In this document: positions 1 to 57,500 of the stretch, piece after piece
Layout: each line of letters begins with the position of its first letter
Numbering within the stretch: the stretch's first letter is position 1
Assembly (NCBI GenBank): GCA_024277255.1
Contig: JAJRVQ010000104.1
Location: 1-57,500 of the forward strand
From: Acidobacteriota bacterium
GTDB lineage: Bacteria > Acidobacteriota > Thermoanaerobaculia > Multivoradales > SZUA-115
Direction: 5' to 3'
DNA: 57,500 nucleotides
Position numbers and translations under genes: made by a program
Notes under the pieces: model-generated
Database searches by the model: none
What the model was told of the DNA's origin: nothing
The model's input: only the letters and a program-made list of their open reading frames with translations

Positions 1-105
1 ATGCAGTGCGCTTCCTGCCATGACCCGCACGACAACACCAACAGTCCGTTCTTGGTCGCTTCGAACCAGAATAGCGCGATGTGCACCACGTGCCACATCA
101 AGTAG
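1..105 (+). CDS. C-terminal end of a multiheme cytochrome c (partial)
   Basis: The window opens inside a gene. The first 34 codons in frame 1 carry two CXXCH heme c motifs (CASCH near codon 3 and CTTCH near codon 28) and stop at TAG. The text resembles the last heme pair of the tetraheme protein at 3104-3796, where a 'MQC..CHDPH' block is followed about 25 residues later by a terminal CXXCH, so this is probably a paralogue of that protein. The ATG at position 1 is most likely an internal Met. A terminator follows at once, so this gene ends its own transcript or is read separately from the cluster below. Heme binding is clear; total length and heme number cannot be seen. Confidence 0.85.
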   Translation: MQCASCHDPHDNTNSPFLVASNQNSAMCTTCHIK

Positions 106-140
106 TATCGAGAGCAATCAGGAACTGACGCTTCTGGCGG

Positions 141-169
141 CGGCGGGGGTTGCGGTCCCCGCCGTTTTT
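141..169 (+). terminator. Rho-independent terminator
   Basis: A perfect 8-bp stem, CGGCGGGG (141-148) with CCCCGCCG (157-164), has an 8-nt loop and is followed by five T (165-169). It lies 36 nt after the stop of the truncated cytochrome and separates it from the beta-barrel-led cluster, so the downstream genes probably have their own promoter. Confidence 0.85.
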
Positions 170-321
170 GTCAGTGTCGACGAGCCGTGAGTTGGAGAGG
201 GGGCAGTTGGAGGGGGCAGTTGGAGGAGCCAGCGAACAGCCGGAGGTTGAACCAGAGGATTCGCCGTTCCGCTGATTTCAGCCGGCATCCATCGTCTGGC
301 CGTGAAGGACCGGCATTGCTC

Positions 322-2109
322 GTGCGGGTGGTGGTCCTCTGGATGGCGATTGGCCTGCTCAGCGGTGCGCTCTCGGCGCAGCGCTTCGGCCAGTGGTGGT
401 GGGACGGCTCGCTCGGTCTGGCCCAGCGGGGGACCGATAACACGCGCAACGGGCGGCAGGTCAACAACTTCGATCAGCAGGAGCTACGCCTCTCATTGGG
501 TGTCAACGGTTATCTGGGGCACCCCGCGTTGGGTCAGTTCAGATTGGGACTCGATCTGGCGCTCACCGAAGTCGAGAGCGGCCGGAGTGTCGACACGGAG
601 CGCACTGGCCTTGCCGCCGAGGTTTCGTTTCTTCCTCGCGGCAGTTACCCGTTCAGCCTCTTCTATCGGCAACAACGCTACGACTACACGACTCCCGACG
701 ACGAGCGAACTCTGCCGCTGCTCGGGGTTCCGGATACGAGTACCGAGTGGGGCGGCAAGTTCCGTATTCGCAAGGGTCCGTTGAGAGGGACTCTCATGGG
801 AGTCAACCACGCGGGTTACGACCTGGTGAGCACTACTGCCCGAGAGGACGTGCAGGATAACCAGTTCGTCGATTGGAGCAGGTCGGGAGAGCGGCTGCAA
901 CATCATGTGCGTCTCGAGCACCGCCTGCGAGAGTACGGCACTGTCGACCTGGAGATCGAGGACCTGACTCTGAACCTCGAGCAACGCGGCGATCTGACGG
1001 AGAGCTGGGGTTGGCAGATGTCGGGAGTCGGCATTCACCAGGAAACCGGGGTGGGGGGAGATGCACGCCGCACCAGCGACGATTTTAGGCTGAGGACCCG
1101 TCTGTACCGTTCCATCGGCGAAGACGATCAGCTCGATTTCGACGGCAACTTCGGGCTCAGCCGGTCGCGAGGCGGGGACAGCGTCGAAAGTGCGGGGCTG
1201 GCGGTTTTCTACCGTTGGCGGTTGCGCCAGAGGTGGGAGCTCGCTCCTTTCGTCAGATATGGGCGTCAAACCGCGGGGGAGGTGGAGATTCAGGCTCCCC
1301 GAGCAGGTCTGAGTCTCTCCTGGCAAGGGACACGAGGTGAGTTCAATTGGCTTGCCGGCGGCAGCGTGAGCTACGGTAGCCTGAAGCGCCGAGACCCGAA
1401 GGTCGACAGCAACGAGTCGCAGTCCGCCTTCTCGGTCAACGCTTCGATCGGCCACGGAAAGGCACAACGGCTCCGCAAGGAGCTGGAGGTCGAGGCTGGC
1501 CGCAACCAACTGCGCTTCAGCCGAACGGGTCTGCCTACCGATTTGGCCGATCTGGGGCTCGTGGTGCGGGCGCTTGGCGACGAGGACTTCTACCGCGCTC
1601 GCTCGACGCTGTCTCATCGCTGGGATTCGAAGTCGCTGAGCGGCTGGGCTGAATGGAGTCGCCGGGAAGCGACCAACAACGCCGTGGTCACGGGCTTCAG
1701 CAGTGACACGCTGACCTCGACTCTGCAGTTCGGCAGCCGGCAGTTCACGCTGCAGGCAAACGTCGGCAAGACGAGAGTCGATCAGCCGGTGACAGGCGAT
1801 CAAGAAATTCGCTTCCGCAGCTTCGGTGCGCGCTGGAAACCCTGGCGACATCTCAGTTTCAACGGGTCCTACCGTGGCGACGTTCGTGACCTCGTTCAGG
1901 CACCCGATATCGATGGCGATCGTATCGAGATCACACTCGAGCTGCGTCTGGGTCAGATCGTGGTGGTGGCGAGCGCTTTCGAGACCAACGAGTACTTCGC
2001 AGGCGGTGATGGGCGAAGCAACCGCGGGGTGCGGTGGGCGATCAGCCGTCGTCTCGCGGGTTGGCTGCCGATCGTGACCGGCACCCAACGGCGAGGAGTG
2101 ATTCGATGA
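322..2109 (+). CDS. Outer-membrane beta-barrel protein (putative porin of a porin-cytochrome complex)
   Basis: About 595 aa. The GTG at 322 puts a signal peptide (hydrophobic run ending LSGALSAQ) at the N-terminus; an open frame back to a GTG at 187 would put about 45 charged residues in front and is less likely. The mature protein has alternating polar/aromatic stretches with many Arg, Trp, Tyr and Gly and no soluble domain motif, typical of a large transmembrane barrel. It has the right size for the MtrB/OmbB role of sheathing a multiheme cytochrome, but I see no MtrB-type CXXC and the last residue is not aromatic. Its stop overlaps the start of the NHL lipoprotein (ATGA), and multiheme cytochromes follow, which supports an electron-conduit role by inference. 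Confidence 0.7.
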   Translation: MRVVVLWMAIGLLSGALSAQRFGQWWWDGSLGLAQRGTDNTRNGRQVNNFDQQELRLSLGVNGYLGHPALGQFRLGLDLALTEVESGRSVDTERTGLAAEVSFLPRGSYPFSLFYRQQRYDYTTPDDERTLPLLGVPDTSTEWGGKFRIRKGPLRGTLMGVNHAGYDLVSTTAREDVQDNQFVDWSRSGERLQHHVRLEHRLREYGTVDLEIEDLTLNLEQRGDLTESWGWQMSGVGIHQETGVGGDARRTSDDFRLRTRLYRSIGEDDQLDFDGNFGLSRSRGGDSVESAGLAVFYRWRLRQRWELAPFVRYGRQTAGEVEIQAPRAGLSLSWQGTRGEFNWLAGGSVSYGSLKRRDPKVDSNESQSAFSVNASIGHGKAQRLRKELEVEAGRNQLRFSRTGLPTDLADLGLVVRALGDEDFYRARSTLSHRWDSKSLSGWAEWSRREATNNAVVTGFSSDTLTSTLQFGSRQFTLQANVGKTRVDQPVTGDQEIRFRSFGARWKPWRHLSFNGSYRGDVRDLVQAPDIDGDRIEITLELRLGQIVVVASAFETNEYFAGGDGRSNRGVRWAISRRLAGWLPIVTGTQRRGVIR

Positions 2110-3107
2110 GCCGGCGGCTCCTGCGCTATGGGGCGTTGACGCTGCTCGTGTTGACAGCGGGCTGTTCCGGGCAGCGCAGAGTCGAACGCCGAGCGATCTC
2201 GGCCTGGCAGTGGCCGCCCGGCGATCCGCGAGTCGAACTCGAGGAAATCATCGAAAACCGGCGCGACGCCGGCGGCTTTTGGAGGCGAATCGCCGGCGCA
2301 CCGGCCCCAGCGATCTTCTACCGGCCCTACGGTGCGGCGTGGGACGGAAACGCGCTCGTGGTTACCGATCCTGGAGCCGGTAGGGTCGTGCGCCTCGACC
2401 GTCTAGGCCGGATCACCACTACGGCGCCCGATCTGGTCGCAGGGCCGATCGGCGTGGCGGTGTGCCCCGCTGGTGTCGTGGTCAGCGATTCGCGTCGCGG
2501 AGAGGTTCTGTTGTTGAGCCGCGAGCTGAAGTTGATTCGACGGCTCGCTGAGGGACTGCACCGACCTACCGGTGTGGCTTGTGCCGGCAGTGCCGTTTTC
2601 GTAGCGGAGACGGGGCGACATCGCATCCTCGAATTGGCGATCGCCCCGCCACTCACGGCTTCCGCAGCGAGTAGTATGGGCCGTCGAGGAGACGGCAAGG
2701 GTGAATTCAACTTTCCGACGGCCTTGACGGTCGCGGGCGAGGATCTGTGGGTCGGCGACACACTCAATTTCAGGGTTCAGCGGCTAGCCATCTCGGGCGA
2801 GTTCGTGACGACTTTCGGGGCCCTGGGAGATGCTCCCGGCGAGATGCCGCGGATCAAAGGTCTGGCCGTCGACAGCATGGGGCAATTGTGGATCTCGGAC
2901 GGCCAGACAGACCGCATCTCGTTGTATCGCAGCGATGGCACATTCTTGATGAGTTTCGGGGCCAGCGGCTCCGGAGATGGAGAGTTCTCCTTCCCGGCCG
3001 GGATGGCAGCGCATCCCGACGGCCGGGTGGCCATCGTGGATTCGCTAAATCGTCGGATGGCGGTCTACCGCCTTGTGGAAAGACAGGCGGCCGGAGGAGT
3101 CCAATGA
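2106..3107 (+). CDS. NHL-repeat beta-propeller lipoprotein
   Basis: 333 aa from the ATG that overlaps the barrel stop by four bases. The first 20 residues form a lipoprotein signal ending in a lipobox (LTAGC), so the protein is probably anchored in the outer membrane. The rest consists of NHL-type blades; the clearest have a 'GDGKGEFNFPTAL..VAGEDLWVGDT.NFRVQ' pattern, repeated three times in the last 130 residues with FPxG and D..N/D..R signatures. NHL propellers are usually protein- or ligand-binding scaffolds. In-frame overlaps on both sides suggest it is made together with the barrel and the tetraheme cytochrome, perhaps as a structural part of the complex. A second NHL protein sits at 5608-6714. 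Confidence 0.8.
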   Translation: MSRRLLRYGALTLLVLTAGCSGQRRVERRAISAWQWPPGDPRVELEEIIENRRDAGGFWRRIAGAPAPAIFYRPYGAAWDGNALVVTDPGAGRVVRLDRLGRITTTAPDLVAGPIGVAVCPAGVVVSDSRRGEVLLLSRELKLIRRLAEGLHRPTGVACAGSAVFVAETGRHRILELAIAPPLTASAASSMGRRGDGKGEFNFPTALTVAGEDLWVGDTLNFRVQRLAISGEFVTTFGALGDAPGEMPRIKGLAVDSMGQLWISDGQTDRISLYRSDGTFLMSFGASGSGDGEFSFPAGMAAHPDGRVAIVDSLNRRMAVYRLVERQAAGGVQ

Positions 3108-3796
3108 GAGGCTTGCTGGACAGCGCCCGCCCGGCATTGGTGATAGCGGTCATGGTATGGAGTTGGACCGTTCCTGCGACGAGCCAGCAGGCGACGGTAG
3201 TCGGCACCGTACACAATCTCTCGGTCACCGGGCCGGGCGAAGTTCGTTCCTTCGTCGAGACGGAGGTGTGCAAGTTTTGCCACATACCGCACAGCGTTGA
3301 CACGCCGGTGCCGCTGTGGGGGCACGCCCTCTCCCAGGCGCGCTATGAAGTTCCCGATCTCCGTTTCAGTGGATCGCCGGTTCCCGCTCCGCAACCCGAT
3401 GGGGCGTCGCGGCTCTGCCTCTCTTGCCACGACGGCACGGTCGCTCTCGGCGATGTCACTGGCGAGGCACGGGTCATCCCGATGAGAGGGGGCGACCGGC
3501 TAGCGCCTGGTCGACCGGGCTATATCGGGACGGATCTGAGCGGCAGCCATCCCGTCTCGTTCGTGGTGCCGGACGGTGTGACGCTGGGGGGCGATCCCGA
3601 GAGTGACATGGTGCTCCGACCGCTCGCTGCCATCGAAAGCGATCAGGATGTCAGGCTCGACGCCGCAGGCAAGATGCAGTGTACGACCTGTCACGACCCG
3701 CACGCGGATCGCTACTACAGTCCCGGCCGAGTCCCCCGTTTTTGGGTCAAGCCGACGGTCGAGGAGGTGTGCTTGACATGTCACGCTTTGCGTTGA
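3104..3796 (+). CDS. Exported tetraheme cytochrome c
   Basis: 230 aa, starting at the ATG that overlaps the previous stop (ATGA). A signal peptide ends near residue 28 (TVPATSQQ). Four CXXCH motifs are visible: CKFCH (56-60), CLSCH (105-109), CTTCH (193-197) and CLTCH (223-227). The 80-residue gap between the second and third hemes has no extra Cys. The motif context ('CHIPH', 'CHDGT', 'CHDPH') is that of the doubled-CXXCH / cytochrome c3-like multiheme proteins. It is probably periplasmic or surface-exposed and passes electrons toward the larger cytochromes encoded next. Its 3' end overlaps the next gene by 19 nt. Confidence 0.85.
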   Translation: MRGLLDSARPALVIAVMVWSWTVPATSQQATVVGTVHNLSVTGPGEVRSFVETEVCKFCHIPHSVDTPVPLWGHALSQARYEVPDLRFSGSPVPAPQPDGASRLCLSCHDGTVALGDVTGEARVIPMRGGDRLAPGRPGYIGTDLSGSHPVSFVVPDGVTLGGDPESDMVLRPLAAIESDQDVRLDAAGKMQCTTCHDPHADRYYSPGRVPRFWVKPTVEEVCLTCHALR

Positions 3797-4854
3797 GCGC
3801 GTCCATCGTGATTGTCCTCTCGATGGCGACCGCGGCCATGGCGGTGGATCCGCACGTCGATCCCAGCCTGCTACCGGCCAGTTGCACTTCCTGCCACGAG
3901 GGGCACGGGGCCTCGCGTTCGCCGATGCTGCCCGGTCCTCAGACCGAGGTTTGCGTGAGGTGTCACGACTCGCAGGCCGGTGTCGATCGCCAGGTCGCGA
4001 AGGGTCTGCTCTCGCCGGAGGCTCAGCCGATGCTGCTGAGCCGGGTTTTCGCAATGCCCTTCCTGCATCCTGTTGATGCAGAGGCCTTTTCTCGCCGCGA
4101 GCCGGGTACTGTGACCTGCACGTCGTGCCACAGTCCGCACCGGGGAATGTCGCAGCGCGATCTGGGAGAGCCAGCGGCGGGCGTGCGGCGCCTCTCGCCT
4201 CGGGATCCTTCGCGCTTCGAGGTGGAACTCTGTCAATCCTGCCATGGAGCCGCGGGACTCGGTACGCAGAGTCCGCTCGACCTGAGCCGCCTGACCAATC
4301 CGAACAACCCTTCGTTCCATCCCGTGGAGGCACCGGCAGGGGAGCGCTCGCCGTCCGTGCGCCCCGAACTCTCCGGCCGAGAGATCAACTGTACCGATTG
4401 CCACGGCAATAGCGACGCAAGCGGCCCCAGGGGGCCGCACGGTTCCGCGGTCCAGTACATCTTGCGAGCCGAGTATGCGACGGTCGACGGGATGGAGGAA
4501 TCTGCAGCGACCTACGCTTTGTGCTACAACTGCCATGAGCGCTCGATGGTCCTCGATGAGTCCCCGTTCGAGTACCACCGTTTGCACGTGGTGGAGCAGC
4601 GGGCCTCCTGTGCGACGTGTCACAGCGCTCACGGTTCGCTCGACAACCGCGGGCTGATTCGTTTCGGCGAAGAGGTTTTTTTCGGCTCTGTCGGCCCTTC
4701 GATGGCGTCGGGTCGTCTGGCCTTTTCGTCGTCCGCACCCGGGTCGGGCAGTTGCCTACTGACCTGCCACGGATACGATCATGCGCCGGAGTCCTACGGC
4801 GTCGCAAACAAGTACTTCGCGCCGGAAATCAGTATAGTTGGCGGTGTGAAATGA
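3778..4854 (+). CDS. Exported octaheme cytochrome c with a terminal CX3CH site
   Basis: 358 aa. The ATG at 3778 gives a clean signal peptide (ending ATAAMAVD); its first 19 nt lie inside the preceding gene. Seven standard motifs are visible (CTSCH, CVRCH, CTSCH, CQSCH, CTDCH, CYNCH, CATCH), plus one near the C-terminus with three spacer residues (CLLTCH), a recognised variant heme c motif. The last 150 residues, from 'CTDCHGN' through 'GPHGS', 'CYNCH..' and the CX3CH, match in order the C-terminal part of the 15-heme protein at 6711-8921, so the two share a module. Probable role: electron transfer in or outside the outer membrane. Confidence 0.85.
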   Translation: MSRFALSASIVIVLSMATAAMAVDPHVDPSLLPASCTSCHEGHGASRSPMLPGPQTEVCVRCHDSQAGVDRQVAKGLLSPEAQPMLLSRVFAMPFLHPVDAEAFSRREPGTVTCTSCHSPHRGMSQRDLGEPAAGVRRLSPRDPSRFEVELCQSCHGAAGLGTQSPLDLSRLTNPNNPSFHPVEAPAGERSPSVRPELSGREINCTDCHGNSDASGPRGPHGSAVQYILRAEYATVDGMEESAATYALCYNCHERSMVLDESPFEYHRLHVVEQRASCATCHSAHGSLDNRGLIRFGEEVFFGSVGPSMASGRLAFSSSAPGSGSCLLTCHGYDHAPESYGVANKYFAPEISIVGGVK

Positions 4855-4864
4855 GGTTGATATT

Positions 4865-5521
4865 ATGAAATCACAGATGGGTTATGCAGTGGGTTTGTTG
4901 ATTGTTCTTCTTGTTGTGGCTTGCGCGGGCGATGCGGCCAGCGACAGCGCGGCTGCGCCCCAAGTCACGCCTGGGCAGGAGTTGCCGGCCGGTCATCCGG
5001 CGATCTCCCCGGACAGTTCGTCGGTGGTCCCGGCTCCGCCCCCGAATAGCGGCCGAGGCTCCCAAGGTATGAGCTGGACTCAGCCGGCGCAGTGGTTGGC
5101 GGAAACGCCATCTTCGAGCATGCGTCGTGCCCAGTATCGAGTTCCGGGTGCGAGCGGTGACGCGCAGTGCGTCGTCTTCTACTTCGGCCCTGGGCAGGGC
5201 GGCGATGCGCAAGCCAACGTGGAGCGTTGGGCGGACCAGTTTGGACAACCCGGTGGCGGCTCGTCGCGGGAAGCTCTCAGGACGGAGGAACTCGTCGTTG
5301 GCGGTGTGCGTGTCCTCATAGCCGAAGTCAAGGGCATCTACAGCGGTGGAATGACCGGCATGGGGTCACAGACCCCACGTCCAGGCTCGATGCTTCTTGG
5401 TGCGGTGGCGGAGGGACCGGATGCCAATTGGTTCTTCAAACTGACCGGCCCTGAACAGACGGTCGAGGAGAACCGCAAGCCGTTCATGAGCATGGTGCAG
5501 TCCATTCGGGCTGGAGAATGA
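4865..5521 (+). CDS. Small lipoprotein of unknown function
   Basis: 218 aa. The N-terminus has a long hydrophobic stretch and a lipobox (LVVAC, Cys20), followed by a Pro/Ser-rich linker of about 55 residues and a globular part that begins near 'MSWTQPAQW' and ends with 'PFMSMVQSIRAGE'. I recognise no named family. The globular part has the character of small outer-membrane-associated lipoproteins of Acidobacteriota and Planctomycetes, with no heme motif and one Cys besides the lipid anchor. The gene lies 10 nt after the octaheme cytochrome, and its stop overlaps the open frame of the next NHL protein, so it belongs to the same transcript. Function cannot be stated from sequence. Confidence 0.7.
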   Translation: MKSQMGYAVGLLIVLLVVACAGDAASDSAAAPQVTPGQELPAGHPAISPDSSSVVPAPPPNSGRGSQGMSWTQPAQWLAETPSSSMRRAQYRVPGASGDAQCVVFYFGPGQGGDAQANVERWADQFGQPGGGSSREALRTEELVVGGVRVLIAEVKGIYSGGMTGMGSQTPRPGSMLLGAVAEGPDANWFFKLTGPEQTVEENRKPFMSMVQSIRAGE

Positions 5522-5607
5522 ATCTGCTGCGAGCGCAAGCGGCCGGACTTACCTGCCCCTTTGGGTGGCGCGGTCGAACCTTGCCGGAGGTCAGAATTGT
5601 CACCGAT

Positions 5608-6714
5608 ATGCGAATCCAGACGCGAACTCCGATGCGCCTCCGCTCGGCGCTCTCGATAGTTGGAGCGATCATGATCGCCGCCACCCTGGGCTCCGCGGTG
5701 TCGGCGCTCCAGGCTCAGGACTGCGTCTGGACGGAAGCTCTGAGACCGGTGGTGGCCCGGGTCCACGAGGGCGATCAGCTCTCTGGTGGCGAGGCACCTG
5801 TTCCCGATCGAACTGCGACGGATCGATTTTGCACCGCCAGATCACCCTGCGCCGGGATCGCTCCCGGTGGACTGGCGGCGGATTCCTCCGGCCTCCTGTA
5901 CACGACTCACCCCGAGGGGGGCTATGTCGACGTGCGCGACCCCAGAGGTGAAATCGTTTCGAAGCGAGAAGGGTTCATGCGACCGTTCGCCATCGCCCTG
6001 GACGTGACGGGTAGGGTCTACGTTGGAGAGCAGACGGCTGGCAGAGTGGGAGTTTTCGATGCTGCCTGGAACCGTCAATTCTACCTCGGGCAGGGCGACG
6101 GTGAGTTTGTCAACCCGACCGGAATCGCCGTCGACCCCGAGGGCGCAGGTTGGATCTACGTGACGGACGGCGCCACACATCAGGTCCGCGTCTACGATGG
6201 CGCCGGGACTTTTATCTTCGCCTTTGGCGGCAAGGGCAGCGCTCCGGGCCGCTTCGACTTTCCGGCCGGGATCCACCTGAGGCCAGCTCGGGGCTCGGTT
6301 CCTACCCGTCTTTTCGTCAGCGACCAGAACAACGACAGGGTCCAGATTCTGGACGACCGAGGCAACTTCGTCTCCTGCATCGGTGGTGACGGAGGTACCC
6401 GGCGATTCGGACGGATCACCGGGCTGGTGAGCGACCGGGCCGGTAGACTCTTCGTTGCCGATTCATTCCAGGGACAGGTATGGGTCTTCGATCGCAACGG
6501 TGCGTTGTTGGACCGCGTTGGGGAATTCGGTTCGGCACCCGGACGGTTGATGACCCCACTCGGTCTGACTATCGTCGATAGGAGGCGAATTGGCGCTGTA
6601 GGTTCCAGCAAGCTATACGTCGCATCGTTCAACACCGGAAGGGTCGAAGAGTTTGGGCTCAGCAGCGAGGTGTCCGCGCTGGAGCGGCGCGCGGAGAAGG
6701 ACGGCAGACGATGA
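5608..6714 (+). CDS. Exported NHL-repeat beta-propeller protein
   Basis: 368 aa from the ATG at 5608, which places a signal peptide (…GSAVSALQAQD) at the N-terminus. The frame is open back to an ATG at 5518 overlapping the preceding stop, but that would add 30 residues before the signal. The protein is not a lipoprotein. Blades with 'GxFxxPxGIAxDxxGxxYVxD.xxxxVxVFD' run from about residue 90 to the end, with 'GQGDGEFVNPTGIAVD' and 'GSAPGRFDFPAGI' the clearest. It is the second NHL propeller of the cluster and may be the soluble or surface partner of the 2106-3107 lipoprotein. Its stop overlaps the start of the 15-heme gene (ATGA), implying coupled translation. Confidence 0.8.
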   Translation: MRIQTRTPMRLRSALSIVGAIMIAATLGSAVSALQAQDCVWTEALRPVVARVHEGDQLSGGEAPVPDRTATDRFCTARSPCAGIAPGGLAADSSGLLYTTHPEGGYVDVRDPRGEIVSKREGFMRPFAIALDVTGRVYVGEQTAGRVGVFDAAWNRQFYLGQGDGEFVNPTGIAVDPEGAGWIYVTDGATHQVRVYDGAGTFIFAFGGKGSAPGRFDFPAGIHLRPARGSVPTRLFVSDQNNDRVQILDDRGNFVSCIGGDGGTRRFGRITGLVSDRAGRLFVADSFQGQVWVFDRNGALLDRVGEFGSAPGRLMTPLGLTIVDRRRIGAVGSSKLYVASFNTGRVEEFGLSSEVSALERRAEKDGRR

Positions 6715-8921
6715 CGACCGGTCGACAACTTCTGTTCGGACTTGCCCTCTTCGGGGCGGCCGTCGTCCCGGCTGCCGGGCTGGATCCACCGCACGAGTTC
6801 GCCCCGCAGAGCTGCGGTGCTTGCCACATCACCCATGCGGCGCCAGGCGGCACCCTCACCTCTGTGCAGGGGAACTTCAACCTCTGTGCCAGCTGTCATG
6901 TTGTCGGTGGGCAGGCATCTGCCCTTCCCTTCTCGGCGGTCGACGACCCGGCGCTGCCGGGGCCTGGTCTTCCGGCGGGATTCTCCCCAAGGGGAAACTC
7001 GCATCGCTGGGATTCGAGTAGCTCGGGCCACACCCAACCGGACCCTGCCAACACCTCGACCGGAACCATACGCTCAGGTGGGACCTTCACCGGCAGATTC
7101 TCCAAGACCTACATCCTGATCATCGCCTCCGCCGGCCAGGCGGGAGTCGCGACCTTCTCGTATACCGATACGCTAGGAGGCAGTGGCTTTGGGACGACTG
7201 GCGCCGACGTGGCGCTCGACGAAGGAGTCACGGTCACCTTCACCGACGGTGTCGGATCGCCGTCGTTCAAGCTCGGTGAGGTGTGGAGGATCTTCGTGCG
7301 TACCGATCTTCGCGAGCCGATTGTGCCCTCCATGCTGGCGCGCTTGGAGGCCGGCAAGCTGATGTGCTCGACCTGCCATAACCAGCATAGCCAGTCAAAG
7401 ACGCCGTTCACTCCGTGGGGTATTCCGGCCCCGCCCTACAACGGTTCCGGCAGCGGCGCTGGACGTCTCTTCCAGCGGGAGGATGGCGACACCGACCAGA
7501 CGTGCAAGGACTGCCATAGCGCTCGGGACGTCAACTCCTCGACCTTCGGGTCGCATCCGGTGGGCTCCGATACACGCTTCGCATGCGTCACCTGCCACGA
7601 TGGCGGCAGTTACATTCCAGACCCGCTTTTGACCCCTCCCGGCCCCCAGATGACCGTCGAGTGCTCGACCTGCCACGAGGTGCACTACGCTGCGACTTCG
7701 GACGGCACACTGGTGCGCTTGGCGAACACCAACACTCTGTGCACCAATTGCCATCAACTCGCCAACACCGTTGCGGGCTCGCACTTCGATGCCGCCACCG
7801 GAGTTCTCTGGCCGGGCGGCCAGTACGGTTCGACCTTCCCTCCGGTCGCCGATTCGGCCAAAACCGGCTACTGCACCAACTGTCACCAGCCGCACGGCTG
7901 GCCCGACGCCGACAACAGTTTCGTCACGGACTACCCGCTGCTGCAGGTCGATCGCGAGGAGAAGCAGTGCTTTACGTGTCATGACGGATCTCCCTTATCG
8001 GCGAACATCCGGTTCGAGTTCACCGACGCTTCCAAGATCTCAGTGCACCCCTTGGCTCTGGCGGAGGATGTCCATGCTCCTGGAGAGGCGGCGATTCCCC
8101 TCAACCGGCACGTCGAGTGTGCCGACTGTCACGATCCGCACCTGGCTGAGGGCCGCATCGATCTTCCGGGACCGGCAACGACTCCCCGTGCGGCGTCTGG
8201 ACCGCTGACCGGCGTGCAAGGAGTCAATCTGGGCGGAACGGCGGTGCGCCTCGCGGCTTTCGAGTACGAAGTGTGTTTTCGCTGCCACTCGACCACGGCG
8301 ACCGCCTCCCCACCCACACCGCGACAGTTCCCGGAGACCAATCTACAGGTCGAGTTCAGCGGCGGTGGGGACTTCCGCAAGTCTTTCCACTCGGTCGCCG
8401 TCGACAACACCGCCTCTCACCCCGTGCCGAGCTTGCGCGCAGGATGGTCCGTCAACAGCAAGACGGCTTGCACTGCATGCCACAACAACGATAGCGGTCC
8501 CGCCAACGGTGGGGGCGCTCCCAACGGTCCCCATGGCTCGATCTGGCCCAACCTTCTAGAAAACCGTTTCGATACCGATCAGGGCAACTACTCCCAGGCC
8601 AGGTACTCACTCTGTTTCGAGTGTCACGATCCGGCCGTGATTCTCGACGACACCGTGAGCTTCAAGGAGCACGACAAGCACATCAACGGGGAGAAGATGA
8701 GCTGCAACTACTGCCATGACCCGCATGGTTCGAGCGCCCAGCGATTTCTCATCAACTTCGACGCGTCGGTCGCTCTTCCCTCGGGTGGTCGACTTGAGTT
8801 CGAGGCGCCCGAGGACTCCTCCGACGGTCGGGGCAGATGCTGGGTCGACTGCCACTTGCCAGACGGCACCAACAAGGATCACAAACCGAAAAAATATGAC
8901 CCGAACTACCCTGTGAACTGA
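6711..8921 (+). CDS. Large exported cytochrome c with 15 predicted hemes
   Basis: 736 aa with a signal peptide ending at about AAVVPAAG. I count 14 CXXCH motifs: CGACH, CASCH, CSTCH, CKDCH, CVTCH, CSTCH, CTNCH, CTNCH, CFTCH, CADCH, CFRCH, CTACH, CFECH and CNYCH. A final CWVDCH has three spacer residues. Between hemes 2 and 3 lies a heme-free insertion of about 150 residues, the second half of it beta-rich (Thr/Gly-rich, 'YTDTLGG', 'GVTVTFTDG', 'GEVWRIFV'). No lipobox is seen. Size and heme number fit an extracellular or porin-embedded terminal cytochrome (OmcB/MtrC type role) or a filament-forming cytochrome; sequence alone does not decide. It is the last of the tightly overlapping genes. Confidence 0.85.
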   Translation: MTTGRQLLFGLALFGAAVVPAAGLDPPHEFAPQSCGACHITHAAPGGTLTSVQGNFNLCASCHVVGGQASALPFSAVDDPALPGPGLPAGFSPRGNSHRWDSSSSGHTQPDPANTSTGTIRSGGTFTGRFSKTYILIIASAGQAGVATFSYTDTLGGSGFGTTGADVALDEGVTVTFTDGVGSPSFKLGEVWRIFVRTDLREPIVPSMLARLEAGKLMCSTCHNQHSQSKTPFTPWGIPAPPYNGSGSGAGRLFQREDGDTDQTCKDCHSARDVNSSTFGSHPVGSDTRFACVTCHDGGSYIPDPLLTPPGPQMTVECSTCHEVHYAATSDGTLVRLANTNTLCTNCHQLANTVAGSHFDAATGVLWPGGQYGSTFPPVADSAKTGYCTNCHQPHGWPDADNSFVTDYPLLQVDREEKQCFTCHDGSPLSANIRFEFTDASKISVHPLALAEDVHAPGEAAIPLNRHVECADCHDPHLAEGRIDLPGPATTPRAASGPLTGVQGVNLGGTAVRLAAFEYEVCFRCHSTTATASPPTPRQFPETNLQVEFSGGGDFRKSFHSVAVDNTASHPVPSLRAGWSVNSKTACTACHNNDSGPANGGGAPNGPHGSIWPNLLENRFDTDQGNYSQARYSLCFECHDPAVILDDTVSFKEHDKHINGEKMSCNYCHDPHGSSAQRFLINFDASVALPSGGRLEFEAPEDSSDGRGRCWVDCHLPDGTNKDHKPKKYDPNYPVN

Positions 8922-9052
8922 TGCTCGGTCGGGGGTTAGGGGCAGGGCCCACCCCGGCGGGTGTGTACGGCCGGATCGAGATTGGTCTCGGATTCGGCGA
9001 TTGCCGCGGGGACGTGACCTTTGACAGGACGATGCGTGGAAAAGGAGACACA

Positions 9053-9637
9053 ATGAAACGCTCGGCTATCTTGGGAATTTTATTCGTGACGTTGGCCCTT
9101 TTGGGTGGCTCAACCGCGGTGCTCGCTCAGGACGGTGGATTCGAGTACATCGGCTCGAAGAAGTGCAAGAAGTGCCACCTCAAGCTGTACAAGTCGTGGG
9201 AAGCGACGGCCATGGCGTCGACTTTCGAAGTGCTCAAGCCCGACGTGCGGGTCGAGGAGAAAACGGCGGCCGGTCTGGACCCCGCGGCCGACTACACGAC
9301 CGACGAGAACTGTATCTCTTGTCACGTCACGGGTTATGGCAAGCCGGGTGGTTTCGTCGACATCGAGACGACGCCGACGCTGGTGGGTGTTGGCTGTGAG
9401 TCGTGCCACGGCCCGGGAGGCACCTATACACAGGATGGCTACATGACGCGCGACAACAAGGAGTATGTCAAGGCGGACCTGGTGGCCGTGGGTCTGGTCG
9501 ATACGGTAGGAGAAGAGCAGTGCATCCAGTGCCACAACGCCGACAGTCCTTTCGTCGGTGACGACTTCGTCTTCGACTTCGAGGCCAACAAGAGCGAGGG
9601 AATTCACGAGAGCCATCCGCTCAAGTACCAGCACTGA
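9053..9637 (+). CDS. Tetraheme cytochrome c, cytochrome c554-like
   Basis: 194 aa. The ATG at 9053 is preceded by a strong Shine-Dalgarno (AAGGAG, about 7 nt upstream) and starts a signal peptide ending STAVLAQ. Four CXXCH motifs are present (CKKCH, CISCH, CESCH, CIQCH). The 'YIGSKKCKKCH..LYKSWE' opening, the 'CISCHVTGYG' block and the 'GVGCESCHGPG' block are the pattern of the cytochrome c554/c' family (PF13435 type). It sits 131 nt after the 15-heme gene and ends the cluster. Likely role: small periplasmic electron shuttle feeding the conduit. It could instead act alone; the gap and its own strong ribosome site allow separate expression. Confidence 0.85.
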   Translation: MKRSAILGILFVTLALLGGSTAVLAQDGGFEYIGSKKCKKCHLKLYKSWEATAMASTFEVLKPDVRVEEKTAAGLDPAADYTTDENCISCHVTGYGKPGGFVDIETTPTLVGVGCESCHGPGGTYTQDGYMTRDNKEYVKADLVAVGLVDTVGEEQCIQCHNADSPFVGDDFVFDFEANKSEGIHESHPLKYQH

Positions 9638-9666
9638 GTCGCTCGCGCACCCTGGCGCCGTGCGCC

Positions 9667-9672
9667 TATAAT
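9667..9672 (+). promoter_or_regulatory. -10 hexamer TATAAT of the formate dehydrogenase operon
   Basis: A perfect TATAAT lies 8 nt before the fdhB ATG at 9681. No Shine-Dalgarno is present between it and the ATG and no good -35 box is seen 17 nt upstream. At this spacing transcription would start at or within a few bases of the ATG, implying a leaderless mRNA. Confidence 0.5.
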
Positions 9673-9680
9673 CAACCACC

Positions 9681-11282
9681 ATGCAGTCCAAAGACGCGCG
9701 CCGTGAAGAGGTCCTTGTCGAACTGGAGCGGGCGGGTGGCTTGAAGCCGGGGGTGGCGGGTCGGGTTCATCGGCGCACCGGGGTGCCGGAGGCGGATGTG
9801 TACGGCGTTGCGACCTTCTACCATCTGTTGTCGCAGCCGGATGTGCAGGTGCGCGTCTGCCAAGGGTTGTCGTGCAAGATCGCCGGTGGCGACGAGTTTC
9901 TGGCCGAGCAGGAGGCGGAGGGCACCAGTGTCGGATTCACCTCCTGTCTGGGCCGTTGCGATCTGGCACCGGCGTGGTGGGATCGCTCCGACGAGGCGCC
10001 GATCGCCGCCGCCGCTTGCGTGCCCAGTGGGGAAGGATTGGCGATCGACTTGGCGGGCCGCGATTCGGCTCGCTACGCGGCGCTGGCGCTGGCCGAGGAG
10101 CGGGGGAGTGATTGGGTCTGCGGCCAGCTCGAGGCCGCCGGCTTGCAGGGTCGCGGTGGGGCCGGTTTCCCGGCTTACATCAAGTGGAATGCGGTGCGCG
10201 GCCAGGCGGTGAAAGAACGCTACGTGGTACTCAACGCCGACGAGGGGGAGCCGGGCACCTTCAAGGATCGCGAAGTGATGCTGCGCCGGCCGCACCTGGT
10301 GATCGAGGGGCTGGCCATCGCGGCGCTGACCCTGGGCGCGGACGATATCTACCTGTATGTGCGCGGCGAGTTTGGGCGGGCCCGCTACGCGCTCGAAACG
10401 GCACTGGCCGAGGCCCGGGAATGGATCGATCCCGAAGATCCCGAGGGGCCGGTGCGAAGCAAGGTGCCCAGCCATCTGCGCTGGCATTTCGTCGACGGCC
10501 ACGGAGCCTACATCTGCGGCGAGGAGACGGCGCTGCTCGAAGCGCTCGAGGGCAAGCGCGGCATGCCGCGGATGAAGCCGCCCTTTCCCGTCGAAGTGGG
10601 CTTCCGCGGGCAGCCGACGTTGATCCAGAATGTCGAGACGATCAGCTGCCTGCCGGCGATCTTGCTACGCGGTGGCGAGTGGTTCAAGGCGGCGGGACGC
10701 ACCGAGCCGGGACCGAAGCTCTACTGTGTTTCCGGCCATGTCCATCGTCCCGGTGTTTACGAGGCACCGCTGGGAATCACCATGCGCGAGCTGTTGGAGA
10801 TGGCTGGAGGGGCGGTCGGTACGGTCAAGGCCTTCTCGCCCGGCGGTGCTTCGAGCGGCTTTCTGCCGGCCGACCAGCTGGATGTGGAACTGGGTTTCAA
10901 ATCCCTGGCGGCGGCCGGCAGCATGCTCGGTTCGGCCGGGGTGGTGGTGCTCAACGAGACGGTGGACATGGTGGAAGCGGCGTTGATTCAGGCGGTCTTC
11001 TTCGAGGACGAGTCCTGCGGTCAGTGTGCACCGTGCAGAATCGGCACGCAGATCCTGCGCCAGGCGTTGGAGCGCTACTTGGCCTCCGACCAAGGGTCGG
11101 GGAACCGGGACCCGAGCGTGCTGGCCGACGTGATGGAGGTCTCTTGGGGGATGACCGAGGCGAGTATTTGCGGGCTGGGGCAGGCGGCCTCGCTGCCACT
11201 GATGAGTGCGATGAAGTATTTCCCGGCCGAGTTCGGCCTTGAGAGCGAGCAAGATGGAACCAATGGAACCAGGAGAGCGTGA
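9681..11282 (+). CDS. fdhB: NAD-linked formate dehydrogenase, fused NuoE/NuoF-type diaphorase subunit
   Basis: 533 aa, cytoplasmic. Residues 1-115 are a NuoE-like thioredoxin-fold [2Fe-2S] domain with all four ligands (CQGLSC and CLGRC). From about residue 155 it is NuoF-like: GRGGAGFP for FMN, GEPGTFKDR for NAD, an SLBB-type segment, and the C-terminal [4Fe-4S] site CGQCAPC plus a later Cys (SICGLG). The fused layout matches the beta subunit of NAD-dependent formate dehydrogenases (FdsB/HoxF relatives). It passes electrons between the molybdopterin subunit encoded next and NAD+. Its TGA overlaps the fdhA ATG by one base. A hydrogenase diaphorase role is unlikely because the partner is a formate dehydrogenase. 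Confidence 0.88.
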   Translation: MQSKDARREEVLVELERAGGLKPGVAGRVHRRTGVPEADVYGVATFYHLLSQPDVQVRVCQGLSCKIAGGDEFLAEQEAEGTSVGFTSCLGRCDLAPAWWDRSDEAPIAAAACVPSGEGLAIDLAGRDSARYAALALAEERGSDWVCGQLEAAGLQGRGGAGFPAYIKWNAVRGQAVKERYVVLNADEGEPGTFKDREVMLRRPHLVIEGLAIAALTLGADDIYLYVRGEFGRARYALETALAEAREWIDPEDPEGPVRSKVPSHLRWHFVDGHGAYICGEETALLEALEGKRGMPRMKPPFPVEVGFRGQPTLIQNVETISCLPAILLRGGEWFKAAGRTEPGPKLYCVSGHVHRPGVYEAPLGITMRELLEMAGGAVGTVKAFSPGGASSGFLPADQLDVELGFKSLAAAGSMLGSAGVVVLNETVDMVEAALIQAVFFEDESCGQCAPCRIGTQILRQALERYLASDQGSGNRDPSVLADVMEVSWGMTEASICGLGQAASLPLMSAMKYFPAEFGLESEQDGTNGTRRA

Positions 11283-14053
11283 TGGCTGAGAGCAAATTCG
11301 TGGTGATCGACGGTAACGAACTGCACTTCGAGGCCGGGGAGACGATTCTCCAGGCGGCCCGCCGGGCCGAGATCGAGATTCCCACCCTCTGTCATGACGA
11401 CCGGGTGACCCCGGCCGGTGCCTGCCGGATCTGTCTGGTGGAGGTGGACGGCGCCCGGTTGATGCAGCCGGCATGCCACACCCGGACCGCACCCGGCATG
11501 GTGGTACGCACACGGACCGCCAAGGTGGCGCGCAACCGGCGCTTCGTCCTCTCCTTGCACCTGGCCGACACCATCGAAGATCGCCAGGTGGCGCAGGACA
11601 ACAACCCTTCGCGCCTTCACGCTCTGGCCGAGGAGTACGGCACCGCCGGCCGTTGGACCCACGTCGACTCGCCGCGCCAAGGGCGCCCGGACGACGACAA
11701 CCCCTTCATCACTTTCCGCCCCGACCGCTGCATCGCCTGCTCGTTGTGCACCCGCTACTGCGACCAGGTGGAGGCGGTCAGCGCCATCACCCTGGCCATG
11801 CGAGGTGCCGAGACGACCATCGCCACCGCCGACGGCCGCTCGCTGAGTGACACCACCTGCGAGCTGTGCGGCGGCTGCATCGATGTCTGCCCGACCGGCG
11901 CGATGAGTGAAGTCCAAGCGCTGGCTTACGGCAAGGCGGAGCACGAACTGGACAAGGTGCGCACCACCTGCAACTTCTGCGGCGTCGGCTGCCAGCTCGA
12001 CCTCAACGTCGATCGCGCGGCCAATCGCGTGGTCAAGGTGACCAGCCCGCCGCCGGGAACCACGGTCAACGATGGCAACCTGTGCGTCAAAGGGCGCTTC
12101 GCCAACGACTTCATCCACCACCAAGACCGGCTGACCGTGCCGCTGGTACGCGGTGACGGTGGCGCGCTCCATCCGGCGACTTGGGACGAGGCGCTGGATC
12201 GGGTCGCCGCCGGCCTCGGCGCGGTGGCGGCCGAACACGGCAACGATGCCCTCGCCTTCATCAGCTCCAGCCGCTGCACTGTAGAGGAGAACTACCTCTT
12301 CCAGAAGATGGCCCGCGCCGCCTATCGAACACACAACATCCATCAGTGTGCCGCCACGTGACACGCTCCCACGGTCGCCGGTCTGGTGACCACGTTCGGA
12401 GCCGGGGCGATGACCAACTCGATCCCGGAGATACGGCAGGCGGATTTCCTCTTCGTCATCGGTTCCAACACCAGCGAAGCCCACCCGATCATCGCCATGG
12501 AGATGAAACGGGCGGTGCAGCGCGGCGCACGGCTGGCGGTGGCCGACCCGCGCGCCATCTGGATGAGCCAGATCGCCGACTGGCATTTGCAGCTCAAGCC
12601 GGGCACCGACGTCTGGCTGCTCAACGCCCTGGCCCACGTTATTCTTGACGAGGGGCTGGAGGCCCAGGAGTGGATCGAGGCCAACACCGAAGGGTTCGCG
12701 GCGGTGCGCGAGACGGTGGCCGGATACACGCCGGAGAAGGCGGAAGAGATCACCGGCGTGCCGGCCGAGACCATTCGCCAGGTGGCCCGCGCCTACGCCA
12801 CCACCGAGAAGGCGGGGATCTACTACACCCTGGGCATCACCGAACACACCACCGGCACGGACAACGTCTACGCCCTATCCAACCTGGTCTTGATGACCGG
12901 CCACCTGGGGATTCGCTCAGCGGGGATGAACCCGCTGCGCGGCCAGAACAACGTCCAAGGCGCCAACGACGCGGGGGCGACGCCGGTCTTCTATCCCGGC
13001 TATCAGCGGGCCGAGGACCACCAAGTGCGGGCCAAGTTCGCCGCCGGCTGGGGCGTCGAGCAGAGCGAGACTCCCGGTCTCAACCTCAACCAGATGATGA
13101 AGGCGATGGGCGACGGCCGGTTACGCGGTCTCTACTTGATGGGCGAGGACATCGTCATTTCCGAGCCCAACGTGGGCCGGGTGGAGAAGGCGATGAACGA
13201 ACTGGACTTCGTCGTCGTCCAGGACATTTTCTTCAACGAGAGCTGCCGCTTTGCCGATGTGGTGCTGCCGGCCGCCTGCTTCGCCGAGAAAGAGGGTGTC
13301 TTCACCAACTCCGATCGCCGGGTGCAGCGGGTTCGCAAGGCGGTCGAGCCGCCGGGCGAGGCGCGGGCCGACTGGCACATCATCCTCGAAGTGATGAAGC
13401 GGGCCGGGCTGAAGCAGCCGGACTACCGGACCCCGGCCGAGGTCTACGACGAGATCGCCGCGCTGACGCCCAAGTTCGCCGGCATCTCGCACCAGCGCAT
13501 CGAGCGTGAGGGCGGCCTCCAGTGGCCGGTCGAGTCCCCCGAAGCGCCGAGCACCGAGTACCTCCACCGTGGCGGCGTGCTGCGTGGCAAGGGGCTCTTC
13601 CAGGCGGTCGAGTTCCGGCCGCCCTTCGAGTGCGAGGATGCCGAGTACCCGCTGGTCCTCTCCACCGGTCGCACCCTCTACCACTACAACGCCGCCACCC
13701 AGACCCGCCGCTCGGAAGGGCTGAGCGGCAAGCAGCCGGAGTGTTTCGTGGAGGTGCACCGCCGTGACGCCGGCAAGCTGGGCATCGAAGACGGCCAGCT
13801 GGTCGATGTGGTCAGCCGCCGGGGCCGTGTGCGCTGCCGGGCGATGGTCAGCCGCCAAGTGCGCCGCGGCGCCATCTGGATGCCCTTCCACTTCCCCGAA
13901 GCGCGAACCAACTACCTGACCACCGACGCCGGCGACGCGGTCACCGGAACGGGCGAGTACAAGGTCTGCGCCGCCCGCATCGAACCGGTCACCGGCGCGG
14001 TGGCGGAGAAGGTTTTTCCGGGGGCTTATGCGGCGGCGGGTGGAGAGAGCTAA
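11282..14053 (+). CDS. fdhA: Selenocysteine-containing formate dehydrogenase, molybdopterin (alpha) subunit
   Basis: 923 aa if TGA at 12359-12361 is read as selenocysteine (residue 360). The ATG at 11282 has AGGAG 6 nt upstream. Order: N-terminal [2Fe-2S] ferredoxin domain (Cys near 38, 49, 52, 66); two [4Fe-4S] motifs (CIACSLCTRYC, CELCGGCIDVC); molybdopterin-enzyme [4Fe-4S] site (CNFCGVGC…CVKG); catalytic segment 'HQCAAT-U-HAPTVAGL', equivalent to 'CCARV-U-HGPSVAGL' in E. coli FdhF; then the molybdopterin-dinucleotide domain ('LSTGRTLYHYN'). The frame stays open without a shift on both sides of the TGA. The His-Cys3 cluster usual after the ferredoxin domain is missing. It oxidises formate (or reduces CO2) with fdhB, using bis-MGD Mo or W. 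Confidence 0.93.
12365..12402 (+). promoter_or_regulatory. bSECIS-like hairpin for selenocysteine insertion in fdhA
   Basis: Directly after the in-frame TGA, a 7-bp stem GGTCGCC (12373-12379) with GGTGACC (12385-12391) closes a 5-nt loop GGTCT. An outer 5-bp stem GCTCC (12365-12369) with GGAGC (12398-12402) encloses it. The loop text matches the GGUCU apical motif of the E. coli fdhF element, and the loop begins 19 nt after TGA, within the known bacterial spacing. It should recruit SelB with Sec-tRNA. Confidence 0.85.
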
Positions 14054-14241
14054 ATATCCAACCGATCTTCTAGCGGATCGCTCGCCTCCAGGGCCTCTAC
14101 GTCTTCGAGATCGATCAGAATATCGAGATCGAAGGTAGCCCGAGGCACGCCGTGCAGGACGGCTGCGATGCCGCCGATGACGACGTACTTGACGTCATGG
14201 CCTTGAAACGACGCGAATACGTCCTGCAACCGGTTTAGCAT
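14050..14241 (-). pseudogene. Truncated nucleotidyltransferase (AbiEii/MNT type)
   Basis: 63 codons. The N-terminal 43 residues are typical of a minimal nucleotidyltransferase: 'KYVVIGGIAAVLHGVPRATFDLDI', with the GG…D.D catalytic core partly present. After the DLDI motif the protein jumps to a short acidic tail (EDVEALEASDPLEDRLDI) and stops, whereas intact relatives run well past 150 residues. The text looks like the N-terminus joined to the extreme C-terminus by an internal deletion. It overlaps the small gene upstream by 47 nt in another frame. It also overlaps the fdhA stop on the opposite strand by 4 nt. Probably not functional. Confidence 0.6.
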
Positions 14242-14401
14242 GCTTCCTGTTGACGATTTCCGGGTTGTTCTCTAAGACCAGGTCGGTAAAGGAGCAGAGC
14301 ATTTCCATCCGCTCGCTGAGCGGTAAGGACTGGAACCAGCGTGCCTTGGCCAGCGGTGTTTCCTCGTTGCGGCTGTGAGTCGGCGGGTGATGCATGCTCA
14401 C
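14195..14401 (-). CDS. Small hypothetical protein, partner of the nucleotidyltransferase
   Basis: 68 aa with 'KARWFQSLPLSERMEMLCSFTDLVLENNP' as its core, amphipathic and charged, no signal peptide. Such short ORFs commonly precede and overlap minimal nucleotidyltransferase genes, as here, and the pair may derive from a toxin-antitoxin-like or mobile unit. With its partner collapsed, this gene may be a leftover. I do not recognise a domain. Start at ATG on the minus strand at 14401. Confidence 0.5.
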   Translation of the reverse strand: MSMHHPPTHSRNEETPLAKARWFQSLPLSERMEMLCSFTDLVLENNPEIVNRKHAKPVAGRIRVVSRP

Positions 14402-14593
14402 TGAATGCTACCAGACTACCCGTTTCGAGGAGCGGTACAAGGTGGTGGCCACTGAGTTGGCGGTAATGACGACCCGTAGAGGCGCACCGTGCTGCGCCCG
14501 TACCGCTACATCACGATGTTACTCACTGGGTGCCAGGCACTGTGAGATCCGAAGGCGGCGGATGGCTGTGAGATCACAGTGGAAAGGTGAAAT

Positions 14594-14636
14594 CGGCCGG
14601 GCGGGGGGCCGCTCGTGGCTCGCGCTCGCCCGGCCG
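14594..14636 (-). terminator. Hairpin after the cysteine-rich secreted protein gene
   Basis: CGGCCGGGCG (14594-14603) pairs perfectly with CGCCCGGCCG (14627-14636). On the minus strand it starts 15 nt after the TAA of the Cys-rich gene and is followed by ATTT and a T-containing stretch. It is probably a transcription terminator; the T tract is weak. Confidence 0.45.
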
Positions 14637-14650
14637 AGATAGAGAGATCG

Positions 14651-15052
14651 TTAGCAGAAGTTACGACAACTCGTGCAACTCTTTGTCGTGTACCAGCTCC
14701 CGGAGCAGGAGCACCAGCATCTGTAGTAGGTACAGTAGCGAACCTTGCCGTTGCCGCACGACTCGCAGTCGGAGCCGGTTGTGTAGCAAGAAGCCTCGTG
14801 GTTCTGGTGTTCCCGGACTTCCTCGGAAGACATCAGAACCAGATCGGACATCCTCTCCCAGGGCAGGGCCGACATCTCCAGTTCCTCGTTGGACTGTTCC
14901 TGGCAGTCGCCGTTCTCTTCGACGGTGAACAGCGCGGCGGAAAGATCCGCCTCAGTAAGCGCGGTGGCTTCAACCGCCTGTTGCGCACTCGCGCTCGCGG
15001 TCCACAGGCCGACAGCCAGGAGGGACAGGGCTAGCATTTTCAGTTTGGGCAT
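14651..15052 (-). CDS. Cysteine-rich secreted small protein
   Basis: 133 aa. The minus-strand ATG at 15052 has a good Shine-Dalgarno (AAGGAGA) and opens a signal peptide ending SASAQQ; the frame is open further up but without signal features. After an acidic middle region (ALTEADLSAALFTVEE) the last 45 residues hold about 11 Cys in short repeats ('CESCG', 'CTYYRCWCSCSG', 'CTSCRNFC'), with Tyr, Thr and Gly between. No family recognised. A disulfide-rich or metal-binding secreted peptide is possible. The leader/acidic/Cys-core layout also resembles a peptide natural-product precursor, but no maturation enzyme lies nearby. It follows the response regulator gene at 15185-15826. Confidence 0.65.
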   Translation of the reverse strand: MPKLKMLALSLLAVGLWTASASAQQAVEATALTEADLSAALFTVEENGDCQEQSNEELEMSALPWERMSDLVLMSSEEVREHQNHEASCYTTGSDCESCGNGKVRYCTYYRCWCSCSGSWYTTKSCTSCRNFC

Positions 15053-15143
15053 CAGCGTTTCTCCTTTTGCATCAGGCGGTGCCTCGAGTGGCACTGCCTG
15101 GGCGTTCTGCCTGTCTGATGCTAGGCAGGAGATGTGAAAAGAG

Positions 15144-15179
15144 CAATAGGCCAACTTACCTACTCTTGTAGACCTATTG
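15144..15179. promoter_or_regulatory. Inverted repeat between response regulator and Cys-rich gene
   Basis: CAATAGG (15144-15150) and CCTATTG (15173-15179) form a perfect 7-bp dyad with a 22-nt spacer, and CTAC-TCTT-GTAG lies inside (15160-15171). The site is just past the response regulator stop and about 90 nt before the Cys-rich gene start. It may be an operator for that gene or a weak terminator for the regulator; there is no T tract. Confidence 0.3.
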
Positions 15180-15184
15180 GCCTG

Positions 15185-15826
15185 TTATGGCTGCGCAGAG
15201 TCGTGGCGTTGCAGCCAGAGCAAGGCCTCGACGCGGGAGTGGACGTTCAGCTTTTGGTAGATGTTGGCGAGGTGGTTCTTTACCGTGCTGGCGGAGATTT
15301 CCAGCCGTGCCGCGATCTGCTTGTTGGTCAATCCCTGGCCGAGCCAGCGCAGCACCTGGAGTTCGCGTTCACTCAGGGATTGCGAGCAGGCTGAGGTTCG
15401 TTCCTGGTTGAGAGCTACCAGGCGAGCGGTGATAGAGCGGCTGAACACCGCGGTGCAACCGCGCGCAATCTGGCGTACGGCCTCGACAAGGGCGCGGCTC
15501 TGCTCGTCCTTGGTCAGGTATCCGGCCACGCCGGCGGCGAGCAGCTCTTCCACGTAGGCCTCGTCGTCGTAGGCACTGAGGATGAGCACGCGAGTGGCGC
15601 AGCCGATGGCCTGGAGTCGTTGGGCCACCTCGACCCCTCCCATGCCGGCCATCGACAGGTCCAGGATCAGTACATCGGGGCGCAGAGTCATGACCTGTTC
15701 CAGCGCCTCACCGCCCTCTGAGGCTTCACCCACGACTTCGAATCCTCCGGCCCCTTCGAACAGGCCGCGCAGACCGGCGCGCATCACCGGGTGGTCGTCG
15801 GCCAGCAGCAGGCGCACCGGCTTCAT
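15185..15826 (-). CDS. NarL/FixJ-family two-component response regulator
   Basis: 213 aa. Residues 1-120 are a receiver domain with acidic pocket DD (10-11), phospho-acceptor Asp in 'VLILDLSM', a Ser/Thr site in 'VLILSAYDD' and Lys in 'GYLTKDEQ'. Residues 148-210 are a LuxR-type helix-turn-helix (LSERELQVLRWLGQGLTNKQIAARLEISASTVKNHL… pattern). It binds DNA after phosphorylation. Its ATG overlaps the stop of a histidine-kinase remnant (ATGA), the normal coupling in such pairs, so it has probably lost its cognate sensor. Targets are unknown; the cysteine-rich gene immediately downstream is a candidate. Confidence 0.9.
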   Translation of the reverse strand: MKPVRLLLADDHPVMRAGLRGLFEGAGGFEVVGEASEGGEALEQVMTLRPDVLILDLSMAGMGGVEVAQRLQAIGCATRVLILSAYDDEAYVEELLAAGVAGYLTKDEQSRALVEAVRQIARGCTAVFSRSITARLVALNQERTSACSQSLSERELQVLRWLGQGLTNKQIAARLEISASTVKNHLANIYQKLNVHSRVEALLWLQRHDSAQP

Positions 15827-15966
15827 GGCGCGGCCACCTCGACATGCAACTCGGTGCCGGCGCCAAGGGTGGAATGGAAAGTGAACTTGCCGTCAAGAGC
15901 CGTTACCCGTTGGGAAGTGTCGGGCAAGCCGCCGTCCGTGCCCACCCGGAGGGTGCTCTGTAGGTC
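15823..15966 (-). pseudogene. C-terminal remnant of the cognate sensor histidine kinase
   Basis: The last 30 or so codons read 'RVTALDGKFTFHSTLGAGTELHVEVAAP', the end of the ATP-binding domain of NarX/DesK-type kinases. Upstream, 'VGTDGGLPDTSQ' could be a scrambled G-box, and beyond that the frame has no kinase similarity: no H-box, N-box or membrane segment. Its stop overlaps the regulator's ATG. So the 5' part of the kinase gene has been lost by deletion. The exact left edge of the homology is approximate. Confidence 0.6.
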
Positions 15967-16092
15967 GATGAGTCGCGAGATCATGTGGTTGCTACTGAGG
16001 GAAGTGGGATGGCTCAGGCGGTGTCGGAAATGGCGGATTCCTGGCCCCCTGCGGCTGGGTAGCCAAGGCCACCGGCAGCCGTGCTCACCCAC

Positions 16093-16413
16093 GGGTTGTT
16101 CTATCTATCTTGGAGTACGGTCCGGCCGAAATTGTGACCGGAACTTTCCGCGTCGTGCGCAAACCGGCAGAGGCGAGAGAATCGGTGCTGCCGCGCCCGC
16201 GGATTCTTCACCGTGTCAGAAGTCCCGTGCGCATCCGACTCACGAGGAGCCGGATGCGGGAAATCCGCATCTCTGGATCTGTGTGTGTGGGCCGGACCTC
16301 TAGCCACCCGCTGCAATCGATCGGGGCAAAGGGTCGCCCCGACGACTCCCTCTCGGAAGGGAAGCCTGTTGTTTGGGTCTCCGCACAATTCACGCTGAGC
16401 AGAGGAGAAGAAG
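16093..16413. other. Non-coding stretch upstream of a secreted Cys-rich gene
   Basis: About 320 nt between the kinase remnant and the gene at 16414. No reading frame with recognisable protein features is present. An 8-bp inverted repeat, CGCATCCG (16230-16237) with CGGATGCG (16251-16258), could be a regulator site or an RNA hairpin. The region probably contains scar sequence from the lost kinase gene and the promoter for the downstream gene. Confidence 0.4.
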
Positions 16414-16773
16414 ATGAAGATGAAGTACGCATTTGGTATCACCGCCGCGCTGGCCCTTTTGGTGCTCGCATCGGTCGGTTTCGCCGCAACAGCATCCGCC
16501 GGCAATGGCTGGGACGGCTGTCCAGATGGTCAGTTTGTGCTCGAGTGGGGTTGTGTGCTCTGTCTGCCGGGCTATTCGCATCACGCGACGGGCGCCACCA
16601 GCGAGCATGGCTATGCTTGCTATGAGTGCGCCAAGAATCGTTCGGCCACCTCGCTGAACCCGAAGCAGATTTGCCGCGTACAAGCGCAGCCGCAGTCCAT
16701 GTCGAATTCCCCAGCCTCCAAGGTTGAGAAGACCGCCTCATCCAAGACCTCGACTTCGAGCCGGAACAAGTGA
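16414..16773 (+). CDS. Secreted small protein with a Cys-rich domain
   Basis: 119 aa. The ATG at 16414 follows a GAGGAG-rich ribosome site and starts a signal peptide ending AATASAGN. The mature part has seven Cys in about 50 residues ('GCPDGQF', 'GCVLCLPGYS', 'CYECAKN', 'ICRV'), resembling small EGF/TNFR-like cysteine modules ('C…GY…C..C'), then a Ser/Lys-rich tail (SSKTSTSSRNK). No definite family. It is unrelated in sequence to the Cys-rich protein at 14651-15052 but shares size, export and Cys content. Extracellular or periplasmic location is likely; function unknown. Confidence 0.65.
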   Translation: MKMKYAFGITAALALLVLASVGFAATASAGNGWDGCPDGQFVLEWGCVLCLPGYSHHATGATSEHGYACYECAKNRSATSLNPKQICRVQAQPQSMSNSPASKVEKTASSKTSTSSRNK

Positions 16774-16779
16774 ATTCTC

Positions 16780-16809
16780 GGGTGTGCCGCTCATTCCAGC
16801 GGCACACCC
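16780..16809. terminator. Bidirectional hairpin between convergent genes
   Basis: GGGTGTGCCGCT (16780-16791) pairs perfectly over 12 bp with AGCGGCACACCC (16798-16809) around a 6-nt loop. It starts 7 nt after the stop of the secreted protein and lies just past the stop of epmA on the other strand, the usual position for a shared terminator. No T tract follows on the plus strand. Confidence 0.6.
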
Positions 16810-16819
16810 GGCCGGGCTG

Positions 16820-17824
16820 CTATGCCCGGTCGGTGGGGAAGGCGAGGACCTGACGGATGTCGTTCACCCCCGCGGCCAGCATTACCAGCCGATCGATTCC
16901 TAGCGCCACGCCGGAGCAGGCGGGCAGACCGTGTTCGAGGGCGGCGAGGAAAGGTTCATCGAGAGCCACATCGGCCTGGCCGGCCTGGCTTCGCCGTTGG
17001 CGATCGTGCTCAAACCGCCTTCGTTGTTCGCCGCCGTCGGTCAGTTCGTGGAAGCCATTGGCCAGTTCGAGGCCGGCGACGAAGAGTTCGAACCGCTCGG
17101 CGACGGCGGGCGGTCCGGGTCGCACCCGGGCCAACGCTGCCTGGCTGGCCGGGAAGTCATCGACAAAAGTGGGCCGGTCCGCTCCTAGCTGGGGCTCGAT
17201 GGCGGTGGCGAATAGGAGGTTGAGCAGGCCGTCGCGATCGAGGGCGGGCAACTCTCCGAGGTCCGTTTGCGCCGCCGCTTGCCGTAGCTCGCCGAGCGAG
17301 GAGGAGTGAGGATCGATCGCCAGGTGGCGCGCGAAGAGTTCGCCGTAGGTGATGCGTTCGGCGACCGGCGTGGCGAGGACGGCGGTGACCAGCGCCTCGA
17401 CTTCGCTGATCAGTTGATGGTGGTCCCAGCCCGGCCGGTACCACTCGAGCATGGTGAACTCGGGGTTGTGGCGGCGGCCTGTTTCACCGTCGCGAAAGGC
17501 CTTGCAGATCTGGTAGATCGGCCCGCTGCCGGCGGCGAGCAGCCGCTTCATCGCGAACTCGGGCGAGGTTTGCAGAAAGAACCGCTGGGCGGGTTGCCCA
17601 CAGTGGGTGTGGAGCGACTCGATCGCCGGCTCCGGGATGGTGCCGGCACAGAGCAGAGGTGTCTCGACTTCGAGGAGGCCGCGCTCGGCAAAGAAATGGC
17701 GCACCTTGGCCAAGACCTCGGCTCTGCACTGGAGGTTGGCCAGCGTGGCGGTGGGCCGCCATCGGGGGCCAGTCGCGGGAGTGCCGGGCTCCGGAGCGTC
17801 TGGAGATGGCGGCTGCGAGGTCAC
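16820..17824 (-). CDS. epmA: EF-P (R)-beta-lysine ligase, PoxA/GenX family
   Basis: 334 aa from the GTG at 17824; the frame continues to a GTG at 17875 inside efp, but similarity begins only around 'WRPTATLANL'. It is a class II lysyl-tRNA synthetase-like catalytic domain without an anticodon-binding domain: motif 1 ('FFAERGLLEVETPLL'), motif 2 ('IYQICKAFRDGETGRRHNPEFTMLEWY' region) and motif 3 ('GVALGIDRLVM'). EpmA activates (R)-beta-lysine and attaches it to EF-P. It lies 22 nt after efp on the same strand, with the mutase gene epmB divergent, a complete modification set. Length and motifs are normal for the family. Confidence 0.92.
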   Translation of the reverse strand: MTSQPPSPDAPEPGTPATGPRWRPTATLANLQCRAEVLAKVRHFFAERGLLEVETPLLCAGTIPEPAIESLHTHCGQPAQRFFLQTSPEFAMKRLLAAGSGPIYQICKAFRDGETGRRHNPEFTMLEWYRPGWDHHQLISEVEALVTAVLATPVAERITYGELFARHLAIDPHSSSLGELRQAAAQTDLGELPALDRDGLLNLLFATAIEPQLGADRPTFVDDFPASQAALARVRPGPPAVAERFELFVAGLELANGFHELTDGGEQRRRFEHDRQRRSQAGQADVALDEPFLAALEHGLPACSGVALGIDRLVMLAAGVNDIRQVLAFPTDRA

Positions 17825-17846
17825 GCTCAGCCCTTCGGCGCCAGCG

Positions 17847-18416
17847 CTAGTCTTTGGCGCGCGAGACGTACTCACCGGTGCGCGTATCCACCCGGATCAC
17901 TTCGCCCTCCTGGATGAACAGCGGTACTCGGACCACGGCTCCGGTTTGCAGCGTCGCCGGCTTGTTGCCGCCGCCCGAGGTGTCGCCTTTGACGCCGGGA
18001 TCGGTCTGCGTCACTTCGAGGGTGACGAACTGGGGCGGAGCGACGGAGAGCGGAATCCCGTTCCACAGAGTGACGCGGCAGATATCCTCTTCCTTCAACC
18101 ACTGGGCGGCGTCGCCCACCGCCGCTTCGCGGGCCGAATGCTGCTCGTAGCTCTCCGGCACCATGAAATGCCACTCCTCGCCGTCGGAGTAGAGATACTG
18201 CATATCGGTTTCCATCACATCGGCCGCTTCGATGGACTCGCCGGACTTGAAGGTCTTGTCGATGACCCGCCCGTTCTTGAGATTCTTGATCTTGACCCGG
18301 TTGAAGGCCTGGCCCTTGCCCGGTTTGACGAACTCGTTCACTACAATCGTGTAAGGATCGCCGTCCAAGATCACCTTGAGGCCGGTCCTGAATTGGTTGG
18401 TGGTGAAAGTTGCCAT
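17847..18416 (-). CDS. efp: Translation elongation factor P
   Basis: 189 aa, full length. Three-domain EF-P: N-terminal KOW-like domain with the modified loop '[11 protein letters not shown]', in which Lys34 is the acceptor, then OB domains ending '[15 protein letters not shown]'. EF-P rescues ribosomes stalled at polyproline; the window itself encodes a strongly proline-rich protein at 45035-46597. The ATG at 18416 follows GAGGAAA. Placement beside epmA and epmB, and a Lys at position 34, show the beta-lysylated type rather than the rhamnosylated Arg type. It is upstream of and probably co-transcribed with epmA. Confidence 0.96.
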
Positions 18417-18486
18417 CGGGTTTCCTCGCGAGGATAAGAGTGAATGCGAAATGTAGGTGGCCGGCCGGTGTCGGAGGCCGAACGGC

Positions 18487-19539
18487 ATGATACCGAAAAC
18501 TAGAGAGATAGAGGGAGCCTTGGCTCTGCCGGCGGATACTCTTGCCGCGATCCCGTGGCGGCGGGAGCTCTCTCGCGCGGTGAGTGACCCCGCCGAACTC
18601 TTGCGGCTACTGGAGCTACCACGCCGCTTGTTGCCCGCGGCAGAGGAGGCCGCACGCCGCTTTCCGTTGCGGGTTCCGCGTGGTTTCATTGCCCGCATGC
18701 GGCGGGGTGATCCGTGCGATCCGCTGCTGCAACAGGTTCTTCCCCTTGGTCGAGAACTGGTTGAGGTGGCTGGCTTTGTGGGTGACCCGGTCGGTGATCT
18801 GCAGGCGGCCGCACGGCCGGCCTTGTTGCACAAGTACCAGGGCAGGGCGCTGTTGATCGTCGCCGGCGGCTGCGCGGTGAATTGTCGCTATTGTTTTCGC
18901 CGCGAGTTTCCCTACGCCGACCACTCGTTGAACGGCGTGGCCAGGCGGGAGGCGCTGCGCTATCTGGCCGCCGACCCGACGCTGAGCGAGGTGATTCTCT
19001 CCGGCGGCGATCCTCTGCTGTGGGACGACGTTCGGCTGGCCGAACTGGTCGAGGAACTGGCGCGGATTCCTCACTTGCGCCGCCTGCGCATCCACACCCG
19101 GCTGCCGATCGTCCTGCCCGAGCGGCTGGATGGACCGCTACTCGACTGGCTGAACGGTAGCCGTCTGCGGCCGGTGATGGTGGTCCATGCCAACCATCCG
19201 CGGGAGATCGATGGCGCGGTGGCCTCGAGGCTCGAACGGTTGCGCGACGGCGGAGTGACCTTGCTCAATCAAGCGGTACTCCTGGCCGGGATCAACGACT
19301 CGGCGGCGGTCTTGACCGAGTTGTCGGAGAGGCTGTTCGCGGCCGGCGTGTTGCCCTACTACCTCCATATGCTGGATCGGGTTCGCGGTGCCGCCCACTT
19401 CGAGGTCGGGCGCCGGGAGGCAGGCCGGATCGTCCGCCAGCTGGCCGAGCGACTGCCCGGTTATCTGGTTCCGAAGCTGGTGCGCGAGCAAGTTGGGGCG
19501 AGTGCCAAGGTGCCGGTCGAGTTACAGTGCCCGGCGTAA
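18487..19539 (+). CDS. epmB: EF-P lysine 2,3-aminomutase (radical SAM)
   Basis: 350 aa from ATG 18487 (GGAGG upstream). Radical SAM motif CAVNCRYC (CX3CX2C) followed by 'FRREFPYAD', the characteristic EpmB/KamA context. 'GGDPLL' and '[13 protein letters not shown]' are further family signatures, and PLP Lys lies near the '[10 protein letters not shown]' C-terminus. The N-terminal '[18 protein letters not shown]' matches short EpmB proteins rather than longer fermentative lysine aminomutases. It converts (S)-alpha-lysine to (R)-beta-lysine for EpmA. It is divergent from efp, with about 70 nt between the two starts holding both promoters. Confidence 0.92.
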
Positions 19540-19620
19540 CCTTCACTCCTCGCGGCTCGTTATTCGACACAGATGGGTGTGATGGCGACACGGAGACGCG
19601 ACGTGATTAGGAGAGGCACA

Positions 19621-19641
19621 GTGAAGTTGGAGGCACCGTGA
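19621..19641 (+). CDS. Six-codon overlapping mini-ORF before the MMPL gene
   Basis: An 18-nt block with a purine-rich ribosome site and a GTG-AAG-TTG start is almost exactly duplicated: GAGAGGCACAGTGAAGTTG, then GAGGCACCGTGAAGTTG. The first copy encodes only M-K-L-E-A-P and its TGA (19639-19641) overlaps the GTG (19638) that opens the MMPL gene. It may act as a coupling leader or may just be a recent tandem duplication. No peptide function is claimed. Confidence 0.3.
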   Translation: MKLEAP

Positions 19642-21749
19642 AGTTGAAGTGGTTGTTGGTCACTCTAGCCGCCCTCGCGGTGACCGCCGTGCTGGTCGGG
19701 GTCGATCTTTCGCCGAAGGTCGAGAGTGACTTCTTCTTCTCTACCGACGACCCTCAGTTGGCGACCTCGAGCGAGATCGAGGGCCTCTTTCCATCCAATC
19801 CGCAGCTCTTCTTGCGGGCGGCGGGAGAGGTCCACTCCGCCGACTACTTGGCTTCCGTCGCCGCCTTGACCCAGAGCTTGCAGGAGCTTCCGGGAGTCAG
19901 CGGTGTGTACAGCCTGACTTCCGGGCCATCGACGCCGCAAGCAGCTTTCAGCAGCCCGTTCTGGAGCCGCCTCTTGGTGGCGCAGACGGCCGAGGGTACG
20001 GACCCCACGGCGACCAATCTGGTGGTGTCGTTGAACGCAGAGGGCACGCCCGATGCGGTCAGGGCGGTCGAGAGGCAGGTCGCCGCGGCGGGTTCGCCCC
20101 TAGTCGCGGGCGGGGTCGAGATGTCCGGCGTGCCCTACGTGGTGGAGTTGGTGCGCCGCTACCTGCTGCGCGACCTGAAAATCTTCAGCGCGGTGGCGAT
20201 CATCCTCTTTGGGTTGATGGTCGGTCTGCTCTTTCGCTCGCCGTGGATCGTGGCGGGCACGCTGGCCACCTGCCTGGTGGCCTGTGCCGCGACGCTGGCG
20301 ATTCTCGCCTTCTTCGCCGTTCCGATCGGTGTGTTGACGGCCAATCTGGTGACCATCGTCTTCGTGCTGACCCTGTCGCATATCGTCTTCTTGACCTCGA
20401 ACTGGCGGCGGATTGCCGCCGGCCAGCAGGGTGGTCCAGCGGTCAAAGCAGCGATTCTGCGCACCTTCGAAGCCTCTTTCTGGAGCATGGCGACCACCTT
20501 CCTGGGCTTCCTCAGTCTGCTCTTTGCCGCCGCCAAGCCGATGCGTGAGCTGGGAATCTCCGGCGCGGTGGGGGCGTTGACCGCGATCGTTCTCGCGTAC
20601 GGGCTTTACCCGCTCTTTCTGCGCGGCTTGCAGCCGGCCGCGGCGACGAGCCGGGCGGCCGAGCCTCCCTCGGCGGCGGAGCCGTCCGCCGCAGGTCGTC
20701 GCCTCGCCATCGCCGTGGTGGCTCTCTGCCTCCTCGCCGGCCTCGGCGCCGGGCGGCTGAGTACCGATCCCGGCTTGTTGTCCTTCTTCAAGCCGGGCAG
20801 TGAGCTGCGCCAGGGGCTCGAAGCGATCGATCGAGATGGGGGGTCGAGCCCGCTTTCGATCGTTGTCGCCGATCCCGCGGGCGGGAGGCTCGACAGCCAA
20901 GAGATCGTGGCCAAACTCGACGCCTTGCAGGCGGCGTTCGAGGCCGAGCCGGCGACCGGCGTGGTTCTCTCGGTCTCACCGCTGCTCGCCGAGGCGCGGG
21001 CCAGCTCGCCGTTCGCCGCCTTGCTCCCGGCGCGGGGGTTGCTGGATTTGTTGTCCGGGCCAGCCTTCCAGGGGGCCGCTCTCGCCTTCGTCACCCCCGA
21101 GCGTACACAGGCTAACTTCATGCTGCGCATGCGCGAGGCCGATCGCGCGGAGCGGCGCGAGGAGGTGGTCGATCGGCTGACGGAGGCGGTTCACGCGGCT
21201 GGCTTGGAGCCGGTTCTGGTGGGAGGGCTCTACGAGTTGCAGGGCAAGCTGTCGAGCTTGGTGGCGCGCAGTCTCGCCACCGGGCTGGGCGGGCTGTTGC
21301 TGCTCTTCGTTCTTATCGCGGCCCGCGTTTCACGGCGGCTTCGAACCACCCTGGTGATGGTCGCCGGTCTGATCTTGATCCCGCTCTTTCTCCTCGGTGC
21401 GATGGGCTGGCTACGACTGCCGCTCGACATCATCTCGTCGCCGGCCGCCAACATCGCCATCGCCCTCGGGGTGGACTCGATGATCCACCTGGCCACCGCC
21501 GTGCGGCGCCATCGGTTGGCCGGTCTGTCGGTGGCGGCTGCCTGGGCCCAGGGACGCCGGGAGATGTTGCGGCCGGTGCTCGGTGCCACCCTGGTGGTGG
21601 CCAGCGGCTTCGGCATCTTTGCCCTGTCGAGCTTCCCGCCGACCCAGCGCTTCGGCGTCGCCGTGGTGCTCGGTACGCTGGCCGCGGCGGCGGTGACTTT
21701 GACCGTTCTGCCGTGGGGAGCCTCTAAAGGCAGAGCGCTCGAAAGCTAG
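19638..21749 (+). CDS. MMPL/RND-family membrane transporter
   Basis: 703 aa. GTG at 19638 with GGAGG five nt upstream. RND-like layout in two halves: one N-terminal membrane helix, a large periplasmic loop (about residues 25-170), five helices (about 175-330), a cytoplasmic linker rich in Ala/Pro, a sixth helix, a second periplasmic loop (about 375-530) and five more helices to the end. 'GVDSMIHL' and 'ATTFLGFLSLLFA' are typical of MMPL/HpnN-type exporters of lipids or hopanoids. No adaptor or outer-membrane factor is adjacent. Substrate unknown. Confidence 0.85.
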   Translation: MKLKWLLVTLAALAVTAVLVGVDLSPKVESDFFFSTDDPQLATSSEIEGLFPSNPQLFLRAAGEVHSADYLASVAALTQSLQELPGVSGVYSLTSGPSTPQAAFSSPFWSRLLVAQTAEGTDPTATNLVVSLNAEGTPDAVRAVERQVAAAGSPLVAGGVEMSGVPYVVELVRRYLLRDLKIFSAVAIILFGLMVGLLFRSPWIVAGTLATCLVACAATLAILAFFAVPIGVLTANLVTIVFVLTLSHIVFLTSNWRRIAAGQQGGPAVKAAILRTFEASFWSMATTFLGFLSLLFAAAKPMRELGISGAVGALTAIVLAYGLYPLFLRGLQPAAATSRAAEPPSAAEPSAAGRRLAIAVVALCLLAGLGAGRLSTDPGLLSFFKPGSELRQGLEAIDRDGGSSPLSIVVADPAGGRLDSQEIVAKLDALQAAFEAEPATGVVLSVSPLLAEARASSPFAALLPARGLLDLLSGPAFQGAALAFVTPERTQANFMLRMREADRAERREEVVDRLTEAVHAAGLEPVLVGGLYELQGKLSSLVARSLATGLGGLLLLFVLIAARVSRRLRTTLVMVAGLILIPLFLLGAMGWLRLPLDIISSPAANIAIALGVDSMIHLATAVRRHRLAGLSVAAAWAQGRREMLRPVLGATLVVASGFGIFALSSFPPTQRFGVAVVLGTLAAAAVTLTVLPWGASKGRALES

Positions 21750-22120
21750 TCGCTGGATCTCACCAGGAAGGTCTCGTCACCGACCACTTGCGGGTCGAGG
21801 GAGAACTCGTAGAGTTCCAGACCGCCGAACAGGACGCGGACCTGCTCAAAGCCGGCCGCCTGTAGCTGGCGGGCGATGGGGATCGCTTCGTTGCCGTCGT
21901 GGTCGAAGAAGACGACCTGCCGATCGTCGCTGGGCTCCCAACCCTCGCCCTGCCAGCGCTCGGCTCCCGCCAAGCTGAGTTCTCCGGGGGTGGAGCGGAC
22001 ATCGATCAGCCGCACCTGCTGCCCCTTCTTCAGCCGGCGAAAGAGGATGAAGGGTGAGATTTCGAGCGCCGGTTCGAACTGGACGACCGGCTTTTGGTCC
22101 GGCCGCAGATAGGTAGGCAT
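21746..22120 (-). CDS. Rhodanese-like domain protein lacking the catalytic Cys
   Basis: 124 aa, single rhodanese-like fold with 'VRLIDVRSTPGELSLAGAERW' and a C-terminal 'FGGLELYEFSLDP'. At the active-site loop the sequence is 'VVFFDHDGNEAIPIARQL', where active members have C-R-x-G; Asp replaces Cys, and there is no Cys anywhere in the protein. It cannot be a sulfurtransferase and is probably a binding or regulatory version. It lies 12 nt after the DUF1015 gene on the same strand and overlaps the MMPL stop by four bases on the other strand. Confidence 0.7.
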   Translation of the reverse strand: MPTYLRPDQKPVVQFEPALEISPFILFRRLKKGQQVRLIDVRSTPGELSLAGAERWQGEGWEPSDDRQVVFFDHDGNEAIPIARQLQAAGFEQVRVLFGGLELYEFSLDPQVVGDETFLVRSSD

Positions 22121-22132
22121 CGCAGGGCCGAC

Positions 22133-23383
22133 TCAGGCGATCCGCGAGCCGTGATCGGCCCACACCAGGCCGGAAACCAACTTGGGGAGGAAGCGGGTCG
22201 CCTTGGGCGGCAGCATGTCGCCGTGAGCGATGGCGGCGGCGAACTGGTGGGGCGACATCGGCGGCAGGGCGAACCCTACCGCCAGATCTCCGGCCGTCAG
22301 CTGCTCGCTCAGTTGCGCCGGGTCGGAGCGGTAGACGACGGTGCCGTCGGTGGCCGCGGAAGCGCTGAGACCGAGAGCCGGAAAGACCATCCCGTGGAGC
22401 AGCGAAACGGTGAGACTCTTGGCGCTGTCGGGGATCGCCTCCCCGGCCCGGGTTGGATCGAGCTGCCAGATCTCGGGCAGCCGGCCGACTTTCCACACGC
22501 CGAGCGCCGGCTGCGGGGCGACGGCGACGGCGGCCGCCAGTTCGCTCATGTCCTGGGCGTCGACCGGGCGAGTCTCCACCACCAGGTGGGCCGCGGCTGA
22601 AATGTCGATCGGCCGGCGCAGCGCCCGGTGGATCGGATCGATGGTCAGACCGGGCGAGGAGAGGCTGGTGATCACCGCCATCTTGGCGTTGGCCGCGGTC
22701 ACCTCGGCGGTACCTTCGGCGGCGCCCGACCTTTCGGCGTAGAGGCGAGCCGTCTTGTAACGGTGGTGGCCATCGGCGATGGCGACCGGCAGAGGGGCCA
22801 GCAGCTCCTGGTAGCGGGAAATGCGCTCGGGGTCGCTCACCCGATAGAGCCGATGACGATGGCCGCCGGCGTCGGTGTGCTCGGCCAGCGGCTCGGCTCC
22901 GTCGAGGTCGTGGCCGATCAGGGCCTCCAGTCGCCCTTCGTCTTGCGACAGGAAGAAGACCGGTTCGAGGTCGATCCGGGTCGCCTCCAGTAGGGCGACA
23001 CGATCGGCCAGCGGCTTGGCCAGCGTCTCCTCGTGGGGGCGGATGATGCCGGCATCGGGGGCTTCGAGCCCCGCCAGACCGCAGATTCCCAGCCGCTGGC
23101 CGCCGCCGGCAAGCTCGGTCGAGCAGATGTACAGGCTCGGCTCTTCGTCGCGGGTCAAGATGCCGTCGCTCATCCAGGAGCTGTGCAGCCGGGCGGCGGT
23201 ACCGTACGCGTCGCCGCCGGCGTCGGCGAGAGGCTTGGTCAGATGGCTGAACTGGTGGGAGGAAAGCGCGTGCAGTTGATCGCGGGCGGCGTCATCCAGC
23301 TGGTCGTACGGGGGTGCCGCCAGCGGGTCGATCTCGGCGCTGGGGCGGTTGTAGCGAATGCCTTGAAAGGCGTAGAGGCGCAT
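22133..23383 (-). CDS. DUF1015 family protein
   Basis: 416 aa from the minus-strand ATG at 23383 (AGGAG upstream), where the typical 'MRLYAFQGIRYN' start lies. Family signatures 'LAAPPYDQL', 'RPHEETL', 'PVAIADGHHRYKTA' and a C-terminal 'KATRFLPKLVSGLVW' are all present, so the gene is intact. DUF1015 includes the SbnI-type serine kinases, but most members have no proven function; a small-molecule kinase role is a guess. It lies 145 nt downstream of the DUF3179 gene and 12 nt before the rhodanese-like gene. Confidence 0.85.
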   Translation of the reverse strand: MRLYAFQGIRYNRPSAEIDPLAAPPYDQLDDAARDQLHALSSHQFSHLTKPLADAGGDAYGTAARLHSSWMSDGILTRDEEPSLYICSTELAGGGQRLGICGLAGLEAPDAGIIRPHEETLAKPLADRVALLEATRIDLEPVFFLSQDEGRLEALIGHDLDGAEPLAEHTDAGGHRHRLYRVSDPERISRYQELLAPLPVAIADGHHRYKTARLYAERSGAAEGTAEVTAANAKMAVITSLSSPGLTIDPIHRALRRPIDISAAAHLVVETRPVDAQDMSELAAAVAVAPQPALGVWKVGRLPEIWQLDPTRAGEAIPDSAKSLTVSLLHGMVFPALGLSASAATDGTVVYRSDPAQLSEQLTAGDLAVGFALPPMSPHQFAAAIAHGDMLPPKATRFLPKLVSGLVWADHGSRIA

Positions 23384-23528
23384 GGCTGGCTCCTGGTCGA
23401 AAGGCTCCTCGAAGGTCGGGAGACGATTGTATCCGGGATGCGATGCCACGGGCCGGATCTTGGCCGGAGGAAGGTTCGCCGGGGCGACCGTGAAGATCGT
23501 CCCGGCGCACTACGAGCAGGACGGTCGC

Positions 23529-24578
23529 TTACTGAGTCAGGATCTTGGTGTCGGGGTTGGCCATGCTCCAGTTGAACCAGAAAGTGTCGAAACCATCCAA
23601 CCGCTCGACCTTGGCGCCCTCGCCGCCGACGAAACGGCCGGCTTCGGCGTCGAAGACGGCACCGGAGGCGATGTCGAGCCAGCGCTCACCGTCGCGTTTG
23701 AAACCATCGCCGACAAAGGCAAAGGTCGAGTAGAAGATCTCGACACCGGCGGGGCGATAGAGGAAGAGCTGGCGATCCCCTAGCTGGACAACACCGCCGT
23801 CTTCAAAGGCGGAGAAGGGTACGGCGTAGGGTTTTCCTTGCCGGTGAAACGAGTAGATCGGCTGCTTGGTGGGCAGCCGGGTGTCGGTCGATTCGACACC
23901 GCGAAAACCGGAGTCCGAGCGGAAATAGTTGTCGTAGGGGTTGTTGTCATCATGCTCGACACCCTCGACCGAGAGCACCAGAGTGTTGGGATGGTCGGCC
24001 ACCCAGTCTTTCCATTGGACCTTTTCGCCCAGGGGGAGTTCGCGCAAGGCGGTGCCTTTGAACTCACCTGCCAGCGAATCGCCGCTCATGATCGACCAGT
24101 AGCTGTCGGTCTCTTTGTCTTGCATGATCAGCGAGGCGTGAATCAGCCCGCCCGAAGCCTCGAAGCGCAGTTCTTTATCGTTGTATTCGCGGCCGTACAC
24201 GACGGCCGTATTGGCCAGCGGTCACCACACCGCGGCAAAGGACCGCTCTCCGATCTTGTCGTTGATCACCTCGTGGTGGTTGAGCAGATTGAGGCTGTAG
24301 GCCTTGGCCACGCCGTCGATCTCGACGCCGAGCACCCAGGCCTCGTCGGAGATCTTCGCCTCTTTGGCCGAGACGAACTGCGGTTCGTCCACCGAGGCGA
24401 TCATGCCGCGAGGAATCAGCTGCTTGAAGGTGTCGGGCAGGTCGGGGTGCGGCTCGGGGAGCTGGGGCTTCTCTGCGGCGCGCGCCCCACCGGCCCAAGA
24501 AAGGGCGGCCAACAGCGCTAGCGCAGTGGTGGCCACCGTGGTCCCGGGACGGCCCCAGCCTCGGTCAGATCGAATCAT
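23529..24578 (-). CDS. DUF3179 exported protein with in-frame TGA at the conserved Cys: candidate selenoprotein
   Basis: 349 aa if TGA (24224-24222) encodes Sec119. Residues 1-35 form a signal peptide (…AGGARAAEK), so it acts outside the cytoplasm. Family blocks run in order on both sides of the TGA: 'VLGVEIDGVAKAYSLNLLNHHEVIND' before; 'PLANTAVVYGRE', 'ASGGLIHASLIMQDKETDSYW' and 'WVADHPNTLVLS' after. In DUF3179 (PF11376) proteins the residue before PL is the conserved Cys ('VTYCPL'); here it is TGA within 'AVW-U-PLANT'. No frameshift is needed, 230 codons stay open, and a 7-bp hairpin starts 14 nt after TGA. There is no other Cys in the protein. Its start overlaps the APH-type kinase gene by 14 nt. 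Alternative: a single nonsense mutation of TGC/TGT, making it a pseudogene. Confidence 0.75.
24190..24208 (-). promoter_or_regulatory. Putative bSECIS hairpin of the DUF3179 gene
   Basis: On the minus strand, 13 nt after the TGA, CGGCCGT pairs perfectly with ACGGCCG (7 bp) around a 5-nt loop CGTGT. Stem length, loop size and distance nearly copy the fdhA element (7 bp, 5 nt, 11 nt). The loop keeps a GU but not GGUCU, and no lower stem is evident, so SelB binding is a prediction. Confidence 0.55.
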
Positions 24579-25686
24579 CGGTTGTCTCCCATTTGGTTGT
24601 GGATCCTGAGCAGTCTACTGCGCGTTCGTCCGGAGTACGGCGCTGGTCGGGCGAGGGATTGCAACCACCGGGGGCGAAGCCGCAAGCGATGCGGAAAACC
24701 TCTTCAGCCTGCCGCGGTGAAACGGCGCGCAATCGGCGCATCAGGGGCCAGATTGCCGGTGAGCTGATGCCGACATGGGGGTTGTCCGGCTCGCGGCGGC
24801 GCTCGCGCGCACCTAGGATCACGCTGACGGTGAGCCGGGCGCACAGCAGGGGGAAGAGAAGGGCTACCTCCTCCTCGTCGAGAGCCACTTCGCCATGGTA
24901 GCCGGCGATGAGGCGGCTGCCGGTAGCCAAGGGGTCTTCCTGTCCGATCATGGCGTAGGCGGCGGCGATCGCCGGATCGCAGACCAGACTGCTCTTCACC
25001 ACATCGCCAAAATCGATGAAGCCGGCGAGATCGCCGTGCTCATCGACCAGAACGTTGTGGATGTTGGCGTCGCTGTGGATCACGCTCTGGCGCAGCCCGG
25101 CCAGTCGCGGCTCGGCGAGGGTGCGAAATTGCAGCAGAAAGTACTCGGCGAGGGCTCGATGATCGCGGCGGGGAATGGTCGCGATGTGCTCGCCGGCTTG
25201 GGCGGCGTGGCGCAGGTCCCATTCGAACCGGCGCTCGGCGGAGGGATCGTCAAAGCTGGCCAGGGCTTTGTCCAGCTTGCCCAGCGCTCGGCCAAGAGTC
25301 GACAAGAGTTCCGGCCGGTACTGGTCCAATTCGGCCATCTGGCGACCGGCGACGAAGGTCAGCCGGCGTATCACGCACGGTGTGGCTGCATCGTCGACGA
25401 CTTCCACCAGCGATGAACCGCCGGAGGCCGGGCAAACCCGCGGCAGCTGGAATTCCACCGGCTGCCGTTGCAAGTGGATCAGTACAGAATTCTGCAGCTC
25501 GACCGCTGGGCGCTGGTCGGCGGTGGAAACCTTCAGGATCGAGCGGTTGCCGGAAGAGTCTTCGAGCAGGAAGTTGCGGTCGTCATACGAGGGCAACTCA
25601 CGGGCGGTGGCCCTCAGACCATAGTGATCCGCGGCCAGTTGGCGAGCGCTTTGTGGGCTGACCTGCGGCCGGCGAGGCTGGGTCAT
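24565..25686 (-). CDS. Aminoglycoside phosphotransferase-fold small-molecule kinase (hydroxylysine kinase-like)
   Basis: 373 aa. APH/choline-kinase fold: ATP-binding N-lobe ('NFLLEDSSGNRSILKVS'), catalytic 'VIHSDANIHNVLVDEHG' (HxDxxxxN) and metal-binding 'GFIDFGDVV' (the DFG-like Asp). The text between and the 'SLVCDPAIAAAYAM' block resemble the kinase domain found in hydroxylysine kinase and in class III aminotransferase fusions. Substrate probably an amino alcohol or amino acid; not certain. It overlaps mocA upstream by 4 nt and the DUF3179 gene downstream by 14 nt, so the three are one translational unit. The last 30 residues (Pro/Arg/Thr-rich) are outside the domain. Confidence 0.75.
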   Translation of the reverse strand: MTQPRRPQVSPQSARQLAADHYGLRATARELPSYDDRNFLLEDSSGNRSILKVSTADQRPAVELQNSVLIHLQRQPVEFQLPRVCPASGGSSLVEVVDDAATPCVIRRLTFVAGRQMAELDQYRPELLSTLGRALGKLDKALASFDDPSAERRFEWDLRHAAQAGEHIATIPRRDHRALAEYFLLQFRTLAEPRLAGLRQSVIHSDANIHNVLVDEHGDLAGFIDFGDVVKSSLVCDPAIAAAYAMIGQEDPLATGSRLIAGYHGEVALDEEEVALLFPLLCARLTVSVILGARERRREPDNPHVGISSPAIWPLMRRLRAVSPRQAEEVFRIACGFAPGGCNPSPDQRRTPDERAVDCSGSTTKWETTDDSI

Positions 25687-26324
25687 GATCGGATCTCCCC
25701 GACCGCCTGGGCGGCGAGTCGGGCGTAGTCCTCGGGAGTGTCGACATCGCGGACCACGCCAGGGTCGCCGGTGGGTAGCGAAACCAGCTCCTCGGCGTGC
25801 AGGGTCAGGAGTTGGCGCAGCCCCAGTTCAAGATCGAGTTGGGCGATCTCGCCGGCCAGCCGGTGGGCGATGGCCAGTGGGTGGCCGCGCTTGCCGCGCC
25901 AGGTTGGAACCGCCAGTGCGACGCCGGTCTGATCCAGGGCCCGAACGACCTGGGTGACACTCTCGGCCTTGAGGCGCGGCAGATCGGCGGGGCTGACCAG
26001 CAGGGTCGGCTCGCGGTAGAGCTGGAGCGCCACCGCGACACCGGCCTGAATCGTGCTCAGCATGCCCCGGTGGGGAGCCGGGTTTTCGACTTGGCGGATT
26101 TTGTGCTCTTTCGCCCAGTGGATCAGGGTGCGGTCGTCCGCTCGGGTGACCACGATGACGGCGTGCGCGCCGCCGCGTTCGAGCGCGCTGACGGTGGCGC
26201 CGATCAACGTCGTATCGCCGAAGGGCAGCAGGGGCTTGGCTCGTCCCATCCGCCGGGATCGGCCGGCCGCGGGGACCACGGCGACGACCTTGCGGTACTG
26301 CTTCCTCTCACGCCGAGGCGTCAT
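25683..26324 (-). CDS. MocA/MobA-like nucleotidyltransferase
   Basis: 213 aa. GT-A fold NTP transferase with the signature '[24 protein letters not shown]' near the N-terminus, 'VSPADLPRL' as the metal-binding aspartate site and '[10 protein letters not shown]' further on. This set is that of MocA, the CTP:molybdopterin cytidylyltransferase, and of related proteins. Molybdopterin cofactor work would fit a genome with a formate dehydrogenase, although FDH uses the guanine form. It is first in the group leading to the kinase and DUF3179 genes and divergent from nadE. Other sugar- or polyol-nucleotidyl roles cannot be excluded. Confidence 0.7.
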
Positions 26325-26372
26325 GGTCGTGGTTTTAGCACGCCAACGGCTCTTCTACCGCCTCCGGGCCGG

Positions 26373-26378
26373 TACAAT
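26373..26378 (+). promoter_or_regulatory. -10 hexamer TACAAT of nadE, possible leaderless start
   Basis: TACAAT ends 6 nt before the ATG at 26385, and there is no Shine-Dalgarno before this ATG. Transcription would begin at about the start codon. No clear -35 is seen. Confidence 0.4.
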
Positions 26379-26384
26379 TCGCTC

Positions 26385-28469
26385 ATGGTGAGTTCAGAAA
26401 TGCCCTTTCGTTCGCCCTACCGCCATGGTTTCGTGCGCGCCGCGGTGTGCATTCCCTCGCTACGGGTCGCCGATCCTGCCTTCAACGCCGAGCAGTCCAT
26501 CGAGCTGGCGAGGGAGGCGGCGCGCCAAGGGGCGCTGATCAGCCTCTTCCCTGAACTGGGGCTCAGCGGCTATTCCTGCCAGGATCTCTTCCACCAGCAG
26601 GCGCTGCTCGGGGAGGTGTTGACCGGCTTGGCGAGCTTCGTCGACGCCAGCTCGGAGTTGCCCGGCCTGTTCGTGGTGGGAGCGCCGCTGCGCTTCGCCG
26701 ATCGGCTGTTCAACTGCGCCGTGGTGGTGCAGGGCGGTGCGGTGCGCGGCGTGGTGCCGAAGAGCTACCTGCCGAACTACCGCGAGTTCTATGAAAAGCG
26801 TCACTTCGCCCCGGCCTCGGTGGCACGCCGGCTCGGCAGGGCGGGCGAGTCGATGGTTCTTCTCGGGCGCGACGTTCCGTTCGGTGCCGACTTGGTATTC
26901 ACCGCCCTCAACGTTGCTCATTTGACCCTCGGGGTCGAGATCTGCGAGGACCTCTGGGCCCCGGTTCCGCCCAGCTCGGCGCTGGCGCTGGCCGGCGCGA
27001 CGGTGATCTGCAACCTCTCGGCGAGCAACGTCACCATCGCCAAGGCCGAATACCGGCGGCTGCTCTGCGCCTCGCAGTCGGGACGCACGGTCACCGCCTA
27101 TCTCTACGCCGCGGCGGGAGCGGGGGAGTCGACCACCGATCTGGCCTGGGACGGCCACGGCATGATCCATGAGAATGCGCAGCTGCTGGCGGAAAGCGAA
27201 CGGTTTGCCGCCGGGCCGCAACTGGTGATGGCGGATGTCGATGTCGAGCTGCTGAGCCAGGAGCGCATGCGGTGGACGGCCTTCAGCGACGGTCCCGGCG
27301 AGGCGGCCGAGCCCCGGTCGGTACGGCGGATCGAAATGGCCATCCAGCTTCCCGAACCGGCCAAGAACGAGCGCCTGCGCCGTCGCCTGCCGCGCTTCCC
27401 CTACGTGCCGGCCGACCCCGACTGTCGCGACGAGCGCTGCCGCGAGGTCTATGAAATCCAGGTGCAGGGGTTGAGCCAGCGGCTGCGCGCCAGCGCCATC
27501 GAGAAGGTGGTGATCGGAGTCTCGGGCGGCCTCGACTCGACCCAGGCGCTGCTCGTCGCCGCACAGACGATGGATCGCCTCGGTCTGCCCCGCCGCAACG
27601 TCCTGGCCTACACCCTGCCGGGCTTTGCCACCAGTGCACAGACCTTGGCCAATGGCTGGAAGCTGATGCGCGCACTCGGAGTCAGCGGCGAGGAAATCGA
27701 CATCCGCCCGGCGGCCGAGCGGATGCTGGCCGACCTCGACCACCCGGCCTCGCGTGGCGAGGCGGTCTACGACATCACTTACGAGAACGTACAGGCGGGG
27801 CAGCGGACCTCGATCCTCTTCCGCCTGGCCAATCAGCAAGGCGCTCTGGTGGTCGGAACCGGCGATCTTTCCGAGCTGGCGCTGGGCTGGTCGACCTACG
27901 GCGTCGGCGATCAGATGTCGCACTACGGGGTCAACGCCTCGGTGCCCAAGACGCTGATTCGCCATCTGATCCGCTGGCGGGCGGACCAGGCGGAGCGCCG
28001 GGAGGAGGGCGGTGAACTGGCCGGCGTCCTGCGCTCGATCGCCGCGACGACCGTCTCGCCGGAGTTGGTGCCGGGCGAGGAGAACGGCGAACCCGCCCAG
28101 AGTAGCGAGGCGGTGGTCGGCCCCTACGATCTGCAAGACTTCCACCTCTACTGGATCAGCCGCTACGGCTTCCGCCCCAGCAAGGTCGCCTACCTGGCCC
28201 TGGCCGCGTGGGGAGAACTCGACCACGGCGAGTGGCCGCAAGGAGTGCCGGAAGCGTCGCGCACCGCCTACGACCTGCCGGCGATCAAACGGTGGCTCAG
28301 GGTCTTCCTCAAGCGCTTCTTCCAGACCAGCCAGTTCAAACGCTCCGCCCTACCCGACGGCCCCAAAGTCGGCTCCGGCGGCTCCCTCTCCCCCCGCGGC
28401 GACTGGCGAGCCCCCAGCGATAGCTCGGCGGATCTCTGGCTGCGGGAGTTGGAGGAGCGGGTACCGTAG
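26385..28469 (+). CDS. nadE: Glutamine-dependent NAD+ synthetase
   Basis: 694 aa. N-terminal nitrilase-type glutaminase domain with Glu in '[11 protein letters not shown]', Lys in '[15 protein letters not shown]' and nucleophilic Cys in 'GVEICEDLW'. The C-terminal NAD synthetase domain from about residue 360 has the P-loop '[13 protein letters not shown]' and '[24 protein letters not shown]'. Full length for the two-domain enzyme that amidates deamido-NAD+ using Gln and ATP. An ATG at 26400 is a possible alternative start. The gene stands alone and is divergent from the mocA-like gene. Confidence 0.95.
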
Positions 28470-28553
28470 GGAGGGTGGTTCTTGGTAGGCGTGCAGCCCG
28501 GCGGATCTCTCCGCTAGCGAGTACACGGTACTGAGTCCTGGCTACCAAGTCCC

Positions 28554-28600
28554 TTGACGATACACGCCAGCGTGATTACAATGTAATCACTCCAGGAGGT
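28554..28600 (+). promoter_or_regulatory. mazEF promoter with palindromic operator
   Basis: -35 TTGACG (28554-28559), a 17-nt spacer and -10 TACAAT (28577-28582) form a strong sigma-70 promoter. A perfect dyad, GTGATTAC (28572-28579) and GTAATCAC (28583-28590), covers the -10 box, the expected place for autorepression by the MazE-MazF complex. The ribosome site GGAGG follows at 28595. Confidence 0.75.
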
Positions 28601-28606
28601 GTAGCC

Positions 28607-28855
28607 ATGAGAGCGAGAATCGTCAGAATCGGTAATTCCAGAGGGATTCGCCTCCCCAAACCCATCATGGAACAAGTGGGTTTGACGGAGGAGGTCAAGC
28701 TGGAGGTTCGAGAGGGAACATTGGTGATCTCTCCCGCTGAGAGGCCCCGCGGGGGTTGGGCGGCGGCGGCGCAGGCCCTGTCGGGTCAGGGTGAGGAACC
28801 ATTGCTCGACGCGCCCACTCCAACCCGCTTCGACGAGCAGGAGTGGGAGTGGTGA
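28607..28855 (+). CDS. mazE: MazE/AbrB-type antitoxin
   Basis: 82 aa. The first 45 residues are an AbrB/MazE DNA-binding swapped-hairpin domain ('IVRIGNSRGIRLPKPIMEQVGL…VKLEVREGTLVI'). The rest is a disordered acidic tail ending in 'RFDEQEWEW', the type of segment that plugs the MazF active site. It should neutralise the toxin encoded next and repress the operon through the dyad in its promoter. The stop is inside the toxin start region. Confidence 0.88.
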   Translation: MRARIVRIGNSRGIRLPKPIMEQVGLTEEVKLEVREGTLVISPAERPRGGWAAAAQALSGQGEEPLLDAPTPTRFDEQEWEW

Positions 28856-29184
28856 AGGTGACGGATGTGCGACGAGGGCAGGTCTATCTGGTTTCGTTGA
28901 ATCCGACCCAAGGCCGCGAGATCAAGAAGACGCGCCCTTGTGTCATCGTCTCGCCCGATGAGTTGAACGCTTACATGCAGACCTACATCGTCGCGCCCCT
29001 GACCACGGGGAGTCACGGCTACCCATTCCGTATCCCCTGCCAGTTTCAAGGCAAGTCCGGTCATGTCGTCCTGGATCAGATTCGAACCGTGGATCGGGCG
29101 CGGTTGGTCAAGAGGCTCGGGCGGCTTTCCTCGCAAGCGCTTGACAAGTCGCTCTCGGTTCTCGGGGAGATGTTCGCCTCGTAG
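28852..29184 (+). CDS. mazF: MazF/PemK-type endoribonuclease toxin
   Basis: 110 aa from the GTG at 28852, which overlaps the antitoxin TGA (GTGA); a GTG at 28843 is also in frame. PemK/MazF fold signatures: 'RRGQVYLVSLNPTQGREIKKTRPCVIVSPDELN', 'IVAPLTTG' and 'GHVVLDQIRTVDRARL'. The Arg and Thr/Ser catalytic positions ('KKTRPC', 'PLTTG') are present. MazF toxins cut mRNA at short motifs. Normal length; appears intact. Confidence 0.9.
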   Translation: MKVTDVRRGQVYLVSLNPTQGREIKKTRPCVIVSPDELNAYMQTYIVAPLTTGSHGYPFRIPCQFQGKSGHVVLDQIRTVDRARLVKRLGRLSSQALDKSLSVLGEMFAS

Positions 29185-29191
29185 ATGACGG

Positions 29192-30040
29192 ATGAGTATT
29201 CCTGATCCATTGCCGCCACCCGACACCCGCCCCCTCTTCGCACCGCTAGGCCACGACCTTGTTGTGTTGCTGCGCTCTTTGACCCCTGAGGATTGGGGTC
29301 GCCCCACCGTCTGTTCCGCCTGGACGGTCAAGGAGATCGCGGCCCATCTGCTCGACACCGCTTGCCGGCGGATCTCTCTGGATCGCGACCACTACCCGCC
29401 GCCCGCGCCATCCCGGCCTGTGACCTCCCAAGAGGAGCTGGTGACGTGGCTCAACCAGCTCAACGCCGACTGGGTGAGGGCCTGCCGGCGGCTGAGCCCG
29501 GCGTTGCTGATCGATCTACTGGAGACCGCCGAGGCCGCTCTGGTGGCGACTCTCGCGGCTCTAGACCCCGACGAAGAGGCACGCTTCGCGGTTACCTGGG
29601 CGGGGGAAGAGAAGTCCAGCAATCGATTCGATACAGCTCGGGAGTTGACCGAACGGTGGCTGCATCAGCAACAGATCCGGCTGGCGGTTGAGGCACCGCC
29701 GTTGACTCGACCGAGCCTTTCCGGGGCGATCTTCGCCACCTTCCTGCGCGCCCTACCGCCCGCCTACCGGGCGACCGCGGCGGATGTTGGGACGGAGGTT
29801 GGCCTGACCATCGTGGGGGAGGAGGACTATCGCTTCGTACTGCGCCGGCAAGAGGAAGGGTGGCGGCTCGTGGCCGGTTCTTCAGCCGCGCCGATGGCCA
29901 CGATTCGCATCGCGGAAGAACCGGCCTGGCTTCTCTTCACCAAGGGAATTGGCGGCTCGGAAGCTCGGAGCCTCGCGTGGCTGAGCGGTGCGGAATCGCT
30001 GGTGGCGCCTTTCTTCTCGGCTCTTGCCGTCATGGCCTGA
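29192..30040 (+). CDS. Maleylpyruvate isomerase (MDMPI) / DinB-like family protein
   Basis: 282 aa. The N-terminal four-helix bundle has 'LTPEDWGRPTVCSAWTVKEIAAHLLDTACRRI', the MDMPI_N signature including the metal-binding His of 'AAHLLD', and 'ARELTERWLHQQQIRLAV' with the later His. The C-terminal half resembles an SCP2-like or MDMPI_C domain ('LTIVGEEDYRFVLRR…'). Such proteins use bacillithiol- or mycothiol-type cofactors, or have unknown function. It starts 7 nt after mazF but is unlikely to belong to the toxin system. Confidence 0.7.
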   Translation: MSIPDPLPPPDTRPLFAPLGHDLVVLLRSLTPEDWGRPTVCSAWTVKEIAAHLLDTACRRISLDRDHYPPPAPSRPVTSQEELVTWLNQLNADWVRACRRLSPALLIDLLETAEAALVATLAALDPDEEARFAVTWAGEEKSSNRFDTARELTERWLHQQQIRLAVEAPPLTRPSLSGAIFATFLRALPPAYRATAADVGTEVGLTIVGEEDYRFVLRRQEEGWRLVAGSSAAPMATIRIAEEPAWLLFTKGIGGSEARSLAWLSGAESLVAPFFSALAVMA

Positions 30041-30050
30041 GGTAGTGGGT

Positions 30051-31700
30051 TCAGGATCGGCGCAAGGGCAAGGTTGGCAAGAACTCGGGCGGCCGTCGCA
30101 GTTGCGACGCCTGTTCGTAGCTGTAGGCGATCTTGAGTAGGGTGGGCTCGCTGTAGGCGCGGCCGAAGAAGGAGATGCCCACCGGCAAGCCGTTGACGTA
30201 GCCGGCCGGTACGGTGATGTTCGGATAGCCGGACACCGCCGCCGGAGTCGAGCTGCCGCCGCCGAAGTGGTCGCCGTTGATCAGGTCGATGGGCCACGGC
30301 GGCCCGCCGGTGGGGGCGAGGATGGCGTCGAGTTTGTGCTCGTCCATCACCCGGTCGATTCCCTCCTGGCGCGCCGCGCGTTGCGCCGTCGCCAAGGATT
30401 CCAGGTACTCCTCGCTGGTCAGCGGTCCCTTCTCCTGCGCCTCGATCAACAGCTCCTGGCCGAAGAAAGGCAGCTCCTGGTCGCGGTGCTGTTGGTTGAA
30501 GTCGATCAGCTCGGCCAGGCTGTGCACCTTGGCGCCCTCCGAGAACTCGGCGAGATAGCGGTTCAGGTCGGCCTTGAACTCGTAGAGCAGCACATTGAAT
30601 CGGGCCTGACGACTGTCGCGCGGCATCTCCAATTCGGTCGGATCGACGATCTGCGCTCCGCGCTTGCGCAGGGTCTCGATCGCCGCCTCCATCAAGGCGT
30701 CGACCCTCTCGTGGAAGTCGAAGAAGTTGCGGCCGATCCCGATGCGCATGCCACGCAGGCCGTCGGGATCGAGGTAGGCGGTGTAGTCGCTCTGCGCGTG
30801 CGGCGCCGCCTGGGCGGTCAAAGGGTCGTGAGGATCTTCGCCGACCAACGCGCCGAGCAGCAGCGCCGCGTCGCGCACCGTGCGCGCCATCGGTCCGGCG
30901 GTGTCTTGGCTGTGCGAGATGGGGACGATCCCGGAGCGTCCAATCAGGCCGACCGTCGGTTTGATGCCCACCACCGAGTTGGCTGAGGAAGGGCAGACGA
31001 TCGAACCGTTGGTCTCGGTGCCGATGGCGATGGCGCACAAACTGGCCGCCGCCGCCGCGCCCGATCCCGCGCTGGAGCCGCAGGGGCTGCGGTCGAGCAC
31101 ATAGGGATTGCGGGTTTGACCGCCGCGCCCGCTCCAGCCGCTCGACGAGCGGTTGGAGCGGAAGTTGGCCCACTCACTCAGGTTGGTCTTGCCGAGGATC
31201 ACCGCTCCCGCCCGGCGTAGCTTGACGGCCACGGCGGAGTCGCGCGGGGCCTTGGCGCCGAGAAGAGCCAGCGAGCCGGCGGTGGTCTGCATGCGGTCGG
31301 CGGTGGCGATGTTGTCCTTGATCAGGATCGGGATGCCGTGCAGTGGCCCGCGCGGCCCGTTCTCCTGACGCTCGGCGTCCAGTGCGCCGGCGATCGCCAG
31401 CGCCTCCGGGTTGGTCTCGATCACCGAGTTGAGGGCCGGGCCGCCTCGATGAGCGCCGCGGTCGATCCGTTCGATGCGGTCGAGGTAGCCTTCGGCGATC
31501 GAGCGCGCCGTCAAGCGGCCGTCGGCCATCGCCTGCGACAGCTGATCCACCGTCAGTTCGGCCAGGTCGTGGCTTGCTGGTGCGGGCGCAGCGGCCTTGC
31601 TGCCGGTCTCGGCTTCGCCGGCCGACAGCTTCATGCGCTCCAGCGCACCGAGCGCCGTTGTGGCGGCGCCTACCTTGAGGAACGTCCTTCGATCGACCAT
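30051..31700 (-). CDS. Tat-exported amidase (amidase signature family)
   Basis: 549 aa. A twin-arginine signal '[18 protein letters not shown]' opens the protein, after a GGAGGTG ribosome site. Amidase-signature residues: catalytic Lys in '[12 protein letters not shown]', the cis-Ser and nucleophile Ser in 'GRGGQTRNP…[30 protein letters not shown]'. The closest pattern is that of AtzF/peptide-amidase-like exported amidases common in Acidobacteriota. Substrate unknown. It is 55 nt downstream of the MscS gene; an inverted repeat (ACACTGG 31719-31725, CCAGTGT 31732-31738) lies between. Confidence 0.88.
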
Positions 31701-31755
31701 CGCTCACCTCCGTTGACCACACTGGTTTATGCCAGTGTAGCGCTACGTCCACGAA

Positions 31756-33000
31756 CTACGCGGTCAACCGTTGGAAGTCGCTGCCGCTGGGGTTCTGGAA
31801 GAGGCGCAGGTCGAACTCCGGCGCCACTGCCAGGATGTGATCGAAGATATCCGCTTGGAGATTCTCGTAGGCCGCCCACTCGGTGGTCGAGCTGAAGCAG
31901 TAGACCTGGATGGGAAGACCGTCTGGTGTCGGCTCCAGCTGGCGCACCAGGAGGGTCATCTCTTGGTTCACGCCGGGGTGGTTGCGCAAGTAGGCGAGCA
32001 GATAGGCGCGGAAGATACCGACGTTGGTCAGACGACGGCCGTTGACCAGGCTGGCGTCGTCGATCCCGTGCTCGTCGTTCCAGGCCGCCAGCCGCTCCTG
32101 GCTCTCCTCGATGTAGGCGGCGATGTATTGGATCTTCGCAAAGCGCACGAGCATCTCGGGGGTGCAGAACTGGATCGAACTCTTATCGATATGAACCGAC
32201 CGGCTGATCCTTCGCCCGCCCGATTCCTCCATGCCGCGCCAGTTTTTGAACGAGTCGCTGATCAGCGCGTAGGTCGGGATGGTGGTGATCGTCTTGTCCC
32301 AGTTCTGGACTTTGACCGTGGTCAGCGCGATGTCGATGACGTCGCCGTCGGCGCCGTAGCTGGACATCGAGATCCAGTCCCCTTTCGACAGCATGCGGTT
32401 GGTCGACAGCTGAATCCCGGCGACCAGTCCGAGGATGGGATCCTTGAACACCAGCATCAGCACCGAGGCCAGCACTCCCATGCCGCTGAGCAGGAAGATC
32501 GGGGACTTGCCGAGGAGGGTGGCCAGGATGACGATGAACGCGGACAGGTAGAGACCGATCTTGGCGACCTGGGTGAAGCCTTTGAGCGGCACCTGTTTGG
32601 AGACGGGAAAGGTGTTGTAGATCTCGAGGACGGCGTTGAGCAGCGCGTCGAAGGCGAGCAGCGCGACGACGATCATGTAGATCAGAGAACCGGCTCGAAC
32701 GCCCGCGATCACCGGCTCGCTTCCGCGCAGCGCCACCGGTGCGAGGAGATAGAGAACGATGCCCGGAGCGAGGTGGGCGAGCCAGAAGAAGACGCGGTGT
32801 TCGAGCAGCCGGTTGTCCCACTCCGTCTTGGTTCTCTTCACCGCGGAACTGACGATTCTGAGCAGCAGCCGTTTGGCGACGAAGAAGGAGACGGCTGCGA
32901 GGAGCAAGAGCAGGAACAGCACGGTGGCGCCAACCACCAGGGCGGTCGCCTCCGGGCTCAGGCCGAGTTCTTGGATGAGCTGGCTGATTTGTTCGAACAT
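31756..33000 (-). CDS. MscS-family mechanosensitive channel (YbdG-like)
   Basis: 414 aa from the ATG at 33000. Five hydrophobic helices are visible in the first 200 residues, the last being the pore helix ('FLLSGMGVLASVLMLVFKDPILGLVAGI'), followed by the beta domain ('MLSKGDWISM…GDVIDIALTTVKVQNWDKTITTIPTYALI'). The insert between the beta domain and the C-terminal alpha/beta domain, and the large C-terminus ('VRQLEPTPDGLPIQVYCFSSTTEWA.YE'), match the YbdG/MscM subtype. It protects against osmotic downshock. Same strand as the VapC-type gene upstream, probably a separate transcript. Confidence 0.9.
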   Translation of the reverse strand: MFEQISQLIQELGLSPEATALVVGATVLFLLLLLAAVSFFVAKRLLLRIVSSAVKRTKTEWDNRLLEHRVFFWLAHLAPGIVLYLLAPVALRGSEPVIAGVRAGSLIYMIVVALLAFDALLNAVLEIYNTFPVSKQVPLKGFTQVAKIGLYLSAFIVILATLLGKSPIFLLSGMGVLASVLMLVFKDPILGLVAGIQLSTNRMLSKGDWISMSSYGADGDVIDIALTTVKVQNWDKTITTIPTYALISDSFKNWRGMEESGGRRISRSVHIDKSSIQFCTPEMLVRFAKIQYIAAYIEESQERLAAWNDEHGIDDASLVNGRRLTNVGIFRAYLLAYLRNHPGVNQEMTLLVRQLEPTPDGLPIQVYCFSSTTEWAAYENLQADIFDHILAVAPEFDLRLFQNPSGSDFQRLTA

Positions 33001-33124
33001 CGGTGGGGGGCTTCCTGGGATAGTGAAGGGGGACGATACCGCAGGTTTGCGGCACAGGCGCGGCGGGTTCGCTGGGAATTCGCCGCCGTATCCGTCAGCG
33101 TTGACTCGCTCGCGACCGCTCTGA

Positions 33125-33547
33125 TCACCCGTCCTGCCATGGGTTGAGCAGCATGGCGCCGGTGTTGACAAAGTCGGTGACGTTGCGCGTCATGAGATGA
33201 AGGCCGTGTCGGATGGCGGTGGCGGCGATCAGCCCGTCGGAGGCAGGAATCGTTCGCCCTCCAGTCTGCGCGCCGGCGGTGAGTTCGCCCCAGATTCGCG
33301 CCGTCTCGGTGTCGATCGAAAGAATGCGGTCCGCGTAGTCTTGCTCCAAGGTTTCCAGCCAGCGGCGCAGGGTCCGCTTGCGCTCTCCTGCGGCCAGTAG
33401 TTCGATACCCTTGGTCAACTCGCCGACGGTGAGAACGCTGAGGAACAAGTTGTCTCCAGGGATTGAAGTCACCCGTTCGCGAACTCTTGGATCACCCTGT
33501 TTGCGCTGGATCTCCGAGAGAACGCAGGTATCGAGGAGGATTCTCAC
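33125..33547 (-). CDS. vapC: PIN-domain toxin, VapC/FitB type
   Basis: 140 aa. PIN-domain RNase with acidic active-site residues: Asp6 in 'ILLDTCVLSE', Glu in 'LTVGELTKGIELL', Asp in 'PASDGLIAATA' and the final 'TRNVTDF'. Intact, with the usual length for FitB-like VapC toxins. Its start overlaps the antitoxin stop by four bases. It cleaves RNA, probably tRNA or rRNA. Confidence 0.88.
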   Translation of the reverse strand: MRILLDTCVLSEIQRKQGDPRVRERVTSIPGDNLFLSVLTVGELTKGIELLAAGERKRTLRRWLETLEQDYADRILSIDTETARIWGELTAGAQTGGRTIPASDGLIAATAIRHGLHLMTRNVTDFVNTGAMLLNPWQDG

Positions 33548-33783
33548 AGGGTGACGTCGCGCATCGGCGCCGGATCCCGGCTGAGGTCGAGTTCCTCCAG
33601 GTCTGGGCCATTGAGTAGGAAGTCGGTGAACGACTGCTTGCGGCCGGTGAATACCTCGTAGTCCCGCTCCGCGAGTACCACCACAGCGTCCTTGCGGCGC
33701 ACCACTCGCTGGGGACCCTCGGTGAGGGCGAGACGCACGACCTCGCTGAGCTTGTTCTTCGCTTCGGCCAGCTTCCAGTTCAT
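33544..33783 (-). CDS. Phd/YefM-type antitoxin
   Basis: 79 aa. N-terminal Phd/YefM DNA-binding fold ('WKLAEAKNKLSEVVRLALTEGPQRVVRRKDAVVVLAERDYE') and a C-terminal toxin-binding tail with 'FLLNGPDLEELDLSRD'. It neutralises the PIN toxin encoded next and should autoregulate. Two 9-bp direct repeats differing at one base (33819-33827 and 33828-33836) lie upstream and may be its operator, about 35 nt before the start. Confidence 0.88.
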   Translation of the reverse strand: MNWKLAEAKNKLSEVVRLALTEGPQRVVRRKDAVVVLAERDYEVFTGRKQSFTDFLLNGPDLEELDLSRDPAPMRDVTL

Positions 33784-33977
33784 GATGAGTTCTCAGGTTG
33801 TGTCGGTTTGACCAGGAAATCTAGGCGATCTAGACGATTTTGGCTCGAATGGCTACCGAAGTCAAGAGTAAGGCTCTAGAGTGGCTCGGCGCTAGAATCG
33901 CACCCGTCGTATTGGCGGTCCTGCCGAGCGAAGCTGGCTGATCCAAGATCCACTTTCGCCAATTCTGGAGGTTGCCC

Positions 33978-35438
33978 GTGATTTCAATCCCTCGTCGGCC
34001 TTGGCTCGTTGTCTCCTCATCGTTGTGGTTGCTGACGATCCTGGTGCCCTTCGTCGCCCCGCCGGCTCTTGCCGATGAGCCCTTGGCGATCGTCGGCGCG
34101 ACGGTGATCGATGTGGCCGAGAGGGGTGATCGCGCCAACGACATCGAGGATGCCGTGGTGCTGATCGAGGATGGGAAGATCGCCCGCGTCGGCCGGCGCG
34201 GGGAGGTGGAGCTACCGGCGGGTATCGAGGTGGTGGACGGCACGGGTCGCTACCTGGTTCCCGGTCTGGTCGATGGCTTCGCGGCGATCAACCAACAGGC
34301 CTACGCCAATGCCTACCTGGCGAGCGGCGTGACCTCGATCATCGCCGTCTCGGGCGGTCGCCGGGGGGAGCTGTTCGCCGATGCCGAGCCGGGGCCGCAT
34401 TTGCATCTGCTCGACGCTGTGGGCTTCGAGCGCGGGACCACGGCGGAGCACCTGGAGGCGGTGGATGCGCTGGCTGAGGCGGGCAACACCATCGCCCTTT
34501 TGATGTACAAACTGGAGCCCGATCAGCTCGCCGCGGTGACCGCGCACGCCGAGAGTCTGGGGATGGGGACCATCGGCGAGCTGGGGCTGTCGACCTATTC
34601 GCAGGGAATCGCCGCCGGCATCGACGCCTTCGTTCACACGACGCGCTATTCGCTGGCCCTGGCCTCCGCGAAGATGGCCCGTGGGGTCGCCGAAGAGCCG
34701 TTCAGCGACGATCTGGAGAGCCCCAAGTGGCTCTACTACCGCTGGTTGACCGAGCTATCGCCCTTTGATCCTCGGTTGGCGCGCTACGCCGAGGAGCTGG
34801 GGGCTTCGTCCGTCTCGTTGATGCCCACCCTGAGTTTGCTCTACCTCGATCTGCCCTGGGCCGAGAACCCCTGGCTCGACCCGATCGCCCGCTTGCTCGA
34901 CCCCGGCTCGATCAACAACCCGGCCGACCGCGAGACCGGCCGCCACGTCACCAACCCGGCCCATCAGGTGGCCTACTCGGCGCTGGCGCGCAGCGAGTAC
35001 CTGCTCGACGAGGCCTACCACCGCGCCGGTGCCCGTTACCTGGCGGGCAGCGGTACCGACGTGTGGGGCACCATGCCGGGAATCTCGCTGCACCAGGAAC
35101 TCGAAGCCTTGGTGCGCATCGGCCACACCCCGCGCCAGGCGTTGGCTGGCGCGACCAGCAACTTTGCGGCGACCTTCGACCACTGGGGGCCGGTGGGCAG
35201 GGTCGAAGAGGGCTTGCAGGCCGATCTTTTGCTCTTGCGCGACGACCCGCGCCAAAGCGTCAAGGCTCTGCGCTCGATCGAGCGGGTGATCCTCGCCGGC
35301 CGCTCACTCGGTCCCGAGGCTCTGCTGAGCCGGCCGGGTGGCGACGGTGAGGTGCTGTCGCACACCGCCGAGCCATGCGCTGAAGATGACCGCAGTCCTT
35401 ATCGAGGCCCACCGCCCGGAGCGCCTGATCCTCTATGA
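33978..35438 (+). CDS. Exported amidohydrolase-family protein without the HxH motif
   Basis: 486 aa. GTG at 33978 has GGAGG six nt upstream; a TTG at 33972 is in frame. Signal peptide ends 'FVAPPALADE'. Composite TIM-barrel amidohydrolase fold ('LAIVGATVIDV…VLIEDGKIARVG', 'YLVPGLVDGF', 'GSGTDVWG', 'GRVEEGLQADLLLLRDDP'). Where active members have D-x-H-x-H, this reads 'DGFAAINQ', so the two metal-binding His are missing although the late Asp (GTD) remains. It may be a non-hydrolytic or single-metal version. The C-terminal 30 residues run into non-homologous sequence near a hydrolase remnant, so the true end of the domain is at about 35350. Confidence 0.75.
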   Translation: MISIPRRPWLVVSSSLWLLTILVPFVAPPALADEPLAIVGATVIDVAERGDRANDIEDAVVLIEDGKIARVGRRGEVELPAGIEVVDGTGRYLVPGLVDGFAAINQQAYANAYLASGVTSIIAVSGGRRGELFADAEPGPHLHLLDAVGFERGTTAEHLEAVDALAEAGNTIALLMYKLEPDQLAAVTAHAESLGMGTIGELGLSTYSQGIAAGIDAFVHTTRYSLALASAKMARGVAEEPFSDDLESPKWLYYRWLTELSPFDPRLARYAEELGASSVSLMPTLSLLYLDLPWAENPWLDPIARLLDPGSINNPADRETGRHVTNPAHQVAYSALARSEYLLDEAYHRAGARYLAGSGTDVWGTMPGISLHQELEALVRIGHTPRQALAGATSNFAATFDHWGPVGRVEEGLQADLLLLRDDPRQSVKALRSIERVILAGRSLGPEALLSRPGGDGEVLSHTAEPCAEDDRSPYRGPPPGAPDPL

Positions 35439-35559
35439 AGGCGGTGACCATTCGCTGAGCGAGTACCGCGAGGAGAGGCTTCTCAGGACCCGCGAATGGC
35501 TCGACCGCTACGTGCGCGACGGCGCCCAGCCACCCAGCTTGGTGCCGCACGGCGACTGA
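35386..35559 (+). pseudogene. C-terminal fragment of an S9/alpha-beta hydrolase peptidase
   Basis: 57 codons from the ATG at 35386: 'MTAVLIEAHRPERLILYEGGDHSLSEYREE', then 'TREWLDRYV'. This is the end of a prolyl-oligopeptidase-type domain, including the catalytic His in 'GGDHSLSE'. The Ser and Asp of the triad and the rest of the enzyme are absent. It overlaps the 3' end of the amidohydrolase in another frame. Most likely the residue of a deletion that joined two neighbouring genes. Confidence 0.55.
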
Positions 35560-35860
35560 GCGTCAGCTCGCATTACTCTCTTGGCTCCGTCACGGTTCCG
35601 AAACTCTTGTGCACCTGTAGCTTGGAGATAGCTATTCGCCACAATTCGGTGGAAGGTTGAGCGAGTGGTAGGTGGGCCAGCACGCCTGTTTGATGCCGGC
35701 CGGCGGTTTGCCGTTTGCCTGGCCAACGATCGTGGCGTTGTCGAATTCGTCCTCCGCGATGATTCCGGGCAAGACAGCTTTCTCTTGGCCTTGGCAGGCA
35801 GAGGGAGTGGCCCTCTTGACCTGTATTCAATCGCGTCTTGGAGAAGGAGAGTAAAGAGCT
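35560..35860 (+). other. Intergenic region before the di-heme oxidoreductase
   Basis: About 300 nt with no frame that has protein character. It holds the probable promoter of the di-heme gene and, directly before its ATG, a ribosome site (GAGAAGGAGAG, 35840-35850). A TTGACCTG-TATTCAAT string at 35816-35831 might be part of a promoter, but the spacing is too short for a standard one. Confidence 0.4.
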
Positions 35861-37387
35861 ATGAAGAACCCGAGATTCCTCGGTCTGTGTACAGTTTTGT
35901 CTTTGATGCTGATCGCACCGGTCGCCCTCGCTGCCCAATCGGGTGGCGTGGACGTGGGACCGGCTCATCCGGAGATCGGAACCCTCCAGCAGATTCTTGA
36001 CGATCTGGCGGCGGGTGCTCTCGACTTCGATGATCTACGCCGGTTTGGCCTCTCCGTCTTTTCCACGCCGTTCAATACGTACGACGGTCTCGGCGACGGC
36101 CCCTTCGATCCCTCGGAGCTCGACACCGCGGCATTCGGCCATCGCCCCACCCTGCAGGGCAACGGCCAGATCCTGCGCGTCAACGGGTTGGACGCGCAGA
36201 GCTGCAATGAATGTCATTCCCTGGTCAGCCACCGCACGCGCCCGCCGCAGTTGGGCCTCGGCGGCGTCGGTGGGATGGTACAAAACGCGATCATCATGCC
36301 CACTTTGATCGACGTGGCGGATTCCTTCGACGATCGGGTCCTCTTCCAGAGTGGCCACGATCCGGAACTCGACCTGGTTTTCGACGGCGTGGCCGATTTC
36401 AACGGCCGCTTTTCCAATCCGCCCTTCCTCTTCGGCGGGGGCGGTGTCGAGGCGCTGGCCAAGGAGATGACCCAGGATCTCCAAAAGCTGCTCGCCATCG
36501 CCCAAAGCTCTCCCGCCGGCACCACGGTGGTTCTCAAGACGCACGGCGTCAGATTCGGCAGCATCACCTCGCTGGGTGGCGGACAGGTCGACCTCTCGGC
36601 GGTGCAAGGCGTCGGTTTCGCCGACAACTCGACCCACGATCCCGCCGATGTACTGGTGGTGCGCCCCTTCGGTCGCAAGGGCGAGAACTTCTCGATGCGC
36701 GATTTCGACCGCGGCGCAATGCAATTCCACTTCGGTGTGCAGCCGGTGGAAGTCGTTGGTGAAGACGTTGACGAGGACGGCGACTCGGTGACCAACGAGG
36801 TCTCCGTGGCGGAGATGAGCATGCTGCACATCTTCAGTGTCACCAACCCGGTTCCTGTGGTGGACACCTCTTCCCTGCAGGCGCGGAGTGGTTTCAAGTA
36901 CTTCCGCGACATCGGTTGCTCCAAGTGCCATATCCCGGCGCTGGTCACCAACTCCCCCTCCCTGCCGCTGGCCCACCCGGAGGTCGCCAATGCACCGTAC
37001 GACAACGTCTACCTCAAGATCGATCTGACCGAGGTGGGATTCCAGGAGGTCAGCAACGGCGGTGTCATCGTGCCCCTCTTCGCCGACCTGAAACGCCATG
37101 CTATGGGACCGCGTCTCGCCGAGACCTTCGAACGGGGAGGCGATGTCGCTCAGGATGAGTTCACCACCGCCCGCCTGTGGGGTATCGCGGACACCGCTCC
37201 CTACCTTCACGATGGCCGGGCCACGACTCTCTACCAGGCGATCGAGTTCCACGGCGGCGAGGCGCAGACGGTCCGAGATCAATTCTTGAACCTCTCCGAC
37301 GCGGCGCAGAAGTCCATCCTTGCTTTCCTGATGACGCTACGCACCCCCGAGGAGCCCAACGAGGAGCTTCTACCGCTGGATCCTTGA
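35861..37387 (+). CDS. Di-heme oxidoreductase family protein (DHOR/MauG-like)
   Basis: 508 aa with signal peptide (…APVALAAQ). Two heme c motifs: CNECH at about residue 111 and CSKCH at about 351, far apart as in di-heme peroxidase/thiol-oxidoreductase-like proteins (PF06537 or DUF1111 families). 'DTAPYLHDGRATTLYQAIEFHGGEAQ', near the end, is the conserved block that supplies a distal heme ligand in this superfamily. Periplasmic; could reduce peroxide or oxidise an unknown donor. The stop lies next to or overlaps the lipoprotein start. Confidence 0.85.
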   Translation: MKNPRFLGLCTVLSLMLIAPVALAAQSGGVDVGPAHPEIGTLQQILDDLAAGALDFDDLRRFGLSVFSTPFNTYDGLGDGPFDPSELDTAAFGHRPTLQGNGQILRVNGLDAQSCNECHSLVSHRTRPPQLGLGGVGGMVQNAIIMPTLIDVADSFDDRVLFQSGHDPELDLVFDGVADFNGRFSNPPFLFGGGGVEALAKEMTQDLQKLLAIAQSSPAGTTVVLKTHGVRFGSITSLGGGQVDLSAVQGVGFADNSTHDPADVLVVRPFGRKGENFSMRDFDRGAMQFHFGVQPVEVVGEDVDEDGDSVTNEVSVAEMSMLHIFSVTNPVPVVDTSSLQARSGFKYFRDIGCSKCHIPALVTNSPSLPLAHPEVANAPYDNVYLKIDLTEVGFQEVSNGGVIVPLFADLKRHAMGPRLAETFERGGDVAQDEFTTARLWGIADTAPYLHDGRATTLYQAIEFHGGEAQTVRDQFLNLSDAAQKSILAFLMTLRTPEEPNEELLPLDP

Positions 37388-37404
37388 CCCTCTCGGCTGA
37401 TCCT

Positions 37405-39060
37405 GTGATCACCCCACCGCCGCCGGGTTTCGCGGCCTGGCGGCGGTGGAGCCGTGCCGTGCTCTTGGCCGCCTGCGGCGCCTTGGTGGTGGGCTGTGTC
37501 ACCGGTGGCGGTCACCCTTCGCCTCCTTCAGCTGCGAGCGCGGTGACGCGCCGGCCAGCACAGTTGGCAACCCCCCGGCAGGATCGCTCCGACCGTGTCA
37601 CTTCGCTCGCCGAAACCGAAACCGGTACCGATACACCGCTGATCAGCGCGCTGCGCGGCGGCCGGCCACAGGTCGCGGCGCAGCTGCTGGCCGGCGGTGC
37701 CGATCCCAACCAATCGGGCGAGCACGGTCGCACTCCATTGATGTGGGCGGTGAGCGGAGGGTACCGCGCTCTCGTCCACTCCTTGCTCGCCGCCGGTGCC
37801 GACCCCAACGCCCAGGATGGCTCGGGAAACACCGCACTCTTCTTTCCTCCGGCTTCGGGTGATCCGGCGGTGGTGGAAGCTCTACTCGCCGCCGGAGGCC
37901 GTCCACAGGTTGTCAACGGCGCCGGACGGAGCCCTCTGATCGCCGCCGCCTCCCTCGGTCATCGGCGTATCGTGGCGTTGCTGTTGACGCGGGAGGTGGC
38001 CGTCGACGCTGCTGCGGCTGATGGGTGGACCGCGCTGGCGGAGGCGTTGAACCACCAGCATGAGGAGACGGCGGCACTCTTGTTTGACCGAGGGGCGGCG
38101 ATCGAGATTCAGCTGGCGGAGGGCTGCCCTCTCCTCCAGCTGTTCGCCGCGCGTGGCAACCTCTCCGCCGTCGGCTTCCTCATCGACCACGGAAGCGAGG
38201 TCAACCGTTCGGCCGGCGCCGACTGCCACGCAGGCGAAACTCCCCTCGGCGCCGCGGCTCGCGCCGGCCGTTCGAAAGTCGTCGAGGCCCTTTTGGCAGG
38301 CGGCGCGGATACCGAGATCTATGATCGCAGCGGCTATACTCCGCTGTTGAGGGCGGCGGACGAAGGCCGCGCGAAGGCCGTCGCAGCTTTGCTCGCCGGC
38401 GGCGCCGCAGTGGATCGACCCACAGGCGATGAAACGGCGAGCACCGCTCTCCTCTTGGCCGCTCGCAAGGGACACCGCGCGGTGGTCGAAGCGTTGTTGG
38501 CGGCTCGCGCCGACGTCCAGGCTGCTACCCGTGGTGGGGTCACGGCTTTGATGTACGCGGCCTACTACGGCGACCGGCCGCTCACCGAAATGTTGCTGCG
38601 CTCCGGGGCCGAGATCGATGCCCGCAACCGCAATGGCAACAGCCCCCTCCTCTTTGCCGTGGTACGCGGGCAGGAAGAAGTCGTGCCGCTTCTCCTGCAA
38701 GCCGGTGCCGAAGTTGATGTGGAGACCTTCGTCGAAGCCTTCGGTCGGGTCACGCCGCTGATGCTCGCGGCGGGCCGCAACCATCGGTCGATCGCTCGCC
38801 AACTCCTCGCTGCCGGCGCTGCCGTCGACCGCCCCTGCCAGGTCGACGGCTTCGGCTTGGTCACTCCGCTGATGGTGGCCGCCCAACGCGGCTACACCGA
38901 GGTGGTGGCGGCACTGCTCGCCGCGGGAGCCGATCCCTTGCGCCGGGAGGCGGGGGCCATCTCGGCCCTCGATAGGGCACGCCGTGCCGGCCATGTCGCG
39001 ATCGTAGAGTTGATGGAGGCGCGCTCGGATTCGGCGTCGTTTTCACCTCCGCCGCTTTGA
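37405..39060 (+). CDS. Ankyrin-repeat lipoprotein
   Basis: 551 aa from the GTG at 37405; a TTG at 37384 overlapping the previous stop is an alternative. A lipoprotein signal ends in 'LVVGC'. From about residue 75 to the end there are about 12 ankyrin repeats of 33 residues ('GRTPLMWAVSGGYRALVHSLLAAGADPNAQ' type), with two longer irregular units. It is a protein-binding solenoid at the outer membrane or periplasmic face. Coupling to the di-heme gene suggests a joint role, as ankyrin proteins accompany periplasmic peroxidase/catalase in other bacteria (AnkB-KatB in Pseudomonas), but that link is an analogy. Confidence 0.85.
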   Translation: MITPPPPGFAAWRRWSRAVLLAACGALVVGCVTGGGHPSPPSAASAVTRRPAQLATPRQDRSDRVTSLAETETGTDTPLISALRGGRPQVAAQLLAGGADPNQSGEHGRTPLMWAVSGGYRALVHSLLAAGADPNAQDGSGNTALFFPPASGDPAVVEALLAAGGRPQVVNGAGRSPLIAAASLGHRRIVALLLTREVAVDAAAADGWTALAEALNHQHEETAALLFDRGAAIEIQLAEGCPLLQLFAARGNLSAVGFLIDHGSEVNRSAGADCHAGETPLGAAARAGRSKVVEALLAGGADTEIYDRSGYTPLLRAADEGRAKAVAALLAGGAAVDRPTGDETASTALLLAARKGHRAVVEALLAARADVQAATRGGVTALMYAAYYGDRPLTEMLLRSGAEIDARNRNGNSPLLFAVVRGQEEVVPLLLQAGAEVDVETFVEAFGRVTPLMLAAGRNHRSIARQLLAAGAAVDRPCQVDGFGLVTPLMVAAQRGYTEVVAALLAAGADPLRREAGAISALDRARRAGHVAIVELMEARSDSASFSPPPL

Positions 39061-39126
39061 CGATAGGCTGGCGAGGCTGTTTTTTTGGGTCGATAGAGCT
39101 ACTGCGCAGCGCAGTGGGAGGGTTTG

Positions 39127-41013
39127 ATGAGATCACGGTGGATGAGTGTCGGGTCGAGCTGGAGGTTGGTTGCCGCACTGTTCTTGTGCTCGCTGTGGGT
39201 GGACAGCCCGGGGCTGTGGAGCGAGCAGGCCGCGACAGCCACCAAGGAGCCGCTCGCCGCGGAGTCGGTCGCGGCCGACGGGTTCGCGGGGAGCGTGGCG
39301 GTAGTCGGTGTTCGCCTCTTCGATGGCGAGCGGACAGTTCCCAAGGCGACCGTGGTCTTTTCCCAGGGCAAGATCATCGCCGTGGGGGCCGAGGTCGAGG
39401 TGCCGGAGGGGGCGGTGGTCGTCGCCGGTGAGGGCAAGACTCTTCTGCCCGGCTTCATCGACTCGCACACCCACAGCTGGGGCGATGCGCTGGAGCGGGC
39501 TGTTGTCTTCGGGGTTACCACCCAGCTGGACATGTTCACCGACCCGCGCTTCTTGCGCCAGGTCCAGGCGGAGCAGGCCCAAGGCAAGCCGCTGCCGCGT
39601 GCCGACATGATCTCGGCCGGCGTTCTGGCCACTGCGCCCGGCGGCCATGGTACGCAATTCGGTGTGCCCATCCCGACGCTGACGGCGACCGATCAAGTCA
39701 AGGATTGGATCTCTGATCGGGTTGTCGAGGGCTCTCAGTTCATCAAGGTGGTGATCGAAGACGGTTCACTCTTCGGCCGTGAGATCCCCACTTTGGATCG
39801 ACAGATCGTGGCGGCGGTGATCGTCGAGGCCAAGCGCCACGGTTTGCTGGCGGTGACCCACACGCACACCCTGGAGGGTGCGCGGATGGCGATCGAGAGC
39901 GGCACCGACGGTCTGGCCCATCTTTTTCTCGACCATGCCGCCGACGACGAACTGCTGCGGCTGGCGAAGGAGCACGGGATCTTTGTCGTGCCGACGATGA
40001 CGGTGCTCGAAAGCGCCACCGGGGTGGCTTCGGGGACCTCGCTGGTGGCCGACGAGCGGCTGGCTCCCTTCCTCAACTCGGCGGAAAAGGTCAACCTCGC
40101 CAAGGCCTTTCCCAGCCGTGGGCTCACTATGTCGGTGGTCGAGGAGACGGTACGCAAACTACGCGCGGTGGGCGTACCCATCCTGGCCGGCTCTGACGCT
40201 CCCAACCCCGGGACGACGCACGGCGCCAGCATTCACCGGGAGATGGAGCTGCTGGTCGGCGCCGGCCTGACACCGAGCGAGGCTCTCAAGGCCGCCACCG
40301 CCGCTCCGGCGGACGCCTTCGGTCTCAAAGATCGGGGGCGTGTCGCGGTTGGGCAACTCGCCGACTTGGTGCTGGTGGAGGGTGATCCGACCGCCGAGAT
40401 CACCGCCACCCGCTCCATCGCCGCGGTGTGGAAGCGGGGCTTGCCGATCGATCGGCCCGCCGTCTCGGCGCAGCAGCGCCAGGTGGCGGAAGCGCAAGCG
40501 GAGGCCAGTCGGCCGCGGCGCGAAGCGGGTCTGGTCAGCGACTTCGAGAGCGGTGTGGAGGCGGAGTACGGCTTTGGTTGGACGGCGTCGACCGATCAGT
40601 TCTTGGGCGGCAAGTCGGTGGTGGAACTCGGCTGGTCGCCAGAGGGCGCCGCGGGCAGCGACGGAGCGTTGCTCATCCGGGGTGAGATCCGCGAGGGCTT
40701 CGCCTATCCCTGGGCGGGAGCGATGTTCTTTCCCGGCTCGGCGCCGATGGAAGCGGCGAATCTCAGTTCCATCGAGACGCTGACCTTCGATGTTCGAGGC
40801 GCCGGCAGGTTCCGCGTGCTGTTGTTCGCCCAGAGCCTGGGGCAGACCCCGACGCAAGAGGAGTTCGACTCCACCGACGAATGGCGCACGGTCCACATCG
40901 ATCTGACCCAGGTGCAGAATCTCAAGATGGACGGCTTTGTCGCCTTCTTGATTTCGGCCGGGGCGCAGCCCGGAGAGTTCGAGCTGCGGGTCGACAATGT
41001 CGCCTTTGAGTGA
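39127..41013 (+). CDS. Exported amidohydrolase with C-terminal CIA30-like domain
   Basis: 628 aa. ATG at 39127 (TTG 39124 also possible) after GGGAGG. Hydrophobic export signal in residues 10-35. Amidohydrolase domain 60-470 with metal ligands intact: 'DSHTH', Lys in 'IKVVIEDG', His in 'VTHTHT' and 'GLAHLF', Asp in 'AGSDAPNPG'. From about residue 475 a jelly-roll domain ('VSDFESGVEAEYGFGWTASTDQFLGGKSVVEL…FDVRGAGRFRVLLFAQ…DNVAFE') of the CIA30/carbohydrate-binding-like type, a fusion common in Acidobacteriota. Substrate unknown: imidazolone/dipeptide-like by fold. Confidence 0.88.
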   Translation: MRSRWMSVGSSWRLVAALFLCSLWVDSPGLWSEQAATATKEPLAAESVAADGFAGSVAVVGVRLFDGERTVPKATVVFSQGKIIAVGAEVEVPEGAVVVAGEGKTLLPGFIDSHTHSWGDALERAVVFGVTTQLDMFTDPRFLRQVQAEQAQGKPLPRADMISAGVLATAPGGHGTQFGVPIPTLTATDQVKDWISDRVVEGSQFIKVVIEDGSLFGREIPTLDRQIVAAVIVEAKRHGLLAVTHTHTLEGARMAIESGTDGLAHLFLDHAADDELLRLAKEHGIFVVPTMTVLESATGVASGTSLVADERLAPFLNSAEKVNLAKAFPSRGLTMSVVEETVRKLRAVGVPILAGSDAPNPGTTHGASIHREMELLVGAGLTPSEALKAATAAPADAFGLKDRGRVAVGQLADLVLVEGDPTAEITATRSIAAVWKRGLPIDRPAVSAQQRQVAEAQAEASRPRREAGLVSDFESGVEAEYGFGWTASTDQFLGGKSVVELGWSPEGAAGSDGALLIRGEIREGFAYPWAGAMFFPGSAPMEAANLSSIETLTFDVRGAGRFRVLLFAQSLGQTPTQEEFDSTDEWRTVHIDLTQVQNLKMDGFVAFLISAGAQPGEFELRVDNVAFE

Positions 41014-41022
41014 GGTTGGTTA

Positions 41023-41073
41023 CCGCGGCACTGTGCTCCTCGCGGCACCGTGTTCATCGCGGCACCGTGCTCA
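41023..41073 (+). repeat. Three tandem 17-bp repeats between convergent genes
   Basis: Three head-to-tail copies of CGCGGCACCGTGCTCAT-like sequence (41023-41039, 41040-41056, 41057-41073), each one to three bases different, fill the gap between the amidohydrolase stop and the CLC stop. Probably a slippage-type minisatellite; the third copy overlaps the CLC stop. Confidence 0.7.
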
Positions 41074-43101
41074 CAGCGCCCGCAGCTTCTTGAGCGCCGG
41101 CTCGTCGGCGACCAGCACCAGCCGGTCGCCCCGTTCGACCACCGTGCTCGGTTCCGGTACGACATCGAGCGTCTGGTCGATACCCGACCCTTGAGGTCTG
41201 CGGACGACCAGAATCTGGGCACCGTAGCGCGCCCGGACATCCAGATCGCGGATCGAGCGGCCGATGAAGATGCCGGGAGCGTCGATCTCGGCCATGCGGT
41301 GGTGCTTGCCGAGGATGACCTCTTCCGTTGAACTTGCTGCACTGACGCTGCTCGAAATCTCCGAAACCATGTCGCGCTTGAGGATCTCTTCGTTGTAGGC
41401 GTCCAGCAGGTGGCGCCGGCTGACCACTCCGACCAGCTTTCCGTTCTCGGTCACCGGCAGCTCCTCGCGGCTCTTGCCGCCGAAGATACGCATGACGGCG
41501 TCGAGGCTCTGGTTGGGTTGCAGGGTGCGGGAGTCTTCGCGCGCCAGATCGCCGGAGGTGAGCCGCTCGGTGGCGAGAGTGTCGGAGGCGCTGCTCTTGC
41601 GGATGGTGTTGCGCAGCTCGGGCAGTGCGATGGTGCCCACGAAGGTGCCGTCGTCGTCGATGACATAGATGCGGGCGGTTGGCTGATCCGCCACCCGTTC
41701 GACGAGTTGTCCGACCGAAACCTCTGCCTGTACCGTGGCGAAGGTCGGACTCATCACGTCGCGGACACTGAGGGCGCGCAGTACGTTGATGTCCTGGCCC
41801 TTGCGGATGTTGATGCCGCGCCGGCGCAGCTTGAGGGTGTAGATCGAGTCGCCACTGAGACGGGTGGCGACCAGCGTCGAGATGATGCAGGCGGCCATCA
41901 GGGGAACGATCAGCTTGTAGTCCGAGGTCAGCTCGAAAATGATCAAGATGGCGGTGATCGGGGCGTTGGTCGCTGCCGCGACGACCGCCCCCATGCCCAC
42001 CAGGGCGTAGGCGCCGGGTGACTGAACGATCGAAGGTAGCCAGCCCTGGAAGGTGGCCCCCAGCGCTCCGCCGGTCATCGCGCCGATGAAAAGCGAGGGG
42101 GCGAAGACGCCGCCGGAACCGCCAGAGCCGATGGTGATGCTGGTGGCGATGATCTTGAGGACCAACAACAACCCCAGCAGCGTGATCGCCGTCTCGCCGC
42201 GCAAGGCTTGCTCAATCGCCTCGTAGCCGACGCCGAACACTTGCGGGTAACCGATGCCGATGACTCCCACCACGGCTCCGCCTAAGGCGGCGACGGACCA
42301 GACCGGCATAGGTAGTTGATCCGCCCAATCCTCCGTTTTGTAAAGCACCTTGACGAAAGCCAGGCCGACCAGTGCCGATACGATCCCCAGCAGCGCGTAA
42401 ATGGCGAGTTCCCAGGCGCTGGTGAGGGAGTATTCGGGGACGACCAAACCGGGGAAGTCGCCAAGGTAGTGGCGTGCAATGACGGTAGCCACCACCGAGG
42501 AGATGACGATCGGGCTGAATTGAGTCACGGCGAAATCACCGAGGATGATCTCCACCGAGAAGAGGGCGCCGGCCAAGGGGGCGTTGAATGTCGCGGCGAT
42601 TCCCGCCGCGGCTCCACAGCCCACCAGGGTGCGCAGCCGTGTCCCGGAGAGCTGAAGCCACTGGCCCAGCGTCGAGCCCAGGGCTGAGCCGATTTGCACG
42701 ATCGGTCCTTCGCGCCCCACCGAACCGCCGCTTCCGATGGAGATCGCCGAGGCGAGCGTCTTGACCACCACCAGTCGCGGTCGCATCGCCCCCGATCGCA
42801 GCGCCACCGCCTCCATCACCTCGGGCACGCCGTGCCCCTTCGCTTCGCGCGCCAGGTAATAGACCATCGGTCCAACGATGAGGCCGCCCAGAGCCGGGAT
42901 CAGCACGATGTACCAAGACGGGTGTGCTGATACCTGGGAGACGGAGTAGGGTCCGTGGCCCCAGGTGAAGCCCTGCATCATGGAAATCAGCTTGCGAAAC
43001 AGCACGGCACCGGCTCCGCCGAGGCAGCCGACCGCCACCGCCATGGTCACCATAAACGTGTGTTCGGCCTGCTTGGCACGGGAGAGAAGATTCTTGAACA
43101 T
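41071..43101 (-). CDS. CLC chloride channel/transporter with CBS and RCK-C-like domains
   Basis: 676 aa from the ATG at 43101. CLC core 1-440 with 'GSGGSVGREGPIVQIGSALGS' (selectivity filter and gating Glu in GREGP), 'ATFNAPLAGALF', 'GSGGSGGVFAPSLFIGA' (GxFxP) and 'ATNAPITAILIIFELTSDYKL'. Then a CBS pair at about 450-595 ('ARIYVIDDDGTFVGTI', 'LPVTENGKLVGVVSRRHLLDAY') and a TrkA-C/RCK-C-like tail ('IRDLDVRARYGAQILVVRR…VVERGDRLVLVADEPALKKL'). It exchanges Cl-/H+ or conducts anions; the tail suggests ligand control. Divergent from hflX. Confidence 0.9.
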   Translation of the reverse strand: MFKNLLSRAKQAEHTFMVTMAVAVGCLGGAGAVLFRKLISMMQGFTWGHGPYSVSQVSAHPSWYIVLIPALGGLIVGPMVYYLAREAKGHGVPEVMEAVALRSGAMRPRLVVVKTLASAISIGSGGSVGREGPIVQIGSALGSTLGQWLQLSGTRLRTLVGCGAAAGIAATFNAPLAGALFSVEIILGDFAVTQFSPIVISSVVATVIARHYLGDFPGLVVPEYSLTSAWELAIYALLGIVSALVGLAFVKVLYKTEDWADQLPMPVWSVAALGGAVVGVIGIGYPQVFGVGYEAIEQALRGETAITLLGLLLVLKIIATSITIGSGGSGGVFAPSLFIGAMTGGALGATFQGWLPSIVQSPGAYALVGMGAVVAAATNAPITAILIIFELTSDYKLIVPLMAACIISTLVATRLSGDSIYTLKLRRRGINIRKGQDINVLRALSVRDVMSPTFATVQAEVSVGQLVERVADQPTARIYVIDDDGTFVGTIALPELRNTIRKSSASDTLATERLTSGDLAREDSRTLQPNQSLDAVMRIFGGKSREELPVTENGKLVGVVSRRHLLDAYNEEILKRDMVSEISSSVSAASSTEEVILGKHHRMAEIDAPGIFIGRSIRDLDVRARYGAQILVVRRPQGSGIDQTLDVVPEPSTVVERGDRLVLVADEPALKKLRAL

Positions 43102-43340
43102 GTTGGCCTCGAATCTCGCATCCGGAAGGGCTCCGAAGCGGGTGGCGGACAGTGTGCGAGAAGACCCTAAGCGTGTCAAGAAGAGATTGAACGGGGTACC
43201 GTCTCGCCGTCCTGGCCGGCTTTCCCGCCGGCTGGACAGTGGCCGCATGTGAGCCATTCTCCGGTGCCCCGCAGACGACAACCGCGGCGGTGCGTTTGCG
43301 CAGTATGATGATGCGTGCCGGCAGCCGGCCAACGCTCTCC

Positions 43341-45026
43341 ATGATCGAAGGAAACACTCACGGCCTCCAAACTTCGCAGCGCAAAGCGCTGGAGCGGACC
43401 TTTCGGCGCAAGGTTGGCAAGAGCGAGGTGGTCTCCCCTGAGTTGGCTCGTCATCTGACCGGTCTGTCGCGCGAGATGGGGCGCCAAGTCGGTGTGCTGC
43501 TCAGCCGCGAGGGGGTGGTCAAGAGCGTCGTGGTGGGGGACGCCCACCAGTTGATGCTGCCCGATGTCGGCCGGCTGCGAGGTGGCCCCGGCCGCTTCCG
43601 CGGCCTGCGCTTGGTGCATACCCACCTGCGCGGGGAGCCGCTGTCGGCGGACGATCTCAACGACCTCGCCCTGCTGCGGCTCGATCTCGTGGCGGCGATC
43701 GAGGTGATGGAGGACGGCGGCGCGGGGAGTATCGAACTGGCCCATCTGGACCCCGCCGGCTTGGTGGCCGACGATGTTGGCGAGGTGGGCGCAGAGTCGC
43801 CGGCGGCGGAGCCGGTGGAGCCGTTTCGCCGCATTCTGGCGCGCGACATCCACGCTCTCGACTTCGATTTCGAACTCTCCATCGGCGCGCTGGAGGCGGA
43901 GTACACCCGTCTGCATGGCGGCCCGGGTGGCAAGAAGGAGGAGGAGCGCGCGCTCGTTGTCGGCCTCGAACCGGACGACGAACACTTCGCCGAGATGCTG
44001 GAGCTGGTCCGCTCCTCCGGGGTGGTGATCGCCGGTACGCTGAGGCAGCGCCGGCGCAAGCTGCACCCGAAGACGGTGGTCGGTCGCGGCAAGCTCCAGG
44101 AGCTGGTGCTCGAAGGGATGCGCCGCCGAGCGACGGTGGCGATCTTCGATGTGGACCTCAAACCGGCGCCGGCGCGGGCCTTCGAAGACGCCACCGGGTT
44201 GAAGGTGATCGATCGCACGCAGCTGATCCTCGACATTTTCGCCCAGCGGGCCAAAAGCCGCGACGGCAAACTGCAAGTCGAGTTGGCGCAGCTCAAGTAC
44301 TCGCTGCCGCGGCTGACCGAGAAGGACGCCGGCCTCTCCCGGCTGACCGGCGGGATCGGTGGCCGAGGCCCCGGCGAGACGGTGATGGAGATCGGCCGGC
44401 GGCGGATTCGCGACCGCATTAGGGCATTGGAAAAACAGGTGGAGCAGCTCTCCCGACAACGGGACCTGCGCCGCCAGCGCCGCCGCCGGGCGGAAATCCC
44501 GGTGCTGTCGATCATCGGCTACACCAACGCCGGCAAGTCGACGCTGCTCAACGCGATGACCAACAGCAAGGTCGAAGTCCAGGACAAGCTGTTCATGACC
44601 CTCGACCCGACCAGCCGTCGCCTGCGGTTCCCGCGCGAGGGGGAGGTGATCATCACCGATACGGTGGGTTTCATCGCCGATCTGCCGCCGGACCTGATCG
44701 CCGCCTTTCGCGCCACCCTCGAGGAGCTGGCTGACGCCGACCTGCTGTTACATGTGGTCGATGCCGCGGACCCACAACTCGAAGCCAAGGTAGCCGCGGT
44801 CGACAAGCTGTTGCGGGAGCTGTCGGTGAAGGAGATCCCGCAACTGATGGTGCTCAACAAGGCCGACCTGCTGAACCCGGCCGCGGCGGAGGCCCTGGAG
44901 CGTCGCTACCGGGGCGTGGCCGTCTCGGCGACGCAGCGCCAGGGGCTGCGCAAGCTGGTCGCCGTCGCCGAGCAGCGGCTGGGCGACGGCCGGAAGTTGA
45001 TGCGGCCCGAGGCCGTCTATCGATAG
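43341..45026 (+). CDS. hflX: GTPase HflX
   Basis: 561 aa from the ATG at 43341; the frame is open further up but similarity starts about 10 residues after this Met. It has an extended N-terminal domain ('[30 protein letters not shown]…') as in long HflX proteins, a glycine-rich ATP-binding subdomain ('[13 protein letters not shown]'), a coiled coil ('[18 protein letters not shown]') and the G domain: '[14 protein letters not shown]' (G1), 'DTVGFI' (G3), 'NKADL' (G4). It splits stalled ribosomes under stress. A possible -10 (TATGAT) is at 43304. Normal length. Confidence 0.94.
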
Positions 45027-45034
45027 GTCGACTG

Positions 45035-46597
45035 CTACCGGCGCCGTTGGCCGGGAGCCTCGAAGAAGACGACCAGCCGGCCGACCTGCGCTCGTGCGGA
45101 GCGGTTGTCGAAATGGGCGTAGATGATGGTGCCGGACGGCGTCTTGCGGACCTTCGGGTGGCCGGGCCAGATGGCGCCTCCGGTCGAGCACTCCTGGCCG
45201 GCGCTGCAGCCCGCCTGATCCCGCTCGTGGCGCGCCTCGTAGCGGTAGCCGCGGTAGAGACTACCGGCGGGTAGAAAGACGGCGAGCACCTGGCAGGAAG
45301 ATGCCGGATCGGCCAGCGGGGCGAGCAGGCTGGTCACCCGCTGAGCCATCTCCGGATGGATGCTCCTGGTGGCGGCGCCGGTGGTCGGATCGATCAAGGG
45401 TCCGGCCCAATAGTCCTCGGCGAGGCCGGCGCGGCCGCCGGCGAGGGCGACGATGTTGGCCAGGGCCGCCTCGGCGCCGCCGCAGTTGCCGCCGGCAGCG
45501 GCGGGCGCGGCCAACTGTTCGACGACGAGAGCCGTCTCTCCGGGCGGGCAATCGGGGCAGGAGCCGCCGCTGCGCAGGACGGCCGAGGGGCGAAGTCGAG
45601 CTAGAGCGTCGGACGGATCCCATGGGGCTGTGCTGGCGGGCGGAGCGGTGACTTCGGCAACCGGCGGCCGGGTGGTTCGCGGTGCTGGTGTTACGGGAAC
45701 CGCGGCCGCAGGGGCCGGGGGTGTAGGCGTAAGTTCAGGCGCAGGCGTAGGTTCAGGCGTAGGTTCAGGCTCAGGCGTGGGCTCAACCGCAGGCGGTGTC
45801 GGCACCGGGGGAATCGTGGCTGGCGCTTTCACCTCCGGCTTGCTCGGAGGTGGCGAAGAGGGCGGCTGCGGCTTGGCGACTTCGGTCGAGGGCGGCTGGG
45901 TCGTGGGTGCCGGCTTTGGGGTGGACGCTGTGGTGGGTGTGGTCGGCTCAGCTCTTGGTTCAGCTTTCGGTTCGGCTTTCGGTTGGGGCTTCGGCGCCAC
46001 CGGAGTGGCCTGTGGAGTCGGCTGTGGAACCGGCGCGGGGGCCGGGGTCGGTATGGCGGGTGGTGTCGCTCGTGGAGCTGTCTCCCCGGGCCGTGTTTCC
46101 CGGGGCCGTGTTTCCCGCCGTCGTGCTGTGCCGGATCGAGGTGCCGCCTTCGACTTCTCTCGCCGACCTCTCTTGCTCGTCGGCCGCGCTTGTCCTTGGC
46201 CTCTCTGGCTGCCGGTCTTGAAGAACTTGAAGCTCAGCGTGGCCTCGGTACCCTCGCGCAACGGGCCGGCGGTGACGACCGGTGGCTTTCCCGGGCGTAC
46301 CTCGATCAAAGCGAAGAAATGGGCGTACCCCTCCCGCCGCACGTCGATGCGCCAGCGTCCAACGGTGAGATTTGTGAACAGGACCCGACCCTTGCTGTCG
46401 GTCACCTCGGGGGCGGGGCCCACGTAGGGCTCGACATCGGCGAAGCGCAGGAGCACCTCGGCGTTGGCTAGCGGCTTGCGCCCATCGACGACCTCGACAC
46501 CGACCGTTTGCTCACCTCTCCACACCTGCGCCTCGCACAGGGCCCCAAAGGTCAGCATTAGCAGGCTGGCGGCGGCGATCGTCGAAAGTTTGCGCAT
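45035..46597 (-). CDS. Exported protein with a Pro-rich low-complexity linker
   Basis: 520 aa from ATG 46597. Signal peptide ends 'ALCEAQ'. Residues 25-115 look like a carboxypeptidase-regulatory or PEGA-like beta domain ('VVDGRKPLANAEVLLRFADVEPY…GRWRIDVRREGYAHF'). Residues 130-330 are a Pro/Thr/Ala/Lys/Glu-rich linker with repeats such as 'PTPEPEPTPEPTP' and 'KPQPKAEPKAEPRAEP'. The C-terminal 190 residues have Cys in 'GSCPDCPPGE', 'GNCGGAEA', 'SSCQ', 'AGCSAGQECSTGG'. It is a possible client of EF-P because of its polyproline content. Function unknown. It overlaps no neighbour and ends 8 nt from the hflX stop. Confidence 0.7.
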   Translation of the reverse strand: MRKLSTIAAASLLMLTFGALCEAQVWRGEQTVGVEVVDGRKPLANAEVLLRFADVEPYVGPAPEVTDSKGRVLFTNLTVGRWRIDVRREGYAHFFALIEVRPGKPPVVTAGPLREGTEATLSFKFFKTGSQRGQGQARPTSKRGRREKSKAAPRSGTARRRETRPRETRPGETAPRATPPAIPTPAPAPVPQPTPQATPVAPKPQPKAEPKAEPRAEPTTPTTASTPKPAPTTQPPSTEVAKPQPPSSPPPSKPEVKAPATIPPVPTPPAVEPTPEPEPTPEPTPAPELTPTPPAPAAAVPVTPAPRTTRPPVAEVTAPPASTAPWDPSDALARLRPSAVLRSGGSCPDCPPGETALVVEQLAAPAAAGGNCGGAEAALANIVALAGGRAGLAEDYWAGPLIDPTTGAATRSIHPEMAQRVTSLLAPLADPASSCQVLAVFLPAGSLYRGYRYEARHERDQAGCSAGQECSTGGAIWPGHPKVRKTPSGTIIYAHFDNRSARAQVGRLVVFFEAPGQRRR

Positions 46598-46734
46598 CGG
46601 ATCCCTCTTCCGGCTGCCGGCCACCCGAGGGTGGAGTCGGCGCAGCCGATTGTCTCAGTCGGTGTGTTGGTTACCTTATTCTACGCTGAGAATCGGTGCC
46701 GAGATTGCTCGCGGGAAGCTCGCGGTGGCGCCGC

Positions 46735-49700
46735 TCAGCGATAGTCGGCCATCCCATGGCGGGGCAGTGGGCCGATCGTTTGCGAGTGCGCCGTGTGGAT
46801 ATCGGCGTCTTTGACCCAACCGTCGGTGTAGAGCACGTAGTCACGCCGGTAGCCGTCGGCCAGCGGAGGCAAACGGGTCGCGTCGTAAGTGACGGTCATT
46901 TCGTGGCCGGCGATCATGATCGCGTAGCGATTGTCCGCCGCGAACAGCAAAGGGGTGACCGGCCCTGCGGCGGTGGCCTCGCCGGCCATCGCCCTGAACG
47001 GGGAATCGATCCGCACCTGGCGGTAGTCGAAGAGATGCGGCCCGCTGGCCGACTCTCGATAGAGGCGCGAGAAGCCGCGCCGGTGCAGGTCGGCGTGCTG
47101 AGGCTCTAGCCGGGTGAGGCGCAGCGGGCTGCTCTCTGTGGCCGGCCGAGCAGCCGGGTCGCCGAGGGCCAGCGCGGCGCTGTCCCAGTAGATCTGCATG
47201 GTGGTCGCTAGCCGCAGGGTGACGCTGCCGGCGGGCAGCCGGCCGGTGAGATCGATCACCATGCTCTTGCGCTTGCCGTTGGGAAAGCCGATCGAGGGTT
47301 CGAGCAGTCGCCAGCGACCGTCGGCTTGCAGCAATTCGAGGCTGGGAGGGCGCGAGTCGCGGGAGGAATCCTGGGCCAGGGCGAAATTGATCGTCGAGTC
47401 GGTGGGGAAGATCCAGCCGTGGAGCAGGAGGCGCAAGCGCCGGTCGCGCGGCACGCCGTCGAAGGTCAGTTCCACCGCATGGCCTCGGGTCAGACCCTGG
47501 TAGCGGTCCAGCGGCAATCGATCGACGTGGACGCCGTCGCGGCGGAGGATCTCGGCGAGAACATCCCTGCCCTCATGGTCGATCGCCCGCACCGGTCGGA
47601 GCCGCTCGCCGATCAAGTGAAGCGGCGGCTGGCTCGGGTAAGGAGGTGGGGTGAACCGTTCATCGACCAGCAGCTCGGTGGCGGCAGGGTGGTCGACGGC
47701 GAGCAGGAACTGCCGATCGACATAGGCCACCTCCCACAGCTCTTCGGTGACCTGGAGCCAGAGCTTGCCGCCGGCCGGCTGCAACGCCTCGCCGTCGATG
47801 CGCACCCAGTCCTGAGCCGGCTGGTGCGGCGCCGGCGAGCCATCGGGCAGCACCATGCCCAGCGGTGAGCGCCACATCAGGTCGGTGACGAAGCGGAACC
47901 CCTCGCCGTCGAAGGTGTAGAGGAAGGGGCAGGAGCCCTTGAGCACCTGCTCTTCGACCAGAGTGCGGTCGGCGCTGAGCCGCTGCCAGGTTTGGGCCAA
48001 GCCGTTGGTCCACACCACGCGCACCACGTCGGCCATGCGGCTGGCGCCTAGCCCGATGTGGTTGACCGCACCGTTGCCGGCCAGGGTCTGCAGGTCGCCT
48101 CCGATGCGCACCTCGATCTTGGTGAACAGCCCTTGGGTGTTGTTCTTCGAGTTGTTGTCGCTGTTGCCCAGCAAGGCCAGTCGGATCCAGTGGTTGCGGT
48201 TGCCCCCCTCGTTGCGCCACAGCCGGGGCCGGCCGGCGGAGTCGTGGGCGATGAGATCGAGGTCGCCATCATCGTCGAAGTCGCCGGGGATCAGCCCGGA
48301 AACCTCGCTCAACCCCAGACCGGTCTCTTCGACCTCCCAGCGGTCGCGCCGATTGCGCAGCAGGACGACTGCGTCGCCGGCCGGGTCGTCGCCCGCTTCG
48401 CTGTCGCCGGCGACGGCCACGATGTCGGGGTCGCCGTCGTTGTCGAAGTCGCCCACGGCGGCGGCCTTCCAATGAAGGTCGATCAGCGGTAGAGCAGAGG
48501 GTACAAATCGGCCTCGTTGGTTGCGCAGCAGGGTGGCTCCGCCGCGGCCCCAGAGCAGTAGATCGAAGAGGCCGTCGGCGTCGAAGTCGAGCAACTCGGC
48601 GGCGCTGAGACCTTGGCGAATCGTCGAGCCGAGACCGGCGGCCTCGCTGGTCTCGTGGAAACTCCCGGTGCGCCGGTTGTCGTAGAGGCGAGGGTGGCTG
48701 GTGGGGTGGAGGGTCAGCAGGTCGAGATCGCCGTCGGCGTCGAAATCGGCCACCAGGGCGTCGCTGGTGGTCTGCGGCGCACCGGCGATCCCCAGTTCTT
48801 GGGCCCGTTCGAGCCAGCGGCCGTCGCCCTGGTTCTGTAGGTAGAGGTCGGCGCGGCCGGCGCGGGCGACGAAGAGGTCGAGATCGCCGTCATGGTCGAT
48901 CTCCACGGGGAAGAACCTCGGTGGCCGCGTGGATGCTCCTTCGTCGTTCTTGGCGCCGCCCCGGTCTCCGACCGCGCTGAAGATCACCCGCGCGTCGGCG
49001 AATTTACCCTCGGTTCTGGCCGCCAGCAGTTTTACCTCGTGGTTGGTGCCGAAGGCGATGTCGGCGAGGCCGTCCTGGTCGAAATCGAAGGCGGAAAGAG
49101 TCGCGCCGTGCGGCAGCGGGGCTGAGATGGGTCGGCCTACGAACCGGCCGTCGCGCCAACTCAGCAGCTGTGTGCCGTGGCTACTGGAGGCGATCAGTCG
49201 CTCTTCGGATCCCGGTTGGTGGAGGGTGAAGAGACGAAGCTCTCCGCTGGGCAGCTCGCCGAGAGCGGATTGTACGGTGGCGTCGGCGAAGCGGATGGCG
49301 ATGTCCTGGCCACCCTGAATGCTCTTGGGCAGCGGCGGGTCGAAGTCCTGCTGCGGAAAGAGCGCTCCACCCGGTTGCTGGCCGCCGGTCAGCGGCACCA
49401 GGTCGATCTGGTAGAGCTCGCTGGGCCGCAGCAGGTTGCGGATGATCAGGGCGGGAGGTCTCAACGCGGCCGGATCTCCCCCTCCATCCACCTCGTCGAT
49501 CGCGTCGCGTAGCTGTTCGGCGTAGTCGGCAAGGCTGCCCTCGAAGCCGTCGAGGCGATCCTCGATGGCGTCGAGCCCATCACCGGTGGCCTCCGGATCG
49601 CCCAGGAAGGCCGCGGCGACCAGGCGATCGACCAGCAAGACCAGATTCTCCTCGGCACGCTCCAGCGCCGCTTCGAAGTAGGGCAGCGCCGCGCCGGCCC

Positions 49701-50229
49701 GGCCCTGGATCTCCAGTGTGCGGGCGCGCAGGTAGTGGGGCCGCGGATCGCTCGGATGGGCCTGCTCGAACCGGTGCAGGACCTGCTCGCGGCGCGGCTG
49801 CATCTCCGGCGCCAGTTCGAGCACCTTGGCCAGGGTGTAGAGCACTTGCGGATTGTCCGGCCGCAGGGCGGTGGCTCGGTCGATAGCTTCGGCCGCCGCT
49901 TCGAGCTGCCCCGACTTCAAGTAGCAGATCGCCAGGTTGACCGGCGGTAGTACGTTGTCGGGCAACAGTTCCTGGAGTTCCAGCAGCCTTGCCACCGCCG
50001 TCTCGTAGTGGCTCTCCTCCATGTCGGCGAGGGCCAGGCCGCTGAGCTGAGCCGCCCGGCGCAGGCGAGCCTCGGTGGCCTTGTTGTCGTTGTCCTGCCC
50101 GTTGTATTGGCCCTTGGCCGGCTTCTCTGTGGCCTTTTTGGCGGGCGCGGGAGGCGGGTTCGAGGTGATCGTGCAAGCCAGGGCGAGGCTGGTGGCGAGG
50201 AGGGCTGCGACGGGCAGAGAGGCCTTCAT
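46735..50229 (-). CDS. Lipoprotein with TPR, FG-GAP/VCBS repeats and ASPIC/UnbV domain
   Basis: 1164 aa from ATG 50229, which overlaps the upstream stop (ATGA). A lipobox (SLALAC) ends the signal. TPR-like helices at about 50-190 ('PPVNLAICYLKSGQLEAAAEAIDRATALRPDNPQVLYTLAKVL'). FG-GAP/VCBS Ca-binding blades at about 300-690 with motifs such as 'DFDQDGLADIAF', 'DHDGDLDLFV', 'DFDADGDLDLL', 'DFDDDGDLDLIA'. ASPIC/UnbV at about 700-790 ('RIGGDLQTLAGNGAVNHIGLG'). The long C-terminus has a galactose-binding-like portion ('VTLRLATTMQIYWDSAALALGD'). Likely cell-surface protein of the CRTAC1-like group, expanded in Acidobacteriota. Role unknown. Confidence 0.8.
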   Translation of the reverse strand: MKASLPVAALLATSLALACTITSNPPPAPAKKATEKPAKGQYNGQDNDNKATEARLRRAAQLSGLALADMEESHYETAVARLLELQELLPDNVLPPVNLAICYLKSGQLEAAAEAIDRATALRPDNPQVLYTLAKVLELAPEMQPRREQVLHRFEQAHPSDPRPHYLRARTLEIQGRAGAALPYFEAALERAEENLVLLVDRLVAAAFLGDPEATGDGLDAIEDRLDGFEGSLADYAEQLRDAIDEVDGGGDPAALRPPALIIRNLLRPSELYQIDLVPLTGGQQPGGALFPQQDFDPPLPKSIQGGQDIAIRFADATVQSALGELPSGELRLFTLHQPGSEERLIASSSHGTQLLSWRDGRFVGRPISAPLPHGATLSAFDFDQDGLADIAFGTNHEVKLLAARTEGKFADARVIFSAVGDRGGAKNDEGASTRPPRFFPVEIDHDGDLDLFVARAGRADLYLQNQGDGRWLERAQELGIAGAPQTTSDALVADFDADGDLDLLTLHPTSHPRLYDNRRTGSFHETSEAAGLGSTIRQGLSAAELLDFDADGLFDLLLWGRGGATLLRNQRGRFVPSALPLIDLHWKAAAVGDFDNDGDPDIVAVAGDSEAGDDPAGDAVVLLRNRRDRWEVEETGLGLSEVSGLIPGDFDDDGDLDLIAHDSAGRPRLWRNEGGNRNHWIRLALLGNSDNNSKNNTQGLFTKIEVRIGGDLQTLAGNGAVNHIGLGASRMADVVRVVWTNGLAQTWQRLSADRTLVEEQVLKGSCPFLYTFDGEGFRFVTDLMWRSPLGMVLPDGSPAPHQPAQDWVRIDGEALQPAGGKLWLQVTEELWEVAYVDRQFLLAVDHPAATELLVDERFTPPPYPSQPPLHLIGERLRPVRAIDHEGRDVLAEILRRDGVHVDRLPLDRYQGLTRGHAVELTFDGVPRDRRLRLLLHGWIFPTDSTINFALAQDSSRDSRPPSLELLQADGRWRLLEPSIGFPNGKRKSMVIDLTGRLPAGSVTLRLATTMQIYWDSAALALGDPAARPATESSPLRLTRLEPQHADLHRRGFSRLYRESASGPHLFDYRQVRIDSPFRAMAGEATAAGPVTPLLFAADNRYAIMIAGHEMTVTYDATRLPPLADGYRRDYVLYTDGWVKDADIHTAHSQTIGPLPRHGMADYR

Positions 50230-52727
50230 GGCGTCGCGGTCGGTGCAGCCGTGGTCGGCGCGACTGGGCCGGGCGCCGCGGGAAGGAGCTCGAACCTTTG
50301 GTGGCCGTAGCGCACCTGTACCCGGCTGTCGGCGGGAACCTTGTCGACCCGTTGCACGGTTCCGTTCGGCCAGTGAATCTCCAGGTCGACCTCGCTCAGA
50401 GCGCCGAGGCCGAACTCGACCGGCAGGCTGCTCATGCCGAGGTAGCCCTCGCCGCCGGTGATACTGCGCCAGGCGGAAAAGCCGCCGGCGCCGCTGGCGA
50501 CGAGTTGGCTGCCGATGGCGTCGCGGTTGATGCCTTTCTCCGCATCGCCGATCAACTCGACGGACAGCCACCTGTTCCCCTCCGCCGGTGCGTCGTTGCG
50601 AAACAGGTGGGCGCGGGAATGGAAGGTGGTCACCGCCAGATCGAGATCGCCGTCGAGGTCGAAATCGAGTAGAGCCAGGCTGCGCGAATTTCGGCCGGCC
50701 AGTTCGGCGCCGCTGGTGATCGCTTGGCCGGGCAGGCCGTTGTCGTTGCGCAAGAAGAGGTTGGGCTCACCGCTGTCGTTGATCGGGTAGATGCGACCCG
50801 GGAAGTCGGGGTGCGGCCGGTACTGCACGAAGGTCGAGTAGTCGGTCAGTCCGCCGGTGACGAAGAGATCGTCGTCGCCGTCGAGGTCGGCGTCAAAGAA
50901 GAGGCCGGCCCAACTCCACCCGGTGTCGATCTCGAACTGACCGGGGGCGGGGGCGCGGTCGTAGCGCAAGCCGCCGTCCTCCTGGCGGCGGGAGGTGAGC
51001 AGGGAGTTGAACTCATCGACCGCCTTGCGCGCCGGATGCCAGTGCCAGATGTTGGTGATGAAGAGGTCGGGCAGCCCGTCGCCGTTGAGCTCGGCGAAGG
51101 AGACGTTCATGCCGTGGAAGGGATCGTCGGCGCCGCTGCCGTCGCCGGCGGAGGTGAAGGTGCCGTCGCCCTGGTTGAGCAGCAGATCGTTGCGGCCGAA
51201 GTCGTTGGCCAGGTAGAGATCCTGGTCGCCGTCCAGATCGAGGTCGGCGTGGGAGATGGCCTGGCTCCAACCGGTGTTGCCGACCCCGGCCCTCTGCGTC
51301 ACATCCTCGAAGCGCAGGCCGCCGAGGTTGCGGTAGAGGCGGTTGGGCATGGCGTTTTGGGCATCGGTCGTCTCCCACGGGGTCTCCCCGGCCAGATAGT
51401 TGCCGAAGTTGCCGACATAGAGGTCGAGCAACCCGTCGTTGTCGTAGTCGAAGGCGACCGCTGGTCCGCTGATATCCCCCGGGCGGTCGAGGCCGCAGCG
51501 CTCGGTGACATCTTCGAATCGACCCTGCCCCAAGTTCTTGTACAGCCGGTTGGCATCGCGGGCGTAGGTGAGGAAGAGATCGCGCCGGCCGTCGTTGTCG
51601 AAGTCGGCCAGCACGGCCATGCGGGCTTCGCCGCGCCAGTGGATACCGCTGGCGGCGGTGACATCCTCGAAACGGCCGTCCCGGCGGTTGTGGAAGAGGG
51701 CGCAGCCCTCGCCGCCGCAGACGACGAGATCGGGCCAGCCGTCGCCATCGACATCCCCCGCCGTCACACCGCCGCCGCTGAAGCTGGGCGCCGGTGGGCC
51801 GAAACGGCGGAAGCGGGAGAGCCAGTCGCTGGTGACATGGCGGAAGTTGAAACCGGACTCGGCGGTGACATCGACGAAGATCGCTCCGGCGCCGGAGGCT
51901 GGAGGGTCCAGCCGGCGGCGCAGCGGAATCTCGATCGCCGCCGTCTCGCCGGCGGTGCGTGCCGCGATCGTCTTGCCGGCAAGCCGCAGGTGGCGGCTGA
52001 GCAGGTAGGGCGCCCGCAGCGAAGCGGCGTGCAGGCCGCCCAGGCGCAGCACCAGCATGGCGTAGCTGTCGATGGCGCTGGCCAGCCGCCGCACTGCCTG
52101 CGCAGTCAACGGCAGCGCGGCTGGGTCTTCCTCCAACACTTTGACCACCAGATGGCCAAGGCTGTTCCACGACAGGCCGGTGGCGGAGAAGGCTTCGAAG
52201 TCGGCGGTCTCGATCTCGATCTGCGCCTCGGCGGCCGCGGCGGGGAAGAAGGCGAGGTTCCTGTAAGGCGTTTCCCGGCTCGGCAGCAGCCGTTGGACGG
52301 CGCTCTCGACCTGGCGCAGCGAGATCTCGCCGGCAGCGGAGTCGTGAGCAATCGCCTCGGCGGTGCGGTAGAGATCGACGACGAAAGTCCGGCTCATCCG
52401 CTCGACGGTGCCGACGATTCGCTGCCCGTCGGCTCCCGACATGTTGATCGGATAGGAAGCGAAGTAGCGGGAGAGGTTGTTCTTCAACAGCCGGCTACGG
52501 TCGCGGGAAGTGCCGTTGTGGCTCAAGATCTCCTGCATCGCCGGCCCGGCGACGGCGAGGATCGAACGGCCGGCCACGGTGTTGGCGCTCTGACCTTGCG
52601 TGGAGTTGGAGGTCGCTGCCGAGACGAGAAGAAGTAAGACCAGGGTCCGCCGGCGAGACGACCCGCGGCGGGGAGCGAACTGCTGGGGGAGAAGGCGCCG
52701 CAAGAGGCGCAAATCAGGCGTCGGCAC
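50226..52727 (-). CDS. CRTAC1-like FG-GAP/VCBS and ASPIC/UnbV protein
   Basis: 833 aa from GTG 52727. N-terminal hydrophobic export segment ('RTLVLLLLVSAATSNS'), then a helical region of about 240 residues, then from 'GAIFVDVTAESGFNFRHV' a run of VCBS blades with Ca-binding loops ('DVDGDGWPDLVV', 'DFDNDGRRDLFL', 'DYDNDGLLDLYV', 'DLDLDGDQDLYL', 'DADLDGDDDLFV', 'DFDLDGDLDLAV') and a C-terminal ASPIC/UnbV domain ('GYLGMSSLPVEFGLGALSEVDLEIHWPNGTVQ'). Extracellular beta-propeller of unknown ligand. The middle of three such genes; its stop overlaps the next start. Confidence 0.85.
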   Translation of the reverse strand: MPTPDLRLLRRLLPQQFAPRRGSSRRRTLVLLLLVSAATSNSTQGQSANTVAGRSILAVAGPAMQEILSHNGTSRDRSRLLKNNLSRYFASYPINMSGADGQRIVGTVERMSRTFVVDLYRTAEAIAHDSAAGEISLRQVESAVQRLLPSRETPYRNLAFFPAAAAEAQIEIETADFEAFSATGLSWNSLGHLVVKVLEEDPAALPLTAQAVRRLASAIDSYAMLVLRLGGLHAASLRAPYLLSRHLRLAGKTIAARTAGETAAIEIPLRRRLDPPASGAGAIFVDVTAESGFNFRHVTSDWLSRFRRFGPPAPSFSGGGVTAGDVDGDGWPDLVVCGGEGCALFHNRRDGRFEDVTAASGIHWRGEARMAVLADFDNDGRRDLFLTYARDANRLYKNLGQGRFEDVTERCGLDRPGDISGPAVAFDYDNDGLLDLYVGNFGNYLAGETPWETTDAQNAMPNRLYRNLGGLRFEDVTQRAGVGNTGWSQAISHADLDLDGDQDLYLANDFGRNDLLLNQGDGTFTSAGDGSGADDPFHGMNVSFAELNGDGLPDLFITNIWHWHPARKAVDEFNSLLTSRRQEDGGLRYDRAPAPGQFEIDTGWSWAGLFFDADLDGDDDLFVTGGLTDYSTFVQYRPHPDFPGRIYPINDSGEPNLFLRNDNGLPGQAITSGAELAGRNSRSLALLDFDLDGDLDLAVTTFHSRAHLFRNDAPAEGNRWLSVELIGDAEKGINRDAIGSQLVASGAGGFSAWRSITGGEGYLGMSSLPVEFGLGALSEVDLEIHWPNGTVQRVDKVPADSRVQVRYGHQRFELLPAAPGPVAPTTAAPTATP

Positions 52728-52755
52728 GCGCTCGATGGTAGCAAACCCTGGAGGC

Positions 52756-54423
52756 TTACTCAGCAGCCGCGGATTGCTCTGTCGGAACCTTCGCGGGGGG
52801 CGCGATCTGTAGGCAGGAATCGATCACCGGCTGCTCGACGATCACCACCTCGCCCGAGGCGAACTCTACCTGCAAGGGGCCGACGGAGCCGGCCTCGCCG
52901 AGGCCGAAGGTCACCCGGTGGGTCTGATCGCTGGCCAGCCCTTCGCCCGAGGCGGTGTGCGCCACCCGCCGGCTGCCATCTGCCAATTGCAGCCGGAGAA
53001 CCGCCCCCAGCGAGGCGGGGGCGTCCGGCAGCTCGACCTGTAGCCAGTGAGCGGAACCGCCCCGGTTGATCAGCGCCAGGCTGGGGCCGTCGAGGTTGAC
53101 GTGCACCAGGTCGGGGTAGCCGTCGCCGTTGAAGTCGGCGACCAGCGGAGAGATGCCGAAGTGTGGATTGCTCGCACCGGCTTGCGCGCCGACCGGGGCG
53201 AAGGTGTTGTCCGGATTCTGTACCAGGAAGCGGCCGGGAAGTTTGATCAGTTTGTGGGGCGGGAAATCGACGAAGCTCTCCGCCACCACCAGATCCTGCA
53301 AGCCGTCGAGGTTGAAGTCCTCGAACAAGGCTCCCCAGCTGAACTCATAATCGGCGATGCGGCAGCGCTCGGCGGTGTCCTGAAACTGGAACCGGCCTTG
53401 ATTCTCCAGCACGATCCACCGTGTATTGAGCTGCTGATCGTCGCGCAAGTCGCCGCGCGCCAGGAAGCCGGGCACCGTGGAGCCGGTGTTGGAGAAGAAG
53501 AGGTCGGGGCGGTGGTCGTTGTTGATGTCGCCGATGGCGATCCCCATCGGATAGGCGTAGATGCCGGAGGTGGGGTTGTCGATCGCCTCGAACTTGCCGC
53601 CGCCGAGGTTGTGCCAGGTGCGTACTTCGCCGGTGTCATGGGCGACAACCAAGTCCTGCCGGCGGTCGTCGTCGAGATCGACAAAGGCCCCCTGAAAAGT
53701 GTTGTGGGTGTACTCGATGCCGCTGGCGGCGGTGATGTCGGTGAAGGTGTTGTCGCCGTTGTTCGACAGCAGCCGGGAAAGGCCACCGTAGTCTTCGTCG
53801 TTGAAGATGGTCAGGCCGGCGACATGCTTGCGGCGCAGGTATCCGGCGAGGAACAGATCGACCCAACCGTCGCCTTCGAGATCGGTCAGAGCGATCGAAA
53901 GGGCCACCGTCTTGCCGTCGTCGGGCATAGCGGGGATCTCGATGCGGCGGCGCTCGAACCAGGCCTCTTTGCCGCCCGCACTGCGGTTGATGAAGAGATA
54001 GAGACCGCTCTCGCGGCTGACGAAGAGGTCGGTATGGCCATCGCCGTCGGCGTCGATCGAGGCGGCACCGTAGGTCGTGTCGCCGGCATCCTTGGTCAGT
54101 CCGGTCGGGTAGATCTTCTCGAAACCGTTGCCGGTGAAGCGAAACAGTCCGTCCGGCTGGTCATAGCCGCCTCCCAGGAAGAGCTCCTCGCGCCGGTCGC
54201 CGTCGATGTCGAGAACCGCCGAACCGAGGAAGGGGAGGGAGTGGGTGCGGTCGAACCGATGGGCGAAAGGTAGGACGACCCGGTCGAAGGTCGGGACCTC
54301 GACCTGAACTTCGGCGGCGTTGGCCGGAAGGCCGGCGTCCACCTTGAAATGCCAGCCCAGAAAGACCGCGGCGACGAGGAGGAGGATGGCGAGAACCATC
54401 GTGCCACGCACGGCCCACTTCAT
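52756..54423 (-). CDS. CRTAC1-like FG-GAP/VCBS and ASPIC/UnbV protein, membrane anchored
   Basis: 555 aa from ATG 54423. One N-terminal membrane helix ('MVLAILLLVAAVFLGWHF'), probably an uncleaved anchor or signal. Propeller blades: 'DIDGDRREELFLGGG', 'DADGDGHTDLFVS', 'DLEGDGWVDLFLAG', 'DLDDDRRQDLVVA', 'DINNDHRPDLFFS', 'DFNLDGLQDLVVA', 'DFNGDGYPDLVHV'. C-terminal UnbV-like domain ('HWLQVELPDAPASLGAVLRLQLADGSRR…VTFGLGEAGSVG'). First of the three-gene set on the minus strand; 28 nt separate it from the second. Divergent from the aminotransferase gene. Confidence 0.85.
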   Translation of the reverse strand: MKWAVRGTMVLAILLLVAAVFLGWHFKVDAGLPANAAEVQVEVPTFDRVVLPFAHRFDRTHSLPFLGSAVLDIDGDRREELFLGGGYDQPDGLFRFTGNGFEKIYPTGLTKDAGDTTYGAASIDADGDGHTDLFVSRESGLYLFINRSAGGKEAWFERRRIEIPAMPDDGKTVALSIALTDLEGDGWVDLFLAGYLRRKHVAGLTIFNDEDYGGLSRLLSNNGDNTFTDITAASGIEYTHNTFQGAFVDLDDDRRQDLVVAHDTGEVRTWHNLGGGKFEAIDNPTSGIYAYPMGIAIGDINNDHRPDLFFSNTGSTVPGFLARGDLRDDQQLNTRWIVLENQGRFQFQDTAERCRIADYEFSWGALFEDFNLDGLQDLVVAESFVDFPPHKLIKLPGRFLVQNPDNTFAPVGAQAGASNPHFGISPLVADFNGDGYPDLVHVNLDGPSLALINRGGSAHWLQVELPDAPASLGAVLRLQLADGSRRVAHTASGEGLASDQTHRVTFGLGEAGSVGPLQVEFASGEVVIVEQPVIDSCLQIAPPAKVPTEQSAAAE

Positions 54424-54574
54424 TGCGAGCCACCTCGACGGCGTGGTGTGGCCTTGGCGCAGTGGCGGCGAATCGGTGATTGGATGACCATCTGCGCACC
54501 GTAGCCAAGTCGGGTCCGCCGGGTCAAGCGAGACTTGACAGCGATCTTGACCATGGCCCGGCTCCCGCACACGG

Positions 54575-54580
54575 TAGAAT
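54575..54580 (+). promoter_or_regulatory. -10 hexamer TAGAAT of the class V aminotransferase gene
   Basis: TAGAAT ends 8 nt before the ATG at 54589, with no Shine-Dalgarno between. A TTGACC at 54547 is 22 nt away, too far for a normal -35. It fits a leaderless start like that of fdhB. Confidence 0.4.
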
Positions 54581-54588
54581 TCGCCGCG

Positions 54589-55782
54589 ATGACCATCGCA
54601 AAACCGCTGTTGATGATTCCGGGCCCTATCGAGGTTTCTCCTGCCGTCACACAGGCCTTCTCGGTGCCGCCGCCGAGCCACCTGGCCCCCTCGGTCATCG
54701 AGGCCTTCGGCGCTTCCCTCGAGTTGATGCGCAAGCTGTGGATGGCTCCGCCCGAGAGCCAGCCCTTCGTGCTCGCTGGCGGCGGGACGGCGGCGATGGA
54801 GATGGCCGTCGCCAACCTGATCGAACCCGAGGAGAGAGTGCTGGTGGTCAACACCGGCTATTTCTCCTCTCGCTTGGCAGAGATGCTCCGCCGCCAGGGG
54901 GCGCTGGTGGTTGAGGTCGAAGCACCGGTCGGTGAAGGGCCGAGTGCACAGGAGATCGAGGCGGCGCTGGTCGGCCTGGCGGAGTTGGGACCGATCAAAG
55001 GTCTCTTCGCCACCCACGTGGACACCTCGACGGGAGTTTGCCTCGATCCGGAGCCGCTGGCGCGGTTGGCTCGCCGGTATGGTGCCCTGTCCGTCTTCGA
55101 CGGCGTTTGTGCCACTGCCGCCGAGGAGTTCCGCATGGAGGAGTGGGATGCAGATCTCTACCTAACCGCCTCGCAGAAAGCGATCGGCTTGCCGCCGGGG
55201 TTGGCTCTGATGGTGGTTTCCGAACGCGCCTTGGCCGCCCGTGAGAGCCGTCGAGCGACGGCGCCGCCGATGGTCCTCGACTGGCAGCAGTGGTTGCCGA
55301 TCATGGGCGCCTACGAAGAGCGCCGGCCGAGCTACTTCTCAACCCCGGCGACCAATCTGATCTTGGCCCTGCCGGTCAGCTTGCGCGAGATCTTGGCCGA
55401 CGGGCCCGAAGCGCGCTGCGACCTGCACCGCTCGGTGGCCACGGCGCTGCGCCGGGCGTGGCAGGAACTCGGCCTTGAACCGGTCCCCCGGCGCGCGGAG
55501 CTGGTGTCCAATGCCCTCAGTGCGCTGCGTTTCCCCGCGGGGGTCGACGGTAGCTTGGTCGGACGTATCGCCGCCGAAGGCGTGATCGTCGCCGGTGGAC
55601 TCCACCCGGAGATCCGCGGCGAGTACTTTCGCGTTGGCCACATGGGCTATTGCCTGACGCAGCCGGCGATGATTCGCCGCACCGTCGAGGCGGTGGCCAA
55701 GGCACTGGCCGCCGGCGGACGGCCGATCGACGTGGATGGCGCGGTGGAGGCACTGGGTGAATTCGGAGACGCAGCAGCGTGA
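54589..55782 (+). CDS. Class V PLP aminotransferase (alanine-glyoxylate / serine-pyruvate type)
   Basis: 397 aa. Family signatures from the start: 'MIPGPIEVSPAVTQAF', 'FVLAGGGTAAMEMAVANL' (PLP phosphate site), 'FDGVCATAAEEFRM' (Asp for pyridine N), Lys in 'YLTASQKAIGLPPG' (Schiff base), 'RPSYFSTPATNLILAL' and 'GEYFRVGHMGYC' (carboxylate Arg). Soluble and cytoplasmic. It probably interconverts serine, alanine, glyoxylate and pyruvate or acts in a phosphonate or purine route; substrate not certain. Divergent from the FG-GAP genes. Confidence 0.9.
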   Translation: MTIAKPLLMIPGPIEVSPAVTQAFSVPPPSHLAPSVIEAFGASLELMRKLWMAPPESQPFVLAGGGTAAMEMAVANLIEPEERVLVVNTGYFSSRLAEMLRRQGALVVEVEAPVGEGPSAQEIEAALVGLAELGPIKGLFATHVDTSTGVCLDPEPLARLARRYGALSVFDGVCATAAEEFRMEEWDADLYLTASQKAIGLPPGLALMVVSERALAARESRRATAPPMVLDWQQWLPIMGAYEERRPSYFSTPATNLILALPVSLREILADGPEARCDLHRSVATALRRAWQELGLEPVPRRAELVSNALSALRFPAGVDGSLVGRIAAEGVIVAGGLHPEIRGEYFRVGHMGYCLTQPAMIRRTVEAVAKALAAGGRPIDVDGAVEALGEFGDAAA

Positions 55783-55941
55783 GCCGCCGGAAGCTGCCGG
55801 TACAGGGGGCCGCTAGCCCTGGGATCCGTTGGCCAAGTACTTCGTTCGGTGGTGCACTGCGCCGTTCATCGGACTGTTAATCGGGGCGTGATATATCGAG
55901 ATTTCCCGGTAACGCACTACGCGAGTATGGAGGAGCGAACG

Positions 55942-57500
55942 ATGCGGAGCATGCAGGAAAGACAGAGCGAGCGGAGCAAGCGGCTGAGGCGGTTTGTCGT
56001 GGTGATCATCGGCCTCATGGTCCTCCTAGTTACGATGCGACACCTGATTCGACGGGGTAAGATCCTCCATCGGAGTTCGTCTCCCGTGCGCGGCGTATTC
56101 AATCCGGCAGTCAGCGCGGCACCCGCGAGCGGGGTGGTCAATCTGTCGGTGTTGGGCCGGGGCGACCGGACACGGATTCTGCGTGCGGTGCGCAACCGGT
56201 TGGCGCGCGGGCAAACGCTCGATCTTCAATTGGCGGTGGACGAGCGAGTCGAGCCCATCGCCGTGGTCAGCCTCTCTCGCCCTCGACAGCCGGCTCTGGT
56301 GGCGCAGGGCCGGGGTGAGAGCTACACGGTCGCCTTGGAGTCGGCGGTCGAAGATCTGGAGCGGCGAAGCAACGCCGAGCAGATCGACGGCGGGCTGCTG
56401 AAGATCGACCTGGCCGCCTGGGTGGGCCCGAGCGAGGAGGTCAATCGAGAAGGGCGAGCACGGATCGAGCGCAGCCTGGAGGGACTCCGGCTGGAGAAGA
56501 GCGGCCTGGTGCTGCTTCCCGAAGAGCTGCTCGCCTGGCGGATCGTCGACTCGAAGAGGAAGTTCCGCGACGGTCGGTTGACCTTGTACCTGAAGGAAGG
56601 CGGGCGAGGCCGGCAGGACGGTTCGCGGCCCAGGATGCTCGGTCCCTTCCGCCGCCTGCGCTTCGACAGCTTCATCGAAGGGGAGGACGGCCTTGTAGAG
56701 CGCCTCTACCGGGGCAACCTGTTGGATCCCGACCTTTCACCGCAGGCCCTGCTCACCAGTGCTCTGGCCGGCGGCGAGTACCTCTTGCGCCACCTGAAGG
56801 CCGATGGGACCTTCAACTACAGCTATCGTCCCAAGCGCGACAATTACGATGAGGGCTACAACCTTCTGCGCCATGCCGGTAGCTGCTATGCCTTGGTGGA
56901 ACTGGCGCGCGACAGCGGCGATCAGCGCTTTTTGGCAGGAGCGAAGCGGGGGCTGAAAGCTCTGCTCAAGGAGGCGAGGCGGGTGCCGCGGTCAGGGAAC
57001 TTCGCCGGCGACGTCCAGGCGATCGTCTCCCCCGGCGAAGAGGCCAAACTTGGAGGCTCCGCCCTGGCCCTTCTCGCCCTGGTCGAGTACCAGCGGGTCA
57101 GCGAGGACTCCGCCTGGCTCGATCAGGCCCGTGCCTTCGCCCGCTTCCTGGCATTCCAGCAAGAAGAGAGCGGCCATTTTCGATCCAAATACTTCTTCGG
57201 CAAACCGGACGACGAGCCCTTCGAGTCGATCTACTACCCAGGCGAGGCGATCTTGGCACTGACCCGCCTCTACCGGATCGATCCCAATCCGGATTGGCTG
57301 AATACGGCCAGCAAGGGCGCGGATTGGCTCATCGAAGTGCGAGATCAGGGCAAGGCGGTCAATGAGCTGCCGCACGATCACTGGCTGTTGATCGCCTTGA
57401 ACGAGCTTTCCTCCCTCACCGTGGGTGACGCCTACCCGAACCAGGCCAAGAAGATCGCGCAATCGATCTTGGCGGCGCAGCGCAGCCGCTCCCCATGGCC
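55942..57500 (+). CDS. Membrane-anchored AMMECR1-like / six-hairpin glycosidase-fold protein (3' end outside window)
   Basis: 519 codons with no stop before the window ends. ATG 55942 has GGAGGAG six nt upstream; ATG 55927 is also in frame. Residues 15-35 are a membrane helix ('FVVVIIGLMVLLVTM'). The segment at about 60-250 is alpha/beta, perhaps AMMECR1-like. From about 255 it consists of helical hairpins with repeated aromatic/acidic motifs ('FNYSYRPKRDNYDEGYNLLRHAGSCYALVELAR', 'GGSALALLALVEYQ', 'YPGEAILALTRLYRID', 'DHWLLIALNEL'), the alpha/alpha toroid seen in six-hairpin glycosidases and related proteins. Possibly polysaccharide-active outside the cytoplasm. Catalytic residues cannot be assigned with confidence. 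Confidence 0.7.
   Translation, partial: MRSMQERQSERSKRLRRFVVVIIGLMVLLVTMRHLIRRGKILHRSSSPVRGVFNPAVSAAPASGVVNLSVLGRGDRTRILRAVRNRLARGQTLDLQLAVDERVEPIAVVSLSRPRQPALVAQGRGESYTVALESAVEDLERRSNAEQIDGGLLKIDLAAWVGPSEEVNREGRARIERSLEGLRLEKSGLVLLPEELLAWRIVDSKRKFRDGRLTLYLKEGGRGRQDGSRPRMLGPFRRLRFDSFIEGEDGLVERLYRGNLLDPDLSPQALLTSALAGGEYLLRHLKADGTFNYSYRPKRDNYDEGYNLLRHAGSCYALVELARDSGDQRFLAGAKRGLKALLKEARRVPRSGNFAGDVQAIVSPGEEAKLGGSALALLALVEYQRVSEDSAWLDQARAFARFLAFQQEESGHFRSKYFFGKPDDEPFESIYYPGEAILALTRLYRIDPNPDWLNTASKGADWLIEVRDQGKAVNELPHDHWLLIALNELSSLTVGDAYPNQAKKIAQSILAAQRSRSPW

Follow-up and report, generated by a model that had tools for sequence, protein, structure and literature searches.

Does an in-frame TGA in a DUF3179 gene of an acidobacterium encode selenocysteine (Sec), and if so, what might the protein do with it? 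The gene lies in a window of 57,500 nucleotides (positions 1 to 57,500 of contig JAJRVQ010000104.1, assembly GCA_024277255.1; order Multivoradales, class Thermoanaerobaculia), where the first-pass annotation had described one reading frame in which DUF3179 sequence flanks a single TGA, with no frameshift and 230 open codons after it. This description holds for the 349-codon frame: the match to PF11376 (DUF3179) covers residues 59-344 and passes through the TGA without a frameshift, and its score of 191.7 bits exceeds the curated Pfam cut-off of 27. The site reads VWUPLANT, and the protein has no Cys, as had been noted from the start, the lone 'C' in its sequence record (P0001) being the TGA position. 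Standard ORF calling breaks the gene into two ORFs. From its signal-peptide-like N-terminus, judged by eye, the protein is predicted to be exported. By examining relatives of the gene, the hairpin that follows the TGA, and the Sec genes of the genome, we arrive at an account in which a member of an already catalogued family would decode Sec by means of this hairpin and the genome's own Sec genes, and would act outside the cytoplasm as a one-selenol redox centre; taken as a whole, we hold this account with modest confidence. The features concerned are collected in Table 1.

Table 1. Features of the window discussed in the text (predicted features are so marked)
Feature	Position	Strand	Basis or remark
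DUF3179 gene, predicted selenoprotein	23529..24578	minus	349 codons including one in-frame TGA; ATG start at 24578, TAG stop ending at 23529
Predicted Sec codon 119 (TGA)	24222..24224	minus	Aligned codon is TGA in 50 loci; Cys at this site in 34 of the 35 listed homologues of at least 260 aa
Signal-peptide-like N-terminus, about residues 1-35	24474..24578	minus	By eye; low pLDDT at residues 1-29
Predicted SECIS hairpin, CGGCCGU-CGUGU-ACGGCCG	24190..24208	minus	7 bp, loop CGUGU; folding and covariation
Conserved pair His102-Glu103	24270..24275	minus	H102 in 58/58 and E103 in 56/58 rows; contact with Sec119 predicted
First DUF3179 half, residues 88-189	24012..24317	minus	Lead to a Rieske-like fold
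Second DUF3179 half, residues 226-349, internal repeat of the first	23532..23903	minus	Halves of relative P0122 align, E 1.1e-18
D154..T157...W161....G166, spacing of second Rieske box, Cys/His replaced	24081..24119	minus	By eye against Rieske sequences of the same genome
Formate-dehydrogenase-type molybdopterin protein, second Sec gene	11279..14053	plus	TGA at 12359-12361

Relatives of the gene are common in the order, where 60 of 72 genomes match the window protein and 33 have a TGA-bearing match; in 24 genomes (including its own) the match is nearly full-length, contains a single in-frame TGA and shows 48-100% identity. At E <= 1e-30, matches were found in 33 of 148 genomes at the level of the class and in 35 of 396 genomes of a phylum sample, of which 26 carry a TGA-bearing match and 9 solely an uninterrupted one. 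The closest of six relatives in a search of genome contigs is the MAG 'Acidobacteria bacterium isolate SZUA-115', at 84% identity. We assembled 50 non-duplicate, TGA-bearing loci found with the UxxA form as bait (L038 was left out as a duplicate of L047, and L002, L037, L039 and L040 as duplicates of L003, L004, L006 and L007; weaker TGA matches without a fetched locus are not among the 50), and in all 50 the TGA falls at the codon aligned to 119. Among protein homologues (314 in total, 120 of them listed), the 35 listed ones of at least 260 aa have Cys at this site in 34 cases and Ser in one (P0034), with Ala at +3 in every one; Cys also stands there in all eight Cys-type loci, so that Sec or Cys occupies position 119 in 58 of 58 aligned rows. 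The TGA thus sits where the family has its Cys, as the first-pass annotation had claimed. That annotation would have been undermined by Cys-bearing relatives combined with a lack of TGA in other genomes: the Cys relatives do exist, and so do TGA-bearing ones. The Ser relative P0034 is a full-length homologue with no Cys at all, and may function without Sec or Cys. The window's own genome also contains a DUF3179 paralogue (L001, contig C56, 1033-2409 on the plus strand; 458 aa), with a longer N-terminus, the motif CTLCG and no TGA.

The hairpin proposed in the first-pass annotation, with a perfect 7-bp stem and a 5-nt loop containing GU, is present, and its first paired base lies 14 nt 3' of the TGA. 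The bSECIS model, as given in PMC13188914, calls for a loop of 3-9 nt, a stem of 4-16 bp, a G as the first or second base of the loop, a spacing of 16-37 nt between UGA and loop, and a minimum free energy of -7.5 kcal/mol or lower; the window hairpin conforms, with G as the second loop base, a distance of 20 nt, and -11.3 kcal/mol when folded alone. A 45-nt fold of the window from the TGA favours a different structure (-15.7 kcal/mol), and a fold starting at +13 yields the hairpin. Since 9.4% of synonymous recodings of the window gene also give seven of seven pairs (P 0.094), the window by itself is no proof of a hairpin. An Rfam search of 24100-24320 returned two weak matches only, far below gathering scores.

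Across the 50 loci, however, the hairpin is clearly under selection and kept by compensatory changes. Its offset is identical and gapless in all of them, and 332 of 350 possible pairs are formed, against 258.8 +/- 5.6 (maximum 278) in 5000 trials of synonymous recoding with each gene's codon usage; all seven pairs occur in 34 loci (mean 3.3 and maximum 10 in 5000 null trials), the remaining 16 being without one or two, and the pair column 20-32 is broken in 14 of 49 rows. The covariation that had been suggested as a check was found: five of the seven pairs have changed on both sides, with 33 double-change cells among 49 distinct rows, and of five covariation measures four were reached by none of 500 shuffles and the other, pair types, by 6 of 500. 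When the structure is shifted by 1-3 columns, 26-47% of the pairs form, versus 94.8% in register. At the codon level, where Val (GTN) is replaced by Ile (ATC or ATA) the facing Tyr codon is TAT (4/4), and otherwise the facing codon is TAC or CAC (46/46); an AGC codon on the facing side goes with GCT for Ala (5/5). The loop (A2 positions 24-28) falls into two classes, C-GUG-Y in 30 loci and R-GUY-Y in 20, so that the third positions of two Val codons move together, and G-U is constant at loop positions 2 and 3. The isolated hairpin is weaker than -7.5 kcal/mol in 16 loci, and with five or more pairs it is the minimum of the +13 to +45 fold in 36. In eight Cys-type relatives, 29 of the 56 possible pairs are present; these relatives are distant and fall short of an ideal control, because DNA was found for none of the Cys relatives of the UxxA branch.

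The window's own genome (G000; 5.9 Mb in 197 contigs) carries SelA (546.6 bits), SelB (326.5 bits), SelD (271.2 bits), and a tRNA-Sec with anticodon TCA (68.3 bits). The four genes selA to selD, for which a search had been recommended with the absence of selB or selC as a reason to abandon Sec, are therefore all there, and the Sec-type formate dehydrogenase previously noticed in the window is likewise confirmed. In the phylum sample, SelB (E <= 1e-60) was found in 22 of the 26 TGA genomes versus 256 of 396 overall (Fisher p 0.019), a weak test because Sec genes are common in the phylum. The four TGA genomes without SelB at this threshold all have a tRNA-Sec (68-76 bits), with SelA above the cut-off in G464 and G458, below it in G221, and absent from G430. 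Of the 33 TGA-match genomes of the order, 29 have SelB above the cut-off and the other four (G016, G020, G021, G068) have SelA above it; tRNA-Sec scores at least 66 bits in 31 of the 33, the exceptions being G024 and G068. Two side observations concern these genes. The ORF that contains the SelD match at L095 (345-2549, plus strand) is 734 aa long, over twice the 311 positions of the model, and SelD may therefore be fused there to another domain. In G003 and G004, genomes from the same genus, no more than 2.5-4 kb separates the tRNA-Sec from a further DUF3179 gene with a TGA (L096 3912-7420; L097 2487-6837); the L096 gene has the motif YUSLC and a membrane-like N-terminus.

We consider it very likely that the UGA at codon 119 is decoded as Sec, because the 50 aligned TGA loci, the Sec/Cys pairs, the covarying hairpin, the Sec genes, and the pattern of substitution after the TGA all agree, and Sec in place of the family Cys with a SECIS-type hairpin, as originally suggested, is thereby supported. 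The pattern of substitution bears on the idea that the TGA is a nonsense mutation or an assembly error, leaving a pseudogene or a product that stops at residue 118: between the window gene and the same-genus locus L004, dN is 0.10 and dS 0.66 on the 3' side of the TGA (0.08 and 0.34 on the 5' side), and the downstream part has therefore been kept as protein. A defective gene would account for the two ORFs of standard calling and for the C-terminal fragments in the protein database, where 85 of the listed homologues are shorter and all 12 of those examined start after the TGA; such fragments are, however, also what mis-called Sec genes are expected to leave. Set against the aligned TGA in 50 loci, the constraint after it, and the hairpin covariation, this explanation was rejected, and we give it next to no credence. 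Barely more credible is a TGA read as another amino acid, through an altered code or plain read-through. The Ser of P0034 shows that the site can differ, and Sec at 119 is itself predicted; yet 34 of the 35 long listed homologues have Cys, the hairpin is kept where the site is TGA but not in the Cys forms tested, and the genome has a tRNA-Sec matching the codon.

The suggestion that this is a new selenoprotein family did not stand. DUF3179 (PF11376) is catalogued as a selenoprotein family with the motif UxxC/T in the tables of PMC9312934, which credits the finding to Zhang and Gladyshev 2007, and of PMC13188914; it is named in one table row of PMC9230427, and is not mentioned in the available passages of PMC12013277. 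The rows for DUF3179 in the two catalogues assign it neither a structure nor a function. Two homologues with the motif CPLAN, P0045 and P0076, bear the NCBI name 'DUF3179 domain-containing (seleno)protein', so that NCBI naming already reaches the UxxA/CPLAN branch. NCBIfam has no family for four DUF3179 proteins searched, and we found no selenoprotein literature on Thermoanaerobaculia among open-licence papers. The window protein shares with the catalogued selenoproteins the Pfam domain and Sec at the first Cys of the motif; it differs from the form described in the tables of those two catalogues in being UxxA instead of UxxC/T (a descriptor that is not part of the Pfam definition), with no Cys in the protein, and we therefore call it a variant. 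Relative to these tables, the UxxA form without a second Cys is new. Among the 50 Sec rows, 38 are UxxA, 8 UxxC, 2 UxxE, 1 UxxT and 1 UxxV, shares that are biased toward UxxA because the bait was UxxA. Cys-type DUF3179 proteins, such as the paralogue L001, have the same domain, H102 and E103, and most invariant positions, whereas their motif is CTLCG or CPLCG and their genes lack both the TGA and the hairpin (in the eight tested). On a tree of 75 rows (P0123 and P0138, missed by the motif pattern, were left out), the CxxA rows require three changes, two of which concern lone Cys rows whose sisters have Sec (P0061 next to L024, P0076 next to L015); Sec and Cys have thus been swapped more than once.

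As to its architecture, DUF3179 is, on sequence comparison, an internal duplication: the two halves of the relative P0122 align with each other, and in the window alignment itself the halves match at only E 0.0031. Second DUF3179 matches in some proteins were also considered as tandem genes, and this was rejected, as these matches correspond to the C-terminal half of a single domain. A structure search with the window model gave no match at E <= 0.001 in Foldseek, and placed Rieske chains at ranks 1-6 with E-values of 0.0085 or worse. All 50 structure matches listed are, by title or as we take them to be, Rieske chains. Sequence profiles give this resemblance no support: compared with a Rieske profile, the DUF3179 halves gave E-values of 0.5 and 0.13, and reversed controls gave 0.64 and 0.24; among the Pfam matches up to E 5 for 45 sequences of alignment A1 there was no Rieske domain; and a PDB sequence search with A1 gave no match up to E 1. 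Rieske [2Fe-2S] proteins (PF00355; 3c0d, 2qpz, 3gce) hold their cluster by CxH and CxxH ligands, which are absent from DUF3179, the window protein having no Cys besides the Sec position; and the Sec/Cys of DUF3179 lies in an earlier strand hairpin, unlike the Rieske ligands. That the halves adopt a Rieske-like fold without cluster ligands is thus a lead provided by the structural model.

The conservation around the Sec site suggests what the protein may do. Of the conserved NHHE motif described earlier, the second His (H102) and the Glu (E103) stand and the first His varies. Strands are predicted at 104-109 and 112-119, and His102-Glu103 is predicted to face Sec119 across this strand hairpin. 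The +3 residue varies freely in Sec rows (A, C, E, T, V), and a second thiol or ligand there is therefore not required. We propose, tentatively and with slightly less than even confidence, a one-selenol chemistry in which the selenolate of Sec119, aided by His102-Glu103, would form the redox centre: with the help of His102 it would attack a peroxide, disulfide or sulfoxide as its oxidised substrate. An outside thiol would then restore the selenium, now oxidised; this thiol is proposed because the window protein itself lacks Cys. In UxxC relatives, an internal selenenylsulfide could form instead. The main rival holds that Sec119, His102 and Glu103 make up a metal-binding site, serving in electron transfer or as a metal chaperone or sensor. 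A conserved set of Sec/Cys, His and Glu in halves that resemble a metal-protein fold would suit it, while the freely varying +3 residue, which leaves no need for a second ligand at that position, and the missing Rieske ligands weigh against it, and we regard a metal site as unlikely. Combining the one-selenol centre with the fold lead, DUF3179 might be a tandem, cluster-free Rieske-fold selenoenzyme, whose selenol/His-Glu centre would occupy another loop of the first half, and with a UxxA branch across Acidobacteriota; this is a possibility that we rate somewhat below the one-selenol chemistry itself.

In the window, the DUF3179 gene belongs to an operon-like row (22133-26324, minus strand) with genes for a MobA-like NTP transferase, an APH-type kinase that overlaps the DUF3179 start by 14 nt, and a DUF1015 protein. 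Across 21 loci, DUF3179 gene halves and an antisense ORF alone recur in more than four, and no conserved neighbour hints at a redox pathway; as the window neighbours do not recur, we name no partner for DUF3179.

These results support as a selenoprotein gene what standard ORF calling splits in two, and provide a resource of 50 loci in which the SECIS co-varies, together with many Sec/Cys pairs. Should the fold lead prove true, the Rieske fold would have been put to a new use. For DUF3179, a family without an assigned function, the existence of a lone-selenol branch points to the first Cys/Sec, together with His-Glu, as the residue that does the work and to a second Cys that the protein can do without, a hint that narrows the search for what the family does.
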